DNA from: Spirochaetia bacterium | GTDB taxonomy: Bacteria > Spirochaetota > Spirochaetia > CADAEX01 | Direction of reading: 5' to 3' | Assembly: GCA_017446885.1 (NCBI GenBank) | Contig: JAFSOR010000028.1 | Location: forward strand, 1-64,000 | Length of the DNA stretch: 64,000 nt | Part shown: piece after piece, positions 1 through 64,000 of the stretch | Layout: the number at the start of each line of letters is the position of its first letter | Position numbering within the stretch: position 1 is the stretch's first letter | The notes under the pieces: generated by a model | The model's database searches: none | What the model was told of the DNA's origin: nothing | Seen by the model: the letters and a program-made list of their open reading frames with translations, nothing else | Program-made: the position numbers and the translations under genes

Positions 1-137
1 ACTCCCAGGGCCAGAGAGGACTTGCCGCTTCCAGAAACTCCGGCTATGGCTGTAATCCTGTTCAACGGAACATCAACATCGATATTTTTAAGATTATGTA
101 CCCGGGCACCCCGGATTTCGATATGGTCTGGACTCAT
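1..137 (-). CDS. UvrA-like ABC ATPase, N-terminal fragment (runs off the window)
   Basis: Only the first 45 codons are present. Translation from the ATG at 137 gives the UvrA opening: an [17 protein letters not shown] segment followed by the Walker A motif GVSGSGKSS. UvrA proteins scan DNA for damage in nucleotide excision repair. The ALG after the P-loop, where canonical UvrA usually has AFDT, is more like the UvrA-paralogue class, so true UvrA and a UvrA-like paralogue cannot be separated here. There is no clear Shine-Dalgarno sequence. A possible -10 (TACAGT, 144-149) and -35 (TTGTCT, 167-172) would start the mRNA at or next to the ATG. Confidence 0.8.
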
Positions 138-214
138 AATGTGACTGTACCATTTTGCGGATAAAAAGACAATTTATTTTGCAGCGTTGAAGAAAGGAAG
201 GGTAGGCTTGTTTA

Positions 215-544
215 TTACAACTTGATTGAATATTGTTTGCAGATGTTTTGGAGGGCTGCATTCTGAGATACTGCTATTTCTTTTATAAGTTTGGAAATAA
301 ATACGGATGAATCTTTATTTTCCATTAGTTTCGGGCTGAACAGTTCAAATACCTCGATTTTTAATGCAGTAGCTATTTTAGCCATTGTTTCTGGAGAGGG
401 CCATTTGTTGCCCCGTTCTATATCGCTGAGGAATGGAATAGAAATACCGGCAGTAAAAGCCAGCTCCTCTTGAGACATGGCTCTGGTTTCCCTAAGTCGC
501 TTGATATTTTGAGCAAGAAGCTGTCTGACATCTTTTCCGTCCAT
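215..544 (-). CDS. XRE-family helix-turn-helix regulator
   Basis: A 109-aa protein. Residues 5-65 form a Cro/CI-type HTH (QNIKRLRETRAMSQEELAF, then GISIPFLSDIERG). The C-terminal 40 residues are helical and unassigned. The ATG at 544 is preferred because AAGGA lies 9 nt upstream; the in-frame TTG (553) and GTG (550) are too close to it. The gene is divergent from the large lipoprotein gene at 725, and a perfect 10-bp inverted repeat lies between them at 620-640. It is probably a local repressor of itself and/or that lipoprotein. Ligand and targets are unknown. Confidence 0.85.
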   Translation of the reverse strand: MDGKDVRQLLAQNIKRLRETRAMSQEELAFTAGISIPFLSDIERGNKWPSPETMAKIATALKIEVFELFSPKLMENKDSSVFISKLIKEIAVSQNAALQNICKQYSIKL

Positions 545-584
545 TGCCACCAATCCTTTTAGCTAATTAAATTTAACCATAAGA

Positions 585-613
585 TTGACTTAAAATTAAA
601 CATCAGATAGTAT
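585..613 (+). promoter_or_regulatory. Promoter of the lipoprotein transcript
   Basis: TTGACT (585-590) and TAGTAT (608-613) are separated by 17 bp. The start point would fall near 620, inside the inverted repeat at 620-640. Sequence match only. Confidence 0.5.
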
Positions 614-619
614 TAGTTA

Positions 620-640
620 AATAATTCTAATAGAATTATT
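620..640. promoter_or_regulatory. Perfect inverted repeat, candidate operator
   Basis: Arms AATAATTCTA and TAGAATTATT flank a single central A, giving a perfect 10-bp dyad. It covers the predicted start point of the lipoprotein transcript and lies between that gene and the divergent XRE regulator. This is where an autoregulated repressor would bind. Confidence 0.55.
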
Positions 641-657
641 ATATATTAGGAGGAATT

Positions 658-699
658 ATGAATCCTGTATATATAATGAAATTTTCAATATTGATATGA
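658..699 (+). CDS. Possible 13-codon leader ORF
   Basis: ATG at 658 follows a strong AGGAGG (649-654) and encodes MNPVYIMKFSILI before a TGA. It ends 25 nt before the lipoprotein start on the same predicted transcript. The ribosome-binding site is better than that of many genes in the window, so translation is plausible. The peptide resembles nothing I recognise and could equally be fortuitous. Confidence 0.35.
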   Translation: MNPVYIMKFSILI

Positions 700-724
700 A
701 ATTTATTGCCATTGAGGAGAATTA

Positions 725-3694
725 ATGATGAAAAAGTTAGCACCTTTGTTTGTTATTGTTTCTGTTGTTTGTATATTACTCTTCTCCTGCGGCGGTGGCG
801 GTGGTGGAGTGGACGAAGCCATTGATGAGACATTTACGGTATCCTATGATGCCAATGGTGCCGAGTCTGGAGCAGTTCCTGCTGCACAAAAGGGTAGCGA
901 GAAATCTCCAATTATTATATCAGACAACACTGGTAATCTTCATAAAAACGGATATGTTTTTTGCGGTTGGCGTTCTCCTAGCCTTGATTTATTTAATCCT
1001 GGTACTTCTTATAATGGCAAAAATAATGCTAATTATAGTAATGACAAGAAAAAACTAACACTCTATGCAGCATGGGAACCATTATTCAACTATAATGTTA
1101 TTAATCCTGGAAATCCAGCACCATCTTTAAATGGTATGCAGAAATCGCCATCAATATCATATGCAGAAATTACTGGTCTTACCGTGCGTGGACTGGCACT
1201 TTCTAATATTGAGATTCCTTGGTCGATGGATGGGTATCAGATTTCATCAATACATTCACAAGCTTTCTATAATAATGCAAATATTCAAAGTATCTCTATC
1301 CCGGAAAGCGTCACCAGTATTGGATTTTTAGCTTTTTATGGATGCAGTTCAATAGCTAGTATAACTATTCCATCCAGTGTTACAAATATAGGCCATGAAG
1401 CTTTTTCCCATTGTTCAAATCTCTCAAATCTTATTCTTTTAAGTTCTACACCACCAGTAATGGGAGAGTATGCATTGGCAGAGTGTCCGGTTACAGTAAG
1501 TGTTCCTGCTGCTGGTGTCGATGAGTACAAAGCATCAAAAGGCTGGAACACTTATTCAGCAAGCATTAATGGATATAGTAATGAAACATATACTGTAACC
1601 TTTGATGGACAGGGGGCAACAACAGCCGCTAATCCTGCAAGCATCGCAGTAGTACCGCCCAATGTGACCGTAGGATCATTGCCATCTAATCCCGATAAAA
1701 CGGGCTATATCTTCGGAGGCTGGTACAAAAGAACAGGCGGAACAGGAGGGGAGTTTACTGCAAGCACTGTAGTTTCATCAAATATGACAGTATATGCAAA
1801 TTGGGAAGAATACAATTATACAGTTGAATTTGATGATCAGGGTGCGACTACTCCTGTGAGTCCTACCAGCAAGACAGTAGCATCGCCAAATACAACAGTT
1901 GATTCTCTGCCGACAGAACCTTCCAATACAGGTTATTATTTCGGTGGTTGGAACACTAAGTCAGATGGAACAGGTACGGCATTCACTGCTTCTACTACAG
2001 TTACTGATAATATCACTGTTTATGCAATATGGATGAATAATCCTACACGTATAGTTACTTTTGATAGCCAGGGAGCGACGACAGAAGCTAATCCAACAAT
2101 TAAACAAGTTGTTTCCCCAGCTGTTACTATAGATTCATTGCCTACCGCTCCTAAAAAGACAGGTTACGGTTTCGGAGGTTGGTTCAGAGAACCAGAGGGG
2201 GCTGGTGGAGAATTTACAACCGATACTGTAGTTACAGACAATATTAGAGTTTATGCAAAGTGGACAGCAAATGTTTACCAGATAACATATAAGGACAAAG
2301 GTGGTTCTGCATTCAGTGGAATCCATGGAAATAATCATCCGACAACACATACATATGGAAATGATACGGCATTGGTAACTCCTTCAAAAGAAGGTTATAC
2401 ATTTGGTGGATGGTTTTCAGATAGTAATTGTGAAGGTTCAGCGCTCACAAAATTAAATGCAACTTTATATGCAGACAATATAATTTTATATGCAAAATGG
2501 ACAGCAAATGTTTACCCAATAACATATAAGGACAAAGGTGATTCTGCATTCAGTGGAATCCATGGAAATAATCATCCGACAACACATACATATGGAACTG
2601 ATACTGTATTGGTAACTCCTTCAAAAGAAAGATATAAGTTCGATGGTTGGTATACAGATAGTGAATGTACGGGTTCTGTAGTAAATAAAATTGGAGCAAC
2701 TTCAATTACTTCTGGATTAATTTTGTATGCAAAATGGACTCCAGTTTATGCGGTGATTGTGAACAGTTCGTCTGATGGAACTGTGACAGCAAGCTCAACA
2801 AATAATATAATTGCAGGAACAATTATTAGTCTTTCAGTATCACCAAATGACTTATGTGTATTAAACTCCTTTACTGTAAAAGATGAGAGTAGTAATACCA
2901 TAAATTTGAACACTATTATTGAAGGAACCAATTATTCTTTTGTAATGCCAACGGCTAATGTAAATGTGAGTGCAACATTTTTAGTATATTCCAGCATAAA
3001 AGAAGGAGTTGTAAGAACAGGTACTCCAACTATTGGTGATATTGTTCTTCAATCAGGAAATACTGTATCAACGACAAATTATAAAAATAAAACAAATGAT
3101 TATAATACTAAAGATGGAGCACCCGTAGGAATAGTTGCATATGAGGGTAATGAGACTGCAGGAGGTTCAACAGCTCTAGGCGGGGGAGATGGATTATGGT
3201 ATATGGTTCAGATAGATTATAGCAGTGTAAATAAACCATGGCATACTCTTAATGGGAATGGCTCTCATGGACTTGTTCCTCAACTCGTATGTCAGGATGG
3301 TTATTCTACGGGTAGTTATTCTGGATACTATAACACCTATGAAGTCATTGGAGATAATGAACGCTATCCTGCATTTCAGGTTGCATATAATTATCATCCA
3401 GGAAATACTTCAGAAGGAGAAATATATTATACTGGATGGTTCTTGCCAGCAATAAATGAACTATCAAGACTCTATTCCAGTATAACAGATATTAATAATA
3501 GTATTAGTATGCTAAAAAAAGCAGGGATATCTAAAGCTTCATCTTTACCAACAATTGGGTTTATTTGGTCATCATCTCAAGCTGGTGGTGAAGGTGATTT
3601 TGCAAGGGGAATTAATAGTGAAACTGGAAATAAAAAAAATCAAGTCAAAAATCTTGCTTACCCTGTAATTATAGTTCGAGCTTTAGATGATTAA
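725..3694 (+). CDS. Large surface lipoprotein with BspA-type leucine-rich repeats and InlB B-repeats
   Basis: A 989-aa predicted lipoprotein. The signal peptide ends at a relaxed lipobox (LFSC, Cys22) followed by a Gly run. Then come an InlB-like repeat (about 38-117), a BspA-type LRR block (about 155-260, with IPESVTSIG and IPSSVTNIG units) and roughly five InlB B/Listeria-Bacteroides repeats (about 287-675), each ending in a GGW...YAxW pattern. A divergent InlB-type module (about 680-755) precedes a C-terminal region resembling DUF1566-type surface domains. Such proteins are exposed adhesins or surface repeats; a ligand cannot be inferred. GAGGAG (714-719) precedes the ATG. The gene is AT-rich compared with the core genes and contains a recent internal duplication (2252-2632). 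Confidence 0.85.
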   Translation: MMKKLAPLFVIVSVVCILLFSCGGGGGGVDEAIDETFTVSYDANGAESGAVPAAQKGSEKSPIIISDNTGNLHKNGYVFCGWRSPSLDLFNPGTSYNGKNNANYSNDKKKLTLYAAWEPLFNYNVINPGNPAPSLNGMQKSPSISYAEITGLTVRGLALSNIEIPWSMDGYQISSIHSQAFYNNANIQSISIPESVTSIGFLAFYGCSSIASITIPSSVTNIGHEAFSHCSNLSNLILLSSTPPVMGEYALAECPVTVSVPAAGVDEYKASKGWNTYSASINGYSNETYTVTFDGQGATTAANPASIAVVPPNVTVGSLPSNPDKTGYIFGGWYKRTGGTGGEFTASTVVSSNMTVYANWEEYNYTVEFDDQGATTPVSPTSKTVASPNTTVDSLPTEPSNTGYYFGGWNTKSDGTGTAFTASTTVTDNITVYAIWMNNPTRIVTFDSQGATTEANPTIKQVVSPAVTIDSLPTAPKKTGYGFGGWFREPEGAGGEFTTDTVVTDNIRVYAKWTANVYQITYKDKGGSAFSGIHGNNHPTTHTYGNDTALVTPSKEGYTFGGWFSDSNCEGSALTKLNATLYADNIILYAKWTANVYPITYKDKGDSAFSGIHGNNHPTTHTYGTDTVLVTPSKERYKFDGWYTDSECTGSVVNKIGATSITSGLILYAKWTPVYAVIVNSSSDGTVTASSTNNIIAGTIISLSVSPNDLCVLNSFTVKDESSNTINLNTIIEGTNYSFVMPTANVNVSATFLVYSSIKEGVVRTGTPTIGDIVLQSGNTVSTTNYKNKTNDYNTKDGAPVGIVAYEGNETAGGSTALGGGDGLWYMVQIDYSSVNKPWHTLNGNGSHGLVPQLVCQDGYSTGSYSGYYNTYEVIGDNERYPAFQVAYNYHPGNTSEGEIYYTGWFLPAINELSRLYSSITDINNSISMLKKAGISKASSLPTIGFIWSSSQAGGEGDFARGINSETGNKKNQVKNLAYPVIIVRALDD
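2252..2632 (+). repeat. Near-identical 237-bp tandem unit inside the lipoprotein gene
   Basis: The stretch beginning at 2252 recurs 237 bp (79 codons) later at 2489. About 140 bp at the start of each copy are almost identical at DNA level, including a block of more than 60 bp that differs at only one or two positions. This marks a recent in-frame duplication of one InlB repeat. Confidence 0.85.
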
Positions 3695-3724
3695 TTATTC
3701 AGAAAATGAATAGGAAAGATGAAA

Positions 3725-4930
3725 ATGAACTTATTAGATGCTGTAAAAAATGGTATAAAAGAAACAATAAAAGAAAAAAGTCAACAAAAAAATATAATAG
3801 AAGCACTTGAAAACGATAATAAAAAAACTCCTGAAAAAATTATTAAACAACTGGATAATTATTCTGCTGTTTTTATTAAAGAAAGATTTTCTATTATAGA
3901 TAAAGGTGATTGTTTTAAATTTAGAGATTTAGCTGATGATTATTTTCCTAAAAGTTTTCATTCTTTAGTCTTATATGTTTTAGGTATCAAACTAAAGGAA
4001 ATATTTGAATTGTTTTTTGTCAATGCCAAGGACCTATCTTGTGTTTGCATAGATATGTCTGATTCTTTTGAATATGTATGGCGATTAACCAGTTTTTATC
4101 ATGATGTAATGACTAAATATGAAGATACAAAGACAGCAAATATTATACATTGTTACATGCCATGTATTTCTTCTGAATTGTTAACGGTGGAAAATTTCAT
4201 AAACACCTGTAAAAAAATAAAATTTGCAGGTATTAAATATACTATTTATGATAAAAAAACAGAGTTAAATAAAATTAATAATACTTTAAATACTATTAGC
4301 CCAACTTATTCAAAAGATGTTGTTAATAGATATTTTAGGAAACGTTTAAGTGTTTCAAATATCGATCATGGAATTATTTCTGGATATGTGTTTTATAATC
4401 AATTAATTTGTAACTATTTAAAACAACTGAGAGACTATCAAACATCTAATTTACGACATAAGGTAAATGAAGTATTTGAGCATAAAGGACTGTTCTATCG
4501 GCCAGAGCATTTGTGTCTGTTTAAGTATATTGCAGATGCAATAATAGTTCATAATATTTGGCATTATGACAATAGTTCAGAGCAAGCTTATAAGCTTTGG
4601 AATCTTGAGAAGTTATCAGTTAAAAATAGACTTTCACTTAAGAATAATACATTAGCTTTTATACTTGGATTGCTGGATACTATTGAACCAACAAAATATT
4701 TTAAATCTTTTAAGCCGTTTGACGTTTTATCTTCAATTAAGATAGAGAGTTCTAGAGTTGATAATCAGCCAATTACTATTATTCTCAAGCAGTTTAAAAC
4801 TAAGAATAAGAACAATATTGATTTTAATGATTGGTATACTAATAAGCTTAAGAGTATGGAGTGCTGGCTTGATTTGACTGTTGAGTATAATCAAGACACA
4901 AAAGAAATAAAAATAACTATACCAAGTTAA
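3725..4930 (+). CDS. Unrecognised 401-aa protein with a possible HD-like C-terminal region
   Basis: AT-rich, with no signal peptide or membrane segment. The ATG at 3725 is chosen because AGGA lies 9 nt upstream; ATG 3719 would be only 3 nt away. The N-terminus is Lys/Glu-rich and helical. Around residues 270-330 the run CLFKYIADAIIVHNIW and then LAFILGLLDTIEP recalls the HNIW...PLAFLLRLxDxLQ pattern of some diverged HD-domain proteins. This is a weak resemblance and the full set of HD metal ligands is not evident. It follows the lipoprotein gene after 30 nt and may be co-transcribed with it. Function unknown. Confidence 0.6.
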   Translation: MNLLDAVKNGIKETIKEKSQQKNIIEALENDNKKTPEKIIKQLDNYSAVFIKERFSIIDKGDCFKFRDLADDYFPKSFHSLVLYVLGIKLKEIFELFFVNAKDLSCVCIDMSDSFEYVWRLTSFYHDVMTKYEDTKTANIIHCYMPCISSELLTVENFINTCKKIKFAGIKYTIYDKKTELNKINNTLNTISPTYSKDVVNRYFRKRLSVSNIDHGIISGYVFYNQLICNYLKQLRDYQTSNLRHKVNEVFEHKGLFYRPEHLCLFKYIADAIIVHNIWHYDNSSEQAYKLWNLEKLSVKNRLSLKNNTLAFILGLLDTIEPTKYFKSFKPFDVLSSIKIESSRVDNQPITIILKQFKTKNKNNIDFNDWYTNKLKSMECWLDLTVEYNQDTKEIKITIPS

Positions 4931-4974
4931 ATAATTCACCATTTTCCTCTTGAAGGTCTTGAATAATCTTTTCC

Positions 4975-5175
4975 TTGCACGACAAGAAAAATATGCTATT
5001 ATTTCTTAATATGTTCATTAAAGATGGTATCTGTTATGCAGACAATCCTAAAATCAGCCATGGTGTGATTACTTGGAAAGATGAGGAAATAGACATTGCT
5101 CCAGAATTTGTCTACGAAAAAGCTTTTCCCTATAACACAAAAGATGTGATTTGTGTAGAAAACCCGCCAGAATAA
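4975..5175 (+). CDS. Short ORF, hypothetical or gene remnant
   Basis: A 66-codon open frame starting at a TTG (4975), with an ATG at 4993. Neither has a convincing ribosome-binding site. The product is acidic and does not match a family I know. It lies in the AT-rich block between an unknown gene and the toxin-antitoxin pair, where decayed genes are common. It may be the C-terminal remnant of a larger gene. Confidence 0.3.
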   Translation: MHDKKNMLLFLNMFIKDGICYADNPKISHGVITWKDEEIDIAPEFVYEKAFPYNTKDVICVENPPE

Positions 5176-5199
5176 CAGCCGATGCCCTTATTTTCTCAG

Positions 5200-5224
5200 C
5201 TAAGTGCAGTAAAATTGCACTTAG
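5200..5224. terminator. Perfect inverted repeat between convergent genes
   Basis: CTAAGTGCA (5200-5208) pairs with TGCACTTAG (5216-5224) across a 7-nt loop. It lies between the short plus-strand ORF and the 3' end of vapC. There is no clean U-tract on either side, so a bidirectional terminator is possible but unproven. Confidence 0.4.
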
Positions 5225-5244
5225 TGGCAAAAACAAGCATTATA

Positions 5245-5679
5245 TTAAGTTCGTATATTCCAGTCCTCCAGCATAAGCGAACACTCTTCTGTAAAAATCT
5301 TAAAATCTTTTTTATTGTCTGTCACCAGAATCATGTTGTTTGCAATAGCAATAGATGCAATCTGTGTATCTAAAATAGGAGTAGGGTGTCCCTTATGAAT
5401 AAGCCTGCCTGTTATATCAGCATTGACTGCGGCGGCATGGTCGTCGTAAGGGATAATAGGAAAGGAAGGTTTTACATATTCATGCAGGAAGGAATTCAGC
5501 TTTGTTTTTTTCTTTCCTTCAGGCAAAAGGGCAACCCCATTTAAAAGTTCGAACCATGTTATGCTGCTTATGGCACAGGTGCCGGAATGTAATTCAAGGT
5601 TGTTCACTAGGGTTTCGTCTGGTTCGGGTTTTGTGACCTGGGATATTATATTGGTGTCGAGGAGATAGATGTTTCTCAA
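5245..5679 (-). CDS. vapC: VapC-family PIN-domain ribonuclease toxin
   Basis: A 144-aa PIN-domain protein. The acidic metal-binding residues are in the expected places: D8 (YLLDTN), E44 (SSITWFELL), D104 (PILDTQIA) and D121/D125 (VTDNKKDF). VapC toxins are Mg-dependent RNases, often cutting tRNA or rRNA, held inactive by a cognate antitoxin. The start is TTG at 5679, overlapping the antitoxin stop by 4 nt, with GGAGGG about 7 nt upstream. Translational coupling would favour antitoxin excess. Which RNA is cut cannot be inferred. Confidence 0.88.
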   Translation of the reverse strand: MRNIYLLDTNIISQVTKPEPDETLVNNLELHSGTCAISSITWFELLNGVALLPEGKKKTKLNSFLHEYVKPSFPIIPYDDHAAAVNADITGRLIHKGHPTPILDTQIASIAIANNMILVTDNKKDFKIFTEECSLMLEDWNIRT

Positions 5680-5960
5680 AACAAGCCCTCCTTCGGTGTA
5701 TATACCTCTTTGTTCCGTTTTAAAACACTTTCAAATTCAGCATATTCTTTTTGTGTAAGCCCGCCGGTATTCTCTTTCCAGTTATTAAGCTGCTCGATAA
5801 AAGAGGGATGCCAGTTTTTCTTTAGTTCCTCATATTCTTTCAGGCTTATAATTACTGTAGATGTTTTTCCATATTTTGTGATTTCAATAACTTCGCCGTT
5901 CTCGGCCATAGTGACATATTCGCTCAACTTTGCCTTTACATCAAAAAGTGGTACTGTCAT
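5676..5960 (-). CDS. Phd/YefM-family antitoxin
   Basis: A 94-aa protein opening TVPLFDVKAKLSEYV and followed by EVIEITKYGK and VIISLKEYEELK, the Phd/YefM DNA-binding fold. The C-terminal 45 residues are the likely toxin-binding tail. The N-terminal dimer normally binds the operon promoter and autoregulates, while the tail blocks the active site of the VapC partner encoded directly downstream. GGAGGTG precedes the ATG. A tandem direct repeat at 5971-5991 just upstream is the probable operator. Confidence 0.88.
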   Translation of the reverse strand: MTVPLFDVKAKLSEYVTMAENGEVIEITKYGKTSTVIISLKEYEELKKNWHPSFIEQLNNWKENTGGLTQKEYAEFESVLKRNKEVYTPKEGLF

Positions 5961-5970
5961 AACACCTCCG

Positions 5971-5991
5971 ATATAGTCATAATATAGTCAT
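5971..5991. promoter_or_regulatory. Tandem direct repeat, candidate toxin-antitoxin operator
   Basis: ATATAGTCAT occurs twice (5971-5980 and 5982-5991), one helical turn apart. The repeats lie 10 bp upstream of the antitoxin start, over the probable promoter. Evenly phased sites suit cooperative binding by antitoxin dimers. Confidence 0.55.
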
Positions 5992-6167
5992 ATTTTTAAA
6001 ATACCCTATTTATAAGGCCTTGTCAAGATTTTCCCCTGGTTTTCAGTCAAAAGGCAAAAAACCAGTATGCGGTAACACCAGCCAGCTGAAGTGCCTGCCA
6101 GATGCATTGGGCACCCCGCCTCTAATTCGAAAGGTTGAAAACAGGTTATAGAATTAATAGGCAAAGA

Positions 6168-6230
6168 AAAAGCCACCCCTGGCGGTATTGCGTCCCGAAG
6201 GGAGCGCACCTTACCGAGCAGGGGTGGCTT
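6168..6230 (-). terminator. Terminator of the cstA transcript with a nested inner hairpin
   Basis: Read on the minus strand, AAGCCACCCCTG (6219-6230) pairs with CAGGGGTGGCTT (6169-6180) and is followed by a T-rich tract. The enclosed 38 nt can form a second helix around GCGCTCCCTTCGGGACGC with a TTC loop, flanked by GGTA/TACC. It starts 22 nt after the cstA stop. The outer stem and U-tract mark an intrinsic terminator; the inner structure is unusual. Confidence 0.75.
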
Positions 6231-6251
6231 ATTTCTTGCCTAGTATATTAC

Positions 6252-7958
6252 TTAAATAGTTTTCTGCTTTTTGAAGGTCTTTATTCCTTCAATCACTAGA
6301 ATTATAGCCAGGATAGTCATGGCTGCCGCAAAGAAGAACTGGAACCAGTGTCCCCACATCGGGCCTGCAGCCTTGGTTGCGCCTGTGAAGATATTGATTT
6401 TTGCAATAACAGTGCGGATAAGCTGTGTCAGGGTTGCGGCCAGCATGAAGATGGTAGGTATGAAGAACATCTTGTTGTTCTTTCCTACATTGCCCAGCCA
6501 TGCCGCAACTGCCATAAGGGCGATACCTGCCAGAAGCTGGTTTGCTGCTCCGAAGAGTCCCCAGATCTGGGAAAGGCTGAGTCCACCCAGGATACAGCCG
6601 ATAACAACCATCAGCAGTGTTCCGAACAGTGGGAATGCCAGCACTTTGCGGATTCCTGTTGCATCCTTATATGTTTCCTCTCCTTCTTTAAGGAAAAGTT
6701 CTGTGAACATGAAACGGCTGAGACGGGTTCCTGTGTCCAGAGATGTGAGTGCGAATACAGATACAGCCAGTGTAAGCAGAGCGTAGATTGCATTTTTATC
6801 ATCTACCAGGCCGAACATTGCTGAAATACCGGAAGCAAATGCTACCGGAGGTGCTCCCTTGAAAGCTCCATCCACGATGAATTTACCGGAAACCATACCT
6901 ACAGCGATAAGGGAGATTACTCCCAGTGCGCTTTCAACCAGCATGGAGCCGTAACCGATAGCCTTGGCATTCTTCTCGCTGTCCAGCTGCTTGGATGTGG
7001 TTCCGGTTGCAATAAGAGAGTGGAAGCCTGAGCAGGCACCGCATGCTACAGTGATGAACAGGGCAGGGAACATAGGTCCAATCTTTGTGCTCCAGCCTGT
7101 GAATGCCGGAAGATCAAAGGTTGCATTGCCTGTGAATGCAGTCACCAGTATACCGATGAGTGCCAGAGCCATCATGCCGTACAGCAGGAAGCTTGAAAGG
7201 TAGTCACGGGGCTGGAGGAGAACCCATACAGGAACCAAGGATGCAATTGTGATGTATGCACCGATAAAGATGATCCATGATGTTCTGCTCATTGCGAATC
7301 CGATATTGAGGCCCAGGATAACGGCTAATACAATTCCGATAAGACATACGATTGTTGCAGGGAGTGTTCCCCAGTTAAGCCGGTTGGTTAGGTATCCGTA
7401 TACGATAGCCAGTACAATGAACAGCAGAGAAATCATGGCAGTGGACTGCTGTCCGGTAGGATTGAATACAACTCCGAATCTTCCGTCATTGGAAAGGAAT
7501 GTGCTGGCAACAACGTTTACGAATGAAGCGATTACCAGGATAAGCACCAGGAGGGCAAAGATAATGAACAGCTTCTTGCTTGTCTTGCCCATGGAGGCTT
7601 TGATGATCTCTCCTACAGATTTACCGTCGTTCCGGGCAGAGGCGAACAGAGAACCGAAGTCCTGAAGTCCTCCGAAAAATATACCACCCAGTACACACCA
7701 TAGGAATACTGGTACCCAGCCGAATACTGCAGCCAGGATAGGGCCGTTGATTGGACCTGCACCTGCGATTGATGAGAAGTGGTGTCCCATCAGTACAACT
7801 GGTTTTGCGGCAACATAATCCATTCCATCTGCCTTGACCTGGGCAGGTGTCTGTCTCTTTGGGTCAATTCCCCACTGCTTTGCAAGCCATGAGCCATAGA
7901 ACACATAACCGATTAAAAGCAGTACAATTGCAGCAATAATGATAAGTAATGCTGTCAT
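6252..7958 (-). CDS. cstA: CstA-type pyruvate/peptide transporter
   Basis: A 568-aa integral membrane protein with about 16 hydrophobic segments, matching the CstA/BtsT family throughout. Examples are the MGHHFSSIAGAGPINGPILA signature near residue 60 and the GVACGACSGFHSLIATGTTSKQ-type region near 310. Family members import pyruvate or small peptides, often during carbon starvation, probably by cation symport. AGGAGG precedes the ATG. It lies 22 nt downstream of an unrecognised 166-aa gene, so the two form an operon. Substrate choice cannot be decided from sequence. Confidence 0.92.
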   Translation of the reverse strand: MTALLIIIAAIVLLLIGYVFYGSWLAKQWGIDPKRQTPAQVKADGMDYVAAKPVVLMGHHFSSIAGAGPINGPILAAVFGWVPVFLWCVLGGIFFGGLQDFGSLFASARNDGKSVGEIIKASMGKTSKKLFIIFALLVLILVIASFVNVVASTFLSNDGRFGVVFNPTGQQSTAMISLLFIVLAIVYGYLTNRLNWGTLPATIVCLIGIVLAVILGLNIGFAMSRTSWIIFIGAYITIASLVPVWVLLQPRDYLSSFLLYGMMALALIGILVTAFTGNATFDLPAFTGWSTKIGPMFPALFITVACGACSGFHSLIATGTTSKQLDSEKNAKAIGYGSMLVESALGVISLIAVGMVSGKFIVDGAFKGAPPVAFASGISAMFGLVDDKNAIYALLTLAVSVFALTSLDTGTRLSRFMFTELFLKEGEETYKDATGIRKVLAFPLFGTLLMVVIGCILGGLSLSQIWGLFGAANQLLAGIALMAVAAWLGNVGKNNKMFFIPTIFMLAATLTQLIRTVIAKINIFTGATKAAGPMWGHWFQFFFAAAMTILAIILVIEGIKTFKKQKTI

Positions 7959-7980
7959 ATTCCCTCCTTTTAGGAATCCT

Positions 7981-8481
7981 TTATAAAGTGCTTATGACTT
8001 TCTTAAGACTTTTGCCCGCTCTATTGCAGGCAACACGGCCTGAAGAAACCTCATAAGCCAACAACCTGAAATTGCTCCAGCCATGCAGGCTGAACCTGTA
8101 GGACTTGGAACGCTTGATCTTGCTGACCTGCTTGAAAGCTGTCTCTTCTATATTATCTGCGATGATGATGAGGGCTACATCGGAATTCCTGTGGCCAGGC
8201 CCAGGATGTACCCGGGAAAGGCCCTCTTCCCATGCTGAATTCACCAGCTTTTCAAGACGGTCAGGTGTAAGAATATCCTCCTCTGCAAAAAAGACATATT
8301 CATGGGAATCGATATCTGCAATATGGGCAGCTCTGGTAAGGAAGTACTGCTCTGAATGGGAATGGAACACTGCCTCTGCCGTAAAGGGGCTGGAAGTCTC
8401 GGTTCCTGGTTCTCCTGCCTTTACATTGTAATAACGTTCGAACGAATGTAAAACGGTCTCTAAGACACCATTTTTTTCCAT
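7981..8481 (-). CDS. Hypothetical protein co-transcribed with cstA
   Basis: A 166-aa soluble protein with no signal peptide. Visible features are an acidic VFFAEEDILTPDRLEKL segment, a VHPGPGHRNSDVALIIIA core strand region and a basic C-terminus. I do not recognise the family. Its position directly upstream of cstA, on one transcript, suggests a role connected with the transporter, such as regulation or metabolism of the same substrate, but nothing in the sequence proves that. The upstream minus-strand promoter may use TTGACA complementary to 8518-8523. Confidence 0.65.
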   Translation of the reverse strand: MEKNGVLETVLHSFERYYNVKAGEPGTETSSPFTAEAVFHSHSEQYFLTRAAHIADIDSHEYVFFAEEDILTPDRLEKLVNSAWEEGLSRVHPGPGHRNSDVALIIIADNIEETAFKQVSKIKRSKSYRFSLHGWSNFRLLAYEVSSGRVACNRAGKSLKKVISTL

Positions 8482-8566
8482 AATTTGCTAAATAAATTCT
8501 GTGTCACTTTCAGGTGAATTGTCAAGAAAAAAACAAAAAATAACAATTTTTTAATGTTGGTTTATA

Positions 8567-8596
8567 TTGACAACAGATTCTGTTTGGGTGTAGAAA
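8567..8596 (+). promoter_or_regulatory. Promoter of the T-box leader
   Basis: TTGACA (8567-8572) is a perfect -35. TAGAAA (8591-8596) follows after 18 bp as a weak -10. Transcription would start near 8603, just before the first T-box helix. Confidence 0.55.
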
Positions 8597-8602
8597 AAAA
8601 AT

Positions 8603-8888
8603 AACAAAACCTATGAAAGGCTACGAAGGGAACAAGTAGCTTCCATGGATACTGAACAGAGAGTTGCCGGGTGGTGAGAGGCGCGCAGTTACTGGAAGTG
8701 AATACATCCCGGAGCCGCGTATCGAAACCGCACAGGGAGTAGGTTACGACGGGTGTGCCCGTTACAGCGCAAGGGTATAACCACACGTTGTGTGACGTAC
8801 CTGAAGAGATTGCCACTGCGAGGTGGTGATGAATAGAGGTGGTACCGCGGAAATAATCCGCCCTCTTGATCGGGGGGCGTTTTTTTTT
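8603..8888 (+). promoter_or_regulatory. T-box riboswitch leader, probably tyrosine-responsive
   Basis: T-box leaders sense uncharged tRNA. The diagnostic T-box sequence AGAGGTGGTACCGCGG lies at 8835-8850, followed by a terminator at 8859-8888. Upstream there is a stem I-like region with the conserved GAGAG and GGTG elements. A specifier-loop sequence GTGAATACATCCCGGAG starts at 8698: after the conserved GAA comes TAC (8703-8705), then a purine, giving Tyr. The UGGU bulge would pair with a tRNA whose discriminator base is A, which fits tRNA-Tyr. Reading the triplet one base later (ACA, Thr) is possible but would not be followed by a purine. The regulated gene is the symporter at 8942. Confidence 0.9.
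8859..8888 (+). terminator. Intrinsic terminator of the T-box leader
   Basis: CGCCCTC (8859-8865) pairs with the G-rich arm at 8873-8879 and is followed by nine T residues. It competes with the antiterminator formed by the T-box sequence at 8835-8850. Uncharged tRNA would favour read-through into the symporter gene. Confidence 0.9.
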
Positions 8889-8941
8889 GCCCTGACGCTG
8901 ACGCCCTCCGAAATGCAGACTTTGTATGAAGGAGGAAATGT

Positions 8942-10525
8942 ATGAATGCAAAAGTTGCAAGCGTCATTATGCTGCTGGTATTCTTTGCTGTGATGATAGC
9001 GGTAGGCTTTATCACCAGAAAAAGAGCAGCTTCTGTAGATGGATTTGTTCTGGGAGGGCGCACCGCCGGCCCGTGGATTACGGCATTTGCCTTTGGTACC
9101 TCTTATTTCTCGGCAGTTATCTTTGTAGGATACGCAGGACAGTTCGGATGGAATTTCGGTCTTTCAAGCACCTGGGCCGGCTTGGGAAACGCCTTTATAG
9201 GCTCGCTCCTGGCATGGAACATACTGGGGCGGCGCACCCGAATCATGACACAACACATCGATGCCAAGACCATGCCGGACTTCTTCGGCAAGCGGTTTGA
9301 CTCTGTCCCTATGAAGGTAGTGGCATCTGTCATTGTCTTCATCTTCCTTATTCCTTACACATCATCTCTGTACAACGGTCTCTCCAGCCTCTTCGGACTG
9401 GTGTTCCATATGCCGTACTGGGTAGTTATAGTGATGATGGCAGCCCTCACCGGTATCTACGTCATCTTCGGCGGCTACATGGCTACAGCTATCAACGACT
9501 TTATCCAGGGAATAATCATGCTCTTCGGTATCTGCGCAGTAATCGGCTCTGTCCTTTCGGCAAACGGCGGACTTCTGGCAGCTACTCAGAAGCTTTCTGC
9601 CATTGATGCACCGGGCTGGGCTGGTGGTGCCTTCACATCATTCTTAGGACCAGATCCTCTGGCTCTGCTCTTTGTTGTGCTCCTGACATCGCTTGGAACC
9701 TGGGGACTGCCTCAGATGGTCAACAAATTCTACGCTATCAAGAGCGAGGACGATATCCAGAAAGGTACTATCATCTCCACACTGTTTGCCATTGTTGTAG
9801 CCGGTGGATGTTACTTCCTTGGCGGTTTCGGACGGCTCTACGCAGATAAGATAATGTACCAGAAAAACGGTGTTACTCCGCTGTTCGACACAATAGTTCC
9901 GGCCATGCTTGCAACCCTGCCTGCTCTGGTCATCGCAGTGGTGATAGTACTGGTGCTCTCTGCCTCCATGTCCACACTCTCTTCTCTGGTGCTCACCTCC
10001 AGCTCCACATTCACACTGGACGTGATCGAGCCTCTTTCCAAGAACAAGATGGGAGAGAAGCGCAAGGTATCTATAATGCGTATCTTCATAGTGTTCTTTA
10101 TCGTGGTTTCTGCATATATCGCTATAATCAAAGATGCTCATCCAGAGATTACATTCATAGCCCAGATGATGGGTGTCTCCTGGGGTGCTCTGGCAGGATC
10201 CTTCCTGGCTCCGTTCCTCTATGGCTTGTACTGGAAGGGAACTTCCCGGGCAGCATGCTATGTATCCTTTGTCTTCGGCTGCGGTCTTATGATAATACAG
10301 ATGTGGGTTTCGCTGGGCGGCGTCGATATCTCAGGCTGGGCTCCGGTATGCCGCTACCTGTTTGCATCCTCTGTCCGCTCCGGTGTAATCGCAATGGTGG
10401 GTGGTCTGGTGATTGTCCCTGTGGTCAGCCTGTTCACCAAGAAGCAGGACAGAACACAGCTTGATAAGCTTTTCGCCTGCTACGAAGAGAAGGTTACTGT
10501 TGCCAAAAAAGAGGCTTTGGACTGA
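8942..10525 (+). CDS. Sodium:solute symporter (SSS family), T-box controlled
   Basis: A 527-aa membrane protein with about 13 TM segments and an SSS-family core (residues 35-75 GGRTAGPWITAFAFGTSYFS; residues 175-185 GGYMATAINDF). Members couple solute uptake to Na+. The T-box leader directly upstream implies that the substrate is an amino acid, and its specifier suggests tyrosine. Canonical tyrosine carriers belong to other families, so this assignment is inferred from regulation alone. The ATG at 8942 has AGGAGG about 7 nt upstream. The gene appears to stand alone: an AGCCCC/GGGGCT hairpin follows at 10533-10565. Confidence 0.88.
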   Translation: MNAKVASVIMLLVFFAVMIAVGFITRKRAASVDGFVLGGRTAGPWITAFAFGTSYFSAVIFVGYAGQFGWNFGLSSTWAGLGNAFIGSLLAWNILGRRTRIMTQHIDAKTMPDFFGKRFDSVPMKVVASVIVFIFLIPYTSSLYNGLSSLFGLVFHMPYWVVIVMMAALTGIYVIFGGYMATAINDFIQGIIMLFGICAVIGSVLSANGGLLAATQKLSAIDAPGWAGGAFTSFLGPDPLALLFVVLLTSLGTWGLPQMVNKFYAIKSEDDIQKGTIISTLFAIVVAGGCYFLGGFGRLYADKIMYQKNGVTPLFDTIVPAMLATLPALVIAVVIVLVLSASMSTLSSLVLTSSSTFTLDVIEPLSKNKMGEKRKVSIMRIFIVFFIVVSAYIAIIKDAHPEITFIAQMMGVSWGALAGSFLAPFLYGLYWKGTSRAACYVSFVFGCGLMIIQMWVSLGGVDISGWAPVCRYLFASSVRSGVIAMVGGLVIVPVVSLFTKKQDRTQLDKLFACYEEKVTVAKKEALD

Positions 10526-10532
10526 TTGTTTA

Positions 10533-10565
10533 AGCCCCGAAAATTTCTGTTGTAAAAGTGGGGCT
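10533..10565 (+). terminator. Weak hairpin after the symporter gene
   Basis: AGCCCC (10533-10538) can pair with GGGGCT (10560-10565) across a 21-nt loop, followed by a loose T-rich stretch (GTTGTT). It sits directly after the symporter stop. The large loop and interrupted U-tract make it a weak terminator at best. Confidence 0.4.
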
Positions 10566-10633
10566 GTTGTTATATACTTTCCCCGTTGCACAGAGTGCAG
10601 CGTTTTGAATGTTTTTGCATAAGGGGTGTTCTT

Positions 10634-11827
10634 ATGAGTAGAATGGTTGGAACTGTTTCCAGAGGTCTTCGTGCCCCTATCATCCGCGAAGGTGATGACC
10701 TGGTCAAGATTGTCACAGAGACTGTTCTTGAGGCTTCTAAACAGGATGGATTTGCGGTGCGTGACCGCGATGTTGTGGCTATGACCGAGGCTATAGTTGC
10801 CCGGGCACAGGGAAATTATGCTACAGTTGCAGATATTGCTGCCGATGTCAAGGCAAAGCTGGGCGGCGGTACTATTGGTGTTGTATTCCCTATCATGAGC
10901 CGTAACCGTTTTGCAATCTGCCTGCGTGGTATTGCTTCCGGTGCCAAGAAGGTGATTGTACAGCTTTCATATCCTTCCGACGAGGTTGGAAACCACTTGA
11001 TTGATGATGATCTGGTGGATGCAAAGGGTGTAGACCCATATTCCGATGTACTGGACGAGAAAAAGTACCGGGATCTTTTCGGGTACACAAAGCATCAGTT
11101 CACCGGTGTCGACTATATTGATTATTACAAACAGCTGATTACCGAGAGCGGCGCAGAGGCCGAGGTTATTTTTGCGAACAATCCCAAGGCAATCCTGGCT
11201 TATACAAAGAACGTGATTGCTGCCGATATCCACACAAGAGCCCGCACAAAGCGCATTCTTAAGGCTTCTGGGGCAGAAAGGGTGTTCGGACTTGACGAGA
11301 TTATGAATGCTCCAGTGAATGGAAGCGGATGCAACGAGAAGTACGGTCTCCTTGGTTCCAACAAGGCAACAGAGGATAAGGTAAAGCTGTTCCCACGTGC
11401 ATGTCAGGGTCTGGTAGAGGATATCCAGAAGGCTCTGTTCAAGGCTACAGGAAAGAAAGTTGAGGTCATGGTCTATGGTGACGGCGCATTCAAGGATCCT
11501 GTAGGAAAGATCTGGGAGCTGGCAGACCCTGTGGTATCTCCGGCCCATACAGCAGGCCTTGCTGGAACTCCTAACGAGCTTAAGCTCAAGTACCTGGCCG
11601 ACAACGACTTTGCAGCCCTTGAGGGCGATGCTCTTAAAGAGGCTATCAAAGAGGAAATCCGGAAAAAGGATGGCAACCTGGTGGGCAAGATGGTTTCCGA
11701 GGGAACCACACCACGGCAGCTTACAGACCTTCTGGGCTCTCTGTGCGACCTTACCTCAGGTTCCGGCGACAAGGGAACTCCGATAGTTTATATCCAGGGT
11801 TATTTTGACAACTACACCACAGAGTAA
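10634..11827 (+). CDS. CofE-like F420-0:glutamate ligase family protein
   Basis: A 397-aa protein with the CofE/F420 ligase family layout: an IREGDDLVKIV start, DRDVVAMTEAIVARAQG near residue 45, and an NxxxILAYTKNV region. In methanogens and actinobacteria CofE adds glutamate to coenzyme F420-0. No other F420 gene is visible here, and spirochaetes are not known as F420 users, so the substrate is probably different, perhaps another gamma-glutamyl or amide ligation. The ATG at 10634 follows AAGGGG by 8 nt. The next gene overlaps the 3' end by 23 nt. Confidence 0.75.
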   Translation: MSRMVGTVSRGLRAPIIREGDDLVKIVTETVLEASKQDGFAVRDRDVVAMTEAIVARAQGNYATVADIAADVKAKLGGGTIGVVFPIMSRNRFAICLRGIASGAKKVIVQLSYPSDEVGNHLIDDDLVDAKGVDPYSDVLDEKKYRDLFGYTKHQFTGVDYIDYYKQLITESGAEAEVIFANNPKAILAYTKNVIAADIHTRARTKRILKASGAERVFGLDEIMNAPVNGSGCNEKYGLLGSNKATEDKVKLFPRACQGLVEDIQKALFKATGKKVEVMVYGDGAFKDPVGKIWELADPVVSPAHTAGLAGTPNELKLKYLADNDFAALEGDALKEAIKEEIRKKDGNLVGKMVSEGTTPRQLTDLLGSLCDLTSGSGDKGTPIVYIQGYFDNYTTE

Positions 11828-13046
11828 CAACTGTAACCCTCTGCCCGACAAAAAGGCAAAAAGGGTGTGCCTGCGTCTTATGGCCGACCTGGATAGCGGG
11901 GCGGAGAAACTTCCCCTGGAAGGGGATGGCAAGATGCTGGGCATCCTGGTCTGCGACGATGCAGAGGGAAACAGAGTTGTACTCAAAGCTTTTTCAGGGC
12001 AGGTTGGCGGATGCTGGGTTATTCCCGGCTGGTGCGGGCCTGCCTTTTCTGTTCCCGACTATAATGCAGTACTAGAAGAGGCCGACCGGCAGGTTAAATC
12101 ACTTGAGAAGGCAGGCTTGGACAGCCGCTCAGTTTCGGCCGCTGCCATGCGCTCTCTTTTTGACCTGTACCGTATCCACTGCATAGACGGCTCGGTTAAA
12201 ACTTACTCTGAGATTTTCGGCGATGTTATGCCGCCCTCAGGTACAGGCGACTGCGCTGCAATCAAACTTTTGAACTGCGCCTTCAAGAACCATCTTAAGC
12301 CGCTTAGCATGGCAGAGTTCTACTACGGAGGCCAGAGTCTGTCTGCAACCAGGGAGCCCTGCCACTTCTACCCGCCGTGCCGGGAGAAGTGCGCACCTCT
12401 TTTAAAAGAGATGCTGGGCTTGAACATCCTGTACCGGGACCAGGAGATAGTGGTGGTGTCCAAGCCCGCAGGGCTCCTGTCGGTGCCCGGCAGGGGAGAG
12501 GACAAGCAGGACTGTGTGGTAAACCGCCTGAAGCGCCTTTTCCCCGATTGCATAGAAAACCCTGCTGTCCACCGGCTGGATATGGACACATCCGGCATAC
12601 AGGTGCTGGCCCTGACCAAAGAAAGTCACCGCTTCCTTTCCATGGAGTTCGAAAGCCGCCGTGTCCACAAAAAGTACACAGCACTCCTGGATGGCATACT
12701 CCATAGCTCGGGCGGCATTCTGGCTCTGCCTTTCCGGCTTGACCCCGAAAACCGCCCGTACCAGGTCTACGACCCGGTGCATGGCAGAATGTGCATAACA
12801 CTCTGGAGGCGGCTTTCGGTCTACGATGGCAAGACTCTGGTGGAGTTTACGCCCCTTACCGGTCGCACCCATCAGCTAAGGGTGTCGTCGGCAAACACCA
12901 AGGGGCTGGGCATTCCTATTGTAGGCGACAGACTATATGGCACGCGCAAAGAGGGGCAGCGCCTGATGCTCCACGCAGGTTACATAAGTTTTACCCATCC
13001 GTGGTCAAAAGAGAAAATAGAATTTAAAGTTGATGCACCCTTCTAG
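11805..13046 (+). CDS. RluA-family RNA pseudouridine synthase
   Basis: A 413-aa protein. Residues 1-205 are an extra N-terminal domain with a Cys-rich end (CHFYPPCREKC). Residues 205-413 are the RluA catalytic domain, with VVVSKPAGLLSVPG, the catalytic-Asp motif HRLDMDTSG and the GRTHQLRVS motif. It isomerises uridines in rRNA or tRNA; the exact target cannot be read. It starts at TTG 11805, within the end of the CofE-like gene, with AGGG 5 nt upstream, so the two are translationally coupled. A start at the ATG of MADL (11880) is the alternative. The stop shares CTAG with the convergent gene. Confidence 0.88.
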   Translation: MTTTPQSNNCNPLPDKKAKRVCLRLMADLDSGAEKLPLEGDGKMLGILVCDDAEGNRVVLKAFSGQVGGCWVIPGWCGPAFSVPDYNAVLEEADRQVKSLEKAGLDSRSVSAAAMRSLFDLYRIHCIDGSVKTYSEIFGDVMPPSGTGDCAAIKLLNCAFKNHLKPLSMAEFYYGGQSLSATREPCHFYPPCREKCAPLLKEMLGLNILYRDQEIVVVSKPAGLLSVPGRGEDKQDCVVNRLKRLFPDCIENPAVHRLDMDTSGIQVLALTKESHRFLSMEFESRRVHKKYTALLDGILHSSGGILALPFRLDPENRPYQVYDPVHGRMCITLWRRLSVYDGKTLVEFTPLTGRTHQLRVSSANTKGLGIPIVGDRLYGTRKEGQRLMLHAGYISFTHPWSKEKIEFKVDAPF

Positions 13047-14461
13047 ATTTTGTCTATAAGGATAGAGCACTTGCCCGAAGGAATCGGAAGCCGTTTCTTC
13101 TGCCCGCCCAGTATATTGATTGTAAAATAGTAGAGCTTTTCGGATTCCATACGAACTTCCCAGCCCCGGCCGCTTTTGTTTACCAGAATAGTAATCATGT
13201 TCCGCTTGAGGGAAAGATCCTGTATTCCCATAATCTCAAGCAGCGGGATTATCCAGTCCACAGTCTTGCGCGGCAGGCTTATATCCAGTCCTATTACGTT
13301 CTCAATCATCAGTGTTATGGTGCTTAAAGCCGCATATGAGAGGAAGTTCTTCCGCGGGAAATTCTTTTTGCCTTCCCACTTTGACGGAACGCCAGCTATA
13401 GGGGAGTAGGCCTCATAAATATCGCCAGGCTTGTTGCCATCGGGATTCAAGGCATCCAGCATAAAGTAGAGGTGGCGGATGGCACATTCGCGGGCAAACT
13501 CGTGCCTGTCATACTTCTCTAGCCCTTTTATGACCATGAATGTCAGGTGCGGATAAACAGAGCCGCAGTAGCCTTTTCCGTTCTGATTATAGCTCTTTGA
13601 GTCGGTGGCCAGCGATGGGAATGGATTTTCTGTTGCAAAAGGGCCGTCCATAAGCTTTTGAACCAGGGCTTCGGCCTTATCCTCGCTTGGAATCTGTGCC
13701 AGCATAGTCCAGTATGTGGCAAGAGTCTTGACCTTTACTTTCTCTTCGCTCCGGTTCAGGTCGTAGTAGAACTGATCCTCATCATCCCACATAAGGGCAT
13801 CTATGCGTGTTTTGAGCGAATAATATTTTTTCTTATACTTAAAACTGATCTCTTTATCGTTAAGAATATCGCCGATTGCCGACATATAGTAAGCGTTCAG
13901 CGCCATCTGAGAATTGAAATCTATTAAATAAGCGGCTTTCTCCCTGGGGGAATTATCCATCTGCGACACAGACAGCGGTGTCTTGAAAAGGCCGTTCTTC
14001 TGCTGGAACTTGCTCTCAATCCATTCATAATATTTCTCAAGGACTGGAATTACTTCTTTAAGCCGCTTCTTTATGCCTACCTTGTGATAAATGTTGAACT
14101 CGGCCCATGCAAACAGTGGAGGATACAGACATTCAGGGTTATCCCGGGAAAGCACAACCTTGCCGTCTGATTCGTTGTATACGCCGCGTATTGCACCCGA
14201 TTCTTCCTGCTTGCTGTAGAAATTGTCAAGCGCCGGAGCTGGTGAATATATAGAATTGCTGTATACCAGAAAGAATGTCGAGAGGCATGCTTCGAACTGA
14301 TTTATAGTTGTACTTTCAGGATAGCAGTAGTATTTGCTCTGGAATCCATTTTTCTTGGTCCCTTTTTTCCAGAAATCTCCAAGCCACAGCCATGTTTTGT
14401 TGTAAATGTCCACGAAGTCCTGATCATAGAAGTGGATAACCGGAAAACCTGTCTTAATCAC
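13043..14461 (-). CDS. Trehalase-like (alpha,alpha)6-barrel glycoside hydrolase
   Basis: A 472-aa protein without a signal peptide. It has the aromatic-rich (alpha/alpha)6 architecture of the GH37/GH63/MGH1 group: PPLFAWAEF near residue 117, DFNSQMALNAYY near 180, GYCGSVYPHLTFM near 297, and a C-terminal IYEAYSPIAGVPSKWEG/NFLSYAAL block that in relatives carries catalytic and binding residues. It probably cleaves a cytoplasmic alpha-glucoside or mannosylglycerate-type compound, but the sugar is unknown. The start is GTG at 14461 with GGGAG upstream. It is monocistronic and convergent with the RluA gene. Confidence 0.75.
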   Translation of the reverse strand: MIKTGFPVIHFYDQDFVDIYNKTWLWLGDFWKKGTKKNGFQSKYYCYPESTTINQFEACLSTFFLVYSNSIYSPAPALDNFYSKQEESGAIRGVYNESDGKVVLSRDNPECLYPPLFAWAEFNIYHKVGIKKRLKEVIPVLEKYYEWIESKFQQKNGLFKTPLSVSQMDNSPREKAAYLIDFNSQMALNAYYMSAIGDILNDKEISFKYKKKYYSLKTRIDALMWDDEDQFYYDLNRSEEKVKVKTLATYWTMLAQIPSEDKAEALVQKLMDGPFATENPFPSLATDSKSYNQNGKGYCGSVYPHLTFMVIKGLEKYDRHEFARECAIRHLYFMLDALNPDGNKPGDIYEAYSPIAGVPSKWEGKKNFPRKNFLSYAALSTITLMIENVIGLDISLPRKTVDWIIPLLEIMGIQDLSLKRNMITILVNKSGRGWEVRMESEKLYYFTINILGGQKKRLPIPSGKCSILIDKI

Positions 14462-14558
14462 TTTAACTCCCTTGAAACACTAGAGAAACCTATATAAATA
14501 TGCTTTTGTTATATTACACCCATTATCTATATTCTGTCAAATTTTTTTATTATTTTTA

Positions 14559-14587
14559 TTGACATTTTGCTTTTTACCGCATACTTT
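14559..14587 (+). promoter_or_regulatory. Promoter abutting the start codon of the small gene at 14594
   Basis: TTGACA (14559-14564), a 17-bp spacer and TACTTT (14582-14587). Only 6 nt separate the -10 box from the ATG at 14594, so the mRNA would begin at the start codon. Confidence 0.6.
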
Positions 14588-14593
14588 GCAGGT

Positions 14594-14947
14594 ATGACTA
14601 CCTCTGATTTTGCCGAAAAAGTGCTTAAAATTGACCCGGAAGTACTGAAAAAACGCAACATTTTCATCAAGTTCATAGTGGCCGACAGCAGGGTGGTGTT
14701 CGACCCTGAGCTTTTCAATTATTTCGAGAAACATTATGGAGAGGACAGCCTTTACCACAAGGATATTGCCGGTGCCCACAACATAGACCTGAGCAAAGTT
14801 CAGGGCGGGGCCTTTGTGGGGGTGGGTGACAACGAAGTCAAGGTATCGGGTTACAGCACCCAGTTCGGAGGGGTAGAGGACTACAAGGATGAGGTCCGCT
14901 CGTTTTTCGAGTCCTATTTTGATTGTCCTGTTGTCGTGGAGGTATGA
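14594..14947 (+). CDS. Small conserved-looking protein paired with a HydE-type gene
   Basis: A 117-aa soluble, acidic protein (MTTSDFAEKV...), with motifs KFIVADSRVVFDPELF and NIDLSKVQGGAFVGVGD. I do not recognise the family. The start at 14594 is chosen because a good promoter ends 6 nt before it and longer starts would lie inside that promoter. It ends 3 nt before the downstream HydE-type radical SAM gene begins, and that gene's ribosome-binding site lies inside it, so the two are tightly coupled and probably work together. Confidence 0.6.
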   Translation: MTTSDFAEKVLKIDPEVLKKRNIFIKFIVADSRVVFDPELFNYFEKHYGEDSLYHKDIAGAHNIDLSKVQGGAFVGVGDNEVKVSGYSTQFGGVEDYKDEVRSFFESYFDCPVVVEV

Positions 14948-14949
14948 CC

Positions 14950-15921
14950 ATGGAAATTAAGGATCCGGCTGTAAAGGCAAGGATGGAGCAGGCAAGAAAG
15001 CTTACCGACTCGATTTTCGGCAAAAAAGTGTACATCCGCGGCATAATAGAATTCTCAAACTGCTGCCGCAAGAACTGTAACTACTGCGGAATCCGGCGGG
15101 GCAATACCAGCGTGGTGCGCTACCAGATGAGCCCTGACGAGATTGTGGCAAAGGCCGAGTCAAACCTTAAACAGGGAATCAAGACCATAGTCCTGCAGTC
15201 AGGCGAGGATATGTCATATACCAAAGAAGTGCTGGTAGACATTATAAAGCGTATAAAAGCCCTGGACAGCGGGTGCGCCATAACACTTTCCATAGGCGAG
15301 CGGAGCGAGGAAGAGTACAAAGCCTTTAAAGAGGCTGGGGCCGACCGGTTTCTTATGCGGTTTGAGATTGCCGACCGGGAACTTTTTAAGAAGCTCCATC
15401 CAGATGACGATTTCGACGAACGTCTTGCTGCCATAAAAACCCTTAAAAAGCTGGGCTACGAGACAGGTTCTGGTTTTATGTTCGGAATCCCGGGGGAGGC
15501 CCCCGATGCAGACGACCAGAACATAGCTCTGCTCAAGGAACTTGGTGTAGCCATGGTAGGCTGCGGCCCATTCATTCCGGCGGAGGGAACCCCCATGGAG
15601 GGTTCCGGTATCCACGCCGACATTGAGCGGTGTCTGGATATATACTCAAAGATCCGGCTTGCCATGCCAAATGTGAACATTGCGGCAGCCACCGCTCTGG
15701 ATGCCGTGGATAAGGGAGCGCGGAAGCTCTCCCTCTCCGCCGGTGCCAACGTAGTGATGCCCAACACCACCCCAGCCAAGTACAAAGACAATTATTCTAT
15801 TTATGAACGGAAAGGCAAGCTGGACGATAACATCGCAGATGCCAAGAAGTTGGGTGCAGAACTGGAAAAGCTGGGGTACACCCCGCTGTGGAACCAGCGG
15901 GGCGACTCCAGAGTAAAATGA
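14950..15921 (+). CDS. hydE: HydE-type radical SAM protein
   Basis: A 323-aa radical SAM enzyme of the HydE/biotin-synthase-like group. The [4Fe-4S] SAM motif CX3CX2C is seen as CRKNCNYCGIRRGN near residue 36. Further signatures are IVLQSGED, GYETGSGFMFGIPGE and GCGPFIPAEGTPM. HydE helps build the 2Fe subcluster of [FeFe]-hydrogenase; neither hydF nor hydG nor a hydrogenase is in the window. The ATG at 14950 has GGAGG 8 nt upstream; ATG 14944 would be only 2 nt away. A PylB-like or other radical SAM role cannot be excluded. Confidence 0.75.
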   Translation: MEIKDPAVKARMEQARKLTDSIFGKKVYIRGIIEFSNCCRKNCNYCGIRRGNTSVVRYQMSPDEIVAKAESNLKQGIKTIVLQSGEDMSYTKEVLVDIIKRIKALDSGCAITLSIGERSEEEYKAFKEAGADRFLMRFEIADRELFKKLHPDDDFDERLAAIKTLKKLGYETGSGFMFGIPGEAPDADDQNIALLKELGVAMVGCGPFIPAEGTPMEGSGIHADIERCLDIYSKIRLAMPNVNIAAATALDAVDKGARKLSLSAGANVVMPNTTPAKYKDNYSIYERKGKLDDNIADAKKLGAELEKLGYTPLWNQRGDSRVK

Positions 15922-17100
15922 TTATCCGATAAGCCGTACAGCGATAACGCCTTCAGCTTCCTTGATTTTGCCTACAACTTCAGCCATAAGCTGGTCGGTA
16001 ACTTCGCTGTCAATCTCGATGATGTTGTATGCATAGCCGTTTTTGTTCTTGTTGATGAACTCGGCAATGTTGATTTTCTCTTCTGCCATGATTGCAGTAA
16101 GCTGTCCGATTACGTTAGGGATATCCTTGTTGATTACAGTGATTCTCTTCCGTCCTGTGAAAGGCATGGAGCAGTTAGGGAAGTTTACAGAATTCTTGAT
16201 GTTTCCGAACTCAAGGTAATCCTTAAGCTGCTGTGCTGCCATTGCAGCGCAGTTGTCCTCGGCCTCTTCGGTGGAAGCTCCCAGGTGTGGTACACAGATT
16301 ACATTCTTCATGCCGATAAGCTCTGCATCGGGGAAGTCTGTCATATAAGTTGCAATAGTGCCGTTCTCGATGGCAGCCTTCAGGTCTTCGTTCTTAACCA
16401 GTCCGCCACGGGCAAAGTTAAGTAGCACAGTTCCTTTCTTCATAATCTTGAACTTGTCGGCGTTGAACATTCCCTTGGTGCCGTCTGTAAGTGGAACATG
16501 GACTGTAATGTAGTCTGATTCTGCAATCAGGCTGTCCAGGCTTATGGCCTTCTTGATGTCGCGGGAAAGTCCCCATGCAGCATCTACAGAGATGTATGGG
16601 TCAGATCCGATAACCTTCATTCCCAGGGCAGAAGCGCTGTTTGCAACCATTACTCCGATTGCTCCCAGACCTATTACGCCCAGTGTCTTTCCTTTGATCT
16701 CGTGGCCTACGAACTGGCCTTTGCCTTTCTCCACCAGCTGCGGAACCTCATCGCCTTTGTCGGCTAAGGTCTTGCACCAGTCGATGGCTGCGTTCATATT
16801 TCTGGAAGCAACCATCATGGATGCAATTACCAGCTCCTTTACGCTGTTTGCGTTTGCTCCCGGAGTGTTGAATACTACAATGCCTTTCTCGGTGCACTTG
16901 TCTATAGGAATGTTGTTGACTCCGGCACCGGCCCGTGCCACTGCAAGGAGAGAAGCTGGCAGCTCCATGTCGTGCATCTTGAAGCTGCGCAGGATTATTC
17001 CGTCCGGATTTGTCATCTCGGAAGCGGTCTCGTATTTATCTCTCTCAAGCAGGTGAAGTCCTGCAAGTGAAATCTTGTTAAGTGTCTGAATCTTGAACAT
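15922..17100 (-). CDS. serA: D-3-phosphoglycerate dehydrogenase
   Basis: A 392-aa NAD-dependent enzyme for the first step of serine synthesis. Rossmann motif GLGAIGVMVANSAS lies near residue 145. Catalytic Arg (FARGGLVKNEDL) and His (VPHLGASTEEAEDN) regions are present. A C-terminal ACT domain spans about 320-392 (RITVINKDIPNVIGQLTAIM), a likely serine-binding regulatory unit. It is the last gene of a rex-serC-serA operon, 2 nt after serC. Placing an NAD-reducing biosynthetic enzyme under the redox sensor Rex makes metabolic sense. Confidence 0.93.
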   Translation of the reverse strand: MFKIQTLNKISLAGLHLLERDKYETASEMTNPDGIILRSFKMHDMELPASLLAVARAGAGVNNIPIDKCTEKGIVVFNTPGANANSVKELVIASMMVASRNMNAAIDWCKTLADKGDEVPQLVEKGKGQFVGHEIKGKTLGVIGLGAIGVMVANSASALGMKVIGSDPYISVDAAWGLSRDIKKAISLDSLIAESDYITVHVPLTDGTKGMFNADKFKIMKKGTVLLNFARGGLVKNEDLKAAIENGTIATYMTDFPDAELIGMKNVICVPHLGASTEEAEDNCAAMAAQQLKDYLEFGNIKNSVNFPNCSMPFTGRKRITVINKDIPNVIGQLTAIMAEEKINIAEFINKNKNGYAYNIIEIDSEVTDQLMAEVVGKIKEAEGVIAVRLIG

Positions 17101-17102
17101 AA

Positions 17103-18194
17103 TCAGTTCTCCTTTGCGAATTTTTCCATGAATTCAACCAGCTTCTTTACCCCTTCCAGTGTCATTGCGTTGTAGATGCTGGCTCTCATTCCGCCTACCA
17201 GACGGTGTCCGCCTAGGTTTGCAAGTCCGGCTGCTGCAGCCTCTTTAACAAACTTCTTGTTGATGGCATCGGCCTCTTCCCCTGTGTACTTGGTCAGGAA
17301 AGGAACGTTCATAAGGGATCTGCTTCCTTTTTCTGCAGTTGCATGGTAGAAGCTGCTGTTGTCCAGGTAGTTGTACAGGTAGTCTGCCTTCTCGTGGTTG
17401 CGCTTTCCCATTCCCTCGGCACCGCCGTTCTTCTCGATCCAGTTAAGCACTTTGCCTACAACATAGATTGCATAGCATGGAGGTGTGTTGTACATGCTCT
17501 CGCCGTCCACATGGGTCTTGTATGTGAGCATGGTAGGTGTCCCGGCAAGCGGTGTCTCGGTGATAAGGTCGTCTCTGATGATTACTACTGTAACGCCGGC
17601 AGGTCCCAGGTTCTTCTGCGCTCCGGCATAGAGCAGGCCGAACTTTGTAACATCAAGAGGTTCGCTCAAAATGCAGGATGAAATATCTGCAACCAGAGGG
17701 ATGTCGCCTGTGTCTGGAATGTATTCATAGTGGGTTCCCATGATTGTGTTGTTGAAGCAGATGTATACATAGTCGTAATCGCCAGTCACTTTCTCTACTC
17801 TTGGAATATAGCTGAAACCTTTGTCCTCGCTGGATGCTATCTCGTCCACGGTGATGAACTTCTTAGCCTCGGCAGCTGCCTTTTTTGCCCATACACCGGT
17901 TCTGATGTATGCAGCCTTCTTGAACTTGAGTCCCAGGTTCAGAGGAATCATTGCAAACTGTGTGGAACCGCCCCCCTGGAGGAAGAGAATCTTGTAGTTG
18001 TCGGGCACGTTCATAAGCTTTCTTACTTTGGCCTCGGCCTCGGTGATGATTGGCTTGTATGCTGCGCTCCGGTGGCTCATCTCCATTACAGACTGGCCTG
18101 TTCCATTGTAGTTGAGCATCTCTGCTGCGCACTCTTTAAGCACTTCTTCTGGCAGGCAAGATGGACCTGCGGAAAAATTGTAAACTCTATCCAT
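17103..18194 (-). CDS. serC: Phosphoserine aminotransferase
   Basis: A 363-aa PLP enzyme that converts 3-phosphohydroxypyruvate and glutamate to phosphoserine. The opening NFSAGPSCLPEEVL, the QGGGSTQFAMIPLNL loop and the PLP-lysine region YAGAQKNLGPAGV are all present, and length matches the family. It starts 2 nt after rex ends, with AGGAG upstream of the ATG, and is followed directly by serA. No phosphoserine phosphatase gene (serB) is visible in the window. Confidence 0.95.
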   Translation of the reverse strand: MDRVYNFSAGPSCLPEEVLKECAAEMLNYNGTGQSVMEMSHRSAAYKPIITEAEAKVRKLMNVPDNYKILFLQGGGSTQFAMIPLNLGLKFKKAAYIRTGVWAKKAAAEAKKFITVDEIASSEDKGFSYIPRVEKVTGDYDYVYICFNNTIMGTHYEYIPDTGDIPLVADISSCILSEPLDVTKFGLLYAGAQKNLGPAGVTVVIIRDDLITETPLAGTPTMLTYKTHVDGESMYNTPPCYAIYVVGKVLNWIEKNGGAEGMGKRNHEKADYLYNYLDNSSFYHATAEKGSRSLMNVPFLTKYTGEEADAINKKFVKEAAAAGLANLGGHRLVGGMRASIYNAMTLEGVKKLVEFMEKFAKEN

Positions 18195-18196
18195 TT

Positions 18197-18823
18197 TTAA
18201 TCTCCTTTTTCCAAATCTGGTATCATTGCTGTCAGAAACCTTAATTCCTCCGCAAAATGGACATTCCTGACCGCTATATCCTTATCCCCTAAAATCGCTG
18301 GGGAAAAGTTCAATATTCCTTTTATGCCACCCTCTTTCATACGCTGCATAGTAATTTCGGCAGCCTGGGCCGGTACGGCAATTATGCCCAGATCTATCTT
18401 TAGCTCCCTTATCCGGTCTGCCATCTCGTAGGCCGGGTACAGGGGAACATCGGATTTCATCACCTCTATCTTGTTGATATTGGTGTCAAAGCCAGCCACA
18501 ATTATGAACTGGCCACCCTCCTGCACCGGGTTTTTTATAAAGGAAGAACCTAAAAGGCCTATTCCTGCCACACAGACCCTCAAGGGGGCATCGAACTTGA
18601 ACAAGCCATTGATAAAGTCTAAAAGCTCGCCTGCTTTGTACCCTGCGTTTGAGCTTTTGAGCTTGCCAGCCACGCTTAAGTCCTTGCGGATTGTGTGGGC
18701 CGGTATGTTCACCAGCTTGCCCAGCTTGGAGGAGGAAAGCACTGTCTCCCGATCCATTCCCAGCAGCACCCTGTATATTAAACAGAGCCTTGATACTGTC
18801 TGAACCGGTAACTGCAAACTCAC
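18197..18823 (-). CDS. rex: Redox-sensing transcriptional repressor Rex
   Basis: A 208-aa protein, the usual Rex length. The N-terminal winged helix (LPVQTVSRLCLIYRVL, then VNIPAHTIRKDLS) is followed by a Rossmann domain (VCVAGIGLLGSSF) that binds NADH or NAD+. High NADH releases Rex from DNA. The GTG at 18823 is chosen as start because GAGG lies 7 nt upstream. A longer in-frame form would begin inside the promoter and cross the operator. A perfect Rex-type palindrome at 18837-18854 lies just downstream of the operon's -10, so Rex almost certainly represses its own operon with serC and serA. Confidence 0.9.
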   Translation of the reverse strand: MSLQLPVQTVSRLCLIYRVLLGMDRETVLSSSKLGKLVNIPAHTIRKDLSVAGKLKSSNAGYKAGELLDFINGLFKFDAPLRVCVAGIGLLGSSFIKNPVQEGGQFIIVAGFDTNINKIEVMKSDVPLYPAYEMADRIRELKIDLGIIAVPAQAAEITMQRMKEGGIKGILNFSPAILGDKDIAVRNVHFAEELRFLTAMIPDLEKGD

Positions 18824-18836
18824 CCCAAAACCTCGG

Positions 18837-18854
18837 TTGTGAAATATTTCACAA
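18837..18854. promoter_or_regulatory. Perfect Rex operator
   Basis: TTGTGAAATATTTCACAA is an exact 18-bp palindrome that fits the published Rex consensus (TTGTGA-N6-TCACAA). On the minus strand it begins 4 bp after the -10 box TATATT. A second, overlapping dyad (TTTCAC-TT-GTGAAA on the minus strand) extends it toward the -10. Confidence 0.9.
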
Positions 18855-18858
18855 GTGA

Positions 18859-18888
18859 AAATATATCCCTTTTTAGGCTTCTGTGTCA
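18859..18888 (-). promoter_or_regulatory. Promoter of the rex-serC-serA operon
   Basis: Read on the minus strand, TTGACA (18888-18883) is followed after 18 bp by TATATT (18864-18859). The Rex operator begins 4 bp further on, so a bound repressor would block the start point. Confidence 0.75.
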
Positions 18889-18907
18889 ATATGTTTTGAA
18901 AGAAATC

Positions 18908-18937
18908 TTAACATTCTTTGGAAAAGTGTGTTATATT
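18908..18937 (+). promoter_or_regulatory. Promoter abutting the start codon of the HEXXH protein gene
   Basis: TTAACA (18908-18913), an 18-bp spacer and TATATT (18932-18937). The ATG at 18945 follows 7 nt later, so the transcript is probably leaderless. Confidence 0.6.
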
Positions 18938-18944
18938 AATGGTG

Positions 18945-20108
18945 ATGAAGCGCTTTGCCACATCTCTTTTCCTTTTATTACTCATGGTTCAGGTCCTGTG
19001 TGCATCGGATGCGCAGTCCAAGAACTACATGATTCAAGTCCAGCTTAAAGAGGGGCACGGCAAGGTGCGGATCAATTTCACTGCCCCTGAAAAGAGAAGG
19101 ATTTACACCTACCGGGACCTAAGGAGCAATACTGTCACTTTCTACACATCTTCAATCGGTTTTGTCCCTGCAGATATATCGGTGGAGCAGTTCGAGACAG
19201 GCCTTGATATGGTCGATTCCCTCGAGATGAAAGAGATAGCCCCTGACGGCAGGGCTCCAATGACACCGCTGAATGCCGATTTCAAGCAGATTCTGGAAAA
19301 TGACCCTGTACAGTGGCGATATTCCGACTGGGAAATCTATTCCTGGGAAAGTTTTCCGGGAATTTTCATAATAGACTTTCAAAACTTTAATATTCAGAGC
19401 CACATGCTCAAGAGGCTCTCCTATTTTGTCGAGAAGAAGGGCTACACCGGAAAAATCCACAGCTTCCAGCGCCTTTCTGGAAAGTCGGACTGGAATGCCC
19501 ATAACTATAAGGCAAAAGACCTGGCAGCTTTCTTTACCGAGGCGCTTCGGAGCGGTGCGGTGCTGACTTCGGCCGAATCGTATCTGTGCGAACTTCTGGC
19601 TTCCAACGGCATAATAGAGAAAAGCGGCGATGGTTATACCGGCGGCGAGGACAAGGGGCTTGTATCGGTTTCGCAGGAGAGCCTGCCCCATGTCCGCTCT
19701 ATGCTCCTGACCCACGAAGGGTACCATGGCCTTTTCTATGCTGCACCTGGGCTTAAAGAACTGGTCTACGACCTGTGGGACAACCTGGCTCCCGAGGCAC
19801 AGGAGATGTGGATAGAATACCTGCGTACTGCCGATGCCTGGAACTACGATTATGAGAACGGATATCTCCTTAGGAACGAGATGCTGGGCTATATGATGCA
19901 GCAGAAAGATTTTGCAGAATACTTTGACAACATGATGTTCCCGCGGCTTTTAAAGCGGATTCCTGACAAGGCAGAGCACTTCCAGCAGAACCATGATGCA
20001 GCAAGGCAGGCATTTCTGGATACAGCTTTGAAAATAGCAATCTTCCTGCAGAACACCTATAATCTGTCTCCAGGAAACCTTTCTTATATGCGGGAAGTTC
20101 GGCCGTAG
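18945..20108 (+). CDS. Secreted protein with HEXXH zinc-peptidase motif
   Basis: A 387-aa protein with a signal peptide (residues 1-20, cleavage near CAS). Residues 256-262 read THEGYHG, i.e. H257-E258-x-x-H261, the HEXXH zinc-binding motif. Glu312 (LLRNEMLGYM) is a plausible third ligand as in gluzincins. The rest is unlike any family I know. A periplasmic or surface metallopeptidase is the best guess. The ATG at 18945 has no ribosome-binding site but lies 7 nt after a -10 box, so the mRNA may be leaderless. The 3' end overlaps the convergent nth gene by 25 nt. Confidence 0.7.
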   Translation: MKRFATSLFLLLLMVQVLCASDAQSKNYMIQVQLKEGHGKVRINFTAPEKRRIYTYRDLRSNTVTFYTSSIGFVPADISVEQFETGLDMVDSLEMKEIAPDGRAPMTPLNADFKQILENDPVQWRYSDWEIYSWESFPGIFIIDFQNFNIQSHMLKRLSYFVEKKGYTGKIHSFQRLSGKSDWNAHNYKAKDLAAFFTEALRSGAVLTSAESYLCELLASNGIIEKSGDGYTGGEDKGLVSVSQESLPHVRSMLLTHEGYHGLFYAAPGLKELVYDLWDNLAPEAQEMWIEYLRTADAWNYDYENGYLLRNEMLGYMMQQKDFAEYFDNMMFPRLLKRIPDKAEHFQQNHDAARQAFLDTALKIAIFLQNTYNLSPGNLSYMREVRP

Positions 20109-20722
20109 CTGCACAGATCTTTCAGAATACAGATATCGCACTCAGGCTTCCGGGCATGGCAGCACTCTCTTCCGTGCAGGTTTGCAGTCATGGAGAACCG
20201 GTACTGCTTTTCCGGTGGCAGAAGCTTCCTTATGTCGGCCTCCACCTTGTCCGGCTCTGTATTCTTGGTCAAGCCCAGGCGGTATGTCACCCGCTTGAAG
20301 TGTGTGTCAACAATCACGGCCGGCTTGTCAAATAGGGTGCCGACTACCACGTTTGCAGTCTTTCGGCCCACGCCGGGCAGCTTTATAAGCTCTTCTATGG
20401 TGCTGGGGACAACGCCGCCGTAAAGTTCTAAAAGCTTCTGGGATGTTGCCTTTATATTCTTTGCCTTGGCATGGAAGAACCCGGTGGCATGGATCAGCTT
20501 CTCAAGGACCGGGATATCGGCTTTTGCCATCTTTTCGGGGGTAGGGAACTTGTCAAAAAGGGCCGGGACCACACGCATAACCTGCTCGTCGGTGGTCTGA
20601 GCACTCAGTATTACTGCAATAAGAAGCTCGAAGCTGTTCTTGAAATGGAGAAACTGGATTTCCGGCGGGTAGTGGGCATCCAATGTATCGGCTATAAGTA
20701 CTGCTTTAGACTTTTTATCCAT
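20084..20722 (-). CDS. nth: Endonuclease III
   Basis: A 212-aa HhH-GPD DNA glycosylase/AP lyase that removes oxidised pyrimidines. Helix-hairpin-helix LPGVGRKTANVV contains the catalytic Lys. The catalytic Asp is in VIVDTHFKRV. The C-terminal [4Fe-4S] ligands are CX6CX2CX5C (C-HARKPE-C-DI-C-ILKDL-C). There is no clear ribosome-binding site. A minus-strand promoter (TTTACA complementary to 20754-20759 and TATTTT complementary to 20730-20735) would start the mRNA at the ATG and overlaps the tRNA-Pro promoter on the other strand. Confidence 0.95.
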   Translation of the reverse strand: MDKKSKAVLIADTLDAHYPPEIQFLHFKNSFELLIAVILSAQTTDEQVMRVVPALFDKFPTPEKMAKADIPVLEKLIHATGFFHAKAKNIKATSQKLLELYGGVVPSTIEELIKLPGVGRKTANVVVGTLFDKPAVIVDTHFKRVTYRLGLTKNTEPDKVEADIRKLLPPEKQYRFSMTANLHGRECCHARKPECDICILKDLCSYGRTSRI

Positions 20723-20746
20723 ATAAAATAAAATATCATTTATGAC

Positions 20747-20775
20747 TTGACCGTGTAAAGTTAAATCTTTATACT
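20747..20775 (+). promoter_or_regulatory. tRNA-Pro promoter
   Basis: TTGACC (20747-20752), a 17-bp spacer and TATACT (20770-20775), with the tRNA beginning 12 nt later. Confidence 0.75.
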
Positions 20776-20786
20776 ATGCTTTGTAT

Positions 20787-20859
20787 CGGAATGTGGCCCA
20801 GTGGCTAGGGCACCTGGTTTGGGACCAGGGTATCGTGAGTTCGAGTCTCACCATTCCGA
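20787..20859 (+). tRNA. tRNA-Pro (UGG)
   Basis: A 73-nt cloverleaf. The acceptor arm CGGAATG pairs with CATTCCG. The anticodon stem CCTGG/CCAGG carries a TTTGGGA loop with anticodon TGG. The T arm is GTGAG-TTCGAGT-CTCAC. CCA is not encoded. A T-rich stretch directly after it can end transcription. Confidence 0.95.
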
Positions 20860-20920
20860 TATTTTTTTTTGTCCTGTAAGGATTTAGAAAAAATCTTCCA
20901 AAAAATCAAAAATTTTTTTC

Positions 20921-20949
20921 AAAAACTTGAAGCAAAAATGATTTTTTTT
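20921..20949 (+). promoter_or_regulatory. Upstream element shared with the lipoprotein operon (copy 1)
   Basis: AAAACTTGAAGCAAAA followed by an ATTTTTTTT run lies 27 nt before the gene at 20976. A near copy at 31327-31354 lies before the lipoprotein operon. It could be a shared promoter: TTGAAG would be the -35. Confidence 0.45.
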
Positions 20950-20975
20950 CGGTTAACACAGTTGGAGGTGTTGAT

Positions 20976-23900
20976 ATGAGAAAATCTGTTTTTGCAGTTT
21001 TTTTGTTTGTGTGGTGCTCCTGTTTTGCATCGGGAGAGAACTATGAGCTGTTCCGCGGAACCCAGTCTGCACAGAATGAGAATAGGCAGTACGGGATATC
21101 GGAACAGCTTGGGAAAAAAGATAAAGAGGTCTTGCCCCTGGAAGCGAGAACTCAGGTTGAGCCCCAGGTTATGATTCTGGCCGAAAAACGGCGTGCAATG
21201 CTTTTAGAGGCAGCTGCTTCAAATGCAAATGAAAATATCCAGCCTATCCTGGAAGAGATGGATACAGTTCTTGCGGATCTTGGGTCTACGGTCCCAGAAT
21301 CAGATAAATGGTTTTCCGCAGCCGAGCAAATAATCCAGCAGGGAAAGAATTCGGTCTCGGAAAAAGCTGTATCGTACTTTTCAGACCTTGAGGCTACCAT
21401 AGAAAGAGCCAAAAAAGCATTTGCCGAAGAATCTAAAGTTTTTCAGGACTCCCTTGAATCTATTTTTGACCAGTTCAGTACAGTGCTTGAAGTCAAGGCA
21501 CAGGCTGCCTCGAACGAAAAATCTCTTTTGGCCGAAACGGCCAGGCTTAAGGCGTATATTGCTGAAAATAAGGCCAATCCACTTGCTGCACAGCTGGAAG
21601 AGAAGATAAAGGTTTATGAAAGCGAGGCACAATTCTGGGCCGATACTGTCAGGCAGTGTGATAAACGGGAGGCAGAGCTTAGAAAGAGCCTTTCTGCCAT
21701 GCAGGAGGATATAAAGGGGGCAGGAAGGCAGATCGGCTTACCGGATATAGTCCTTGATGACCAGGATAGGCTTAAGTGCCAGCAGAATGCAGAGAAAGTG
21801 CAGGCAGCCTTGTACCTGACCAAGGTGGCCGAGTCGGTCCAGGCCTCCTGTTCTGATTACAGCCTTCAATCGGAGCTTGCCCAGCGCAATGCAGATGCAC
21901 ATCTATCTTCGCTTTTTTCTGAGGCAGACAACGAAGCTGTAAACTTTGTTCAAAAAATGAACAATTCTCTTCTCAGGGATTTCTCTCTGGCATACTACTG
22001 GCGGAGTCAGCATAATTCAGATCTAAAAAGTATAGATGTGGCTATCTACAGCGATCAGAATTTTCAGAAATTGAAGAGCTATGGATATGCTTTCAGCCAT
22101 CCTGAGGAATATGTAAATTCACAGGCTGAATCGGCGTATGAGGCTATAAATGCAGATCCTGAGAAAAAAAGGTTGTACGATTATTTTGAAAAAGCTGTTG
22201 GAAGTGGTACAGCGCAGTTTGATACCTCGTTTATCGGAAAGGATATCAGCGATATTGCCCATGACTATCTGTGGGATGTGTCGGTAAGGAAGGAGAAAAA
22301 TTATAAGAAAAACCATAAAATCTTGAATTTCTTTACAAGGAAATCCTCAAAAATGAAGAATATGCGCAAGGCCATGGCAGACATTGATGGCTCTGATGAG
22401 CGGAAAGAGATTATGGAAATAGTGGAGAATGCCCGTTCGTACCTGGAGGCAAAAGAGTTTTATGCAGAAGCAGTGGAAATGGTCCGGGGCGATTCTGTGC
22501 TCTATAATTTCGATACTTTTATTTTAAAATGCAAAGAAGTTACAGGCATTTCCTATGGCGGAAACTCCATTCTGCAAGATTATTTTGATTCCTTGGGAAA
22601 AGAGGAGCGCATCGGATTCACTGCAGTGCTTCAGAATATTTCCAACCTTATAGGATCAAGCTTTTCCTTGAATAATGAAAGTTCCTCCTATACCCTTGAG
22701 CTCCTTGGAAACCTTGATGACTACGGCAGTTCTGCCAACAGACTTTCTATAATGAACATGACAGGAACCGGCCTTCTGGATTTGTACAGACATCATTATG
22801 CTGAATATCTGGAAAAGCTCTGCACCGATTTAAGCTGCGATTATGCCATGTTTGAAGGGGCTATGACAAACTGGGATAATGCTTTGGATACGCAGGTATA
22901 CCGTGCCAGGAAAAACTGGGAGACCGCCCTTTTGGAGTTTGAGAAAACGAAGTCTGAACTGGAGCTTGAACAGCAGAATCAGGCTGCCCGGAATAAAAAT
23001 ATGTTTGACACACAAGAGCAGAGGCAATCCTACCAGACAGCCCTTGAGATGGCTTCGGAGGTGGATAATTTCGAGGGTCAGGTCCTGAGCAGGATTGAGA
23101 CAGCAAACAAGAAAGTGGATAAACAGATAACTGATATTCTGGAAGGGAAGGGATATGTTCGGAATGGAAATCTTTTCAAACGGAAGATTATGATAGACGA
23201 GACTCTTTTGGGCGGCATAGAGTTCGAGAACCAGAAAATAGAGGGATACAGGTGGTTTACTGCCCCTGTATTTGACCTGGGTGTTGACTTGAGCCCGAAT
23301 GTTATAAAAGGCCTGGATATAGAGGAGCTTGAACAGAGAATTGAGAAAGCAAAGAGTGCAGTCGAGCAATATTCTCAGGTGGTGTTCGGGAATCAGGATA
23401 ATTCGGATACTAAAGGACTCTTTGCCATGCACATCGGGTATGTTCCTGTCATGTCCACAAGCAATCCCGAGAAAGTTGCAAAGCAGGGTTCTGGTGAATA
23501 TGGACGCATCTTCGAGCTGTTTTACAGGAACGAGGCAAGGCTGGGCAGAGGGCTTGCCGCCATTGATGTTCCGTTCTATATGCAGAAGCTGTGGGACGAG
23601 GACCGCAACAACGACGGCAAAGCCGACACAGTGCTTTTCTCTTTGCCAAGCATAAGGCAGGGTGGAGAGATTGTCTGCAATATATTCAGCTCCATCAATC
23701 CAGCTTTAGGCATGATGGTCACTGCATTTGACAGCACCACCTTTGCCGGCCTTGATATGGTGTTTGCTGGAAAGAGCTTTGAGGATGCCGCCAAGGATGT
23801 GAACAAACGGATGGCTCTTGCCGCCTCAAGCTGGGGTACCGGCTCTATTGCCCAGGCTGCCCAGCCGGCCCAGAATGCATCAACTGGAACCAAGCTGCTT

Positions 23901-25523
23901 CAGTCTGCCGCAGTGTCTGTAGGCAAAGGCTATGCCGACCAGGTAGCTTCCTCTGCCGTAGACGGCAACCTTGATACAGCGGTAAAGCCCGATGCAAAGC
24001 GTACTATTGGAAGCCTGGTGCGCAGCTGGATAAGCAGCAGGCTGTCAGGCTACCTGGGCGACGACCGGCTGGCAGCTGAACAGGTCGCAAACTTTGCTGG
24101 CACTTTGGCCGATGCCGGTTATGAGCTTGCAACCACAGGAAAAGCCAAGTTCAACGTGCTCAACCTATCGTCTTTCTGCAATGCCCATGTGGGACTCCTT
24201 GAGATGAATATAGGTGGAGAAGGACCCATATTCGAGATAGGTTCGGGCGGTTATGACATAAGCAGGAATACTGTGGAATCTGCCATTGATTCAGCCTACA
24301 TCATCAAGGAGGAAAACAGAATCAGGCACAGCTCTGATTTCTCCAAGGAGAACAAGATAGCAATGAGGGCCCTTTTCTCCGAGGGCAAAACCCAAGGTCA
24401 GGTCAGCGAGCTTTACAACCTGCTGCTTGGCGATGGCGCCTCAATCGAATATGGTAACCTTGATGATGCTCTGGCATATACTTCTGAAGACCAAAGTGGA
24501 AGCCGGAATATTGTCCTGAATCTAATCCCATCCGGCACGCTGGCGGATCAGCTTAAGATGGCTGTGATCCTGGCGCACGAGGCATATAGGAATGGAAAGG
24601 ATGACGGCATATTGCAGATTTTCGAGACAGCCGATGCTGTCCTGGGCCATGCAAAGATGGCTTATGACATTCTCTCTTCTGGTTTCAGCTATCCTGACAT
24701 CAATCTTATCAAAGATGAAGTCAGGTCATTGGTGGGTGGAAATGTAAAGGAGCTGATTGTAAATGCAATCTGCAACTATGCCTCGGGCGGCGACTATTGG
24801 CGCATTGTCGGAGATGGAAAAGCAGTTTGGGACGGCAATTTGAACCTGTATAAGGAGAAGGGGGATCTGCTTTACAATTATCAGGCATTAAAGACAGCAT
24901 TACAGTCTGGGGTAGAGGCTGTAGATGGGGTTCCAGAAGAGCGGCTTTCTGATATTGTCTGGAAAAATACTCTTTTGGAAATGGCAGGTAAAAAAGCTGA
25001 CGGCACCTACATTTCTAAAGCGGCAGAAGCTCTTTTGTCAGATGGAAATATGAGCTACGACGAGGCGATCAATTCTCTTTCCAGTACAGCCGGCAGGGCA
25101 TTTGCAGTTCCAGATATATTCGAACATTACAGTGCCAGGGTTGTGGCAAATAATACAGATATGCTTAAAACATATATATCAAGCCCAGATATGCTTAAAA
25201 TGTTAACAAACAGGAGTCAGCCGGTTCAGTACCTTGACGGAGTAAAGGCAACCTTGCTGCCCGACAGCAAGTCGGTGTTCCATATTTCGCCAGAGGACAG
25301 AGCCACCTATAAATGGGTGCTGGATGACGGCAGGGAGCTTGTGATAGGCGAGAGAAAAGATGGTACAAAGTATTTGCAGACCGATGACCACTACCAGGGA
25401 ACCTACAACATGGCAAATCCGGACAAACCTTGGGAGCATGCACTCAAGGATGTATTCCCTTATATGCTTTTAGGCAACACTCCCGACGACAGCTCTATTG
25501 CGAAGTTCCTTATTTCTATATAA
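20976..25523 (+). CDS. Very large secreted protein, TIGR04388-like
   Basis: A 1515-aa protein with a signal peptide (about 1-20). Residues 100-330 are highly charged and Ala/Glu-rich, consistent with long coiled coils. Around 860-960 come an IDVPFYMQKLWDED stretch and Gly/Ala-rich segments. Near 1075-1110 there is an LEMNIGGEGPIFEIGSGGYD beta-like region. Near 1195 LKMAVILAHEAYRNG and at the C-terminus a KDVFPYMLLGN segment recall the large TIGR04388-type proteins of Leptospira and Treponema. That match is from memory. Function unknown; a surface or exported effector-like role is conceivable. GGAGGTG precedes the ATG. An upstream element is shared with the lipoprotein operon. Confidence 0.65.
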   Translation: MRKSVFAVFLFVWCSCFASGENYELFRGTQSAQNENRQYGISEQLGKKDKEVLPLEARTQVEPQVMILAEKRRAMLLEAAASNANENIQPILEEMDTVLADLGSTVPESDKWFSAAEQIIQQGKNSVSEKAVSYFSDLEATIERAKKAFAEESKVFQDSLESIFDQFSTVLEVKAQAASNEKSLLAETARLKAYIAENKANPLAAQLEEKIKVYESEAQFWADTVRQCDKREAELRKSLSAMQEDIKGAGRQIGLPDIVLDDQDRLKCQQNAEKVQAALYLTKVAESVQASCSDYSLQSELAQRNADAHLSSLFSEADNEAVNFVQKMNNSLLRDFSLAYYWRSQHNSDLKSIDVAIYSDQNFQKLKSYGYAFSHPEEYVNSQAESAYEAINADPEKKRLYDYFEKAVGSGTAQFDTSFIGKDISDIAHDYLWDVSVRKEKNYKKNHKILNFFTRKSSKMKNMRKAMADIDGSDERKEIMEIVENARSYLEAKEFYAEAVEMVRGDSVLYNFDTFILKCKEVTGISYGGNSILQDYFDSLGKEERIGFTAVLQNISNLIGSSFSLNNESSSYTLELLGNLDDYGSSANRLSIMNMTGTGLLDLYRHHYAEYLEKLCTDLSCDYAMFEGAMTNWDNALDTQVYRARKNWETALLEFEKTKSELELEQQNQAARNKNMFDTQEQRQSYQTALEMASEVDNFEGQVLSRIETANKKVDKQITDILEGKGYVRNGNLFKRKIMIDETLLGGIEFENQKIEGYRWFTAPVFDLGVDLSPNVIKGLDIEELEQRIEKAKSAVEQYSQVVFGNQDNSDTKGLFAMHIGYVPVMSTSNPEKVAKQGSGEYGRIFELFYRNEARLGRGLAAIDVPFYMQKLWDEDRNNDGKADTVLFSLPSIRQGGEIVCNIFSSINPALGMMVTAFDSTTFAGLDMVFAGKSFEDAAKDVNKRMALAASSWGTGSIAQAAQPAQNASTGTKLLQSAAVSVGKGYADQVASSAVDGNLDTAVKPDAKRTIGSLVRSWISSRLSGYLGDDRLAAEQVANFAGTLADAGYELATTGKAKFNVLNLSSFCNAHVGLLEMNIGGEGPIFEIGSGGYDISRNTVESAIDSAYIIKEENRIRHSSDFSKENKIAMRALFSEGKTQGQVSELYNLLLGDGASIEYGNLDDALAYTSEDQSGSRNIVLNLIPSGTLADQLKMAVILAHEAYRNGKDDGILQIFETADAVLGHAKMAYDILSSGFSYPDINLIKDEVRSLVGGNVKELIVNAICNYASGGDYWRIVGDGKAVWDGNLNLYKEKGDLLYNYQALKTALQSGVEAVDGVPEERLSDIVWKNTLLEMAGKKADGTYISKAAEALLSDGNMSYDEAINSLSSTAGRAFAVPDIFEHYSARVVANNTDMLKTYISSPDMLKMLTNRSQPVQYLDGVKATLLPDSKSVFHISPEDRATYKWVLDDGRELVIGERKDGTKYLQTDDHYQGTYNMANPDKPWEHALKDVFPYMLLGNTPDDSSIAKFLISI

Positions 25524-25543
25524 GATTAAATGGAAGGTGACAG

Positions 25544-26299
25544 ATGAAAGTACAGGAAAATGGGAAAGTAGTATCAAACACAGGAGTTGCGCTCAATCTT
25601 CATTTCATTGAGATAAAAGTGCCCAAGATATCAACTCAGATAAAGCCCGGCAACTTTGTAAGCCTGCTTCCTCCTTCTTCATCGGGTGCATTCCTGCGCC
25701 GCCCTTTCTCTGTTGCCGGTGTGCAGGATGGTTCACTTAAGCTTGTGATTCGCGACATCGGCAAGGGAACCCATGCTATAACATCGCTTGCTCCGGGGGA
25801 CTGTATAGAGGTGCTGGGGCCGCTTGGAAACAGCTACCCAGATTTTGAACCTGATAAAAAGCTATGGCTTTTGGGCGGCGGCACCGGTATAGCATCGCTA
25901 TTATTCCTGCATGATGTTCATGGTAACCCTGCTGACAGAATACTGTGGGGCGGCAAGACTAAAGATGAGCTTCCTATGGAGACCTGGGTCTCCAGCTCCA
26001 TCACTTTTGCAACCGATGATGGCACCAGGGGCGGGCACGGCAATGTTGTGGATGTGGCCCGGCGCTGGCTTAAAGATGACAGGCCTGATTATATTGCAGC
26101 CTGCGGCCCAAGGGGACTTTTGAAAGGGGTTCAGCAGCTTGCCTCGGAATATAAAATTCCGGCCTGGATTTCCTGCGAGGAGTTCATGGCCTGCGGTATG
26201 GGTGCCTGCGCCGGCTGCGCTGTGCCGCTTGCAGTGGGGGGCTATGCCCGGGTGTGTGCTGATGGCCCTGTGTTCAAGGCAGGGGAGGTGCTGTTATGA
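25544..26299 (+). CDS. pyrK: Dihydroorotate dehydrogenase electron-transfer subunit
   Basis: A 251-aa ferredoxin-reductase-like subunit. FAD-binding RRPFSVAG lies near residue 53 and the NAD-binding GGGTGIASL near 110. The C-terminal [2Fe-2S] cluster ligands are EEFMACGMGACAGCAV plus a later Cys (YARVCADGP). It passes electrons from PyrD to NAD+ in the class 1B enzyme of pyrimidine synthesis. It overlaps pyrD by 4 nt, fitting a fixed subunit ratio. AAGG precedes the ATG. Confidence 0.95.
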   Translation: MKVQENGKVVSNTGVALNLHFIEIKVPKISTQIKPGNFVSLLPPSSSGAFLRRPFSVAGVQDGSLKLVIRDIGKGTHAITSLAPGDCIEVLGPLGNSYPDFEPDKKLWLLGGGTGIASLLFLHDVHGNPADRILWGGKTKDELPMETWVSSSITFATDDGTRGGHGNVVDVARRWLKDDRPDYIAACGPRGLLKGVQQLASEYKIPAWISCEEFMACGMGACAGCAVPLAVGGYARVCADGPVFKAGEVLL

Positions 26300-27216
26300 A
26301 CCTTAATTCAAAAGTAGGCAGTTTTGAGCTTGCAAATCCTTTTATAGCTGCAAGCGGCACCTATGGCTACGGCACCGAGTATGGCGACCTTTCTCCTGCA
26401 AAGGAGTGGGGTGCTGTAATTCTTAAGTCGGTATCCAGAAATCTGCGGCCAGGCAATGTGCCACCCCGGTGCTGCGAAGTAGACAGCGGCATGATTAACT
26501 CCATAGGCCTTGCCAATGTGGGGCTTGAAAAGTTTATGGCCGAGAAGCTGCCTGCATTCGCTGCCGAAAATCCAGATGCAACCTGCATAGCAAGCCTGGC
26601 TGGAGAGACCTTGGACGAGTTTCTGTACCTGGCAGAAAATCTTTCGAAGGCTAAGGCAATAAAGGCTTTTGAGCTTAATATATCCTGCCCCAATGTGGCC
26701 AAAGGGGGAATGCACTTCGGCGCAGACTGCAATGCATCGCGTCAGCTGGTGTCGGAGATGAAGAAGATAACCAGCATTCCGGTATGGGTAAAGGTAACTC
26801 CATCTACCACCGACCCAGTAGGTGTGGCTACCGTGTGCGCCGAAGCCGGGGCCGACGCAGTGGTTGCAACCAATACCATTCCTGCCATGAAAATCGATAT
26901 AAACCGGTGCCGGCCTGTGCTGGGCAACATAACCGGCGGCCTGTCTGGCCCTGCCATTTTCCCCGCATCGCTGCGTATTGCATACATGATTCACAAGGCT
27001 CTGCCTAAGCTTCCGCTTGTGGGCTGTGGTGGCGTGGACTGCGGGGAAAAGGCAGTCCAGTACATCCTTGCAGGATGCAGTGCCGTCGAGATAGGCACTG
27101 CCACATTCCGCCAGCCAGACACCCTGGTCCAGGTCAAGAAATTCCTTGCAGAATACATGGATAAAATGGGCTTTAAGAGTATCGAGGATTTCAAGGGGCT
27201 GGCTGCCAGGATTTAA
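26296..27216 (+). CDS. pyrD: Dihydroorotate dehydrogenase, class 1B catalytic subunit
   Basis: A 306-aa TIM-barrel flavoprotein. It carries the ASGTYGYG start, the NISCPNVAKGG loop, the ITGGLSGPAIFP region and the phosphate-binding GCGGVDCGEKAVQYILAG. It oxidises dihydroorotate to orotate using FMN and needs PyrK, encoded directly upstream with an ATGA overlap. Both length and partner gene point to the NAD-linked type. Confidence 0.95.
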   Translation: MNLNSKVGSFELANPFIAASGTYGYGTEYGDLSPAKEWGAVILKSVSRNLRPGNVPPRCCEVDSGMINSIGLANVGLEKFMAEKLPAFAAENPDATCIASLAGETLDEFLYLAENLSKAKAIKAFELNISCPNVAKGGMHFGADCNASRQLVSEMKKITSIPVWVKVTPSTTDPVGVATVCAEAGADAVVATNTIPAMKIDINRCRPVLGNITGGLSGPAIFPASLRIAYMIHKALPKLPLVGCGGVDCGEKAVQYILAGCSAVEIGTATFRQPDTLVQVKKFLAEYMDKMGFKSIEDFKGLAARI

Positions 27217-27279
27217 GCCATATGCTTTTTACTTGCGTGCAGACTTTATTTAATGTATCATTAAAATTGGAGGCAATCT

Positions 27280-28011
27280 GTGGATAAGCTAGTTACCCTT
27301 CTTAAAGAATCAGAATACTGCGTTGTATTCACCGGTGCCGGTGTCTCGACCCTGGCTGGAATAAAAGACTTTCGGGGGAAAGATGGTCTTTATAAGACTG
27401 CCGGCGAGGATGCAGAGAAAATATTCGACATAGACTATTTCCATAAAAAGCCGTCCTTCTACTATAAGGCGGCCAAGGACTTTATATACAATCTGGACCA
27501 GAAGGAGCCTGCCATTGTTCATACCGAGCTTGCACGGCTTGAGAAGATGGGAATTGTCAAGGCTGTGATTACCCAGAACATAGACCTGTTGCATCAGAAG
27601 GCTGGTTCCAAGAAGGTTATAGAGGTGCACGGATCCCCAGAAATCCACAGGTGCCTTGCCTGTGGAAAGATATATAAATTTGACGAGATTGCCAAAATAG
27701 TGCAGGAGGGTAAGGTTCCTCAGTGCACCTGCGGCGGCATAATAAAGCCGGACATCACCTTCTTTGGTGAATCGCTTCCGGGTCTTGCGGTGGAGCAGGC
27801 TGTTTACGAGGCATCCAAGGCCGACCTTATGCTGGTGCTTGGATCTACCCTGGTGGTGTATCCTGCCGCATCATTCCCGCTGTATACAGTGCGGAACGGT
27901 GGCAAGCTGGTTATTGTAAACAACATGGAGACCCCTCTGGATTATATGGCTGCTGAAAAATACAGCGACCTTGAATCTGTCTTCAGCTATATTCACGAGA
28001 ACCTTAAATAA
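27280..28011 (+). CDS. cobB: NAD-dependent protein deacylase, sirtuin
   Basis: A 243-aa sirtuin. NAD-binding GAGVSTLAGIKDFRG appears near residue 20 (Ala for the usual Ser in SGI). The catalytic region TQNIDLLHQKAG is followed by the VHGSPE catalytic His. A small zinc module has Cys pairs in RCLACGK and CTCGG. A bacterial sirtuin deacylates lysines, consuming NAD+. It starts at GTG 27280 with GGAGG upstream. A second, divergent SIR2-type gene begins 1 nt after its stop. Confidence 0.93.
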   Translation: MDKLVTLLKESEYCVVFTGAGVSTLAGIKDFRGKDGLYKTAGEDAEKIFDIDYFHKKPSFYYKAAKDFIYNLDQKEPAIVHTELARLEKMGIVKAVITQNIDLLHQKAGSKKVIEVHGSPEIHRCLACGKIYKFDEIAKIVQEGKVPQCTCGGIIKPDITFFGESLPGLAVEQAVYEASKADLMLVLGSTLVVYPAASFPLYTVRNGGKLVIVNNMETPLDYMAAEKYSDLESVFSYIHENLK

Positions 28012-28012
28012 T

Positions 28013-28975
28013 ATGGATACATATAAGCGGATTTATGTATTAGGCTCTGGTTTTTCCAAGTCCATCTCCAAGAATATGCCTGCCATGAGCGGACTTTCTC
28101 AGGAACTGCGCCTGGCAAAGGACTCCAAATATCCTGAGCTTATGGATTTTATGCGCAACCTGGACAGGAAGACCAACGGAAGCAAAGAGCTTACTTCCAT
28201 GGAGGCTGTCTGCTCCCTTATTCTTGGGCGGGATATTTACTACAACAGCTCTGTCTATCTCTACTACCAGATACTCCAGAATCAGCTGGTCCACTGGCTT
28301 TATGAGAAGATAGATACAGCTGCCGACCATGTGGATGCTGACAAAGTGGAGGGGCTCAAGAACTTTATTATGCAGTGTGCCTGCCCGGCCAACGGGGAAA
28401 AATCCCTGGTTATAACCTTTAACTACGACCTTTTGATCGAGCGTCTTTTTGCCAGCATGAAAGATCTGCCATGCAGACTCGATTATATAATCAGGCTTAA
28501 CAGCTATTTCGGCGAGGCTGAGATAGATACCGGGAAAGAGATTTTCCCATACCTTAAACTTCATGGCTCATTCAACTGGTTCCGTTCTCCAGGAAGCATT
28601 GTATGCAATACCGACAACGTCTATCTGACAGAGGAAGGCGGCTACAGCAGGAGTCTGATTCATCATAACGACATTCCTGTGTTTGTCCCCATGACTTTCT
28701 CCAAGCAGAGCTACCTTGAGGGAAGTTTTTTCAATGTGCTGTGGAATATAGCCCAGCGCTACCTTGAGATGGCAGAAGAGATTGTTTTTATAGGCTACGG
28801 CTTTCCTGTTACAGACCTTATAAACCTGGCTTTTTTCCTGAATTATAAAGATAAGATAAAGCATATAGTCATAAAGGGAGAGGAAGTGATAAGGAAATCA
28901 AGGCTTGAGGCTCTGTTCGGAAAAGAGCGGATAGTGGATCAGGATGCGGTGGATTATCTTTCCCATATCTCCTGA
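28013..28975 (+). CDS. SIR2-like domain protein (diverged)
   Basis: A 320-aa protein with the SIR2-like fold seen in stand-alone bacterial SIR2 proteins rather than in deacylases. It has YVLGSGFSKSIS at the NAD-loop position, TFNYDLLIER near residue 140, KLHGSFNWF near 182 and FIGYGFPVTD near 262. The zinc module and the QNID motif of CobB are missing. Relatives of this type often degrade NAD+ or work in phage defence, but no partner such as HerA, TIR or Argonaute is near. It starts 1 nt after cobB and is translated from the same message. Confidence 0.8.
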   Translation: MDTYKRIYVLGSGFSKSISKNMPAMSGLSQELRLAKDSKYPELMDFMRNLDRKTNGSKELTSMEAVCSLILGRDIYYNSSVYLYYQILQNQLVHWLYEKIDTAADHVDADKVEGLKNFIMQCACPANGEKSLVITFNYDLLIERLFASMKDLPCRLDYIIRLNSYFGEAEIDTGKEIFPYLKLHGSFNWFRSPGSIVCNTDNVYLTEEGGYSRSLIHHNDIPVFVPMTFSKQSYLEGSFFNVLWNIAQRYLEMAEEIVFIGYGFPVTDLINLAFFLNYKDKIKHIVIKGEEVIRKSRLEALFGKERIVDQDAVDYLSHIS

Positions 28976-30033
28976 TTGATGAAGTCGCCCATATAAATCG
29001 CAAGATTCTTATTTGATGATGCATCGAAGTGGATGCCGTCGGTACCGTCGCAGGTGGCATATCGTCCAGCCTCGATAAAAGTGCAGCCTTTCTTTTCTGC
29101 TACCAATTTTACAGCACCTGCAAGGCGCTGGGATTTGTTTACCTGGCTTTCGAAGAAAGATGCAAAAAGGTTATCTTCGTCGCACTTGGTGGAGATAGGC
29201 ACTGCCGAGGCAAGGAATACTCTGGCATCGGGGTTTGAAGATTGCACAATGTCGGCCATGTCCCCCATACCCTCTGCTATTCTGTTTATAGAAATATCCG
29301 GTACCGCCATTATATCGTTGTTCCCCAGCAGTATGATTACACCGTCATAGGTTTCCTGGCTTACAGCCCGTTCCAGAGCCTGCTTGCCGTTGGTGGGGCT
29401 TTTCATGGGCAGGTAGTTGAGTACAGTGCGGCCGTTTACCCCGTTTTCCGTTATCTCAAAACATTCTGGAATATATTTTTTTACCACACAGGGCCACCGG
29501 GTCTCTTCGTCCAGACGGCTTCTGTCGTGCCAGTCGTAACCCCAGGTGCTGGAACTGCCGAAACATAGTATCTTTTTTTTCTTCTCAAAAATCTGAAGAC
29601 GGCTTTCTGTCATGGAGTCTCCGTCGAAGTTGAAGTAGCCCGAGAAGCATTTGCCCTCTAAAAGGGCAGGAATCCACAGCCTGTCATCCTCCCACATCTG
29701 GTCGTAGGGCAGCTGGTGCACAGGACACCAGAATGGGTCTGCCTCATCCGATGAATGCAGCTCGCCGAAGAATTCGGTGGTATAGAACACATATCCTTTA
29801 AGCATAAGACCGTCTGTGAAAGGAAAGTCCAGAACCCCTTTAAGAACCGGGTTTACCGGCACAATGCCAGTCTCTTCCATGCACTCCCTTATTGCAGCCT
29901 GTACAGGAGTCTCCCCCGGCTCTATATGTCCGCCCGGAGCATTCACCTTGCCTGCTCCATGCCCAGTCTTCTTGTGTATCAAAAGGATATCGTTCCCCGA
30001 CCTTATATATGTTATTACTGCCCGTTCTTCCAT
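28954..30033 (-). CDS. Nudix hydrolase fused to an SGNH/GDSL hydrolase
   Basis: A 359-aa two-domain protein. Residues 1-150 are Nudix, with a perfect Nudix box: GGHIEPGETPVQAAIRE followed by the CMEETG end. The layout is MutT/MTH1-like. From about 158 on comes an SGNH hydrolase: block I CFGSSSTWGYD, block III LLGNNDI and block V DGIHFD (Asp-x-x-His). Nudix enzymes cut nucleoside diphosphate-X bonds, and SGNH enzymes cut esters; together they suggest sequential cleavage of one molecule. The ATG at 30033 lies 6 nt after a perfect TATAAT and has no Shine-Dalgarno at suitable distance. The last 22 nt overlap the convergent SIR2-like gene. Confidence 0.88.
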   Translation of the reverse strand: MEERAVITYIRSGNDILLIHKKTGHGAGKVNAPGGHIEPGETPVQAAIRECMEETGIVPVNPVLKGVLDFPFTDGLMLKGYVFYTTEFFGELHSSDEADPFWCPVHQLPYDQMWEDDRLWIPALLEGKCFSGYFNFDGDSMTESRLQIFEKKKKILCFGSSSTWGYDWHDRSRLDEETRWPCVVKKYIPECFEITENGVNGRTVLNYLPMKSPTNGKQALERAVSQETYDGVIILLGNNDIMAVPDISINRIAEGMGDMADIVQSSNPDARVFLASAVPISTKCDEDNLFASFFESQVNKSQRLAGAVKLVAEKKGCTFIEAGRYATCDGTDGIHFDASSNKNLAIYMGDFINQEIWER

Positions 30034-30034
30034 A

Positions 30035-30063
30035 TTTACATTATAACCTCTTTTCAATAAAAT
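30035..30063 (+). promoter_or_regulatory. ychF promoter overlapping the divergent Nudix-SGNH promoter
   Basis: Plus strand: TTTACA (30035-30040), 17 bp, TAAAAT (30058-30063), then 6 nt to the ychF ATG. Minus strand: TATAAT complementary to 30040-30045, 6 nt before the divergent ATG at 30033. Two polymerases could not use them at once. Confidence 0.6.
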
Positions 30064-30069
30064 AAAAAT

Positions 30070-31176
30070 ATGGGACTTAATTGCGGTATAGTAGGACTTC
30101 CTAACGTAGGAAAATCAACAATATTCTCGGCGGTGACCTCGGCTCCGGCAGAGGCTGCCAACTATCCATTCTGCACCATCGAACCCAATGTGGGCATAGT
30201 GAGCGTGCCAGACAAACGGCTTGATAACCTTTCAGCCCTGTTCAAGCCTAAGAAGACTGTTCCTGCAATTGTGGAGTTTGTGGATATCGCAGGCCTTGTG
30301 GGGGGTGCCTCCAAAGGCGAAGGGCTGGGCAACAAGTTCCTGTCACACATCCGGCAGGTGGGGGTTATAGCCCATGTAGTGCGCTGCTTTGATGACAAAG
30401 ACATAATCCATGTGAGCAACAAAGTTGACCCTGCATCCGATATCGAGACTATCAATATAGAGCTCGCTCTATCAGACCTTGAGACAGTGGAAAAGCGCAA
30501 AGCAAAGACCGAGAAACTGCTCCATGCAGGTAAAGATGCTGCCAAGGCAGCCCAGGCAGAGCTTGATGTGCTTGAGATGCTGGGCAAAGCCCTGGGCGAT
30601 GGCAAGCCGGCCCGCTCAATAGAGTTCAACGACGACCAGTTGGCAATTGTTAAGGATTTGCAGCTTATAACCATGAAGAAGCAGCTTTATGTCTGCAATG
30701 TGGATGAGGATTCTGCAAAGGATGGCAACCAGTACTCCAAGATAGTTGAGGATATAGCAGCCAAGGAAGGCTCAGCAGCCATTATTGTGTGCGGTAAGCT
30801 TGAGGCCGAGATAGCAATGCTTGAGACCCAGGAAGAGCGCAATGAGTTCCTGGAGATGGCCGGGCTTGAAGAGTCTGGCTTGGTACGGCTTATCCATGCG
30901 GCATACAACCTTTTGGGACTGCGCACCTTCTTTACAGCAGGCGAGGATGAGTGCCGTGCCTGGACATTCCACGACGGCGACAAGGCTCCGCAGGCTGCCG
31001 GGGTTATCCATACCGACTTTGAGAAAGGCTTTATCAAGGCCGAAGTCTACAGCTACGACGACATCATGGAACTTAAGACTGAACAGCAGATAAAGCTTGC
31101 AGGCAAGCTCCGCATCGAGGGCAAGGAATATGTTGTCCAGGACGGCGATGTGATGCACTTCCGGTTCAATGTGTAG
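30070..31176 (+). CDS. ychF: YchF/OLA1 family ATPase
   Basis: A 368-aa P-loop protein. G1 is GLPNVGKSTIF, the NYPFCTIEPN switch follows, G3 is DIAGLVGGASKGEGLG, and the Asn-x-x-Glu G4 variant is NVDED, which in YchF shifts preference from GTP to ATP. A TGS domain forms the C-terminus. It binds ribosomes and is linked to stress responses. There is no ribosome-binding site: the ATG lies 6 nt after a TAAAAT -10 box, which suggests a leaderless transcript. Confidence 0.93.
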   Translation: MGLNCGIVGLPNVGKSTIFSAVTSAPAEAANYPFCTIEPNVGIVSVPDKRLDNLSALFKPKKTVPAIVEFVDIAGLVGGASKGEGLGNKFLSHIRQVGVIAHVVRCFDDKDIIHVSNKVDPASDIETINIELALSDLETVEKRKAKTEKLLHAGKDAAKAAQAELDVLEMLGKALGDGKPARSIEFNDDQLAIVKDLQLITMKKQLYVCNVDEDSAKDGNQYSKIVEDIAAKEGSAAIIVCGKLEAEIAMLETQEERNEFLEMAGLEESGLVRLIHAAYNLLGLRTFFTAGEDECRAWTFHDGDKAPQAAGVIHTDFEKGFIKAEVYSYDDIMELKTEQQIKLAGKLRIEGKEYVVQDGDVMHFRFNV

Positions 31177-31326
31177 TAATTGACAATTTTCACCATTCCC
31201 CTTATTTACAGGCTTAAACATGGCTTTTTAGGTATTGCGGTCCTAACAGATCGCACTTTGCCATGGGAAGTCTTGTTGCTGGCTTGATTTACAAACTTTT
31301 TTTAATTTTCTTGAAATTTTTAGGGC

Positions 31327-31354
31327 AAAACTTGAAGCAAAATTAATTTTTTTT
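31327..31354 (+). promoter_or_regulatory. Upstream element shared with the 1515-aa protein gene (copy 2)
   Basis: AAAACTTGAAGCAAAAT followed by an ATTTTTTTT run lies about 40 nt before the first gene of the lipoprotein/RND operon, matching 20921-20949. The rest of the 31177-31393 interval shows no other clear signal. Confidence 0.45.
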
Positions 31355-31393
31355 GTGTTACTTAGGCAGACTTTCAAAATTAGGAGAAAAAAA

Positions 31394-32482
31394 ATGAAGA
31401 ATGCCAAAGTAATCACAACACTCTTTTTTGCAGCACTTTTTGCTGCATGTTCATCAGGCGGTGGAAGCAATGTGCTTAACGATGGCCCGGTTTCGGTATG
31501 TCTGAATGTGGAGGCCCCAGCCTCTGGATCTTTAAAGGCTGTTGCTTCGGGCGATAATGTCAACAACCTGAGTTACTATTATACAGCTATGCCGCAGTGG
31601 GATAGCTCAGAATCAAGCTCTATTCAAGGTGCTGTATCCACAATGAAGAAATTTTCCAATGGCGACAGCCTGGGGGAATTCCAGCCCGGCTACTGGCTTT
31701 TTTCGGTGGAGGTGCGGAATACTGTGGAGCAGGCAACATCTGTGGTATATGCAGGTTCTGCCTACACTTACATCAATTCCGATGCTGCCTCTGTGACAGT
31801 GAATGTATCTCCTTCGGACGGCACAGGGACTGTAAATATCGCAGTATATGTACCCACCTCCTCGGAAAACGAATCCATGAGTATTGGCTATTCTGGATCT
31901 GACAGCGCATCGGGCATCCAGACAGACGCCAGCAGGATCACCTCCCCAGGAACATATCAGAATTACACCATGTTCACTAAAGTGATACCGGATCTGCCTG
32001 CAGGGGGATATACCTTCATTCTGGATTACAGCGATGGAACTACTTTGAGCAGTATATCCGGCGGTGCTGTATGCGGGGCTTCGGTTGATGTAAACGTTGC
32101 ATCAGGGGCTACCACAACAATCACAGGAACTATAGAAGGAGGCGCTCTAAGGGCAATAACACCTTCAGTTATCACCCCAGGTTTCTCTTCGTTCACCATG
32201 ACCCAGGGAGATAACATACCTGCTGGCTCGTTGGAAGCCCCTGGAGTGACTGCAGCTTCTGAGAATACCGATACCATATTCACTGTATCATGCATTCCTA
32301 AAGATGGTACTGTTATCAATTCCTACGAATGGTACCTGAACAGCGTGCCCCAGGAGACAGGAGATATCTCTTATAACCTAAATACTCAGGCTGGAACCTA
32401 TGTGCTTACCTGCGTAGTCACAGGAACTTCTGGCAACAGAACATTCACGGCATCTGTAAAAAGCATAGTGATTGTGCAGTAA
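31394..32482 (+). CDS. Lipoprotein, first gene of the RND operon
   Basis: A 362-aa protein. Signal peptide with lipobox LFAAC, then a Ser/Gly linker. Residues about 35-250 form a beta-rich domain that is clearly paralogous to the N-terminus of the next gene's product (shared patterns SIQGAVSTMKKFS / AIQGTVTDMTEFS and YAGSAYTYINS / YSGASGITYINS). Residues about 270-362 look Ig/PKD-like (YEWYLNS, YVLTCVVTGTSGN). AGGAGA precedes the ATG. It opens an eight-gene operon with 14-nt spacing to the next gene. Role unknown, presumably at the cell surface or in the periplasm. Confidence 0.7.
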   Translation: MKNAKVITTLFFAALFAACSSGGGSNVLNDGPVSVCLNVEAPASGSLKAVASGDNVNNLSYYYTAMPQWDSSESSSIQGAVSTMKKFSNGDSLGEFQPGYWLFSVEVRNTVEQATSVVYAGSAYTYINSDAASVTVNVSPSDGTGTVNIAVYVPTSSENESMSIGYSGSDSASGIQTDASRITSPGTYQNYTMFTKVIPDLPAGGYTFILDYSDGTTLSSISGGAVCGASVDVNVASGATTTITGTIEGGALRAITPSVITPGFSSFTMTQGDNIPAGSLEAPGVTAASENTDTIFTVSCIPKDGTVINSYEWYLNSVPQETGDISYNLNTQAGTYVLTCVVTGTSGNRTFTASVKSIVIVQ

Positions 32483-32495
32483 AGGAGGCAGGGAT

Positions 32496-34322
32496 ATGAC
32501 TAAAAAATTATTTTCAATTTATAGTATTGCTGCCATACTTGTTTTTTTGCTGGCTTTTTCTTGTGGCAGCGGTTCTTCTGCGTACGAGGAAAAGAGCGGT
32601 AACCCATTGGATGTGAACCTTTCGGTTCAGTATAGTGGAAGTACTGGCGCAGAGCATGTGCTTGGGGTTAACGACAACTGGGGCAGCTATATTTTCAAAT
32701 ATACAGCCACCCCCTTGTGGACAAGATGCGACAACATTGCAATCCAGGGTACTGTGACAGATATGACCGAATTCAGCGAGGGCGGTGTTCTGCCGTTCAA
32801 GGTGATCCCTGGTCCCTGGAATTTCGAGGTTGAGGTATATGATGGGGAAACGCTTATATATTCCGGTGCTTCGGGAATCACATATATAAATTCGGGAAAC
32901 ACATCGGTTCATGTGGCTGTTTCTGGTCTGAATATAGGCAGTACATCGGGAGTCGACATAGAAGTAAAAGTGCCTGTCTCCAGGGCCTCTGCTTCTGATA
33001 CTCTGTGCGTAAGCTGGAGCGGAACGGCATGGGGCAGCCTTAATATATCGCCTGGAACCGATGATGGAGAGGGCTACATAGTTTTCAGAAAGACAATAGA
33101 AAACCTCACTCCAGGTGGGTATATCTTCACATATTCCCTTAATCATATGAATGAGAATTATTGTGTTCTTTCGGGCGAAACTTCGCACCTGAACATACGC
33201 GAGGCCTCCATTTCATCTGTATCTGGAATCCTGGCCGGCTTTACTACATCGCCACGTCCTGTTGCAAGAGTGACCTTTGTTGATAACAGAGCCCATTATG
33301 CAATTAGCGGCGACAGCTGGTCAAATGTATCGCTTCCTGCATCCAGGAATGTCTATATAGGAGATTCCATCGGTGGGAGTAATGTATCAACTGCAACCGC
33401 CACATATACTCTGTCCGGCAATTCATACAGCATAACATGTGCAAATACCCAGTGGTATACAGATGCAGCCTGCACAAATTTATGGAATATGGCTTCGGTG
33501 GTGAATCAGGATATGACACTTTATGCAAGCTGGCACTGCAGCGGAAAGACTGTGGAGCAGGCTTCTACAGGAAAAGAACTTACATTCACTGTGCCCAAGT
33601 TTATTACAAGCGTGGCAGGCTACTGCATAGGTGGTGGCGGGGCATCGCAATATATGGGCGCCTCGGTGGATGACAATTACTGTGAAGTAGGCATATGCGG
33701 CGAGGGTGGCTGGGGCAGCGCCGCCAGCGGGACATATACGACATCTCCTGGCGGAAAGACAGTGACCCTTTACACCGGCTCTCCTGCAGCAGCAAGTTAT
33801 ATAAATATATCTGGAGGCAGATGGCTTACAGGGGCGGCAGGCAGCTCGGGCGGTTCCATAAAATCTAGGTTTAATATTTATGATGCCGACTCATCATACG
33901 AGAAAAAAATATGCTCAACAAGCAGCGTGCCATGTATTATTTCGCAGTGTGCAATGAATGGATCCACCAACTTGGTAAGCGGTTATTCCATCCGGGGCAG
34001 CGTCCGGTTCCAGTTCTACAGGTCCAGCGGAAACTCTAATGAAGGCACCATAAAGCTGAGGATATCAACAAACGGTGGCGCAAGCTGGAATGCCTATGAT
34101 AAACAGGTTTGCACATATTCGTATGACAGCGATGGAACTTTATTCTGGTCCAGCAGGTGGGGAATCAGGATGTCATCAAACCCTGTGGGGGCAACTCATG
34201 CCTATACCCCCAGCACCTATGGTCAGCCTGGTTCAGGGGGTTATGCTGTAAGCTTCGGAAGCTCATATACAGTGGCACAGCAGGCAGGTTACAGAGGGCG
34301 TTCTTACGTCACTTTGAAATAG
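32496..34322 (+). CDS. Lipoprotein paralogue with InlB repeat and glycine-rich C-terminus
   Basis: A 608-aa lipoprotein (lipobox LAFSC). Its first 230 residues are paralogous to the preceding lipoprotein. An InlB-type repeat follows at about 250-350 (WYTDAACTNLWN, then MTLYASW), and a Gly/Ser-rich region from 350 onward (GYCIGGGGASQYMG, GGSGGYAV-like patterns) suggests an extended surface beta structure. GGAGG lies upstream of the ATG. It is 14 nt after the previous gene and 14 nt before the tolC-like gene. Being encoded with an export pump, it could be a cargo or a surface accessory. Confidence 0.7.
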   Translation: MTKKLFSIYSIAAILVFLLAFSCGSGSSAYEEKSGNPLDVNLSVQYSGSTGAEHVLGVNDNWGSYIFKYTATPLWTRCDNIAIQGTVTDMTEFSEGGVLPFKVIPGPWNFEVEVYDGETLIYSGASGITYINSGNTSVHVAVSGLNIGSTSGVDIEVKVPVSRASASDTLCVSWSGTAWGSLNISPGTDDGEGYIVFRKTIENLTPGGYIFTYSLNHMNENYCVLSGETSHLNIREASISSVSGILAGFTTSPRPVARVTFVDNRAHYAISGDSWSNVSLPASRNVYIGDSIGGSNVSTATATYTLSGNSYSITCANTQWYTDAACTNLWNMASVVNQDMTLYASWHCSGKTVEQASTGKELTFTVPKFITSVAGYCIGGGGASQYMGASVDDNYCEVGICGEGGWGSAASGTYTTSPGGKTVTLYTGSPAAASYINISGGRWLTGAAGSSGGSIKSRFNIYDADSSYEKKICSTSSVPCIISQCAMNGSTNLVSGYSIRGSVRFQFYRSSGNSNEGTIKLRISTNGGASWNAYDKQVCTYSYDSDGTLFWSSRWGIRMSSNPVGATHAYTPSTYGQPGSGGYAVSFGSSYTVAQQAGYRGRSYVTLK

Positions 34323-34336
34323 CTCTAGGAGGAAGA

Positions 34337-35722
34337 ATGGTCGGCAGGGTTTTCCTTTCCATTATTTTTCTAGTTCTCTCTTTTCCAGCACATGGGGTTG
34401 AGTCCCTGAACCTTTCACGTGCAATAGAGTTGGGGCTTGAGAAAAATATGGACTTGGAGTTTGCCCAGAAGGAGAACAGCATTGCTTTCAAGAATATGCG
34501 CATGAAGTACAGGGATTATCTTCCGTCTGTCAATGTGGGTTATTCAATGTCCGACAGTGTCACCTATTATGCAGATGATTCTCACAATAGGCAGATAAGT
34601 GCAGGGATAAAACAGATGATTTATGACAAGGGGGTACTTAAATCATCAATCAAAATTGAGAAGGAACGGATTGAGCTTGAGACCATACGGAACAGGATAA
34701 GCCTGGACTCATTCATCTTGTCTGTCATTGACACATATAAAAATGTTCTGGAGCTGGAGAAGGAGCTTGATATAACACAGCAGGCCAGAAATCTGGTGGC
34801 TAAGCAGGTGGAGATAGGACAGACAGAGCTGGATATAGGAGAGATAACCCAGTTTGATTATCTTGAGCTTGAGCTGGCCTTGTCTGACATGGAGATTCAG
34901 GTTTCCCAGATTTCACAGCGCCTTACCCAGGCACATCTGGATTTTGCTGATGTGATGAATATAAAACCCGATGAGCTTCCGGCTCTGGAAGGGGAGCTTA
35001 ATTATTTTTACAGCGGTACTTTGTCAGGCACCGAGGATTTCTTTGTAGAGCAGGCCCTTAAAAACAGTTTGGAACTTAAGGAGATTATCTACTCTGAGCA
35101 CAAGGCCGAAGCAGAATATTCTATCCTTAAGAAAAAATATCTCCCGTCTGTTTCCATATCGTGCAATGCCGCAATATCAGGTGCTTCATTCCCTTTGTCC
35201 GAAAGGAGTTTTTCGGTGGAACTGGATCTGGATTTTGACACACCAGGACTTCCTGGTTCCATAAGTGCAGGATTAGGGAAAAACTCACATGAGCACAGAT
35301 TCCGCACATTCGCTGCAGATGCAGATATCATGGGAAACTCAAATATGCTTTATTCCGAAGCAGGCGGAAAAATTACATACGACAGGGCCCGGTGGAACAG
35401 GGATAAATATGTCAGGGAATGCAGCAGCGAGGTTACAGAGCGGTACAGGGCTATTCAGGTTCTTGCGGGGAACCTGGAGATTGCCCGCAGAAAAATAGAG
35501 CTAGAGGAACGCAAAGTAGGTATAGAGGAGCTTAAGGTTCAGCTTGGAGAAGAGAAAAGGATTGACTATGTCGAAAGCCAGATTGAGCTGGCCCAGAGCA
35601 GGATACAGGTGTTTCAGGCAATATCAGAGCTCTATTCTCAGGAGATGGCTCTGATGAAATTATGCGGTCTGGGCGGGGGTGCTGTATCAGGGAAAAAGCT
35701 TATACAGGGGAGCGGCTTATGA
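34337..35722 (+). CDS. TolC-family outer-membrane efflux protein
   Basis: A 461-aa protein with a signal peptide (about 1-23, SFPAHG) and the duplicated TolC layout. Each half has a long coiled helix pair (e.g. ELDIGEITQFDYLELELALSDMEI near residue 165) and a beta-barrel strand pair. TolC trimers form the outer-membrane channel for tripartite pumps. The ATG at 34337 has GGAGGA upstream; a longer frame upstream would cover the end of the preceding gene. It overlaps the adaptor gene by 4 nt. Confidence 0.9.
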   Translation: MVGRVFLSIIFLVLSFPAHGVESLNLSRAIELGLEKNMDLEFAQKENSIAFKNMRMKYRDYLPSVNVGYSMSDSVTYYADDSHNRQISAGIKQMIYDKGVLKSSIKIEKERIELETIRNRISLDSFILSVIDTYKNVLELEKELDITQQARNLVAKQVEIGQTELDIGEITQFDYLELELALSDMEIQVSQISQRLTQAHLDFADVMNIKPDELPALEGELNYFYSGTLSGTEDFFVEQALKNSLELKEIIYSEHKAEAEYSILKKKYLPSVSISCNAAISGASFPLSERSFSVELDLDFDTPGLPGSISAGLGKNSHEHRFRTFAADADIMGNSNMLYSEAGGKITYDRARWNRDKYVRECSSEVTERYRAIQVLAGNLEIARRKIELEERKVGIEELKVQLGEEKRIDYVESQIELAQSRIQVFQAISELYSQEMALMKLCGLGGGAVSGKKLIQGSGL

Positions 35723-37056
35723 GAATAAAAATGATGTCGATATGTATAGTTTTTTGTTTTCTCATTCTTGTTGTTTCCTGCGATAAAGAAGAAGAGCCTG
35801 CAGCAAAGACTATAGAGATAAAAACTGCGGTTGCCTGCAAAGAGATGTCAGCCCCGGTTGTATCAGCATTCGGCACTGTTGTTTACAAATCGAAGGCCGA
35901 TGTTTATCCGACCTCCACATCATATGTCAAAACTCTTTTTGCAGATAAAGGAAAACAGGTGAAGAAAGGCGATTTACTGGCTCTTCTGGACGATGTCAAA
36001 CTTACAGTCCAGCTTAGACAGGCAGAGGCAGATGTCCAGTCCAAGAAAGCTATGGTGTCGCTTTCCAGGGCTCAGTTTGAAGAAGGGTGCCAGAATGCCA
36101 GAAAAACATTTTTAGCTATAAGCCGGGTGCGCTTTGCAGCGGAACAAAAACAGAAAGAATACGACAACCTTGTGCGTATTTATAACAATAAGCTTAAGCT
36201 CCATACTATTGGCGGTTTTTCGGACGAAGAACTCAAGAATGTCAAGATGAACATGGAAAAAGCCGAGAACGCCCTTAATCAGGCTCTTCTGGAGCTTGAG
36301 ACAGCACGTGTGGGGTTCTCCGACGCCGATATTCTTGCAGCAGGGTATGAAATCCCAGGTGATGAGACTGCCTATGAAAACCTTCTGGTTCAGATAAACA
36401 CAGCTATCCTTAAGGCTCATCTTGAAGCGTCGGAGGCAGAACTTAGGGCTGCCCAGTCGCAGGTTGAGAATATCAGGCTGTATCTTGAGGAGACAAAAAT
36501 AAAATCTCCTATAAGCGGCATTGTGGCTGAAAGATATGTGGACATAGGCGAGAAGGCTGATTCCGACACTAGGCTTTTTACACTGTTCTCCACAGATTCT
36601 GTCTATGTCTCTGTCTCGGTGAATGCTCAGCGGTGCAGCGATATCTCTATAGGGGCTGCGGCCGAAGTAAGGGCAGGAGACCTTGTTTACAAAGGAAAAG
36701 TTGAGCAGATTTCTCCATATGCAGATACCAAGACAGGCGGCAGGATGCTCAAGATTGCCATTGATAACGGAAGCAGCACTCTTATACCTGGTCTTTTTGC
36801 AGATGTGACCATAACGACAGGCGGCCTGCAGCCCCGGCTGGCTGTCCCTAAAGATTCGGTTATGCACCAGCAGGACGACTATGGCGATGCTGCGGTCTAT
36901 ATGATAAAAAACGGGATTGCCCTTAGGAAAAATATCACAGTCGATTTTATCAAAGGGGACAGGCTTTTTGTCAAAGAGGGATTAAGTGCAGGAGATGTCG
37001 TGGCTGTATCGAGGCTTGATCTTCTTTCCGACGGGTGTCAGGTGGTGATAAAATGA
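35719..37056 (+). CDS. RND periplasmic adaptor, lipoprotein type
   Basis: A 445-aa membrane fusion protein anchored by lipid (lipobox LVVSC). A lipoyl half (TLFADKGKQVKKGDLLALLDD) lies near 75. A long helical hairpin spans about 95-260. The second lipoyl half (IKSPISGIVAERYVDIGEKA) lies near 275. A beta-barrel and membrane-proximal domain end the protein. The adaptor bridges the inner-membrane RND pump to TolC. It is fused to both neighbours by 4-nt ATGA overlaps. Confidence 0.92.
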   Translation: MRIKMMSICIVFCFLILVVSCDKEEEPAAKTIEIKTAVACKEMSAPVVSAFGTVVYKSKADVYPTSTSYVKTLFADKGKQVKKGDLLALLDDVKLTVQLRQAEADVQSKKAMVSLSRAQFEEGCQNARKTFLAISRVRFAAEQKQKEYDNLVRIYNNKLKLHTIGGFSDEELKNVKMNMEKAENALNQALLELETARVGFSDADILAAGYEIPGDETAYENLLVQINTAILKAHLEASEAELRAAQSQVENIRLYLEETKIKSPISGIVAERYVDIGEKADSDTRLFTLFSTDSVYVSVSVNAQRCSDISIGAAAEVRAGDLVYKGKVEQISPYADTKTGGRMLKIAIDNGSSTLIPGLFADVTITTGGLQPRLAVPKDSVMHQQDDYGDAAVYMIKNGIALRKNITVDFIKGDRLFVKEGLSAGDVVAVSRLDLLSDGCQVVIK

Positions 37057-38366
37057 AAAAATATTTAGTATTATTTGGTATCATTTTATTAAGTTCATGC
37101 GGCTTGGTCGACTTTTCAAGGTCAGATTCCATAAGCACTAATCCGTCTGAATATAACCAGGTTCTGGCAGAGGGCGAGGATATATATGTAAAGTTTGGCT
37201 TTGAGCCGGAACATTCATCTGCCCAGGCAGCATTCGAGGTGCAGGACAGTACCGGCCGTGTTGGGGGCACATTCTCATGGAATAAGTCTGTTATGACGTT
37301 CCACCCACAGCAGAACTTTTCTGTTTCCCATAGGTATATGCTTAAGTATGCCGGCCAAGTGCTGGATACATCGGGTATAGAAAGGACATACAATATTTAT
37401 ATCCCATTCTATTTTAAGAGCAGGGCCGAAGCCTCTCCCACGGTGACCATTTCTCCGGATGCAGGCTCTGTTATTAAGGGACAGGATAAAGTGGTATTCT
37501 CTTTCTCAAGGGCAATGGATTCAGATTTGCTTATACGCAGTTTTTCCATAAGCCCTGCGATTGCCTTAAGAAAAATCTGGAACAGCGCCTGCACTCAGCT
37601 TACAGTAATCCCTGAAAAAGCATGGAAAGAATATACTGTCTACAATTTCACATTCTCTAAAGAGATGTGCACCAGTATGGGCACCCCGCTTTCAGGAAAA
37701 GCAAGCTGGGCCCTTTATAGCGCATCCGGTGCAAAAATTCCTTTTGTGAGTTCTGTAGATACATCGCATGAGGGCATAGAGATTAAGTTCTCCGAATCCA
37801 TGGACAGAGATAAAACTGGTGCTGCTTTCTCTATTTCTCCAAGTATAAAAGGGCACACCCATTGGAATTCTGATTCCAGGCTGATGTTTGTCCCTGAGGG
37901 GAACTGGGAATATGGCGTTGAATACATTGTATCTGTCTCTGCAAGTGCCCAGAGTGCAGCCGGGCTTTTTATGCAGGATGATTATGAGACCCGTTTTATC
38001 CCCGATGTATCAAACCCTAAGCTTCTGAGTATCGGTGGAAAAGATTCGGACAGTTTCCCCATAACAGATTATGACTATACACAGGAAATAGAGATAGATG
38101 TGGGAACCGGACTGGATCCAGAGAATATCTATACCTTCAGTTTTACCTTTGATCAGAATCTTCTCACTGCAGAGGAAAAAGAAAAAGTATTCTCAAGTAT
38201 ATCGTTAAGGACTCTGTTCCCCTATGGAGTTTCTAACCCTAAGACAGTCTACCAGTTCTGGAACGGAGATGACTTGCTGCACATAACATATACCGGTTTT
38301 GTTCCGGGCGGATGCATTTATTCTCTTGCCATACAAGGCGAGAAAATCACAGTGAGGACAAAATGA
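37053..38366 (+). CDS. Lipoprotein with SbsA-type Ig-like domains (first of two)
   Basis: A 437-aa lipoprotein (lipobox LLSSC). Residues about 130-330 contain at least two SbsA/Big-type Ig-like repeats, each with the SFSISPAI...WNSACTQLTVIPE pattern (SPDAGSVIKGQDKVVFSFSRAMD; then FSISPSIKGHTHWNSDSRLMF). Such domains are structural adhesive modules. It overlaps both the adaptor gene and the next gene by 4 nt. It has no known place in RND pumps, so it may form an accessory layer of this complex or a surface structure exported by it. Confidence 0.75.
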   Translation: MKKYLVLFGIILLSSCGLVDFSRSDSISTNPSEYNQVLAEGEDIYVKFGFEPEHSSAQAAFEVQDSTGRVGGTFSWNKSVMTFHPQQNFSVSHRYMLKYAGQVLDTSGIERTYNIYIPFYFKSRAEASPTVTISPDAGSVIKGQDKVVFSFSRAMDSDLLIRSFSISPAIALRKIWNSACTQLTVIPEKAWKEYTVYNFTFSKEMCTSMGTPLSGKASWALYSASGAKIPFVSSVDTSHEGIEIKFSESMDRDKTGAAFSISPSIKGHTHWNSDSRLMFVPEGNWEYGVEYIVSVSASAQSAAGLFMQDDYETRFIPDVSNPKLLSIGGKDSDSFPITDYDYTQEIEIDVGTGLDPENIYTFSFTFDQNLLTAEEKEKVFSSISLRTLFPYGVSNPKTVYQFWNGDDLLHITYTGFVPGGCIYSLAIQGEKITVRTK

Positions 38367-39676
38367 GCCTGATATTCCTGATTATAACATTGCTTATAAC
38401 CTCCTGTTCCTTTGACGAGTATACCCATATGGAAGGGCCGGAAGTATCTTCCTGTGCTCTTGAGAAATCCTGCATAAAAGTTGTCTTCTCAGCCAGAATG
38501 AGGAAAGGTTTGACAGAATCGGCTTTTTCGTGCAGCTGCGACAGCACATCAGAGGCTGGGACTTTTGTCTGGGAAGGAAAGAAGATGTATTTTTTCCCAA
38601 TGTCGGGGATAAAAGAGAAAAGCCTGTATGAGGTCGAGATAGGAACCAGGGCCGAGGACACCTATGGAAACTCTTTGAAGGGGGCATTCTGCTGTACATT
38701 CTCCACAGGTGGCGATGCAGATAAGCCAGTTGTTCAAAAATTGAACATATCTGAAGGAGAGGTTGTTTCCGACCTCCTTATGCCTATTCAGATTGATTTC
38801 TCAAAGCCTGTGGAGGCATCTTATTTATATCAGCACTTCAGCATGACGCCGGCGGTCCTGGGGAATACTGAAATCAAAAATAATGGGAAAAGTGCAGTTT
38901 TCACTCCGCTTGAGAAGATGGAATGGGACACAGTTTATACCCTGACCATGGGGGATAAGAAGGTGATGTTCTCCACGCCGGAAAAACCGCATGTCAATCT
39001 TTTAAGAATCCAGATAAAAGATGGGCCGTTCCTTAAGGAAGAGACTATACAGCACGATGTTGAGAAAGATGCAGTGCTGGTCCTTTCCTTTTCCGGCACT
39101 GCAGAGGGCAGTACAGTCAAAACCCCGGTTACATTTTCTCCACCTCAGTCTTATACCCCTGTTTGGAACAGCAGCTATACCGAGTGTACTGTAACCTTTG
39201 ATAACCCCCTTCCATTTGAAACGCTCCTTGAGATCTCAACATCAGATGCAAGGTACTACTATCTGTATGTCGACGGGGAAAATTCAATAACGCCGTCGGT
39301 GAAAAGGATAAAATTTTATCAGGATTACAGCACTGGGAACAGCGAAGATCTTGAATATGGTTCAGGGATCATATTTGAATCTGGAGATCAGGCCTGTTTT
39401 GAGTTTGAGCTCTTGGTAGGTAAGAATTCCTTCTTCTATCCCGCAGATGTCTACAGCAATGTTGATATAGAGGTGGCCATGGGGAATCTTTCGATTATCC
39501 CCAAAAGGCTTGAGACTGTAAAAGAATCTGATAATAGAGCGTTAATAAGATTATTCTGCAGCATCACAGAGGGGACAGTGCAGACCCCTGTTGTGATCAG
39601 GATTTACAGAACGCTTAAAGATTCCTGTGGAAACACAATGGAAAAAGATTATGTGCTAAGGATTAATTCTATATGA
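38363..39676 (+). CDS. Lipoprotein with SbsA-type Ig-like domains (second of two)
   Basis: A 437-aa lipoprotein, exactly the length of its neighbour, with lipobox LITSC. Ig-like repeats include VSDLLMPIQIDFSKPVEASY, then FSMTPAVLG, and later VTFSPPQSYTPVWNSSYTECTV. The two neighbours share domain type, size and the SP..WNS..C(T)V signature, which points to an old tandem duplication with strong divergence. It overlaps the RND gene by 4 nt. Confidence 0.75.
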   Translation: MSLIFLIITLLITSCSFDEYTHMEGPEVSSCALEKSCIKVVFSARMRKGLTESAFSCSCDSTSEAGTFVWEGKKMYFFPMSGIKEKSLYEVEIGTRAEDTYGNSLKGAFCCTFSTGGDADKPVVQKLNISEGEVVSDLLMPIQIDFSKPVEASYLYQHFSMTPAVLGNTEIKNNGKSAVFTPLEKMEWDTVYTLTMGDKKVMFSTPEKPHVNLLRIQIKDGPFLKEETIQHDVEKDAVLVLSFSGTAEGSTVKTPVTFSPPQSYTPVWNSSYTECTVTFDNPLPFETLLEISTSDARYYYLYVDGENSITPSVKRIKFYQDYSTGNSEDLEYGSGIIFESGDQACFEFELLVGKNSFFYPADVYSNVDIEVAMGNLSIIPKRLETVKESDNRALIRLFCSITEGTVQTPVVIRIYRTLKDSCGNTMEKDYVLRINSI

Positions 39677-42507
39677 ATAAATGGGATTTCTGCATACAGC
39701 ATCCTTTCTCTGTATTAATCTGCTGGCTTGGGGTTGTATTCTTGGGTATATGCAGCCTTATTAAGCTTGATATCGGCTTTTATCCAGAGGTATCTATTCC
39801 ATACGCAACTATAACTGCAGAGTTTCCAGGGATACCGGCAGATGAGGTGGAGAAGCTGGTGACAATCCCGCTCGAAAATACTCTTTCGGCAGTAAAGAAT
39901 ATCAGACAGATATCATCCTCGTCAAAGCGGGGCGAGTGCACAATCAGGCTCGAGTTAAGCTGGGATGCCGACATGACAGTGACTGGCAGCGATATACGGA
40001 ATAAAATTGATGCAGTATATCCTTTTCTGCCAGAATCTGTTTCAAGGCCTGTGCTGTCGCTCAAGTCGTTCGCTGATTCAAGGATTATGACTCTGGCTGT
40101 TTTCCCCAAGCCCGGGTTTTCGCTTCTTAAGGCTTCGACATTGGTGGAGAAGGAACTTAAAAGCCGCATTTTAACCTTGGATGGTGTTGCTCAGGTGCAG
40201 CTTATGGGGTGCATAGAACCCGAGGTTCAGGTCGATGTCAATTATAACCGCCTTATGTCGGCTGATTCCCTGGATATGCATAAGGTGGCAGAGGCTATAA
40301 GAAAAAGCATTTTCCGTTATCCCGTGGGTAATGTGGAAGAGGGGGAACACCGTTATCCGCTTAGGGCAGAAACCGATATCAAAGCTCTTGAAGATCTATG
40401 TCAGATTCCACTGGATGCAGATGGAGCAATGGCATTGGAAGATGTGGCATCGGTCGTATCGGGAGAAAAAGAACAGAGCTCATTTTTCTCTCATAATGGA
40501 AAGGAGGGAATAGGCCTTAAAATCATAAAGACAGGAGGCAGCAGCCTTCTTAAAACATGCCGCGGAATTCGTAATGCTGTAAAAAATCTTTCCGGCATAT
40601 ATGATGATTTCTTTGAGATAGAAATAATAGAGGATAATTCAAAGCCGCTTGAGCAGGCAATCTTGAGTCTGGCTTTTACTATTGGTGCCGGTATTGTTTG
40701 TGCCTGCATAGTCATTGTGCTTCTGATGCAGAACAGGCATATTGCACTTATAGTAATATCAGCGTTGCCATTCTCGCTGTTTCCGCTCTTTGTATGTATG
40801 CACTGTGCCGGGATTCCTCTGAATATAATTACCCTGTCGGCACTGGCTATAGGGGCTGGAATGGTTTTTGACAATTCAGTTGTAGTCATAGGGCATCTTC
40901 TTGAGAAAAAGCACTATTTAAGCTGTGCCCCTGCAGTCATAGGTTCTACAATTACTACAATCATAATATTTGTTCCTATCATTCTGCTCCCCGGCCTTAT
41001 GGGCAAAGTGTTCGAAAGCCTTGCGGCAACTGTCATTCTTTTTCTTGCAATCTCATGCATTGTATCTCTTACGCTGACCCCTGCTCTGTATACCCTGCTT
41101 AAGAAGTTTATATGTTACAAGCCGCGCCCCTTTGCTTTTGAAAGATGGTACAGCTATTATCTTGACTGGAGCAGGTCAAAAAAAGGGTTTCTTGTCCTCA
41201 TTGCCTTAATAACTCTGCTTCCGCTGACTATTGCTTTATTCATACCTTTCAGCATTGTGCCTGAAACCCAATCAGACACGGCCGAGATACAGGTCGATTT
41301 CCCTTATGGTTACCCTTTTGATACCTACACTTCATGGGCTTGTGCACTGGAAAAGGAAATGTCTGAAAAAAGCTTGTGCAAGGATGTGACAATAATTGGA
41401 GGCTATGACCGCGAATCAGGACAGGATTTGAATACATTTATATTCCGGGTACAAGGGGGAAATAAGAAGGCTCTTGAACAATTCTTTAACAGCATGCCCT
41501 GGAAGTGCCAGGTGCTGGAAGAGAAGAATTTCCTTTCAGTTTTGGCCGGGAACAACAGGCTTTATTATGTGACTTCCCCCGACCGCGATGTGCTGGAAAA
41601 AGAGCTGTCCCGTATAGAAGATAATGCAAGAGCAGATGGAGTTTCTGCAGCAATAATCCATGGTATAAACAATTATCCTGAATATAAAGTTTCTGTATCC
41701 GACAATATTTATTCTGCAGGCTTGACCCCTGCCGATATTTTCGAGGCTATATCGATGGCTGGAGAAGGAATCATAGTGGCACAGCTTGATATGGACGGGA
41801 ACCCGGTAGATGTCAGACTGCGGTATGGCAGGGAATTTGTTGATACCCCGGAGAAGATATCATCGCTTGTTTTTAAGAAAGATGGAAAAACCTTATTTGT
41901 TCAGCCTTTTATAAAGATTGCAGAAGAGCATAATTCCTTTGTTCTTGACAGGCTGAACCGGCAGAATGCGCTGTTTCTGACTTTTTTGCCAGACACCGGG
42001 AATGGATATGGTGCATTCAAAGTCTCAGATGTATTAAGCAAGGTTCACAGCAGGGAGATTCTTGTCCTTTTTACAGGGGCTGTCGCGTTTATCTGGTTTG
42101 TCCTGGCTGTCCAGTTTGAGTCCTGCCGGTTACCTTTCCTGATTCTGTGCACTGTTCCTATGGGTATCTCTGGCAGTCTGCTTGCCCTGTTTGCGACAGG
42201 AAAGGGCATGAATATAAGTTCGGTGCTGGGGCTTATGATTCTTTCCGGAACTGCTGTCAATTCCGGCATACTTATTCTATCTGACATAATTCATGGTGTT
42301 CCTGCAAGCCAAGCTGCATTGCACAGGCTTAGGACTGTGTGCATTACCCTTTTCTCTACAGTTACTGCGCTGCTTCCTGTTGCATTGTTCGATTCAAACC
42401 CAATCCAGAGCTGTGCTTCGGTCTCGCTTCTGGGGGGTCTTGTATTCGGGACAGCAGCCTTGTTTGCCCTTATACCGGCCCTTATAAAGGAGGATGCCAA
42501 TGTATAA
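39673..42507 (+). CDS. RND efflux permease (full length)
   Basis: A 944-aa inner-membrane pump. TM1 spans about 12-30. Porter PN1 is present (ITAEFPGIPADEVEKLVTIPLE). TM2-6 lie around 335-470, with motif GAGMVFDNSVVVIGH: Asp-Asn replaces the proton-relay Asp-Asp of AcrB, a variant common in other RNDs. A second porter loop follows. TM8-12 lie around 800-935 (GLMILSGTAVNSGILILSD). It is slightly short of the usual 1020-1050 aa. It drives proton-coupled export through the adaptor and TolC. A second, incomplete RND gene follows and overlaps it by 8 nt, suggesting a heteromeric pump. Confidence 0.9.
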   Translation: MNKWDFCIQHPFSVLICWLGVVFLGICSLIKLDIGFYPEVSIPYATITAEFPGIPADEVEKLVTIPLENTLSAVKNIRQISSSSKRGECTIRLELSWDADMTVTGSDIRNKIDAVYPFLPESVSRPVLSLKSFADSRIMTLAVFPKPGFSLLKASTLVEKELKSRILTLDGVAQVQLMGCIEPEVQVDVNYNRLMSADSLDMHKVAEAIRKSIFRYPVGNVEEGEHRYPLRAETDIKALEDLCQIPLDADGAMALEDVASVVSGEKEQSSFFSHNGKEGIGLKIIKTGGSSLLKTCRGIRNAVKNLSGIYDDFFEIEIIEDNSKPLEQAILSLAFTIGAGIVCACIVIVLLMQNRHIALIVISALPFSLFPLFVCMHCAGIPLNIITLSALAIGAGMVFDNSVVVIGHLLEKKHYLSCAPAVIGSTITTIIIFVPIILLPGLMGKVFESLAATVILFLAISCIVSLTLTPALYTLLKKFICYKPRPFAFERWYSYYLDWSRSKKGFLVLIALITLLPLTIALFIPFSIVPETQSDTAEIQVDFPYGYPFDTYTSWACALEKEMSEKSLCKDVTIIGGYDRESGQDLNTFIFRVQGGNKKALEQFFNSMPWKCQVLEEKNFLSVLAGNNRLYYVTSPDRDVLEKELSRIEDNARADGVSAAIIHGINNYPEYKVSVSDNIYSAGLTPADIFEAISMAGEGIIVAQLDMDGNPVDVRLRYGREFVDTPEKISSLVFKKDGKTLFVQPFIKIAEEHNSFVLDRLNRQNALFLTFLPDTGNGYGAFKVSDVLSKVHSREILVLFTGAVAFIWFVLAVQFESCRLPFLILCTVPMGISGSLLALFATGKGMNISSVLGLMILSGTAVNSGILILSDIIHGVPASQAALHRLRTVCITLFSTVTALLPVALFDSNPIQSCASVSLLGGLVFGTAALFALIPALIKEDANV

Positions 42508-44623
42508 TAATGATTTCAGGCTTAAGCTTATTTTCCTTGCGCTGTGCATTCTTATTCTGCTTGCAATAAAAGGTCACATAAAATTGGGTTATGCCCCCGA
42601 ACCCGAGAGGAAAAGTATTGCTGTGACTTTTAATTATTATGGTGCGTTTGAAAAAGAGGTTGAGACCCTGGTCTCAAGGCTTGAGGAGGCATATATGGAA
42701 GTCCGTGGGATACAATGTGTCGAATCGGAGTCTGAGGAGGGCAGAGGATACATCCTATGCCAGTTTTCAGACCAGGCTGGACTTGATGATGCCTATGTGC
42801 AGATTTCTGATATTACAGCATATGTCTGGTCCAGTTTCCCAGAAGGGGCAAGCCGCCCCACCATAACTAGAAGCTCCCGTGATTCGTACCCTGTCTATAT
42901 TGCTTATTATCCGCAGGAAAAGGGAGAAGATGCAGACCTGATAAAAAAGGCTTACGAGGCAGTGCCTAGAGTGGGGGCGGTGGAACTGGGCGGCCAGAGG
43001 AAAAAAGAACTTATGGTGGAACTGCATACTGGCCGCCTGGCCGGCATGGCGCTGCCCAGCCAGAAGCTGGGCAGCCTGCTGCGCAGAAGCAACCTTGCAC
43101 GCAAGGTTGCCATGCCGGGTGGGCAAACGCTGGTGCTTTCTTCCCGCCTTTCTGCATCTGAGTTTGGGCGGGTGCATGTGAGCCCCGAGCTTAGGCTTTC
43201 GGATGTGGCCGACCTTGAATACAAGGAAGCATCGCATCAGAGTCTGGGGCACATCGACGGGGAATCGGTTCTGCTATTTTTTGTTATGAAATCAGGAGAA
43301 GGAAATATAGTCCGGCTCTGCCGGGAATTGGATCTGTTGACTGCACATTTCGGTGGCAGCCAGTTTTTTAGCCTTGGGAATAAAATAGAAAAGTCGTTCA
43401 TAGTTACCTCTGTCATACTCCTTCTCCTGATTATTTTTTTAAACCTGGGGGTGTGGTATAAGACAAGAAGTTTTCTTCTTATGGCACATTTAACCTGTTT
43501 TGCAATAGGTAGTCCTCTTGCCGCCATCTTTGCTGTCAGTATTGCAGGTTTCCAGGTGGATATGACAGTGATGGCGGCTCTTTTTTTAGTTGTCTGTCTT
43601 ACGTTTAACTTCCATACTCTGGCATTAAGCTTGGTTTCCGCTCTCATAATTGCTCTCTACATGCCGGAGCCCATAAAGGCTCTTATCCTTCCTTTTTGCA
43701 TTGCCCTGGCATCTGGTTTATGTGCTGCATCGGTCTGCCGGCACTTTTTTAAACATCTCTCGCTCCCACGGTACAGGATTCCAGTCTGGTGTTATTCTCC
43801 GCTTCTCCTTTTTGCAATTGTTCTTCTTCCTTTTACTTCATTTCCGCCGGTTTCATCCGATGTCTCATTCTCGCTTGAATATGAAAGCGGCACATCGCCT
43901 TCTTTTATCCAGAAAAGTGCTCTAGATATTGAGTCTGAACTCCTTAAATGGAGTGCTTTTGAACGTCTGACTATGTATGCGGGGCAGGATAGAGCCTCTT
44001 TCACTATTATAGGTGGTAAAAAAGGTGATATTATGGCTAAAATCAATGAATTATCATCACGCTGGCCCGAAATATTTTTCTATATTCCGGAAAAACATAC
44101 CCGGCACGCTGTTAATGTGTTTGTATATGGCAATGATGTGCCTGAAATCAAAAATAATGTGTTGCAACTGGCTAAATATGTGAACGAAAATGCAAATAAT
44201 GTGAAAATTATCTATCATTTTAAATCTGATGTGCAAAATATTGTGCTTGAGATTCCGATAAAGTGCATAGAATCTGGAATATATCCGTATGATGTATATA
44301 GACATCTTTATTATACTGTTGCAGAGCCTGTGGTAGACAAGTTTTTTGACAGGGAGGTTGAGACCGATGTAAAACTCCGCGGCGATGCCAAATATAGGGG
44401 GAGCCTTGCGGGGCTTCTTTCGATGCCGGTTCTGACAGATGATGGCATAATGGAGGCTGAAGACCTTATCACAGTACACAGAATACCAGCTCAGGGGCGT
44501 ATCTGTCATAGGAACAGGATGCGATGCCTAAGCCTGTCGGTGACTGGGATCTCCAGGAAAAAACTTCGTAAACTAGTCTCGGAGTTTCAGTTTTCAGGCA
44601 GCTGCCATGGTGAAGTTCTATAA
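42500..44623 (+). CDS. Shortened RND-like permease partner
   Basis: A 707-aa protein that follows an RND layout up to the second porter region and then stops. There is one N-terminal TM (about 8-26), a first porter loop (ITVTFNYYGAFEKEVETLVSRLEE-like start), a TM block (about 300-455) and a second periplasmic loop to the end. TM8-12 are absent, and the TM4 acidic relay seen in full pumps is not apparent. No frameshift or downstream remnant is seen before metG. It probably serves as a non-transporting or structural subunit beside the full RND. ATG 42500 has AAGGAGG about 7 nt upstream. Confidence 0.75.
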   Translation: MYNNDFRLKLIFLALCILILLAIKGHIKLGYAPEPERKSIAVTFNYYGAFEKEVETLVSRLEEAYMEVRGIQCVESESEEGRGYILCQFSDQAGLDDAYVQISDITAYVWSSFPEGASRPTITRSSRDSYPVYIAYYPQEKGEDADLIKKAYEAVPRVGAVELGGQRKKELMVELHTGRLAGMALPSQKLGSLLRRSNLARKVAMPGGQTLVLSSRLSASEFGRVHVSPELRLSDVADLEYKEASHQSLGHIDGESVLLFFVMKSGEGNIVRLCRELDLLTAHFGGSQFFSLGNKIEKSFIVTSVILLLLIIFLNLGVWYKTRSFLLMAHLTCFAIGSPLAAIFAVSIAGFQVDMTVMAALFLVVCLTFNFHTLALSLVSALIIALYMPEPIKALILPFCIALASGLCAASVCRHFFKHLSLPRYRIPVWCYSPLLLFAIVLLPFTSFPPVSSDVSFSLEYESGTSPSFIQKSALDIESELLKWSAFERLTMYAGQDRASFTIIGGKKGDIMAKINELSSRWPEIFFYIPEKHTRHAVNVFVYGNDVPEIKNNVLQLAKYVNENANNVKIIYHFKSDVQNIVLEIPIKCIESGIYPYDVYRHLYYTVAEPVVDKFFDREVETDVKLRGDAKYRGSLAGLLSMPVLTDDGIMEAEDLITVHRIPAQGRICHRNRMRCLSLSVTGISRKKLRKLVSEFQFSGSCHGEVL

Positions 44624-44690
44624 TTTACTTGTATAACCTTTATTTTTAGTATATTTTCTATATTATAGCCAATTATCAAGAGGTATAACT

Positions 44691-47018
44691 GTGAAAAGAA
44701 GATTGATCACATCGGCACTTCCTTATGTAAACAATATTCCGCACCTTGGAAACCTTATCCAGATGCTTTCAGGCGATGTATTTGCCCGGTTCTGCCGGCT
44801 TCGCGGGTACGACACCCTTTATATCTGCGGTACCGACGAGTATGGTACAGCAACCGAGACCAGAGCCCTGGAGGAGAAGAAGACTCCACGGGAGCTGTGC
44901 GACTACTATTTTGCAGAGCATACAAAAATCTACGACTGGTTCCATATCGATTTTGACAAGTTCGGCCGCACCTCTAACGACGAATGCACCGAGATTACAC
45001 AGAATCTTTTTAACGACCTGGACAAGGCAGGCCTTATAACAGAGCACACCAACCAGCAGCTTTTCTGCCCTAAGTGCAACATGTTCCTGTCAGACCGCTA
45101 TGTGCGCGGAGTCTGCCCTAAGTGCGGTGCAAGCGATGCCCGCGGCGACCAGTGCGACGGCTGCGGTTCTCTTTTGGACCCGATCGACCTTAAGGAGCCC
45201 AAGTGCGTAACCTGCGGCTCCACACCAGAGGTACGGGAGACCAAGCACCTCTACATCAATCTTCCTGCCATAAGCGGCAAACTGGAAGAATGGATGGACA
45301 AGGTGAGCAAAGATGGCAAGTGGTCTGACAACGCAATCAACACCACCAAGTCGTGGCTCAAGGCTGGGCTTAACGAGCGTGCCATAACCCGGGACCTTAA
45401 GTGGGGTATCCCTGTTCCAAAGGCAGGCTACGAGAACAAAGTTTTCTATGTCTGGTTCAATGCTCCAATAGGATATATCTCTATTACAGCCCAGCTGGCA
45501 AACGAGCTTAAGAAGGCTGGCAAACAGAGCTTTGACTGGAAAAGCTGGTGGCTCCCTGAAGAAAGCGACGAGGCCAAGGGCAAAGAAGATGTCCAGCTGT
45601 TCCAGTTCATCGGAAAGGACAATATTCCGTTCCATACAGTAATCTTCCCATGCACACTGCTGGGTTCGGGCCACAACTGGACCAAGCTGTTCCACATGAG
45701 CTCATCCGAATACCTCAACTACGAGGACGGCAAGTTCTCAAAGAGCCGCGGCGTTGGCGTATTCGGTTCCGATGCCATTGCAACAGGAATCCCTGCCGAT
45801 GCATGGCGGTTCTACATCTTCTACAACCGGCCTGAGAAATCAGATTTCCAGTTTACATGGAAGGATTTCCAGGAAAAGATGAACAGCGAGCTTATCGGAA
45901 ACCTTGGAAACCTGGTGAACCGCACCCTGCTGTTTGTGAATAAATACTATGACGGCAAAATTCCAGAGGCTCCTGTGGACGATGCTCTGTGGGCTGATAT
46001 CCATGCACGCGAGGCTAAGATTGCAGAGCTTCTTGAGTGGGCAGAGCTTAAAGAGGCATTCCACGAGATGTTTGCAATTTCCGATATTGCCAACAAAGCA
46101 TTCCAGGCTGCCGAGCCGTGGAAGACCCGGAACACAGACCCGGAGCTGGCTGCCAAGCTTATCCACAACCTGTGCTATGTAATCAAGGACCTTATGATAA
46201 TGATGCATCCGTATATGCCGCAGTACACACAGAAGGTGATGAGCTACTTTGGCAGCGCGGTATACGAGAGTCGCGTGGACCTGGGCAGCCGGCCTGGAAT
46301 GGGCTGGGCCGATGTGGGCAAGACCGAAGGGCTTACTACTGTGGGACCGACCGAAGTCTTCTTTACTCCGATGGACAAGAAGACTATGGAAGCGTTCCGC
46401 GACCAGTTCTCAGGTAATCAGAAGGACCGCAAAGAGGCAAAGCCACAGCAGGCCCAGCCGCAGAAACAGCAGCCTAAGAAGAAAGCCTCGGAGCCCGAGG
46501 TTCTTCCCGCTGCCGAGCAGCCTGCATTCTTTGCCAAGAATATCCGCCTTAAGGTGGCTAAGATTGTCAGCGTAGAGCGGAACCCCGAGAGCGACAAGCT
46601 CTATATCGAGCACCTGGACGACGGAAGCGGCGAAGACCGCGTTATCCAGAGCGGCCTTGTTCCATACCTGACACCGGATGAGCTTCTGGGCAAGCACATA
46701 ATCCTGGCCGACAACCTAAAGCCGCGTAAGATGCGCGGTGTGGAGAGCCGGGGCATGCTTCTTGCTGCCGACTACAAGGACTCCGATGGCAAGGAGTGCG
46801 TGGAAGTTCTTTCTGCACCATGGGCATCCCCTGGCACCAATGTAGTGCTGGAAGGCGATGATGTGAATGCAGTTAAGCCTGACAATATCGATGCAGATAT
46901 ATTCTTCAGCATAGAGATAAATGTTGTTGAGAAAAAGGTTGAGATTGGCGGCAAGAAGCTGGTTGCAGATGGCAGGCTTCTTGAGACAGAGTTCACTGTG
47001 AACGGCGGAGTGCACTGA
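44691..47018 (+). CDS. metG: Methionyl-tRNA synthetase with C-terminal tRNA-binding domain
   Basis: A 775-aa class I synthetase. The HIGH-type motif is YVNNIPHLGN near residue 12. Four zinc-knuckle Cys pairs follow near 125-180 (CPKCNMFL, CPKCGASD, CDGCGS, CVTCGS). The KMSKS-type loop is KFSKSRGVG near 347. After a Gln/Lys/Pro-rich linker (about 575-605) an EMAP/Arc1p-type tRNA-binding domain spans about 615-720. The start is GTG 44691 with GAGG upstream. A TTG-started FemAB-type gene begins 1 nt after the stop. Confidence 0.97.
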   Translation: MKRRLITSALPYVNNIPHLGNLIQMLSGDVFARFCRLRGYDTLYICGTDEYGTATETRALEEKKTPRELCDYYFAEHTKIYDWFHIDFDKFGRTSNDECTEITQNLFNDLDKAGLITEHTNQQLFCPKCNMFLSDRYVRGVCPKCGASDARGDQCDGCGSLLDPIDLKEPKCVTCGSTPEVRETKHLYINLPAISGKLEEWMDKVSKDGKWSDNAINTTKSWLKAGLNERAITRDLKWGIPVPKAGYENKVFYVWFNAPIGYISITAQLANELKKAGKQSFDWKSWWLPEESDEAKGKEDVQLFQFIGKDNIPFHTVIFPCTLLGSGHNWTKLFHMSSSEYLNYEDGKFSKSRGVGVFGSDAIATGIPADAWRFYIFYNRPEKSDFQFTWKDFQEKMNSELIGNLGNLVNRTLLFVNKYYDGKIPEAPVDDALWADIHAREAKIAELLEWAELKEAFHEMFAISDIANKAFQAAEPWKTRNTDPELAAKLIHNLCYVIKDLMIMMHPYMPQYTQKVMSYFGSAVYESRVDLGSRPGMGWADVGKTEGLTTVGPTEVFFTPMDKKTMEAFRDQFSGNQKDRKEAKPQQAQPQKQQPKKKASEPEVLPAAEQPAFFAKNIRLKVAKIVSVERNPESDKLYIEHLDDGSGEDRVIQSGLVPYLTPDELLGKHIILADNLKPRKMRGVESRGMLLAADYKDSDGKECVEVLSAPWASPGTNVVLEGDDVNAVKPDNIDADIFFSIEINVVEKKVEIGGKKLVADGRLLETEFTVNGGVH

Positions 47019-47019
47019 T

Positions 47020-47970
47020 TTGTCCGGCACATTCCTCCAAAGCAACCTGTGGACTCTGTTCAAAGGGTCGTTCGGGTGGGAACCCTATTCTTTCCATTAC
47101 GAGGGAAAACTTGTAAATGTGCTCCTGCGCCATTTTGGAAAATTCTTTTCTCTCGCATATATCCCATATGCACCCATAGAGCAGGATAAGCTTGAAGAGA
47201 TTTCAGCATACCTTAAGACTCTGCTCCCGAAAGGTTGTGTCTTTATCCGTTACGACCTGCCCTGGTATGTGGCGCAGGAGGGGGAGTGGCCCGATGCACC
47301 AAAGTCTTTCCATAAGGCAATAATGGATATTCAGCCTCCATCATCTGTTATCCTGAACATATCCCGCCCGCTGGAAGAAATCCTGAAAGGGACCAAGGAG
47401 AGGGTACGACGCAACATAAAGACAGCCGAAAAGAAAGGGGTTGCCATCTCCTGCCATGGAGGCGAGGAACTCCAAGTATGGTATGATCTGTATAAAGAGA
47501 CATCAGACAGGGACAGGATATCTATTCATCCCTTAAGCTATTATCAGAAACTTTTTGAGCTTGCATCAAACCAGAAACGTTTTGATGTCCGCCTGTATCT
47601 TGCATCGGTGGAAGGGGATGCCATTGCTGGAATTATTACCATGTTTGATGGAAAGGAGGCCACTTACCTTTATGGAGCCTCTGCAAACAGAAAGCGGGAG
47701 ACTATGCCTGCCTATGCCCTGCAGTGGAGGGCAATCCAGGATGCCAAGGAAGCAGGATGTCTGGAATACGATTTCTTTGGAATCCCGCCGGTGGATGACC
47801 CCAGCCATCCTATGCACGGGCTATATCTGTTCAAGACAGGGTGGGGCGGCGCAATAATTCATCGCCCGGGATGCTGGGACTATCCATGCCGGCCTGTGCT
47901 GTATAAGTTGTCACGGCTCTACGAATCTGCCCGCAAGTGGTATTATAAGAAGTTCAAGAAGAATAAGTGA
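47020..47970 (+). CDS. FemAB-family aminoacyltransferase
   Basis: A 316-aa GNAT-fold protein. Its RRNIKTAEKKGVAIS stretch near residue 133, TYLYGASANRKRE near 222 and the closing FKTGWGG motif near 275 are typical of FemABX. These enzymes use aminoacyl-tRNA to add amino acids to lipid II or peptidoglycan stems. The start is TTG 47020, directly after metG, and the metG 3' end must supply the ribosome. Treponemal peptidoglycan is thin, so the substrate may be unusual. It is convergent with the uridylyltransferase gene, 3 nt apart. Confidence 0.8.
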   Translation: MSGTFLQSNLWTLFKGSFGWEPYSFHYEGKLVNVLLRHFGKFFSLAYIPYAPIEQDKLEEISAYLKTLLPKGCVFIRYDLPWYVAQEGEWPDAPKSFHKAIMDIQPPSSVILNISRPLEEILKGTKERVRRNIKTAEKKGVAISCHGGEELQVWYDLYKETSDRDRISIHPLSYYQKLFELASNQKRFDVRLYLASVEGDAIAGIITMFDGKEATYLYGASANRKRETMPAYALQWRAIQDAKEAGCLEYDFFGIPPVDDPSHPMHGLYLFKTGWGGAIIHRPGCWDYPCRPVLYKLSRLYESARKWYYKKFKKNK

Positions 47971-47973
47971 TAT

Positions 47974-49455
47974 TTACTTTTTAGCCACCCACCGGCCCTC
48001 TTCCAACTCAAGGCCATACTGGGATTTCAGATTCCACACAAGCCCCTTCTGCACAGCGCGCACTGCCCGGACAAAGTCAGAGTCCTCATGTTCCTTAAGA
48101 TAGCTTCTTGCGCATTCAAGGTCCGATGCCAGCATGTTGTCCATAAGGAGCTTTGATGCTATGAACCGCTCGTACTTCTCAACTGCAAATATCATCAGAT
48201 TGTCCAGAAGCCCTATGACCTCCCAGGTTATCTGCTCGGCCTGTGAATACTGCCCTATATCTTTGTTCTGATTGCTCAATCTTATAGGGAGGTTTGCTAT
48301 TATTTTTTCCAGGTTCTCCACCAGATACTCCAGGTTGAAAAGCCCGGTGGCGCAGTTGAACAGTATCGGCATACCCATATCCTCGTTCTTTTTGACAAAA
48401 GCCTCTGACACAGCCCTGCCTATGTCTCCGCAGGTAAGGTGTCCGTTCCTCTCGCGGATAAGGATTCCCCCCTTCACATCCACAGGGGTCTTGAAGGAGA
48501 AGTCGAATGTGGCCTGCCGCCCTGTAAGGGCAAGTGCAGCAAGTTCCACAGGGGTTATGGTGAACCCTATGTTGTCCACGTTCCCCAGGTATACAAACTT
48601 CTTTCCGGCATCCAGGAGCTTCTTATAGATGTCACACAGCACTATGAAGTTCTGACCATGTCCGCCGGGTAGCCCGTAGTAATTGCCTTCTGCATCCTTG
48701 AAGAAGGAGAGCGGGTAGCCGGCTGTGGTGGGAGTGAATGCAGGGATCAAGGGCTGGATGGCACTTTCGGGTTCTGTGACATCAACTCCGGTCTGGGCTA
48801 TAAGCTCCTTAAGGATAGGGGAGTTCTTGTACTCCTTGTACCTGGCAGCCAGCTTTGAGTCGGTGTTGTCGCTTGTCATCTGGAATATGGCATACTGGTA
48901 CTCCGATGCGCCCTTTCCTGTCACCTCCTGTGACTGCTTTATATGCCGCAGAACCGAGCGCATCTTTAGCTCGATGAAATCGTAGCCTGGGGTTCCGTCG
49001 GGGTTTATGTATGCCGGGGTTATCCCCTTGGGTTTGCCTTTGTATTTCTCTGTCAGGATATCGAAGGCCTCCTGGCACTGGGCAAAGAGTTCTGGATTGA
49101 ACTTGGAGTTATTCTTGACATCGCAGTAGCTGGTTGCCATGCCTCCGTTAAGTATGCCGTAGGAAAGGTATGGAATCAGATAAAGGCCAAGCATATGAAG
49201 CGCCTTGTAGTTAAAGCAGAATGTGTCACCGTCGCATGGGACATCATCTATTGCAGAGCGAGGGATTGAGAACTTATCAAGGGCTTTCTCGGCAAGTTTC
49301 CTGCTTACAGGGAACTTCATGTTGGAACGCAGTATAAAGATGTCCTTGCCGTCTGGGTGTGGAAGTATGTCGGCATCCAAGGTCTTTACATCAAAGTTCC
49401 GGGATGCATTGACTGCTGCTAATATCTTTTTGCCAAGCTCTAAATCAATTGCCAT
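47974..49455 (-). CDS. UDPGP-family uridylyltransferase
   Basis: A 493-aa protein of the UTP--sugar-1-phosphate uridylyltransferase family found in eukaryotes and some bacteria. It carries LILNGGMATSYCDVK-like substrate binding near residue 100 (YGILNGGMATSYCDVKN), the LPGGHGQNF motif near 265 and LGNVDNIG near 295. It makes UDP-glucose or UDP-N-acetyl sugar, supplying glycan synthesis. A GalU-type enzyme is unrelated. The start is the ATG at 49455. Exact sugar specificity is not readable. Confidence 0.82.
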   Translation of the reverse strand: MAIDLELGKKILAAVNASRNFDVKTLDADILPHPDGKDIFILRSNMKFPVSRKLAEKALDKFSIPRSAIDDVPCDGDTFCFNYKALHMLGLYLIPYLSYGILNGGMATSYCDVKNNSKFNPELFAQCQEAFDILTEKYKGKPKGITPAYINPDGTPGYDFIELKMRSVLRHIKQSQEVTGKGASEYQYAIFQMTSDNTDSKLAARYKEYKNSPILKELIAQTGVDVTEPESAIQPLIPAFTPTTAGYPLSFFKDAEGNYYGLPGGHGQNFIVLCDIYKKLLDAGKKFVYLGNVDNIGFTITPVELAALALTGRQATFDFSFKTPVDVKGGILIRERNGHLTCGDIGRAVSEAFVKKNEDMGMPILFNCATGLFNLEYLVENLEKIIANLPIRLSNQNKDIGQYSQAEQITWEVIGLLDNLMIFAVEKYERFIASKLLMDNMLASDLECARSYLKEHEDSDFVRAVRAVQKGLVWNLKSQYGLELEEGRWVAKK

Positions 49456-49514
49456 TATCTAATTTTATACCATATAAACATTTTTTACAATCTGCCGATT
49501 TATATAGAGAACCT

Positions 49515-51326
49515 ATGGACAGGAAAATAGTTACACTTATTCTTTTATGCCTCTTTATCTGGCCTCTTTTTGCAGAAAGCGAACGCATCATCATACTTGA
49601 TGACGGCACTTATGTATCAACATGCAGAGATTCCAAGGTGCAGCGTTCCTTTGACGGGGGAGTGACCTGGAATCCGTTTACAGAAGGGCTTCCGGAAAAG
49701 CATGTCTATCCTTTTAAAGATAAGGAATACAGAGACCTTTCAAGCATTTTCTGCCATCAGCCAAGCGGATACATGGTATGCTGCGGCTCGAACTTTGTGT
49801 CGTTATATGATGTGGATACATCCACTTGGAAGACTATTCCCACAGGCGAGCCTATCAAGGTACGCTCCTACTATACATCGGTGGCCATGAAAGGGACCGA
49901 GGAAGGCTATACTGTCATGATAGGAACCAGCTGCGACGGCCTTTTTGTTACCTACGACATGGGTGCCACCTGGGAGATTTTCCCAAGCAACAGGTTCTAT
50001 ATAGGGGGCGGCTTCTACGAGGAGATAACTGCAATATGCCCTGTGGACAACAAAGAGCCCTACACATGGTATGCATCCTGCCTGCCCGACAACCAGCTTT
50101 ATGGTTACGACCCATATATACAGCGCTGGAAACCGCTGCCCACCCCCGATGCAGTCTCTGCAAACCCTATCCATGCCATAACCGATACAGGCACTGCACT
50201 TAAAGTTTTTACAGGGACAGAAGTATACGAAGCCTCTTACGATGGCAGCGAATGGTACAAATACGACGGCCTTGAGCTGCCTGTCAAAAAGACAACCATG
50301 ACCTATTCAGAATCGGTCCGCAAGAAAGCAGCTGCAGACCGTACAGGAATCTATCTGAACTATATAAATGGAAAGCCGGGCCGCCTTGAGAACCATATCA
50401 AGTTCCTTAAAGCCCATAATATGGATTCGTTTGTGATTGACCTTAAGGACGACTTCGGCAATGTCACCTGCACCACATCAAACCCCGTTGCAGCAGCCAC
50501 AGGTGCCAACAAGGAATACTTTGACCTTGCCACGCTGCTGGATACTGCCCACAGTGCTGGAATGTATGTGATAGGCCGTATAGTTGTGTTCAAAGACGAG
50601 CGTATGTACCGCCACGACAGCTTTAAGTATGCAGTAAAGAAAAAGACCGACGGCAAGCCATGGGAAAACGGCCGTGAATATTGGGTCGATCCATTCTGCT
50701 CCGACATCTGGGATTACAACATCTCCCTTGCCATGGAGTTCCAGGAGGCAGGTGTGGATGAGATTCAATTCGATTATATACGGTTCCCTACCGACGGAAA
50801 GATACAGAACATTGAATATACATGGGCCCATGACGGCATGACAAACTCCGATGCCCTGGAGTCGTTCTTAAAGAAGGCACGGCAGGCAATCTCTATACCT
50901 ATAAGCGTAGATTTCTACGGTTTCAACGGCTGGAACAAGATGGAGAAGTGGAACGGCCAGAATCTGGTCATGGCAAGCAAATATGTGGATGTAGTTTCTC
51001 CAATGTACTATCCTTCGCATTTTTCCACCGACTTCCACAAAAAAGGAAAAGATTACATGGAGTGGGCCGAATACATATACAAGGCAGGAACTCTCCATTC
51101 CAAGCTTATATGCGGGTATAACAACTGCCTGGTGCGCCCGTTTGTACAGGCTTTCCTGGTGGGGGATGAGAAGGCATTCGGCGAAGCAGAATATCATGAA
51201 TATTATAAACGGCAGATAAAAGGGCTTAACGCAGAGGACGCCAGTGGCTTTACCCTGTGGAATTCCTCCAACAAATACTATATGGTACCTGCCGGCTTTA
51301 AGGCTTCTTCAAAAGGGCAGCCTTGA
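49515..51326 (+). CDS. Secreted DUF4015-type glycoside hydrolase
   Basis: A 603-aa protein with a signal peptide (about 1-19, WPLFAES). Residues 20-270 contain BNR-like repeats (RSFDGGVTWNPF, TYDMGATWEIF), suggesting a beta-propeller. Residues about 290-570 are a TIM-barrel of the DUF4015 putative glycosidase family: GIYLNY, FVIDLKDDFGNV, VIGRIVVFKD and the acidic DEIQFDYIRFPTDG motif. It probably acts on an extracellular or periplasmic polysaccharide. The ATG at 49515 has a weak GAGA upstream. The last 29 nt overlap the convergent dinB. Confidence 0.82.
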   Translation: MDRKIVTLILLCLFIWPLFAESERIIILDDGTYVSTCRDSKVQRSFDGGVTWNPFTEGLPEKHVYPFKDKEYRDLSSIFCHQPSGYMVCCGSNFVSLYDVDTSTWKTIPTGEPIKVRSYYTSVAMKGTEEGYTVMIGTSCDGLFVTYDMGATWEIFPSNRFYIGGGFYEEITAICPVDNKEPYTWYASCLPDNQLYGYDPYIQRWKPLPTPDAVSANPIHAITDTGTALKVFTGTEVYEASYDGSEWYKYDGLELPVKKTTMTYSESVRKKAAADRTGIYLNYINGKPGRLENHIKFLKAHNMDSFVIDLKDDFGNVTCTTSNPVAAATGANKEYFDLATLLDTAHSAGMYVIGRIVVFKDERMYRHDSFKYAVKKKTDGKPWENGREYWVDPFCSDIWDYNISLAMEFQEAGVDEIQFDYIRFPTDGKIQNIEYTWAHDGMTNSDALESFLKKARQAISIPISVDFYGFNGWNKMEKWNGQNLVMASKYVDVVSPMYYPSHFSTDFHKKGKDYMEWAEYIYKAGTLHSKLICGYNNCLVRPFVQAFLVGDEKAFGEAEYHEYYKRQIKGLNAEDASGFTLWNSSNKYYMVPAGFKASSKGQP

Positions 51327-52467
51327 TAACCTGATTATTCTGGAACCTGCTGTTCAGGTTCAGCACAGCCTTCTCCACCTTGTTCTGTTTCTCATGGATG
51401 TCATCAAACAGCTGAAGCTGTGTCTTTCCAGTTTCGTCGGCATTCTGGAAGCCAAGCCCTATAAGCCTTATATTCCGTTTTCTGTCCCACTTCTTCTGAA
51501 GCAGGGCAAGCGATGCCTGGAACACTTCCTCGGCCGATGTGAATGCGTTATCCTGTGTGACCTGGATGGTGGAGGTAGAGAAGTTGTCAAGCCGTATCTT
51601 GAGTGCCAGGGTTTTGGAGGACCAGCCCTTCTTTAAAAGGCGGAATGTAATCTGATGCGACAGCCCTAAAAGTGTCTCCCTCAGGACAGCGTAATCTCCC
51701 ACATCCTGATCAAAGGTTATCTCGTTGCTTATAGACCTGCTCTTGTGCTCCATAGAACATATACCCGGATCTTTCCCCCAGGCTATGGCACTTAGGAAAT
51801 CAGAAGCTCCTTTCCCGAATATTCCTTCAAGAATTGTGCTTGAAAAACTCCGTATCTGGGCAGCTGAGGTTATGCCTGATTTCTCAAGCCTTGAGTATGT
51901 ACTCTTGCCTATGCCCCACAGCTTCTTAAGCGGGATGGAATCTATGAACTCAATCTCTTTCCCTTTTTCCACCTGGTATAGGCCGTCGGGCTTGCGGTAG
52001 TCTGATGCCAGCTTTGCAAGATACCGGTTTTCTCCTATCCCGATTGAGACTGTAAGTCCGGTCTCTTCCTTGACACAGGCCTTGATTTTTGAAGCTACTT
52101 CCACAGGAGGCCCCATAAGGCGGTCTGTACCGGTAAGGTCAAGGAAAGCCTCGTCTATGGAGTTCTGGATTACCTCGGGGGCAAAGCGGGAAAATATCTC
52201 CATAATGTGGTCCGAAACCTCCTTGTACCGGGCCATACGGACAGGGACAAATATTCCATTAGGACACAGTTTGTGTGCGGTGGAAGAAGGCATGGCAGAA
52301 TGGACTCCGAACTTACGCGCCTCGTAGGAGCAGGCAGAGACTACGCCCCTGTGTCCCTCCATTCCACCTACAATAAGAGGTTTGCCTTTATAATCGGGGT
52401 TGTCGTGCTGCTCCACAGAGGCAAAGAATGCATCCATGTCTGCGCAGAAGAAGACATTCTGCATCAT
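51298..52467 (-). CDS. dinB: DNA polymerase IV
   Basis: A 389-aa Y-family translesion polymerase. The catalytic acidic residues appear in CADMDAFFASVEQ (near residue 8) and in NSIDEAFLDLTG (near 103). The fingers/palm region SIGIGENRYLAKLASDYRKP and the helix-hairpin LKKLWGIGKST follow, then the little-finger domain. It copies damaged DNA with low fidelity. The ATG ATG start overlaps the stop of the M28-like gene upstream, so the two are one transcript. GAGGA precedes the start. Confidence 0.95.
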   Translation of the reverse strand: MMQNVFFCADMDAFFASVEQHDNPDYKGKPLIVGGMEGHRGVVSACSYEARKFGVHSAMPSSTAHKLCPNGIFVPVRMARYKEVSDHIMEIFSRFAPEVIQNSIDEAFLDLTGTDRLMGPPVEVASKIKACVKEETGLTVSIGIGENRYLAKLASDYRKPDGLYQVEKGKEIEFIDSIPLKKLWGIGKSTYSRLEKSGITSAAQIRSFSSTILEGIFGKGASDFLSAIAWGKDPGICSMEHKSRSISNEITFDQDVGDYAVLRETLLGLSHQITFRLLKKGWSSKTLALKIRLDNFSTSTIQVTQDNAFTSAEEVFQASLALLQKKWDRKRNIRLIGLGFQNADETGKTQLQLFDDIHEKQNKVEKAVLNLNSRFQNNQVIKAALLKKP

Positions 52468-54605
52468 TTTTCCTCGTGGAAAGAGAGCTTTTTGGCAAGT
52501 ATGAGGGATGGCTTACAGTACTTTTTTTCGCCATAAAACATGAAATCGAAAGGCATGGTGGAGTAGCATATCTCTATCTGGGCATCGAAAGCGCTGTCCT
52601 TGTGGGTAGTCACCTTGAGCTCAAACGGAATTGGCTGGTTCTTCCCTATGAAAAACGATACTGTATCATTCTGAATCTGGTACGGGTAGGTGGATTCAAG
52701 GATAAGTATCTTATCTCCTTTTGAAGGGGCTTTAAGCGTTATGTACAGCTGGTCTGGCTTACCTTTTGTGGCAACATGGAATTCTATAGTCTTACGGTCA
52801 AGGAACCTGCTGGTGGCAGCCCAGACCGAAACCTCCTCCTGTGGTCTCTGGATATCGTAGATAAGTCTTTTTTCCTTTGAGGATATATTAAACTCCTCAT
52901 CTCCGGTCTTGACCTGAATTATTCCAAGCTTATAATCGCTTTCCAGGGTCAGGGTGCCCCGCATCTCGTCCAGGTCGTAGAACTCAACAGCATTTACCAG
53001 CTGCCTGTTGGTATCGCTGAAAGGCCTATACAGATATACAAACCTGAATGCAAGCACAGTCAGAAACAGTAGTGCGGCGTATCCCAAAAGCTTGGAAAGT
53101 CTATGCTTAAGCTGTTCTTTAAGGGGAATGACATAGAAAATCCTGATTCCCATAAATATGAAAGGCAGCACAAATACTGCAAGATACAGGTTTGTCCACA
53201 TGGGAGAGAATATAAGGTCGTGGCACAGGTTGAGCGCAGGGTAGAACAGGATTCCGTAGATAGTCCTGATAAAAAGCAGACCCGAAAGCATCATGCACAG
53301 GAATTTTATACGGCGTTTCCTGACAACAGCAAATGCAAAGATACACAAAAGGCTCCATGTGAAATATGCTGCAAATGAAAAGTCTATGGCCATGAATATA
53401 ATCATATCCAGCAGAGCAGTTATGATGGCCGCACCCGAATAGAAGTTTCCCAGGTTATGCTGTTTTAGCTGAGAATATGCAGGAAGCAGGAAAACAAGCA
53501 GCACCAGTCCTATAAGCACCTTAAGGCTTATAAGCTCGGGTATTATGGTCTGCCACTGGGTGTCAAGGCGGGTTGCTGTCAAGAATAGTTCCGAGATCCA
53601 TGTTGATACCTGAAAGAAAATGAAAAGCATCATAGTGGTCCAGAGCACGATGGAGATGTTTTTTAAGAAAAGGTGCACATAGTTCTTGGCCTGTTTTGTG
53701 TGAAGAATTATGTAGAACAGGATGGAGCCGGTGACTACAAGGAAGAAAATCATTATATAGAACTCTGTCATAATGATATAGGAATATCCCACCTGCATAA
53801 TAAAATAGTTCTGATCTTCGTTGTCGTGGTGTGTCAGATCCTGTTTCTCGAAATCCTCTACAAAATGGCAGAAAGAGGAGACCCATATAGAAGCCGACTG
53901 CTCCTTGGTGCTGTTCTCGTTATACATCATAAGTGCTGTTATATCTGCATCCAGATAAATATCCAGCGGCGAAGATTCGGGAATCATTCCCATGCTGTAA
54001 AGAATATTCTGTTCTGGCCGCAAGTTGAAACTGAGTCCAGATTTTCTAAGGCTTCTGTTGCAGTAATTGACCATCCAGTATGGCATTATATGCTCCCGGT
54101 TTCCAGTCTGCAGAATGATTTTGTCAGAGATTCCCTTGAAGTTAAGATATAAGAGTGTGCACTTTTCATCCTGCATCTTTTCTGATGCAACCTTTGAGCC
54201 TATGAAGTCGGCACCCAGAAAAAGAATCTGTATTTGGCTGGTGTGCTCCCGGTCTTTAAAGTATTCGGCAAGTTCCAGCGCCAATGCGGTATTTACAGGG
54301 CTGCTATGCTCTGCCATAGGTACTGCTATGACCAAGTTCTGTTCTCCTGTTCCAGGCAGCACCACCGAAATGTTATGTGCAAAAGAATGGGAATCTTTTA
54401 GTGTATCCAGCGGTGTCTCGGTGTATGGTATGTCGGCTTTCTCCAGAGCGCTTTTAATAAAATGCTCTATCCGGTGGGCCTGTTCTGAATGTTCCTGGGC
54501 AGGATAGAAAGGGCTGAGCTGTCCCATAGTATGCTCAAAACTATCCTGGGCATAAACAGATGCGAGACAGAAAATAAGGAGAATCAGCACAAAAAGTTTT
54601 CTCAT
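52464..54605 (-). CDS. Membrane protein with degenerate M28 peptidase-like domain
   Basis: A 713-aa protein with a signal peptide (MRKLFVLILLIFCL...VYAQ). Residues 20-270 follow the M28 aminopeptidase fold, with LPGTGEQNLVIAVPM at the first metal-ligand strand and TALALELAEYF and FLGADFIGS at the positions of the D-N-S-G and EE-GLLGS motifs. The His, Asp and Glu zinc ligands are not conserved, so it is probably catalytically dead. Residues 275-515 hold about 9 TM segments, and a beta-rich tail follows. It resembles eukaryotic Gaa1/ERMP-type layouts in outline only. ATG 54605 lies 7 nt after a -10 (TATTCT) and may be leaderless. Confidence 0.7.
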   Translation of the reverse strand: MRKLFVLILLIFCLASVYAQDSFEHTMGQLSPFYPAQEHSEQAHRIEHFIKSALEKADIPYTETPLDTLKDSHSFAHNISVVLPGTGEQNLVIAVPMAEHSSPVNTALALELAEYFKDREHTSQIQILFLGADFIGSKVASEKMQDEKCTLLYLNFKGISDKIILQTGNREHIMPYWMVNYCNRSLRKSGLSFNLRPEQNILYSMGMIPESSPLDIYLDADITALMMYNENSTKEQSASIWVSSFCHFVEDFEKQDLTHHDNEDQNYFIMQVGYSYIIMTEFYIMIFFLVVTGSILFYIILHTKQAKNYVHLFLKNISIVLWTTMMLFIFFQVSTWISELFLTATRLDTQWQTIIPELISLKVLIGLVLLVFLLPAYSQLKQHNLGNFYSGAAIITALLDMIIFMAIDFSFAAYFTWSLLCIFAFAVVRKRRIKFLCMMLSGLLFIRTIYGILFYPALNLCHDLIFSPMWTNLYLAVFVLPFIFMGIRIFYVIPLKEQLKHRLSKLLGYAALLFLTVLAFRFVYLYRPFSDTNRQLVNAVEFYDLDEMRGTLTLESDYKLGIIQVKTGDEEFNISSKEKRLIYDIQRPQEEVSVWAATSRFLDRKTIEFHVATKGKPDQLYITLKAPSKGDKILILESTYPYQIQNDTVSFFIGKNQPIPFELKVTTHKDSAFDAQIEICYSTMPFDFMFYGEKKYCKPSLILAKKLSFHEEK

Positions 54606-54612
54606 CATATAA

Positions 54613-54641
54613 AGAATATTTTATGTGGGATTTACAGTCAA
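54613..54641 (-). promoter_or_regulatory. Promoter of the M28-like/dinB operon
   Basis: Read on the minus strand, TTGACT (54641-54636) is followed after 17 bp by TATTCT (54618-54613). Only 7 nt separate it from ATG 54605. Confidence 0.5.
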
Positions 54642-54655
54642 GAGCAATATTATTA

Positions 54656-54664
54656 TGATATAAT
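54656..54664 (+). promoter_or_regulatory. Extended -10 promoter of the small membrane protein gene
   Basis: An extended -10 box (TGATATAAT, 54656-54664) with no good -35 region. The ATG at 54670 follows after 5 nt, so the mRNA is probably leaderless. Confidence 0.5.
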
Positions 54665-54669
54665 AAGAT

Positions 54670-55002
54670 ATGCAGGCAAAAGATTTTTCCAGGACAAAAA
54701 TATTCAGGCTGATCAACAGGTGCTCTATTTTCATGGCTGTATTTACCGCAGCCGTATTCTTTTTCTATGTCCTGGGTTCGTATCAGGCATTTCTGCCCGA
54801 CACCATGATGCTGCTTCTGCGTTGCACTGTCTGGTCATCGTTGGCACTTATCGGCTGTTCGGTAATTGTCATTGCCCTTCTTTTGACCTTTATAAACAGT
54901 CGGCGTATTTTTGCTGTAAAAAAGCTTTCAGCTCAGATTTTTTTTATAGCTATGGCCTTTGCCTTTCTCTATGTCTCAATGTTCATCATCGCCTGTGTCT
55001 GA
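54670..55002 (+). CDS. Small membrane protein, 3 TM segments
   Basis: A 110-aa hydrophobic protein with a short basic N-terminus and three clear TM stretches (about 18-38, 48-70 and 86-108). The family is not recognised; the size and TM layout are like many DUF2975-type regulators, but no motif proves it. No ribosome-binding site: TGATATAAT (an extended -10) ends 5 nt before the ATG. Its end overlaps the convergent znuB gene by 17 nt. Confidence 0.6.
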   Translation: MQAKDFSRTKIFRLINRCSIFMAVFTAAVFFFYVLGSYQAFLPDTMMLLLRCTVWSSLALIGCSVIVIALLLTFINSRRIFAVKKLSAQIFFIAMAFAFLYVSMFIIACV

Positions 55003-55837
55003 CTATTGCCTTTGAGCAGAGTGCCAGAGCCAGGTAGACAATTCCAGAAAGTATTATCGTCACAGCCCCGGTGGGCAGGTCGAATGTGTAGCTTAGGAAG
55101 AGCCCCGATGAGGAGAATATGGCACACAATATTGCCCCCAGTGTCATTATATGAGACAGCCTTCTGACCACAAGGGATGCGGCAGCGGCAGGTATGGTAA
55201 GGAATGCTATGGACATGACCACTCCCACCAGCGATACCATAAGCACCACAGTTATTGCGATTAGAATGTTAAGCAGCACATTCAGGAACACAGTGTTTAT
55301 GCCCCGTACTATGGCAAAGGTCTCGTCAAATGCTGTTGCCTTCAGCACATGGTAGTACCGGATGACGATGAATATTACAACCAGATCCAGCAGCATTATT
55401 GTGATAAGGTCGCTGTGCGATATAAGGAGGATGTTTCCGAACAGGTAGCTCATAGGATCGGCGTATCCAGAAGAAAGGGCTATGCATACAATGCCCAATG
55501 CCATGCCCACTGCCCATACTGCACCGATTACGCTGTCGCTCCGCTCCTGGCTGTACAGTTCCACCAGCGATATGACAACTGCAGCCAGCACCGAGGCCAC
55601 CAGTGCTCCAATGATTGGCGAGAAGGCAAGTCCCAGTTTTTCGTTAAGCAGAATTACGGCGCCAATTCCTCCCAGGGCAACATGGCTTACTGCACCTACA
55701 ATATACGACATGCGTTTGATGACTACATAGGAGCCTATCATTCCGAATGCTATGCTGGAAAGAAGCCCAGCAAAAAGTGCATACCGGATGAAAGGAACCG
55801 CAGGGTCTGTGATTGCGGCCCAGAATTCACTCAGCAT
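54986..55837 (-). CDS. znuB: Zinc ABC transporter permease
   Basis: A 283-aa inner-membrane permease of the ABC-3 family with about 8 TM segments. It has the GMIGSYVVIKRMSYIVGAVSHVALGG opening (residues 30-55) and the GVVMSIAFLTIPAAAASLV region near 205, both typical. It forms the channel for metal received from ZnuA and driven by ZnuC. It is the last gene of the regulator-znuA-znuC-znuB operon and overlaps znuC by 11 nt. Confidence 0.92.
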   Translation of the reverse strand: MLSEFWAAITDPAVPFIRYALFAGLLSSIAFGMIGSYVVIKRMSYIVGAVSHVALGGIGAVILLNEKLGLAFSPIIGALVASVLAAVVISLVELYSQERSDSVIGAVWAVGMALGIVCIALSSGYADPMSYLFGNILLISHSDLITIMLLDLVVIFIVIRYYHVLKATAFDETFAIVRGINTVFLNVLLNILIAITVVLMVSLVGVVMSIAFLTIPAAAASLVVRRLSHIMTLGAILCAIFSSSGLFLSYTFDLPTGAVTIILSGIVYLALALCSKAIVRHRR

Positions 55838-56585
55838 GGTGGTCCTCCTTCCGGTGTCCGCGGTGGTTGTACAGGTCTATGTCGTGGCGTATCATGTTCA
55901 AAGTCTCGGCCCCCACAGTTACAAGCTCGGTAGGGTGTTCGTGGACAAATGTGTTAACGCACAGCACCCGGGTCTGGAATGCTGTGGTGAATGCGGTGTC
56001 ATGGGTTACCAGAAGAATTGTCAGCTCTTTGTTCAGCTTCTTCATAAGTGCCGAAAGGTAATCCTCGGTGGTCACGTCTATGTTGGTGGTAGGCTCGTCC
56101 AGAAGCAGTATCTCGGGGCCGCTGGCCAATGCCCTGGCTATGAGCACCCGCTGCCGCTGACCGCCGGACAGGGCAGCAAAGGTGTTGTTCCGTACATCGG
56201 CAAGGCCTATGTCGCTTAAAATCTGTTCAGCAATCTCCCTGTCTTCTGCTGTGTATCGGAAAAGACCATCTTTCATCCTGCCCGAAAGGACAGTCTCGAA
56301 CACAGATATAGGAAACCGCGGGTCGAAAAGGGAATACTGGGGAACATAGCCCATCACCGGCTTTTTAAGCTTTTTAGGCGGCACCCCGTCAATCAGTATG
56401 GTGCCTGAATCTGGTTTAAGAATACCCAGGAGCAGCTTGAGCAGTGTCGATTTACCGCCGCCGTTAGGCCCTATGATTGTCACAATATCTTTATCGTAAA
56501 TCTCAAAGGAGACATTCTTTAGAACATCGCGGCTGTCGTAGCGGAAAGATAGATCCTTGACTTGGATTTTAATTTCTTTCATCAA
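55827..56585 (-). CDS. znuC: Zinc ABC transporter ATP-binding protein
   Basis: A 252-aa ABC ATPase. Walker A is GPNGGGKSTLLKLLL, the signature is LSGGQRQRVLIARAL, Walker B is ILLLDEPTTNID, and a switch His lies in LLVTHD. It powers import through ZnuB. It directly follows znuA with no gap. The C-terminus is short, without an extra regulatory domain. Confidence 0.94.
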   Translation of the reverse strand: MMKEIKIQVKDLSFRYDSRDVLKNVSFEIYDKDIVTIIGPNGGGKSTLLKLLLGILKPDSGTILIDGVPPKKLKKPVMGYVPQYSLFDPRFPISVFETVLSGRMKDGLFRYTAEDREIAEQILSDIGLADVRNNTFAALSGGQRQRVLIARALASGPEILLLDEPTTNIDVTTEDYLSALMKKLNKELTILLVTHDTAFTTAFQTRVLCVNTFVHEHPTELVTVGAETLNMIRHDIDLYNHRGHRKEDHHAE

Positions 56586-57479
56586 TCATTCCTCAAATGA
56601 TTTAACCAGAAGCTCTGCCGTATTCCTGGTGTTTTCCATCCAGTTGTATTCCAGCACCGACATAGTCACAGCCTTGCCACCTATAGCCTGGGCCACACGC
56701 TTTGCACCGGCTGCCGGGAATTCGGGCTGAATAAAAATAGTCTTGACCCGGTCTGCCTTTGCCTGGTTTACCAGTTCCCTGAGCTTGGCAGGAGTAGGCT
56801 CTTTCTCGCCGGTCTCGATAGACTTCTGCACTAGGCCGAACCTTTCTGCAAAATAAGTATATGCCGAGTGGTAGACATAGAATATCCTTCCCTTATAGGG
56901 GGCAAACTTTTGGTCAAGCTCTGATTTAAGAGCATCCAGATTCTTCGCAAAGTTCTCAAGATTGGCAGCATAGTTTGCAGCATGGGCTGGATCTATGCTG
57001 GAAAAAGTGTCGGCCATATTCTTGGCCACTATTTTAATAAGTACTGGGTCGGTCCAGATATGGGGGTCTGTCTCGCCGTGATGGTGATGATGGTGCTCAT
57101 GTTCGTGTTCATGTTCATCTTCTTCTTCATCGTGCTCTGGGTTCTTGAGCTTGGGCACATCCTTGTCACAGGCTGCGACAACCAGTTTCTTTTTCCCGGT
57201 CTTAAGCTTGTCCAGGAAAATGTTCTCGAAAGGAATTCCTATAGTAAAGTAGGCATCGGCATTTCCAAGCTGAACTATCTGCTTTGGGGATGGGTCGAAG
57301 CTCTCAGGGCTTGCACCGGATGGCACCAGCACCGACACATCCACCAGGTCGCCTCCAACCTGTTCAGCAAAATATTTCTGCGGCATTATACTTACAAAAA
57401 CGTTCAGTTTCTGTGGATTCTCGGTGTATGCAAATTGTATGCATATTGCAGCAAATAAAAAAATCAATGTTTTCCGCAT
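56586..57479 (-). CDS. znuA: Zinc-binding periplasmic protein with His-rich loop
   Basis: A 297-aa cluster-9 solute-binding protein with a signal peptide (about 1-18). An acidic/His-rich loop at about 116-134 (alternating His/Glu, then six His) is the hallmark of zinc rather than manganese binding proteins. Core ligand regions include GIPFENIF and DPHIWTDP (His140). The backbone helix KLRELVNQAKADRVKTIF and the C-terminal metal-site segment follow. It captures Zn2+ for ZnuBC. Its ATG lies 16 nt inside the end of the upstream regulator gene, so they are translationally coupled. Confidence 0.94.
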   Translation of the reverse strand: MRKTLIFLFAAICIQFAYTENPQKLNVFVSIMPQKYFAEQVGGDLVDVSVLVPSGASPESFDPSPKQIVQLGNADAYFTIGIPFENIFLDKLKTGKKKLVVAACDKDVPKLKNPEHDEEEDEHEHEHEHHHHHHGETDPHIWTDPVLIKIVAKNMADTFSSIDPAHAANYAANLENFAKNLDALKSELDQKFAPYKGRIFYVYHSAYTYFAERFGLVQKSIETGEKEPTPAKLRELVNQAKADRVKTIFIQPEFPAAGAKRVAQAIGGKAVTMSVLEYNWMENTRNTAELLVKSFEE

Positions 57480-57742
57480 CTGCAGTGCTCCTTATTGTTG
57501 CATTTTATATAAAGTTCATGGCAGTCCTTGCACTCCTCAAGGGAATGGGTCTTTATGAACTTGTCCCAGTGGGCCCGTTGAGATACCGATATGGTGCCTG
57601 TTCCCTGGCATAGTGGGCATGTGTTCTGCATATATTCAAGCACAGCATTGCGTATGAAGTCAGATTTGTTGGGCATATGCTTAAGTACAGCCGCCAGCTC
57701 TTCGTCGGCTTTAAAAGATATAACTTCTGTTTTTTCAGTCAT
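57464..57742 (-). CDS. Ribbon-helix-helix protein with Cys/His-rich tail, probable metal-responsive regulator of znuACB
   Basis: A 92-aa protein. Residues 5-38 form a ribbon-helix-helix DNA-binding fold (EVISFKADEELAAVL, then SDFIRNAVLEYM). Residues 40-92 are a compact metal-site candidate: CPLCQGTG (Cys42, Cys45), CKDCH (Cys71, Cys74, His75) and a CNNKEHCRCGKH tail (Cys81, 87, 89, His86, 92). It is the first gene of the znu operon and overlaps znuA by 16 nt. An operator-like repeat (57753-57775) overlaps its own promoter. It looks like a zinc sensor, distinct from Zur (Fur family), AdcR and NikR; I know of no named family with this build. Confidence 0.75.
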   Translation of the reverse strand: MTEKTEVISFKADEELAAVLKHMPNKSDFIRNAVLEYMQNTCPLCQGTGTISVSQRAHWDKFIKTHSLEECKDCHELYIKCNNKEHCRCGKH

Positions 57743-57752
57743 GAAAATTCCT

Positions 57753-57775
57753 CTGGTAATACTTTGTAATACCAG
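57753..57775. promoter_or_regulatory. Operator-like repeat over the znu operon promoter
   Basis: GTAATAC-TTT-GTAATAC is a direct 7-mer repeat with a 10-bp period. The wider sequence (CTGG ... CCAG ends) also forms a 9-of-10 inverted repeat. On the minus strand it overlaps the -10 region (TACAAA); TTGACA is the -35 (complement of 57787-57792, 18-bp spacing). Repressor binding here would block the operon. Confidence 0.65.
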
Positions 57776-57799
57776 GGAAGCCCTTATGTCAATAGGGTT

Positions 57800-59065
57800 T
57801 TAAAAGAAATCCATATCTTCCGGAGGAGTGGGAACCTTAAGCACTTTTCCTATAGACAGGACAGAATCCAGCTCAAGATGATTGAAGTAGGCTATATGCT
57901 TGACATCGGTATGGAACAGCTTGGCGATAGACCACATGGTATCTCCTTTCTGCACCTTGTATTCTCCTGCAAAGCCTTCGGCTGAAATATCCGGTATCCA
58001 GTTGGATAAATCAAAAGTTCCCTCATATGGTTTTATATCTGGATCACTTACCGGTATGACCAGCTTTGAACCGATTTTCAAGTTGTTTGGATTCACATTA
58101 TTGAAACTCTGGATCATGGATACTGATATACCGTAGTGATGGCTCAGGTGAGACAGGGTGTCCCCTGCTTTTACAGTATACAGATGAAAGTCTGTGAGCT
58201 TGGTCTTTTTATTGGCTGTCACACTTTTGATTTTTTCAGCTTTATCTGCCGGAGCCTTAAGCAGATAGCCAGTCTTGGCAGGGGGTGTGACATAGAATTT
58301 AAGTTCGGAGTTTCCCATGTCCAGAATGTTCCTCGGAATACCGGTCTCCTTTGCAAGAAGCCGTATATCCACCGGCTGGGGCAGTTCAATCCTGGTCCAC
58401 TGGAAGGGTTTGGACTGCTTATCTTTTATACCATATTTACCTCTCTCCTTAAGCACATCTGAAATGGCCAGGAGTTTAGGGATATAATGGGTGGTCTCTT
58501 TGCTTAAAAGCCCTTTCTGGCAGAGCTTCCAGTAGTCGGATGTTCCCCCTTCCTTGACACAACGCTTCATTTTACCCAAGCCACAGTTGTAGGCGGCTAT
58601 AGCCAGATTCCAGTCTTTCAGCACCGAGTAATTGTACTTGATTTTTTTCATGGCTGCGTCGGTAGCCTTCCAGAAATCCCGCCGTTCATCCACCCATTCA
58701 TCTATCTTCATATTATAGCCGTCTATGCTGTTGGTCATGAACTGCCACAATCCTGTGGCACCTGATCTGGAGACTGCATTGGGCTTGAAGTTTGACTCCA
58801 CGAAAGGGAGGTAGATAACCTCATGAGGAAGCCCATGTTCCTTTACTTTTGCCTCGATGAAAGGGACAAAGTACTCGGCCTGTTCCCAGATTGCTGCAAG
58901 GTGTTTCCGTTCCTGTACCGAAGTGTACTTCCTGAAATAGTTTTCGTACAGTTGGTTGCCACCCTTTGGAAGCAGACTTGATTTTAAGGCATCCTCTTGG
59001 GCAAATATGAGAAAAGGGGCACAAAGTGCCATGACAATGAGAAGTAATAATGATTTTCTATTCAT
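57800..59065 (-). CDS. Membrane-bound lytic transglycosylase (MltD-like) with two LysM domains
   Basis: A 421-aa protein with a signal peptide (about 1-22, FLIFAQ). The GH23 lytic transglycosylase domain has the catalytic Glu in VIYLPFVESNFKP, then GATGLWQFM and AAYNCG. LysM domains lie near 298-345 (YTVKAGDTLSHLSHHYG) and 374-418 (YKVQKGDTMWSIAKLF). It cleaves peptidoglycan strands, and LysM holds it on the sacculus. The ATG at 59065 overlaps the end of the upstream TPR lipoprotein gene by 8 nt, so the two are an operon. Confidence 0.92.
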   Translation of the reverse strand: MNRKSLLLLIVMALCAPFLIFAQEDALKSSLLPKGGNQLYENYFRKYTSVQERKHLAAIWEQAEYFVPFIEAKVKEHGLPHEVIYLPFVESNFKPNAVSRSGATGLWQFMTNSIDGYNMKIDEWVDERRDFWKATDAAMKKIKYNYSVLKDWNLAIAAYNCGLGKMKRCVKEGGTSDYWKLCQKGLLSKETTHYIPKLLAISDVLKERGKYGIKDKQSKPFQWTRIELPQPVDIRLLAKETGIPRNILDMGNSELKFYVTPPAKTGYLLKAPADKAEKIKSVTANKKTKLTDFHLYTVKAGDTLSHLSHHYGISVSMIQSFNNVNPNNLKIGSKLVIPVSDPDIKPYEGTFDLSNWIPDISAEGFAGEYKVQKGDTMWSIAKLFHTDVKHIAYFNHLELDSVLSIGKVLKVPTPPEDMDFF

Positions 59066-60116
59066 TTGACCGGCTGAAAACTCTGTCTCCCAGATAGATT
59101 CCTGCCCATTCCCAGTTGCCATGGATCTCGGGGTTTGCAGGGAAATTTATTTTTCTGAAATAGAAATACCAGGTGTTCATTCTGAAATCCCAGCCCGATG
59201 TCTTGAGATATGCCTCCTGGGCATTGGAAATTTTGTCCAGCTCCCGGTTCACTCTGGTGCTGCTGTTTATGAAACTGCCTATGTTGGTTGTAGCAAGGGC
59301 TTCCTGGCTTGCCTCCTGTTCTTCCCACGATGACATAAAGAATTTTACTTTGGAGGTATACTTGTTTATTTCCGAGGATTTTCTTGTCCTAAGGGCTGCC
59401 GACACCTTGCTTATAAGCTCATCCAGGCTTGCATAGCTCCAGGTGACACGGGTTGTGTAGTAGGCCTCGAAGTCGCTGGCATATTCCCGGGCCGATGAAT
59501 TGCCTGGCACAGTTGCCTCAGGGTAGCTTAGGAACTTTTTATACGATTGTGCAGCCAAGTCCCACTGGCCTGCCTCTCCATAGCAGTCGCCCAGATAGAA
59601 ATAAATTTCTCCGGGATTTACCTTGTCCGAGAACCGGCTTATCAATTCCTTGTAGCACTCTATCTTCTCTTCCAGATCCTGGCTGCTGCCAAGAATCTCT
59701 TTAAGGCATAGGAAGTGGATGGATTGATTCTGGTATATGACATCGGTATAGCTGTGAAGAATGCGGCTGAAGTAGTAGTGGGCAAACGGGAAAGCTTCCT
59801 GTCCCTTGTATCTTAGCGCAACAGTATAAAGATAGTAAGCATTGAACGGATCTTCCGGATGGCTTTCTACATAGTCGGTCAGGAATACAGACAAAAGTTC
59901 AGGGTCATCCTTCTTGTCCAGAAACTGATATATCTGCATCATATGAATATAGTTCTTTTCATAGTCGGTGCTTTTCTCAAGCGAGGCAGAGATAGATTCG
60001 AACTCGCTTTTCTGTACCTTATCTAACCCGGAAGTATACATATCCTTGCTGCAGGATGTGGCAATCAGAAGGAAAAGAGAGAGAAAAAGCAATGTCATGC
60101 AGTCAGCTTTTTTCAT
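59058..60116 (-). CDS. TPR-repeat lipoprotein
   Basis: A 352-aa lipoprotein (lipobox IATSC) with helical repeats of TPR type (e.g. EIYFYLGDCYGEAGQWDLA near 190). It is likely a periplasmic scaffold for the lytic transglycosylase encoded directly downstream. The ATG at 60116 is preferred: a promoter (TTGCCA complementary to 60148-60153, TATATT complementary to 60125-60130) ends 8 nt before it, and no ribosome-binding site is present. The longer open frame upstream would lie outside the transcript. Confidence 0.75.
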   Translation of the reverse strand: MKKADCMTLLFLSLFLLIATSCSKDMYTSGLDKVQKSEFESISASLEKSTDYEKNYIHMMQIYQFLDKKDDPELLSVFLTDYVESHPEDPFNAYYLYTVALRYKGQEAFPFAHYYFSRILHSYTDVIYQNQSIHFLCLKEILGSSQDLEEKIECYKELISRFSDKVNPGEIYFYLGDCYGEAGQWDLAAQSYKKFLSYPEATVPGNSSAREYASDFEAYYTTRVTWSYASLDELISKVSAALRTRKSSEINKYTSKVKFFMSSWEEQEASQEALATTNIGSFINSSTRVNRELDKISNAQEAYLKTSGWDFRMNTWYFYFRKINFPANPEIHGNWEWAGIYLGDRVFSRSNE

Positions 60117-60124
60117 TTTCAATG

Positions 60125-60153
60125 AATATATCATACCATTAAAGAGTTGGCAA
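60125..60153 (-). promoter_or_regulatory. Promoter of the TPR-lipoprotein/transglycosylase operon
   Basis: Read on the minus strand, TTGCCA (60153-60148) is followed after 17 bp by TATATT (60130-60125). Eight nt remain to ATG 60116, so the leader is at most a couple of nucleotides. Confidence 0.55.
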
Positions 60154-60200
60154 GGAAAAAGCAATATGTTATTATATTCACATAAAAAAAAGGAGCTCTT

Positions 60201-61370
60201 ATGGACAATCATCCAATTATTCCATATATCGAAGGGGATGGCACAGGACCAGATATTACCCGCACCGCACTTCCTGTGATTGATAAGGCTGTTGAATTTG
60301 CCTATGGCGGAAAACGCAAGATTGAATGGAAAGAGGTGCTTGCAGGAGAGAAGGCTTTCAACACTGTGGGAGACTGGCTGCCGGATGAGACCCTGGCTGC
60401 ATTCCAGGAATACAAGGTGGGGCTCAAGGGGCCGCTTACAACTCCAGTAGGGGGCGGAAGGAGGAGCCTTAACGTGGCACTCCGGCAAAAGCTTGACCTT
60501 TATGTGTGCCTACGCCCGGTCAAATATTATGAAGGAGTTCCCTCTCCTGTAAAGAATCCACAGCTGGTTGATATGGTGGTGTTCAGGGAGAACACCGAGG
60601 ATCTCTATCTGGGGCTTGAGACTCCTGCTGGCGACCCCAAGACCGAAAAACTTGCAGCTTTTCTTAAAGATGAATTCGGCTGGAATATACCGGAATTTGC
60701 AGGCATCGGTATAAAGCCGGTAAGCAAGGCACGTACAGAGCGCCTTGTGCGGGCTGCAATTGAATATGCGATAGAGAACAAGCGTAAATACATAACACTG
60801 GTGCACAAAGGCAATATAATGAAATATACCGAAGGGGCGTTCCGCAACTGGGGCTATGAGCTTGCAAAACGGGAGTACCCTGGCAAGGTCATGACTGCCG
60901 AGGAGGCCGGGCCGAATCCGCCAGAGGGGACAATCATAATCAAGGACTGCATTGCCGATGCATTCCTGCAGCAGATTCTTACCCGTCCGGCCGAGCACGA
61001 TGTAATAGCTACATTGAATCTTAACGGCGACTATATGTCAGACGCTCTGGCCGCACAGGTTGGCGGTATAGGAATTGCTCCTGGCGCAAATATCAACTAT
61101 GTGAATGGTGTGGGCGTGTTCGAGGCCACCCATGGCACTGCACCCAAGTATGCCAACCTGGATATGGTTAATCCATGTTCCCTGCTGCTCTCTGCTGTAA
61201 TGATGCTAGAGTTCATAGGCTGGAAAGAGGCTGGAAAACTGCTTGAGGCTGGAATTGCCAAGACTATAAAATCTAAGAAGGTCACCTACGACTTTGCCCG
61301 ACTTATGGAAGGGGCCGAGAAAGTTTCCACCAGCACTTTTGGTAAGTATATTATTGAGAACATGAAATAA
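60201..61370 (+). CDS. icd: Isocitrate dehydrogenase, NADP-type
   Basis: A 389-aa enzyme. It has the [11 protein letters not shown] opening, the substrate-binding [17 protein letters not shown] loop, the [13 protein letters not shown] motif and the [11 protein letters not shown] metal-site region. The [15 protein letters not shown] region (Lys-Tyr) favours NADP over NAD. It converts isocitrate to 2-oxoglutarate. AGGAG precedes the ATG. A clean terminator follows at 61396-61425. No other TCA-cycle gene is in the window. Confidence 0.93.
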
Positions 61371-61395
61371 TTTTTGTGTCATGCTGAAAAATAGA

Positions 61396-61425
61396 AAAGG
61401 CAATCCATAATCGGATTGCCTTTTT
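61396..61425. terminator. Bidirectional terminator between icd and the tRNA cluster
   Basis: AAAGGCAATCC pairs with GGATTGCCTTT (11-bp stem, 6-nt loop ATAATC), with T-rich ends on both strands. It ends both icd and the converging tRNA transcript. Confidence 0.9.
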
Positions 61426-61428
61426 GTT

Positions 61429-61501
61429 TGAGCCGCAAAGGGATCGAACCTTTGACCCGCAGATTAAGAGTCTGCTGCTCTACCAGCTGAGCTAGCGGCC
61501 C
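61429..61501 (-). tRNA. tRNA-Lys (CUU)
   Basis: A 73-nt cloverleaf on the minus strand. Acceptor GGGCCGC pairs with GCGGCTC (one G-T pair). The anticodon stem GCAGA/TCTGC carries loop CTCTTAA, anticodon CTT. Third in a three-tRNA minus-strand cluster. Confidence 0.95.
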
Positions 61502-61510
61502 ATATTTTTT

Positions 61511-61584
61511 TACACCCGACAGGGATCGAACCTGCAACCTGCGGATTCGAAGTCCGACGCTCTATCCAATTGAGCTACGGGTGC
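61511..61584 (-). tRNA. tRNA-Arg (UCG)
   Basis: A 74-nt cloverleaf on the minus strand. Acceptor GCACCCG pairs with CGGGTGT. Anticodon loop CTTCGAA, anticodon TCG. The T arm is GCAGG-TTCGATC-CCTGT. Middle of the cluster. Confidence 0.95.
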
Positions 61585-61593
61585 TCCTTGTTG

Positions 61594-61666
61594 GGTGGGT
61601 AGTGGGGTTCGAACCCACGACAACCGGATCCACAATCCGGTGCTCTACCGCTGAACTATACCCACC
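61594..61666 (-). tRNA. tRNA-His (GUG)
   Basis: Cloverleaf on the minus strand with acceptor GTGGGTA pairing with TACCCAC. The anticodon stem CCGGA/TCCGG carries loop TTGTGGA, anticodon GTG. The extra 5' G-1 required for histidine identity is encoded (complement of 61666) opposite C (complement of 61594). First tRNA of the cluster. Confidence 0.95.
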
Positions 61667-61686
61667 ATGCCCACCATGCAAAAGAT

Positions 61687-61716
61687 AATATGCCTATAAA
61701 AAAGACTTTTTGTCAA
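61687..61716 (-). promoter_or_regulatory. Promoter of the His-Arg-Lys tRNA cluster
   Basis: Read on the minus strand, TTGACA (61716-61711) is followed after 18 bp by CATATT (61692-61687). Transcription would start about 15 nt before tRNA-His. Confidence 0.55.
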
Positions 61717-61789
61717 CAACCCTTTGAAAGAAAAGACTGGAAATTATGAAAAAAACATGGTATAATCGCTATTTTGTAAGGAGTTTCAG

Positions 61790-62557
61790 GTGATAGAGGG
61801 AAACAGCTATATTTCAGCGGCAAAACCGGCGTCTATAGGTGGCAAACTGCCATTTTTAAAAAAGTTCTTTTTTTATAAAGAATTCATAAAAAAACTGTTC
61901 AGGACCCGGCGGGCTGTAATCAGGGGCGAGGGAATGGCTCCAGTAATAAAAGGGAGCTGTGAGGTCATAGAGCTTTGCGAATCTGTGGGCGGCCGTATAG
62001 AGATAACCGGTCTTGACAACCTGCGCTCAGTTCCAGGCGGTGTAGTTGTTGCCGCAAACCACCAGAGCACTCTGGAAACTCTGCTTTTCCCCACTATAAT
62101 GGATAACCTTAAACCTGTCACTTTTGTAGTAAAGAAAAGCCTGGTCACTGGCTGGGCATTCGGTCCTATAATGAGGCTTTTTAACCCTATAGCCCTGGAT
62201 CGCAAAGAGCCCAAGGTAGACCTTGAGAAGGTTATGAAGGAAGGCACTTCAGCATTGCAGGAAGGCAAATCTGTGGTGCTGTTCCCACAGGGGACACGGT
62301 GCAAGGGTTTTGATCCTGCCACTTTCAATTCCCTGGCTGTAAAGCTTGCAAAACGGGCTGGTGTTCCAGTGGTCCCCTGTGCAGTCAAGACCGACTTCTG
62401 GGAAAACGGCCGCCTGGTCAGCACTATCGGCGACATCTATCCTGACCGGACAATTCATATGGCATTCGGCCCAGCAATCACCATAGATGGAGCAGGCAAG
62501 AAAGAGCAGAGACAGCTTCTGGAATATATTGATGAAACCTACCGAGGAATGGCGTAA
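61790..62557 (+). CDS. plsC: 1-acyl-sn-glycerol-3-phosphate acyltransferase (PlsC family)
   Basis: A 255-aa membrane-associated acyltransferase that makes phosphatidic acid. Block I reads NHQSTLE (H-x4-E, as in the HQSxxE subgroup rather than the usual H-x4-D), and block III reads FPQGTR. The GTG at 61790 follows AAGGAG. A TATAAT at 61761-61766 is a plausible -10. The next gene starts inside its last 26 nt, so they are co-transcribed. Confidence 0.88.
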   Translation: MIEGNSYISAAKPASIGGKLPFLKKFFFYKEFIKKLFRTRRAVIRGEGMAPVIKGSCEVIELCESVGGRIEITGLDNLRSVPGGVVVAANHQSTLETLLFPTIMDNLKPVTFVVKKSLVTGWAFGPIMRLFNPIALDRKEPKVDLEKVMKEGTSALQEGKSVVLFPQGTRCKGFDPATFNSLAVKLAKRAGVPVVPCAVKTDFWENGRLVSTIGDIYPDRTIHMAFGPAITIDGAGKKEQRQLLEYIDETYRGMA

Positions 62558-64000
62558 GCTTCTATTCGACCTGAGCGACCAGGCTTTCTTTGACCTGGTC
62601 CGAAACTATCTGGGGGATATCCATACCCCTTTCAACAAGCACAAACTGCTGGACAGCCTGGAGGCTTTTCTTCTTAACAAAGCCAACTTGGAGCAGATTA
62701 TCTCCATGATTGACTCGTCCGATGCGGCGCTGCTTTCTGCTGTCGATTTTCTGGGGTGTGCCAGCATAGGCCAGCTCTATTCGCTATTCAGCGACGAAAA
62801 GCCCTACTACAGCTTTTATACACATCTTATGAACCTTGAGGAACGGCTCCTTATATGCCCTGTCCGCTCAGAGAAAGGGGAGCAGACCGTTGTCATTTCC
62901 CCTATATTCAAGGAAGAGCTTGAAAAGTGTGTCATAGATTTTGACCTGTTCCTGGGCTGCAGAAAAGCCCCTGCCAAGAAGAATACTGAATATTCATGGT
63001 ACGATATTCCGGTTATTTCAGCCTATATATCTGCTCTTCTGGCAAAAAAGGGCAAAGCTGCACCATCGGTTCCTGCCTGCAATCTGGCTAAAGATGCAGG
63101 CGAAATAATAAAAGATATTCTTTTAAAGCATTCCCTTTTTTATCAGGCAGGCCGCCATCTGGTTCCTGTCAATGAGAATCTAAAGAAGCTTTTCTCCATG
63201 GATAGTCGGGATGTCAGCAGGTTCTTCATACAGTCATACCTGGCTTCTAATCCGCTGGAAACCCTTGTTTACGATACCATGCGGACCGACCGTTCATATC
63301 CAGACAGGGCTTTTGCACGGCTGGTACGGTGCACTGCATATCTGGCAGGCCTTGATGCCGGAGATATTGAATCCTGTAAGGAGCATCTTCTTAAGTCAGC
63401 CCTTGCGGTGGAAGAGAGTACAGGTATAAGAAAGCTTACATCTATCCAGAGCACCGGAAATGGCAATATAGTGGTACAACCAGATTTTTCCCTCTATGTC
63501 CAAGGTACTCTTGACGCTATGGAGAGTCTGGCACTTGCTTTTTATTCCGAAATCAGGGACCTCGATGTCATAAGCCGCTGGGAAGTGAAGAGGGAAAGCT
63601 TTATGCGCGGAATCCGTTCTGGAATCAGCCCCAGCACCTTTATAGCCCTGCTTGAAGAAAAATCGGGCGCAGAACTTCCGCAGAACATTCTTTATTCCTT
63701 TAAAAGCTGGGAAGAGGAATGCCGGGGAATTGCAATATACCAGGGCTGTGTGATAAAGGCAGATGAACGCTTCTCCAACCTCTTGGACAACAACAGTATT
63801 TTTAAAAAATATGTGCAGGAAAAGCTGGGCGTAGGCATCTATCTTATCTCTGAGGATAATGCAGCCGATGCCATGAAGGTGGTGGAGGGCGTATCGGGTC
63901 AGAGCCTTGTTTTGCCTATGGAAAAAAAGAATATTGATGTACTGCCTGCAATTGAAAAAGAAAACAATTCCAGCCGGTTTAAAGAGTATGAAAATCCTGT
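62532..64000 (+). CDS. Helicase-associated domain protein, N-terminal part (continues beyond the window)
   Basis: 489 codons from ATG 62532 stay open to the edge. Residues 1-290 are a helical region with LxxL-rich repeats. Near 310-440 comes the NGNIVVQPDFSLYVQGTLD block, then SWEVKRESFMRGIRSGIS-like and LGVGIYLIS segments, which match the XPB/Ssl2-type helicase-associated domain (Helicase_C_3). The function in bacteria is poorly known, perhaps DNA repair. A helicase motor could lie beyond the window. It overlaps plsC by 26 nt. Confidence 0.75.
   Translation, partial: MKPTEEWRKLLFDLSDQAFFDLVRNYLGDIHTPFNKHKLLDSLEAFLLNKANLEQIISMIDSSDAALLSAVDFLGCASIGQLYSLFSDEKPYYSFYTHLMNLEERLLICPVRSEKGEQTVVISPIFKEELEKCVIDFDLFLGCRKAPAKKNTEYSWYDIPVISAYISALLAKKGKAAPSVPACNLAKDAGEIIKDILLKHSLFYQAGRHLVPVNENLKKLFSMDSRDVSRFFIQSYLASNPLETLVYDTMRTDRSYPDRAFARLVRCTAYLAGLDAGDIESCKEHLLKSALAVEESTGIRKLTSIQSTGNGNIVVQPDFSLYVQGTLDAMESLALAFYSEIRDLDVISRWEVKRESFMRGIRSGISPSTFIALLEEKSGAELPQNILYSFKSWEEECRGIAIYQGCVIKADERFSNLLDNNSIFKKYVQEKLGVGIYLISEDNAADAMKVVEGVSGQSLVLPMEKKNIDVLPAIEKENNSSRFKEYENP

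Follow-up and report, generated by a model that had tools for sequence, protein, structure and literature searches.

Which protein controls zinc uptake in a spirochaete whose znu operon begins with a gene for a protein of 92 amino acids? The question is raised by a locus in the window, that is, the whole stretch of 64,000 nucleotides of Spirochaetia DNA that was analysed. The reviewed bacterial regulators of zinc uptake are Zur of the Fur family and AdcR of the MarR family, the latter being a zinc-uptake repressor in some Firmicutes (PMC6103462). The features on which the analysis is based are the following.

57464..57742, minus strand: putative ribbon-helix-helix (RHH) zinc regulator gene, 92 aa, first in the znu operon (reading frame with ATG start; homologues with the same layout)
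57626..57733, minus strand: RHH DNA-binding part, residues about 4-39 (RHH_1 and aCcr1 RHH models, predicted helices, invariant residues)
57500..57619, minus strand: C-terminal Cys/His domain, CPxC-x-G-x-G...H58...H66...C71-x2-C74...C81, proposed to be zinc-sensing (conservation; weak DnaJ-type and anti-TRAP resemblance)
57756..57772: predicted operator, a pair of 7-bp GTAWTAC palindromes spaced by 10 bp (conservation before homologues from many phyla)
57787..57792, minus strand: TTGACA, candidate -35 element, 14 bp before the operator (sequence)
56586..57479, minus strand: znuA, zinc-binding protein with a His-rich loop (PF01297, E 3e-68)
55827..56585, minus strand: znuC, ABC ATPase (PF00005; best NCBIfam match AztA, a zinc ABC ATPase, below cutoff)
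54986..55837, minus strand: znuB, ABC-3 permease (PF00950)
57800-59122, same strand as the regulator: mltD-like gene with SLT and LysM domains

The preliminary description had placed the 92-aa frame at the head of a znuA-znuC-znuB operon with a 16-nt overlap with znuA; the frame and the overlap were found exactly so, and Pfam confirmed ZnuA, the ABC ATPase and the ABC-3 permease. On the other side the mltD-like gene ends 57 nt before the regulator gene, and both promoter and operator lie inside this gap. The window ZnuA (56586-57479) seemingly lacks the usual first His ligand, ASPESFDPSP standing where E. coli ZnuA has His, and possesses a long loop rich in His, Asp and Glu. Such His-rich loops were considered as a marker of zinc specificity and set aside, being no commoner in RHH-linked ZnuA (42 of 110) than in RHH-negative ZnuA (11 of 25). 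Among named records the close relatives of the window genome are Spirochaetia MAGs from yak forestomach.

The window genome encodes one Fur-family protein, whose gene stands directly before a rubrerythrin-type gene (L223 2428-3410, G000:C14) and which therefore looks PerR-like. With this single Fur-family protein no Zur is evident in the window genome, which leaves the RHH protein as the sole candidate zinc regulator observed in it, the check for AdcR being non-exhaustive. In most genomes Fur-family proteins coexist with the regulator, and some of these genomes may also have Zur. Very probably the 92-aa protein is an autoregulatory zinc-uptake repressor of a family for which no description was found in the open-access literature, and its zinc-loaded form would repress its own znuACB operon.

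The assignment of the N-terminal part to the RHH DNA-binding proteins, already proposed in the preliminary description, was borne out by the family, while the window protein alone scores below the Pfam cutoff for RHH_1. This model was matched at E<=0.1 by 35 of 44 family members (best 5.7e-5) and the aCcr1 RHH model by all 44, which is consistent with membership of the RHH superfamily; in 131 distinct homologues K11, S27, F29, I30 and R31 of this part are invariant. The AlphaFold monomer model (mean pLDDT 83, pTM only 0.53) includes helices at residues 14-21, 26-39 and 53-63 and strands at 66-70 and 77-81. A Foldseek search with this model gave no significant match among solved structures, and its top match, SmtB, was rejected as a structural relative because it lay at chance level. 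The RHH fold is dimeric.

Seven cysteines had been counted in the last 52 residues, and all are present (42, 45, 71, 74, 81, 87 and 89); conservation in the family is confined to the first five, and C87 and C89 are local. The same 131 sequences show no variation at C42, P43, C45, G47, G49, H58, H66, C71 or C81, and 99% of them retain C74, so homologues with conserved Cys42/45/71/74, for which a search had been proposed, do exist, and H58 and H66 are two invariant histidines not listed before. Against the window protein the DnaJ (CXXCXGXG) model gave 15.7 bits with a cutoff of 32.7 and the anti-TRAP model 18.1 bits with a cutoff of 65, and among solved structures the anti-TRAP zinc domain 3lcz comes closest, with a weak profile match (E 7e-4). 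As a guess, C42, C45, C71 and C74 may form a structural site, and H58, H66 and C81 a sensing site.

These ligands bear on the alternative that survives best, unlikely as it is, namely that the protein does control the znu operon, by repression or activation, while its Cys/His residues hold a structural zinc site, and either the signal is another one, for example thiol oxidation, or the zinc-free form acts. Cys4 sites are often structural, and the anti-TRAP and DnaJ zinc domains that are resembled here are structural zinc sites; however, seven near-invariant ligands exceed the need of one such site, and the targets predicted are genes for zinc uptake and for zinc-type COG0523 chaperones. The zinc-sensing repressor is thus preferred, and its predicted operator is considered below.

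The direct repeat GTAATAC-TTT-GTAATAC with a 10-bp period, noticed in the preliminary description, lies at 57756-57772. Each GTAWTAC half is itself a palindrome, and the whole can be read as a pair of neighbouring two-fold sites separated by one helical turn. A check of whether homologues share the repeat had been proposed, and they do: of 88 upstream regions of homologues, 73 contain the 17-bp pattern GTAWTAC-N3-GTAWTAC with at most two mismatches, where dinucleotide shuffles predict 0.24, and 67 contain it with at most one mismatch. The N3 spacing is the only one that stands out, with 73 loci versus 0-10 at other spacings. All 21 members of a Desulfobacterota sample have the operator, and in the window genome (1.75 Mb) no second site with 0 or 1 mismatch accompanies the window operator.

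The repeat had also been said to overlap the regulator's own -10 element. The overlap is plausible, as any -10 element in the window falls inside the operator given TTGACA at 57787-57792 on the minus strand, but no consensus -10 was found there, nor was a sigma-70 consensus promoter found at the window operator site. In the family TTGACA-like hexamers accumulate at -9 and -11 from the operator start (31 hits in 67 sites) and also at -20, as in the window, and from this phasing it follows that the operator covers the spacer and -10 region. Some operators occur in pairs about 26-27 bp apart, at 4373 and 4400 in L156 (G236) and at 1789 and 1815 in L101 (G043), located upstream of a second znuA or of the regulator gene, which suggests four-dimer sites.

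Homologues were found in 16 of 41 near genomes, in 21 of 296 genomes drawn evenly from the window's phylum, and, counting full-length matches only, in 21 of 297 genomes from the Desulfobacterota, the phylum of a Desulfobulbaceae genome. Named records with homologues belong to Spirochaetes, Zixibacteria, Deltaproteobacteria, Planctomycetes, Omnitrophota, Hydrogenedentes, Verrucomicrobia (Puniceicoccales, Opitutales), Nitrospirae, Gemmatimonadales, Glassbacteria and Bacillota, and in total the family spreads over ten or so bacterial phyla with more than 100 loci. With this spread, and with the same operator beside zinc-import genes, the family is very probably a widespread zinc sensor.

Neighbourhood of homologues with znu genes had been proposed as a test, and in a sample of 110 loci, biased to the query's close relatives, the regulator gene immediately precedes znuA in the same orientation in 82, has znuA and other znu genes within 6 kb in 7 and another znu gene in 2, whereas 19 are without znu genes in the stretch examined. 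In the Desulfobacterota sample, an even draw not chosen by closeness to the query, all 21 family members precede znu genes. The opposite outcome, homologues scattered without metal-transport neighbours, was not seen, and the orphans that were examined have the operator at znu genes elsewhere. Four loci without znu have a COG0523 (CobW-type) GTPase adjoining the regulator; a connection of COG0523 proteins with zinc homeostasis is on record, and they are a theme of zinc regulons (PMC2770081). Beside an orphan RHH gene of an Opitutales genome lies a large, TonB-receptor-like reading frame (L022 3143-5806), possibly an outer-membrane zinc receptor, with no Pfam match at the threshold used.

The identity of the metal is touched by a second alternative, according to which manganese or iron, rather than zinc, is imported by the transporter and sensed by the RHH protein. 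The ZnuA and ABC-3 families do include manganese and iron importers, and zinc and manganese NCBIfam models both match below cutoff. Nevertheless, five soft Cys ligands are unsuited to manganese, the best NCBIfam matches are the zinc models AztC, AdcA and AztA, the window ZnuA has its long His/Asp/Glu loop, and the COG0523 neighbours and targets represent the known zinc-regulon theme (PMC2770081), which makes this alternative improbable and leaves zinc as the preferred metal.

Sites distant from the regulator gene were also found. In three genomes (G036, G283 and G101) this gene is far from znu and a one-mismatch site stands directly upstream of znuACB, being in G101 the only such site in the genome. 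In G236, taken as Salinispira pacifica, sites occur at the regulator gene, znuACB, a second znuA (two in tandem) and a second znuCB, so that five of eight sites are at regulator or znu genes, and in G034, taken as Sediminispirochaeta (Spirochaeta) smaragdinae, the regulator, a perfect operator and znuACB stand together. The only perfect site of G331 (Opitutales) is before znuACB; in G333 five of seven sites are by znuACB, a second znuA or COG0523 GTPases, and a sixth is by a periplasmic-binding-protein ABC gene. Four loci (L032, L074, L085 and L090) have the site before znuA instead of before the regulator gene. As a negative control, 28 of 30 znuA loci of RHH-lacking spirochaetes have no site with at most two mismatches.

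Several single sites deserve separate mention. In L171 (G011), one of the exceptions among the RHH-lacking spirochaetes, a one-mismatch operator at 1075 is upstream of znuA in a genome that is 81% complete and in which no RHH protein was found; the regulator may have been lost or may be encoded in the part that is missing. In L213 (G333) the site at 3021 lies between a Fur-family gene, accompanied by a metal-chelate type ABC transporter, and a short reading frame with a G3E GTPase, and the RHH and Fur systems may cross-talk there. One-mismatch sites before genes without an obvious zinc role (L214 of G333 at 3006, L220 of G334 at 3036 and L159 of G236 at 4467) are either chance occurrences or unknown regulon members.

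The last alternative, an RHH antitoxin or plasmid-type CopG protein beside znu genes by chance, has next to no credibility and was rejected, for although RHH proteins are common as antitoxins and copy-number regulators, a toxin partner is absent, linkage and operator are conserved across phyla, and no match was obtained on 72,556 plasmids.

The zinc-uptake repressor would thus be expected to operate in the following way. The N-terminal RHH part would form a dimer, and two dimers would bind side by side to the two GTAWTAC palindromes on one DNA face, covering the promoter; by analogy with MetJ and CopG, adjacent palindromes one helical turn apart are what two neighbouring RHH dimers would need. 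The C-terminal domain would bind zinc through the seven conserved Cys/His ligands, and the zinc-loaded protein on the operator would switch off its own znuACB operon, while under zinc shortage it would release the operator and uptake would rise. Zinc-dependent repression is likely because the operator sits on the promoter, and co-repression is preferred in view of the predicted targets, uptake genes with a promoter-blocking operator, according to the logic of Zur and NikR. Zinc as the metal and as co-repressor, as well as dimer-on-dimer DNA binding, are inferred. In the window genome the protein would be a local switch with one site, while in other genomes several znu operons and, in one of them, COG0523 GTPase genes as well may be under its control in trans, as under that of Zur.

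The family and its domain layout, the invariant ligands, the operator with its overlap on the promoter, the linkage to the operon and the trans sites were all established by computation. Sequence searches of Pfam, NCBIfam and PDB gave only weak RHH and zinc-domain matches and no model above cutoff that would provide a family name, and no description of the family was found in the open-access literature. A "CopG family" mention in Paracoccus was rejected as a prior description, being a single row of an expression table with no stated znu link. Quite probably an undescribed family of RHH proteins with a fused Cys/His zinc-sensing domain replaces Zur in the regulation of zinc uptake in many Spirochaetota, Desulfobacterota, Zixibacteria, Planctomycetota, Verrucomicrobiota and others; it would use a single conserved operator and govern, in some genomes, a zinc regulon of several sites.

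If this is true, the family would be a third protein architecture for bacterial zinc uptake control beside Zur and AdcR (PMC6103462), used in phyla with little-studied zinc control, and a very small metal sensor of about 90 residues, whose sensing domain is joined directly to the second RHH helix. Conservation of the operator makes zinc regulons predictable at once in genomes with the regulator, and the cultured carriers S. smaragdinae and S. pacifica make the family experimentally accessible.

The preliminary description had regarded the known zinc repressors as unrelated and NikR as an RHH metal sensor that uses another sensing domain, and both views hold. Zur is similar in its predicted targets (operators were found here at znu operons and COG0523 genes, as is typical of Zur), in an operator placed on the promoter and in presumed zinc-dependent repression; it differs as a winged-helix Fur-family protein with another operator, whereas the present RHH protein has about 90 aa and no Fur domain, PF01475 being absent in Pfam from the window protein and from the 25 best-represented families of the 44 members. 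AdcR is likewise a zinc-uptake repressor, but its MarR winged helix is unrelated in sequence and fold. In NikR an ACT-like domain is the nickel sensor, and two RHH dimers are linked across a long split operator. NikR shares an RHH DNA-binding part, a C-terminal metal-sensing part and regulation of a metal uptake operon, but here a short Cys/His domain replaces the ACT-like one, only about 50 residues follow the RHH part, no NikR model matched in Pfam or NCBIfam, and the operator is not a widely split dyad but two adjacent 7-bp palindromes at N3 spacing, 10 bp apart. In MetJ, Arc and CopG neighbouring RHH dimers occupy tandem short palindromes like those of the predicted operator; however, these proteins are not metal sensors and are without the Cys/His domain. 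Anti-TRAP (RtpA) and the DnaJ zinc domain have the CPxCxGxG zinc-binding motif, but they are without RHH and are not DNA-binding repressors of metal uptake. Thus, the RHH protein with its Cys/His domain is judged to represent a new metalloregulator family, which would work like Zur or NikR and belongs to neither.
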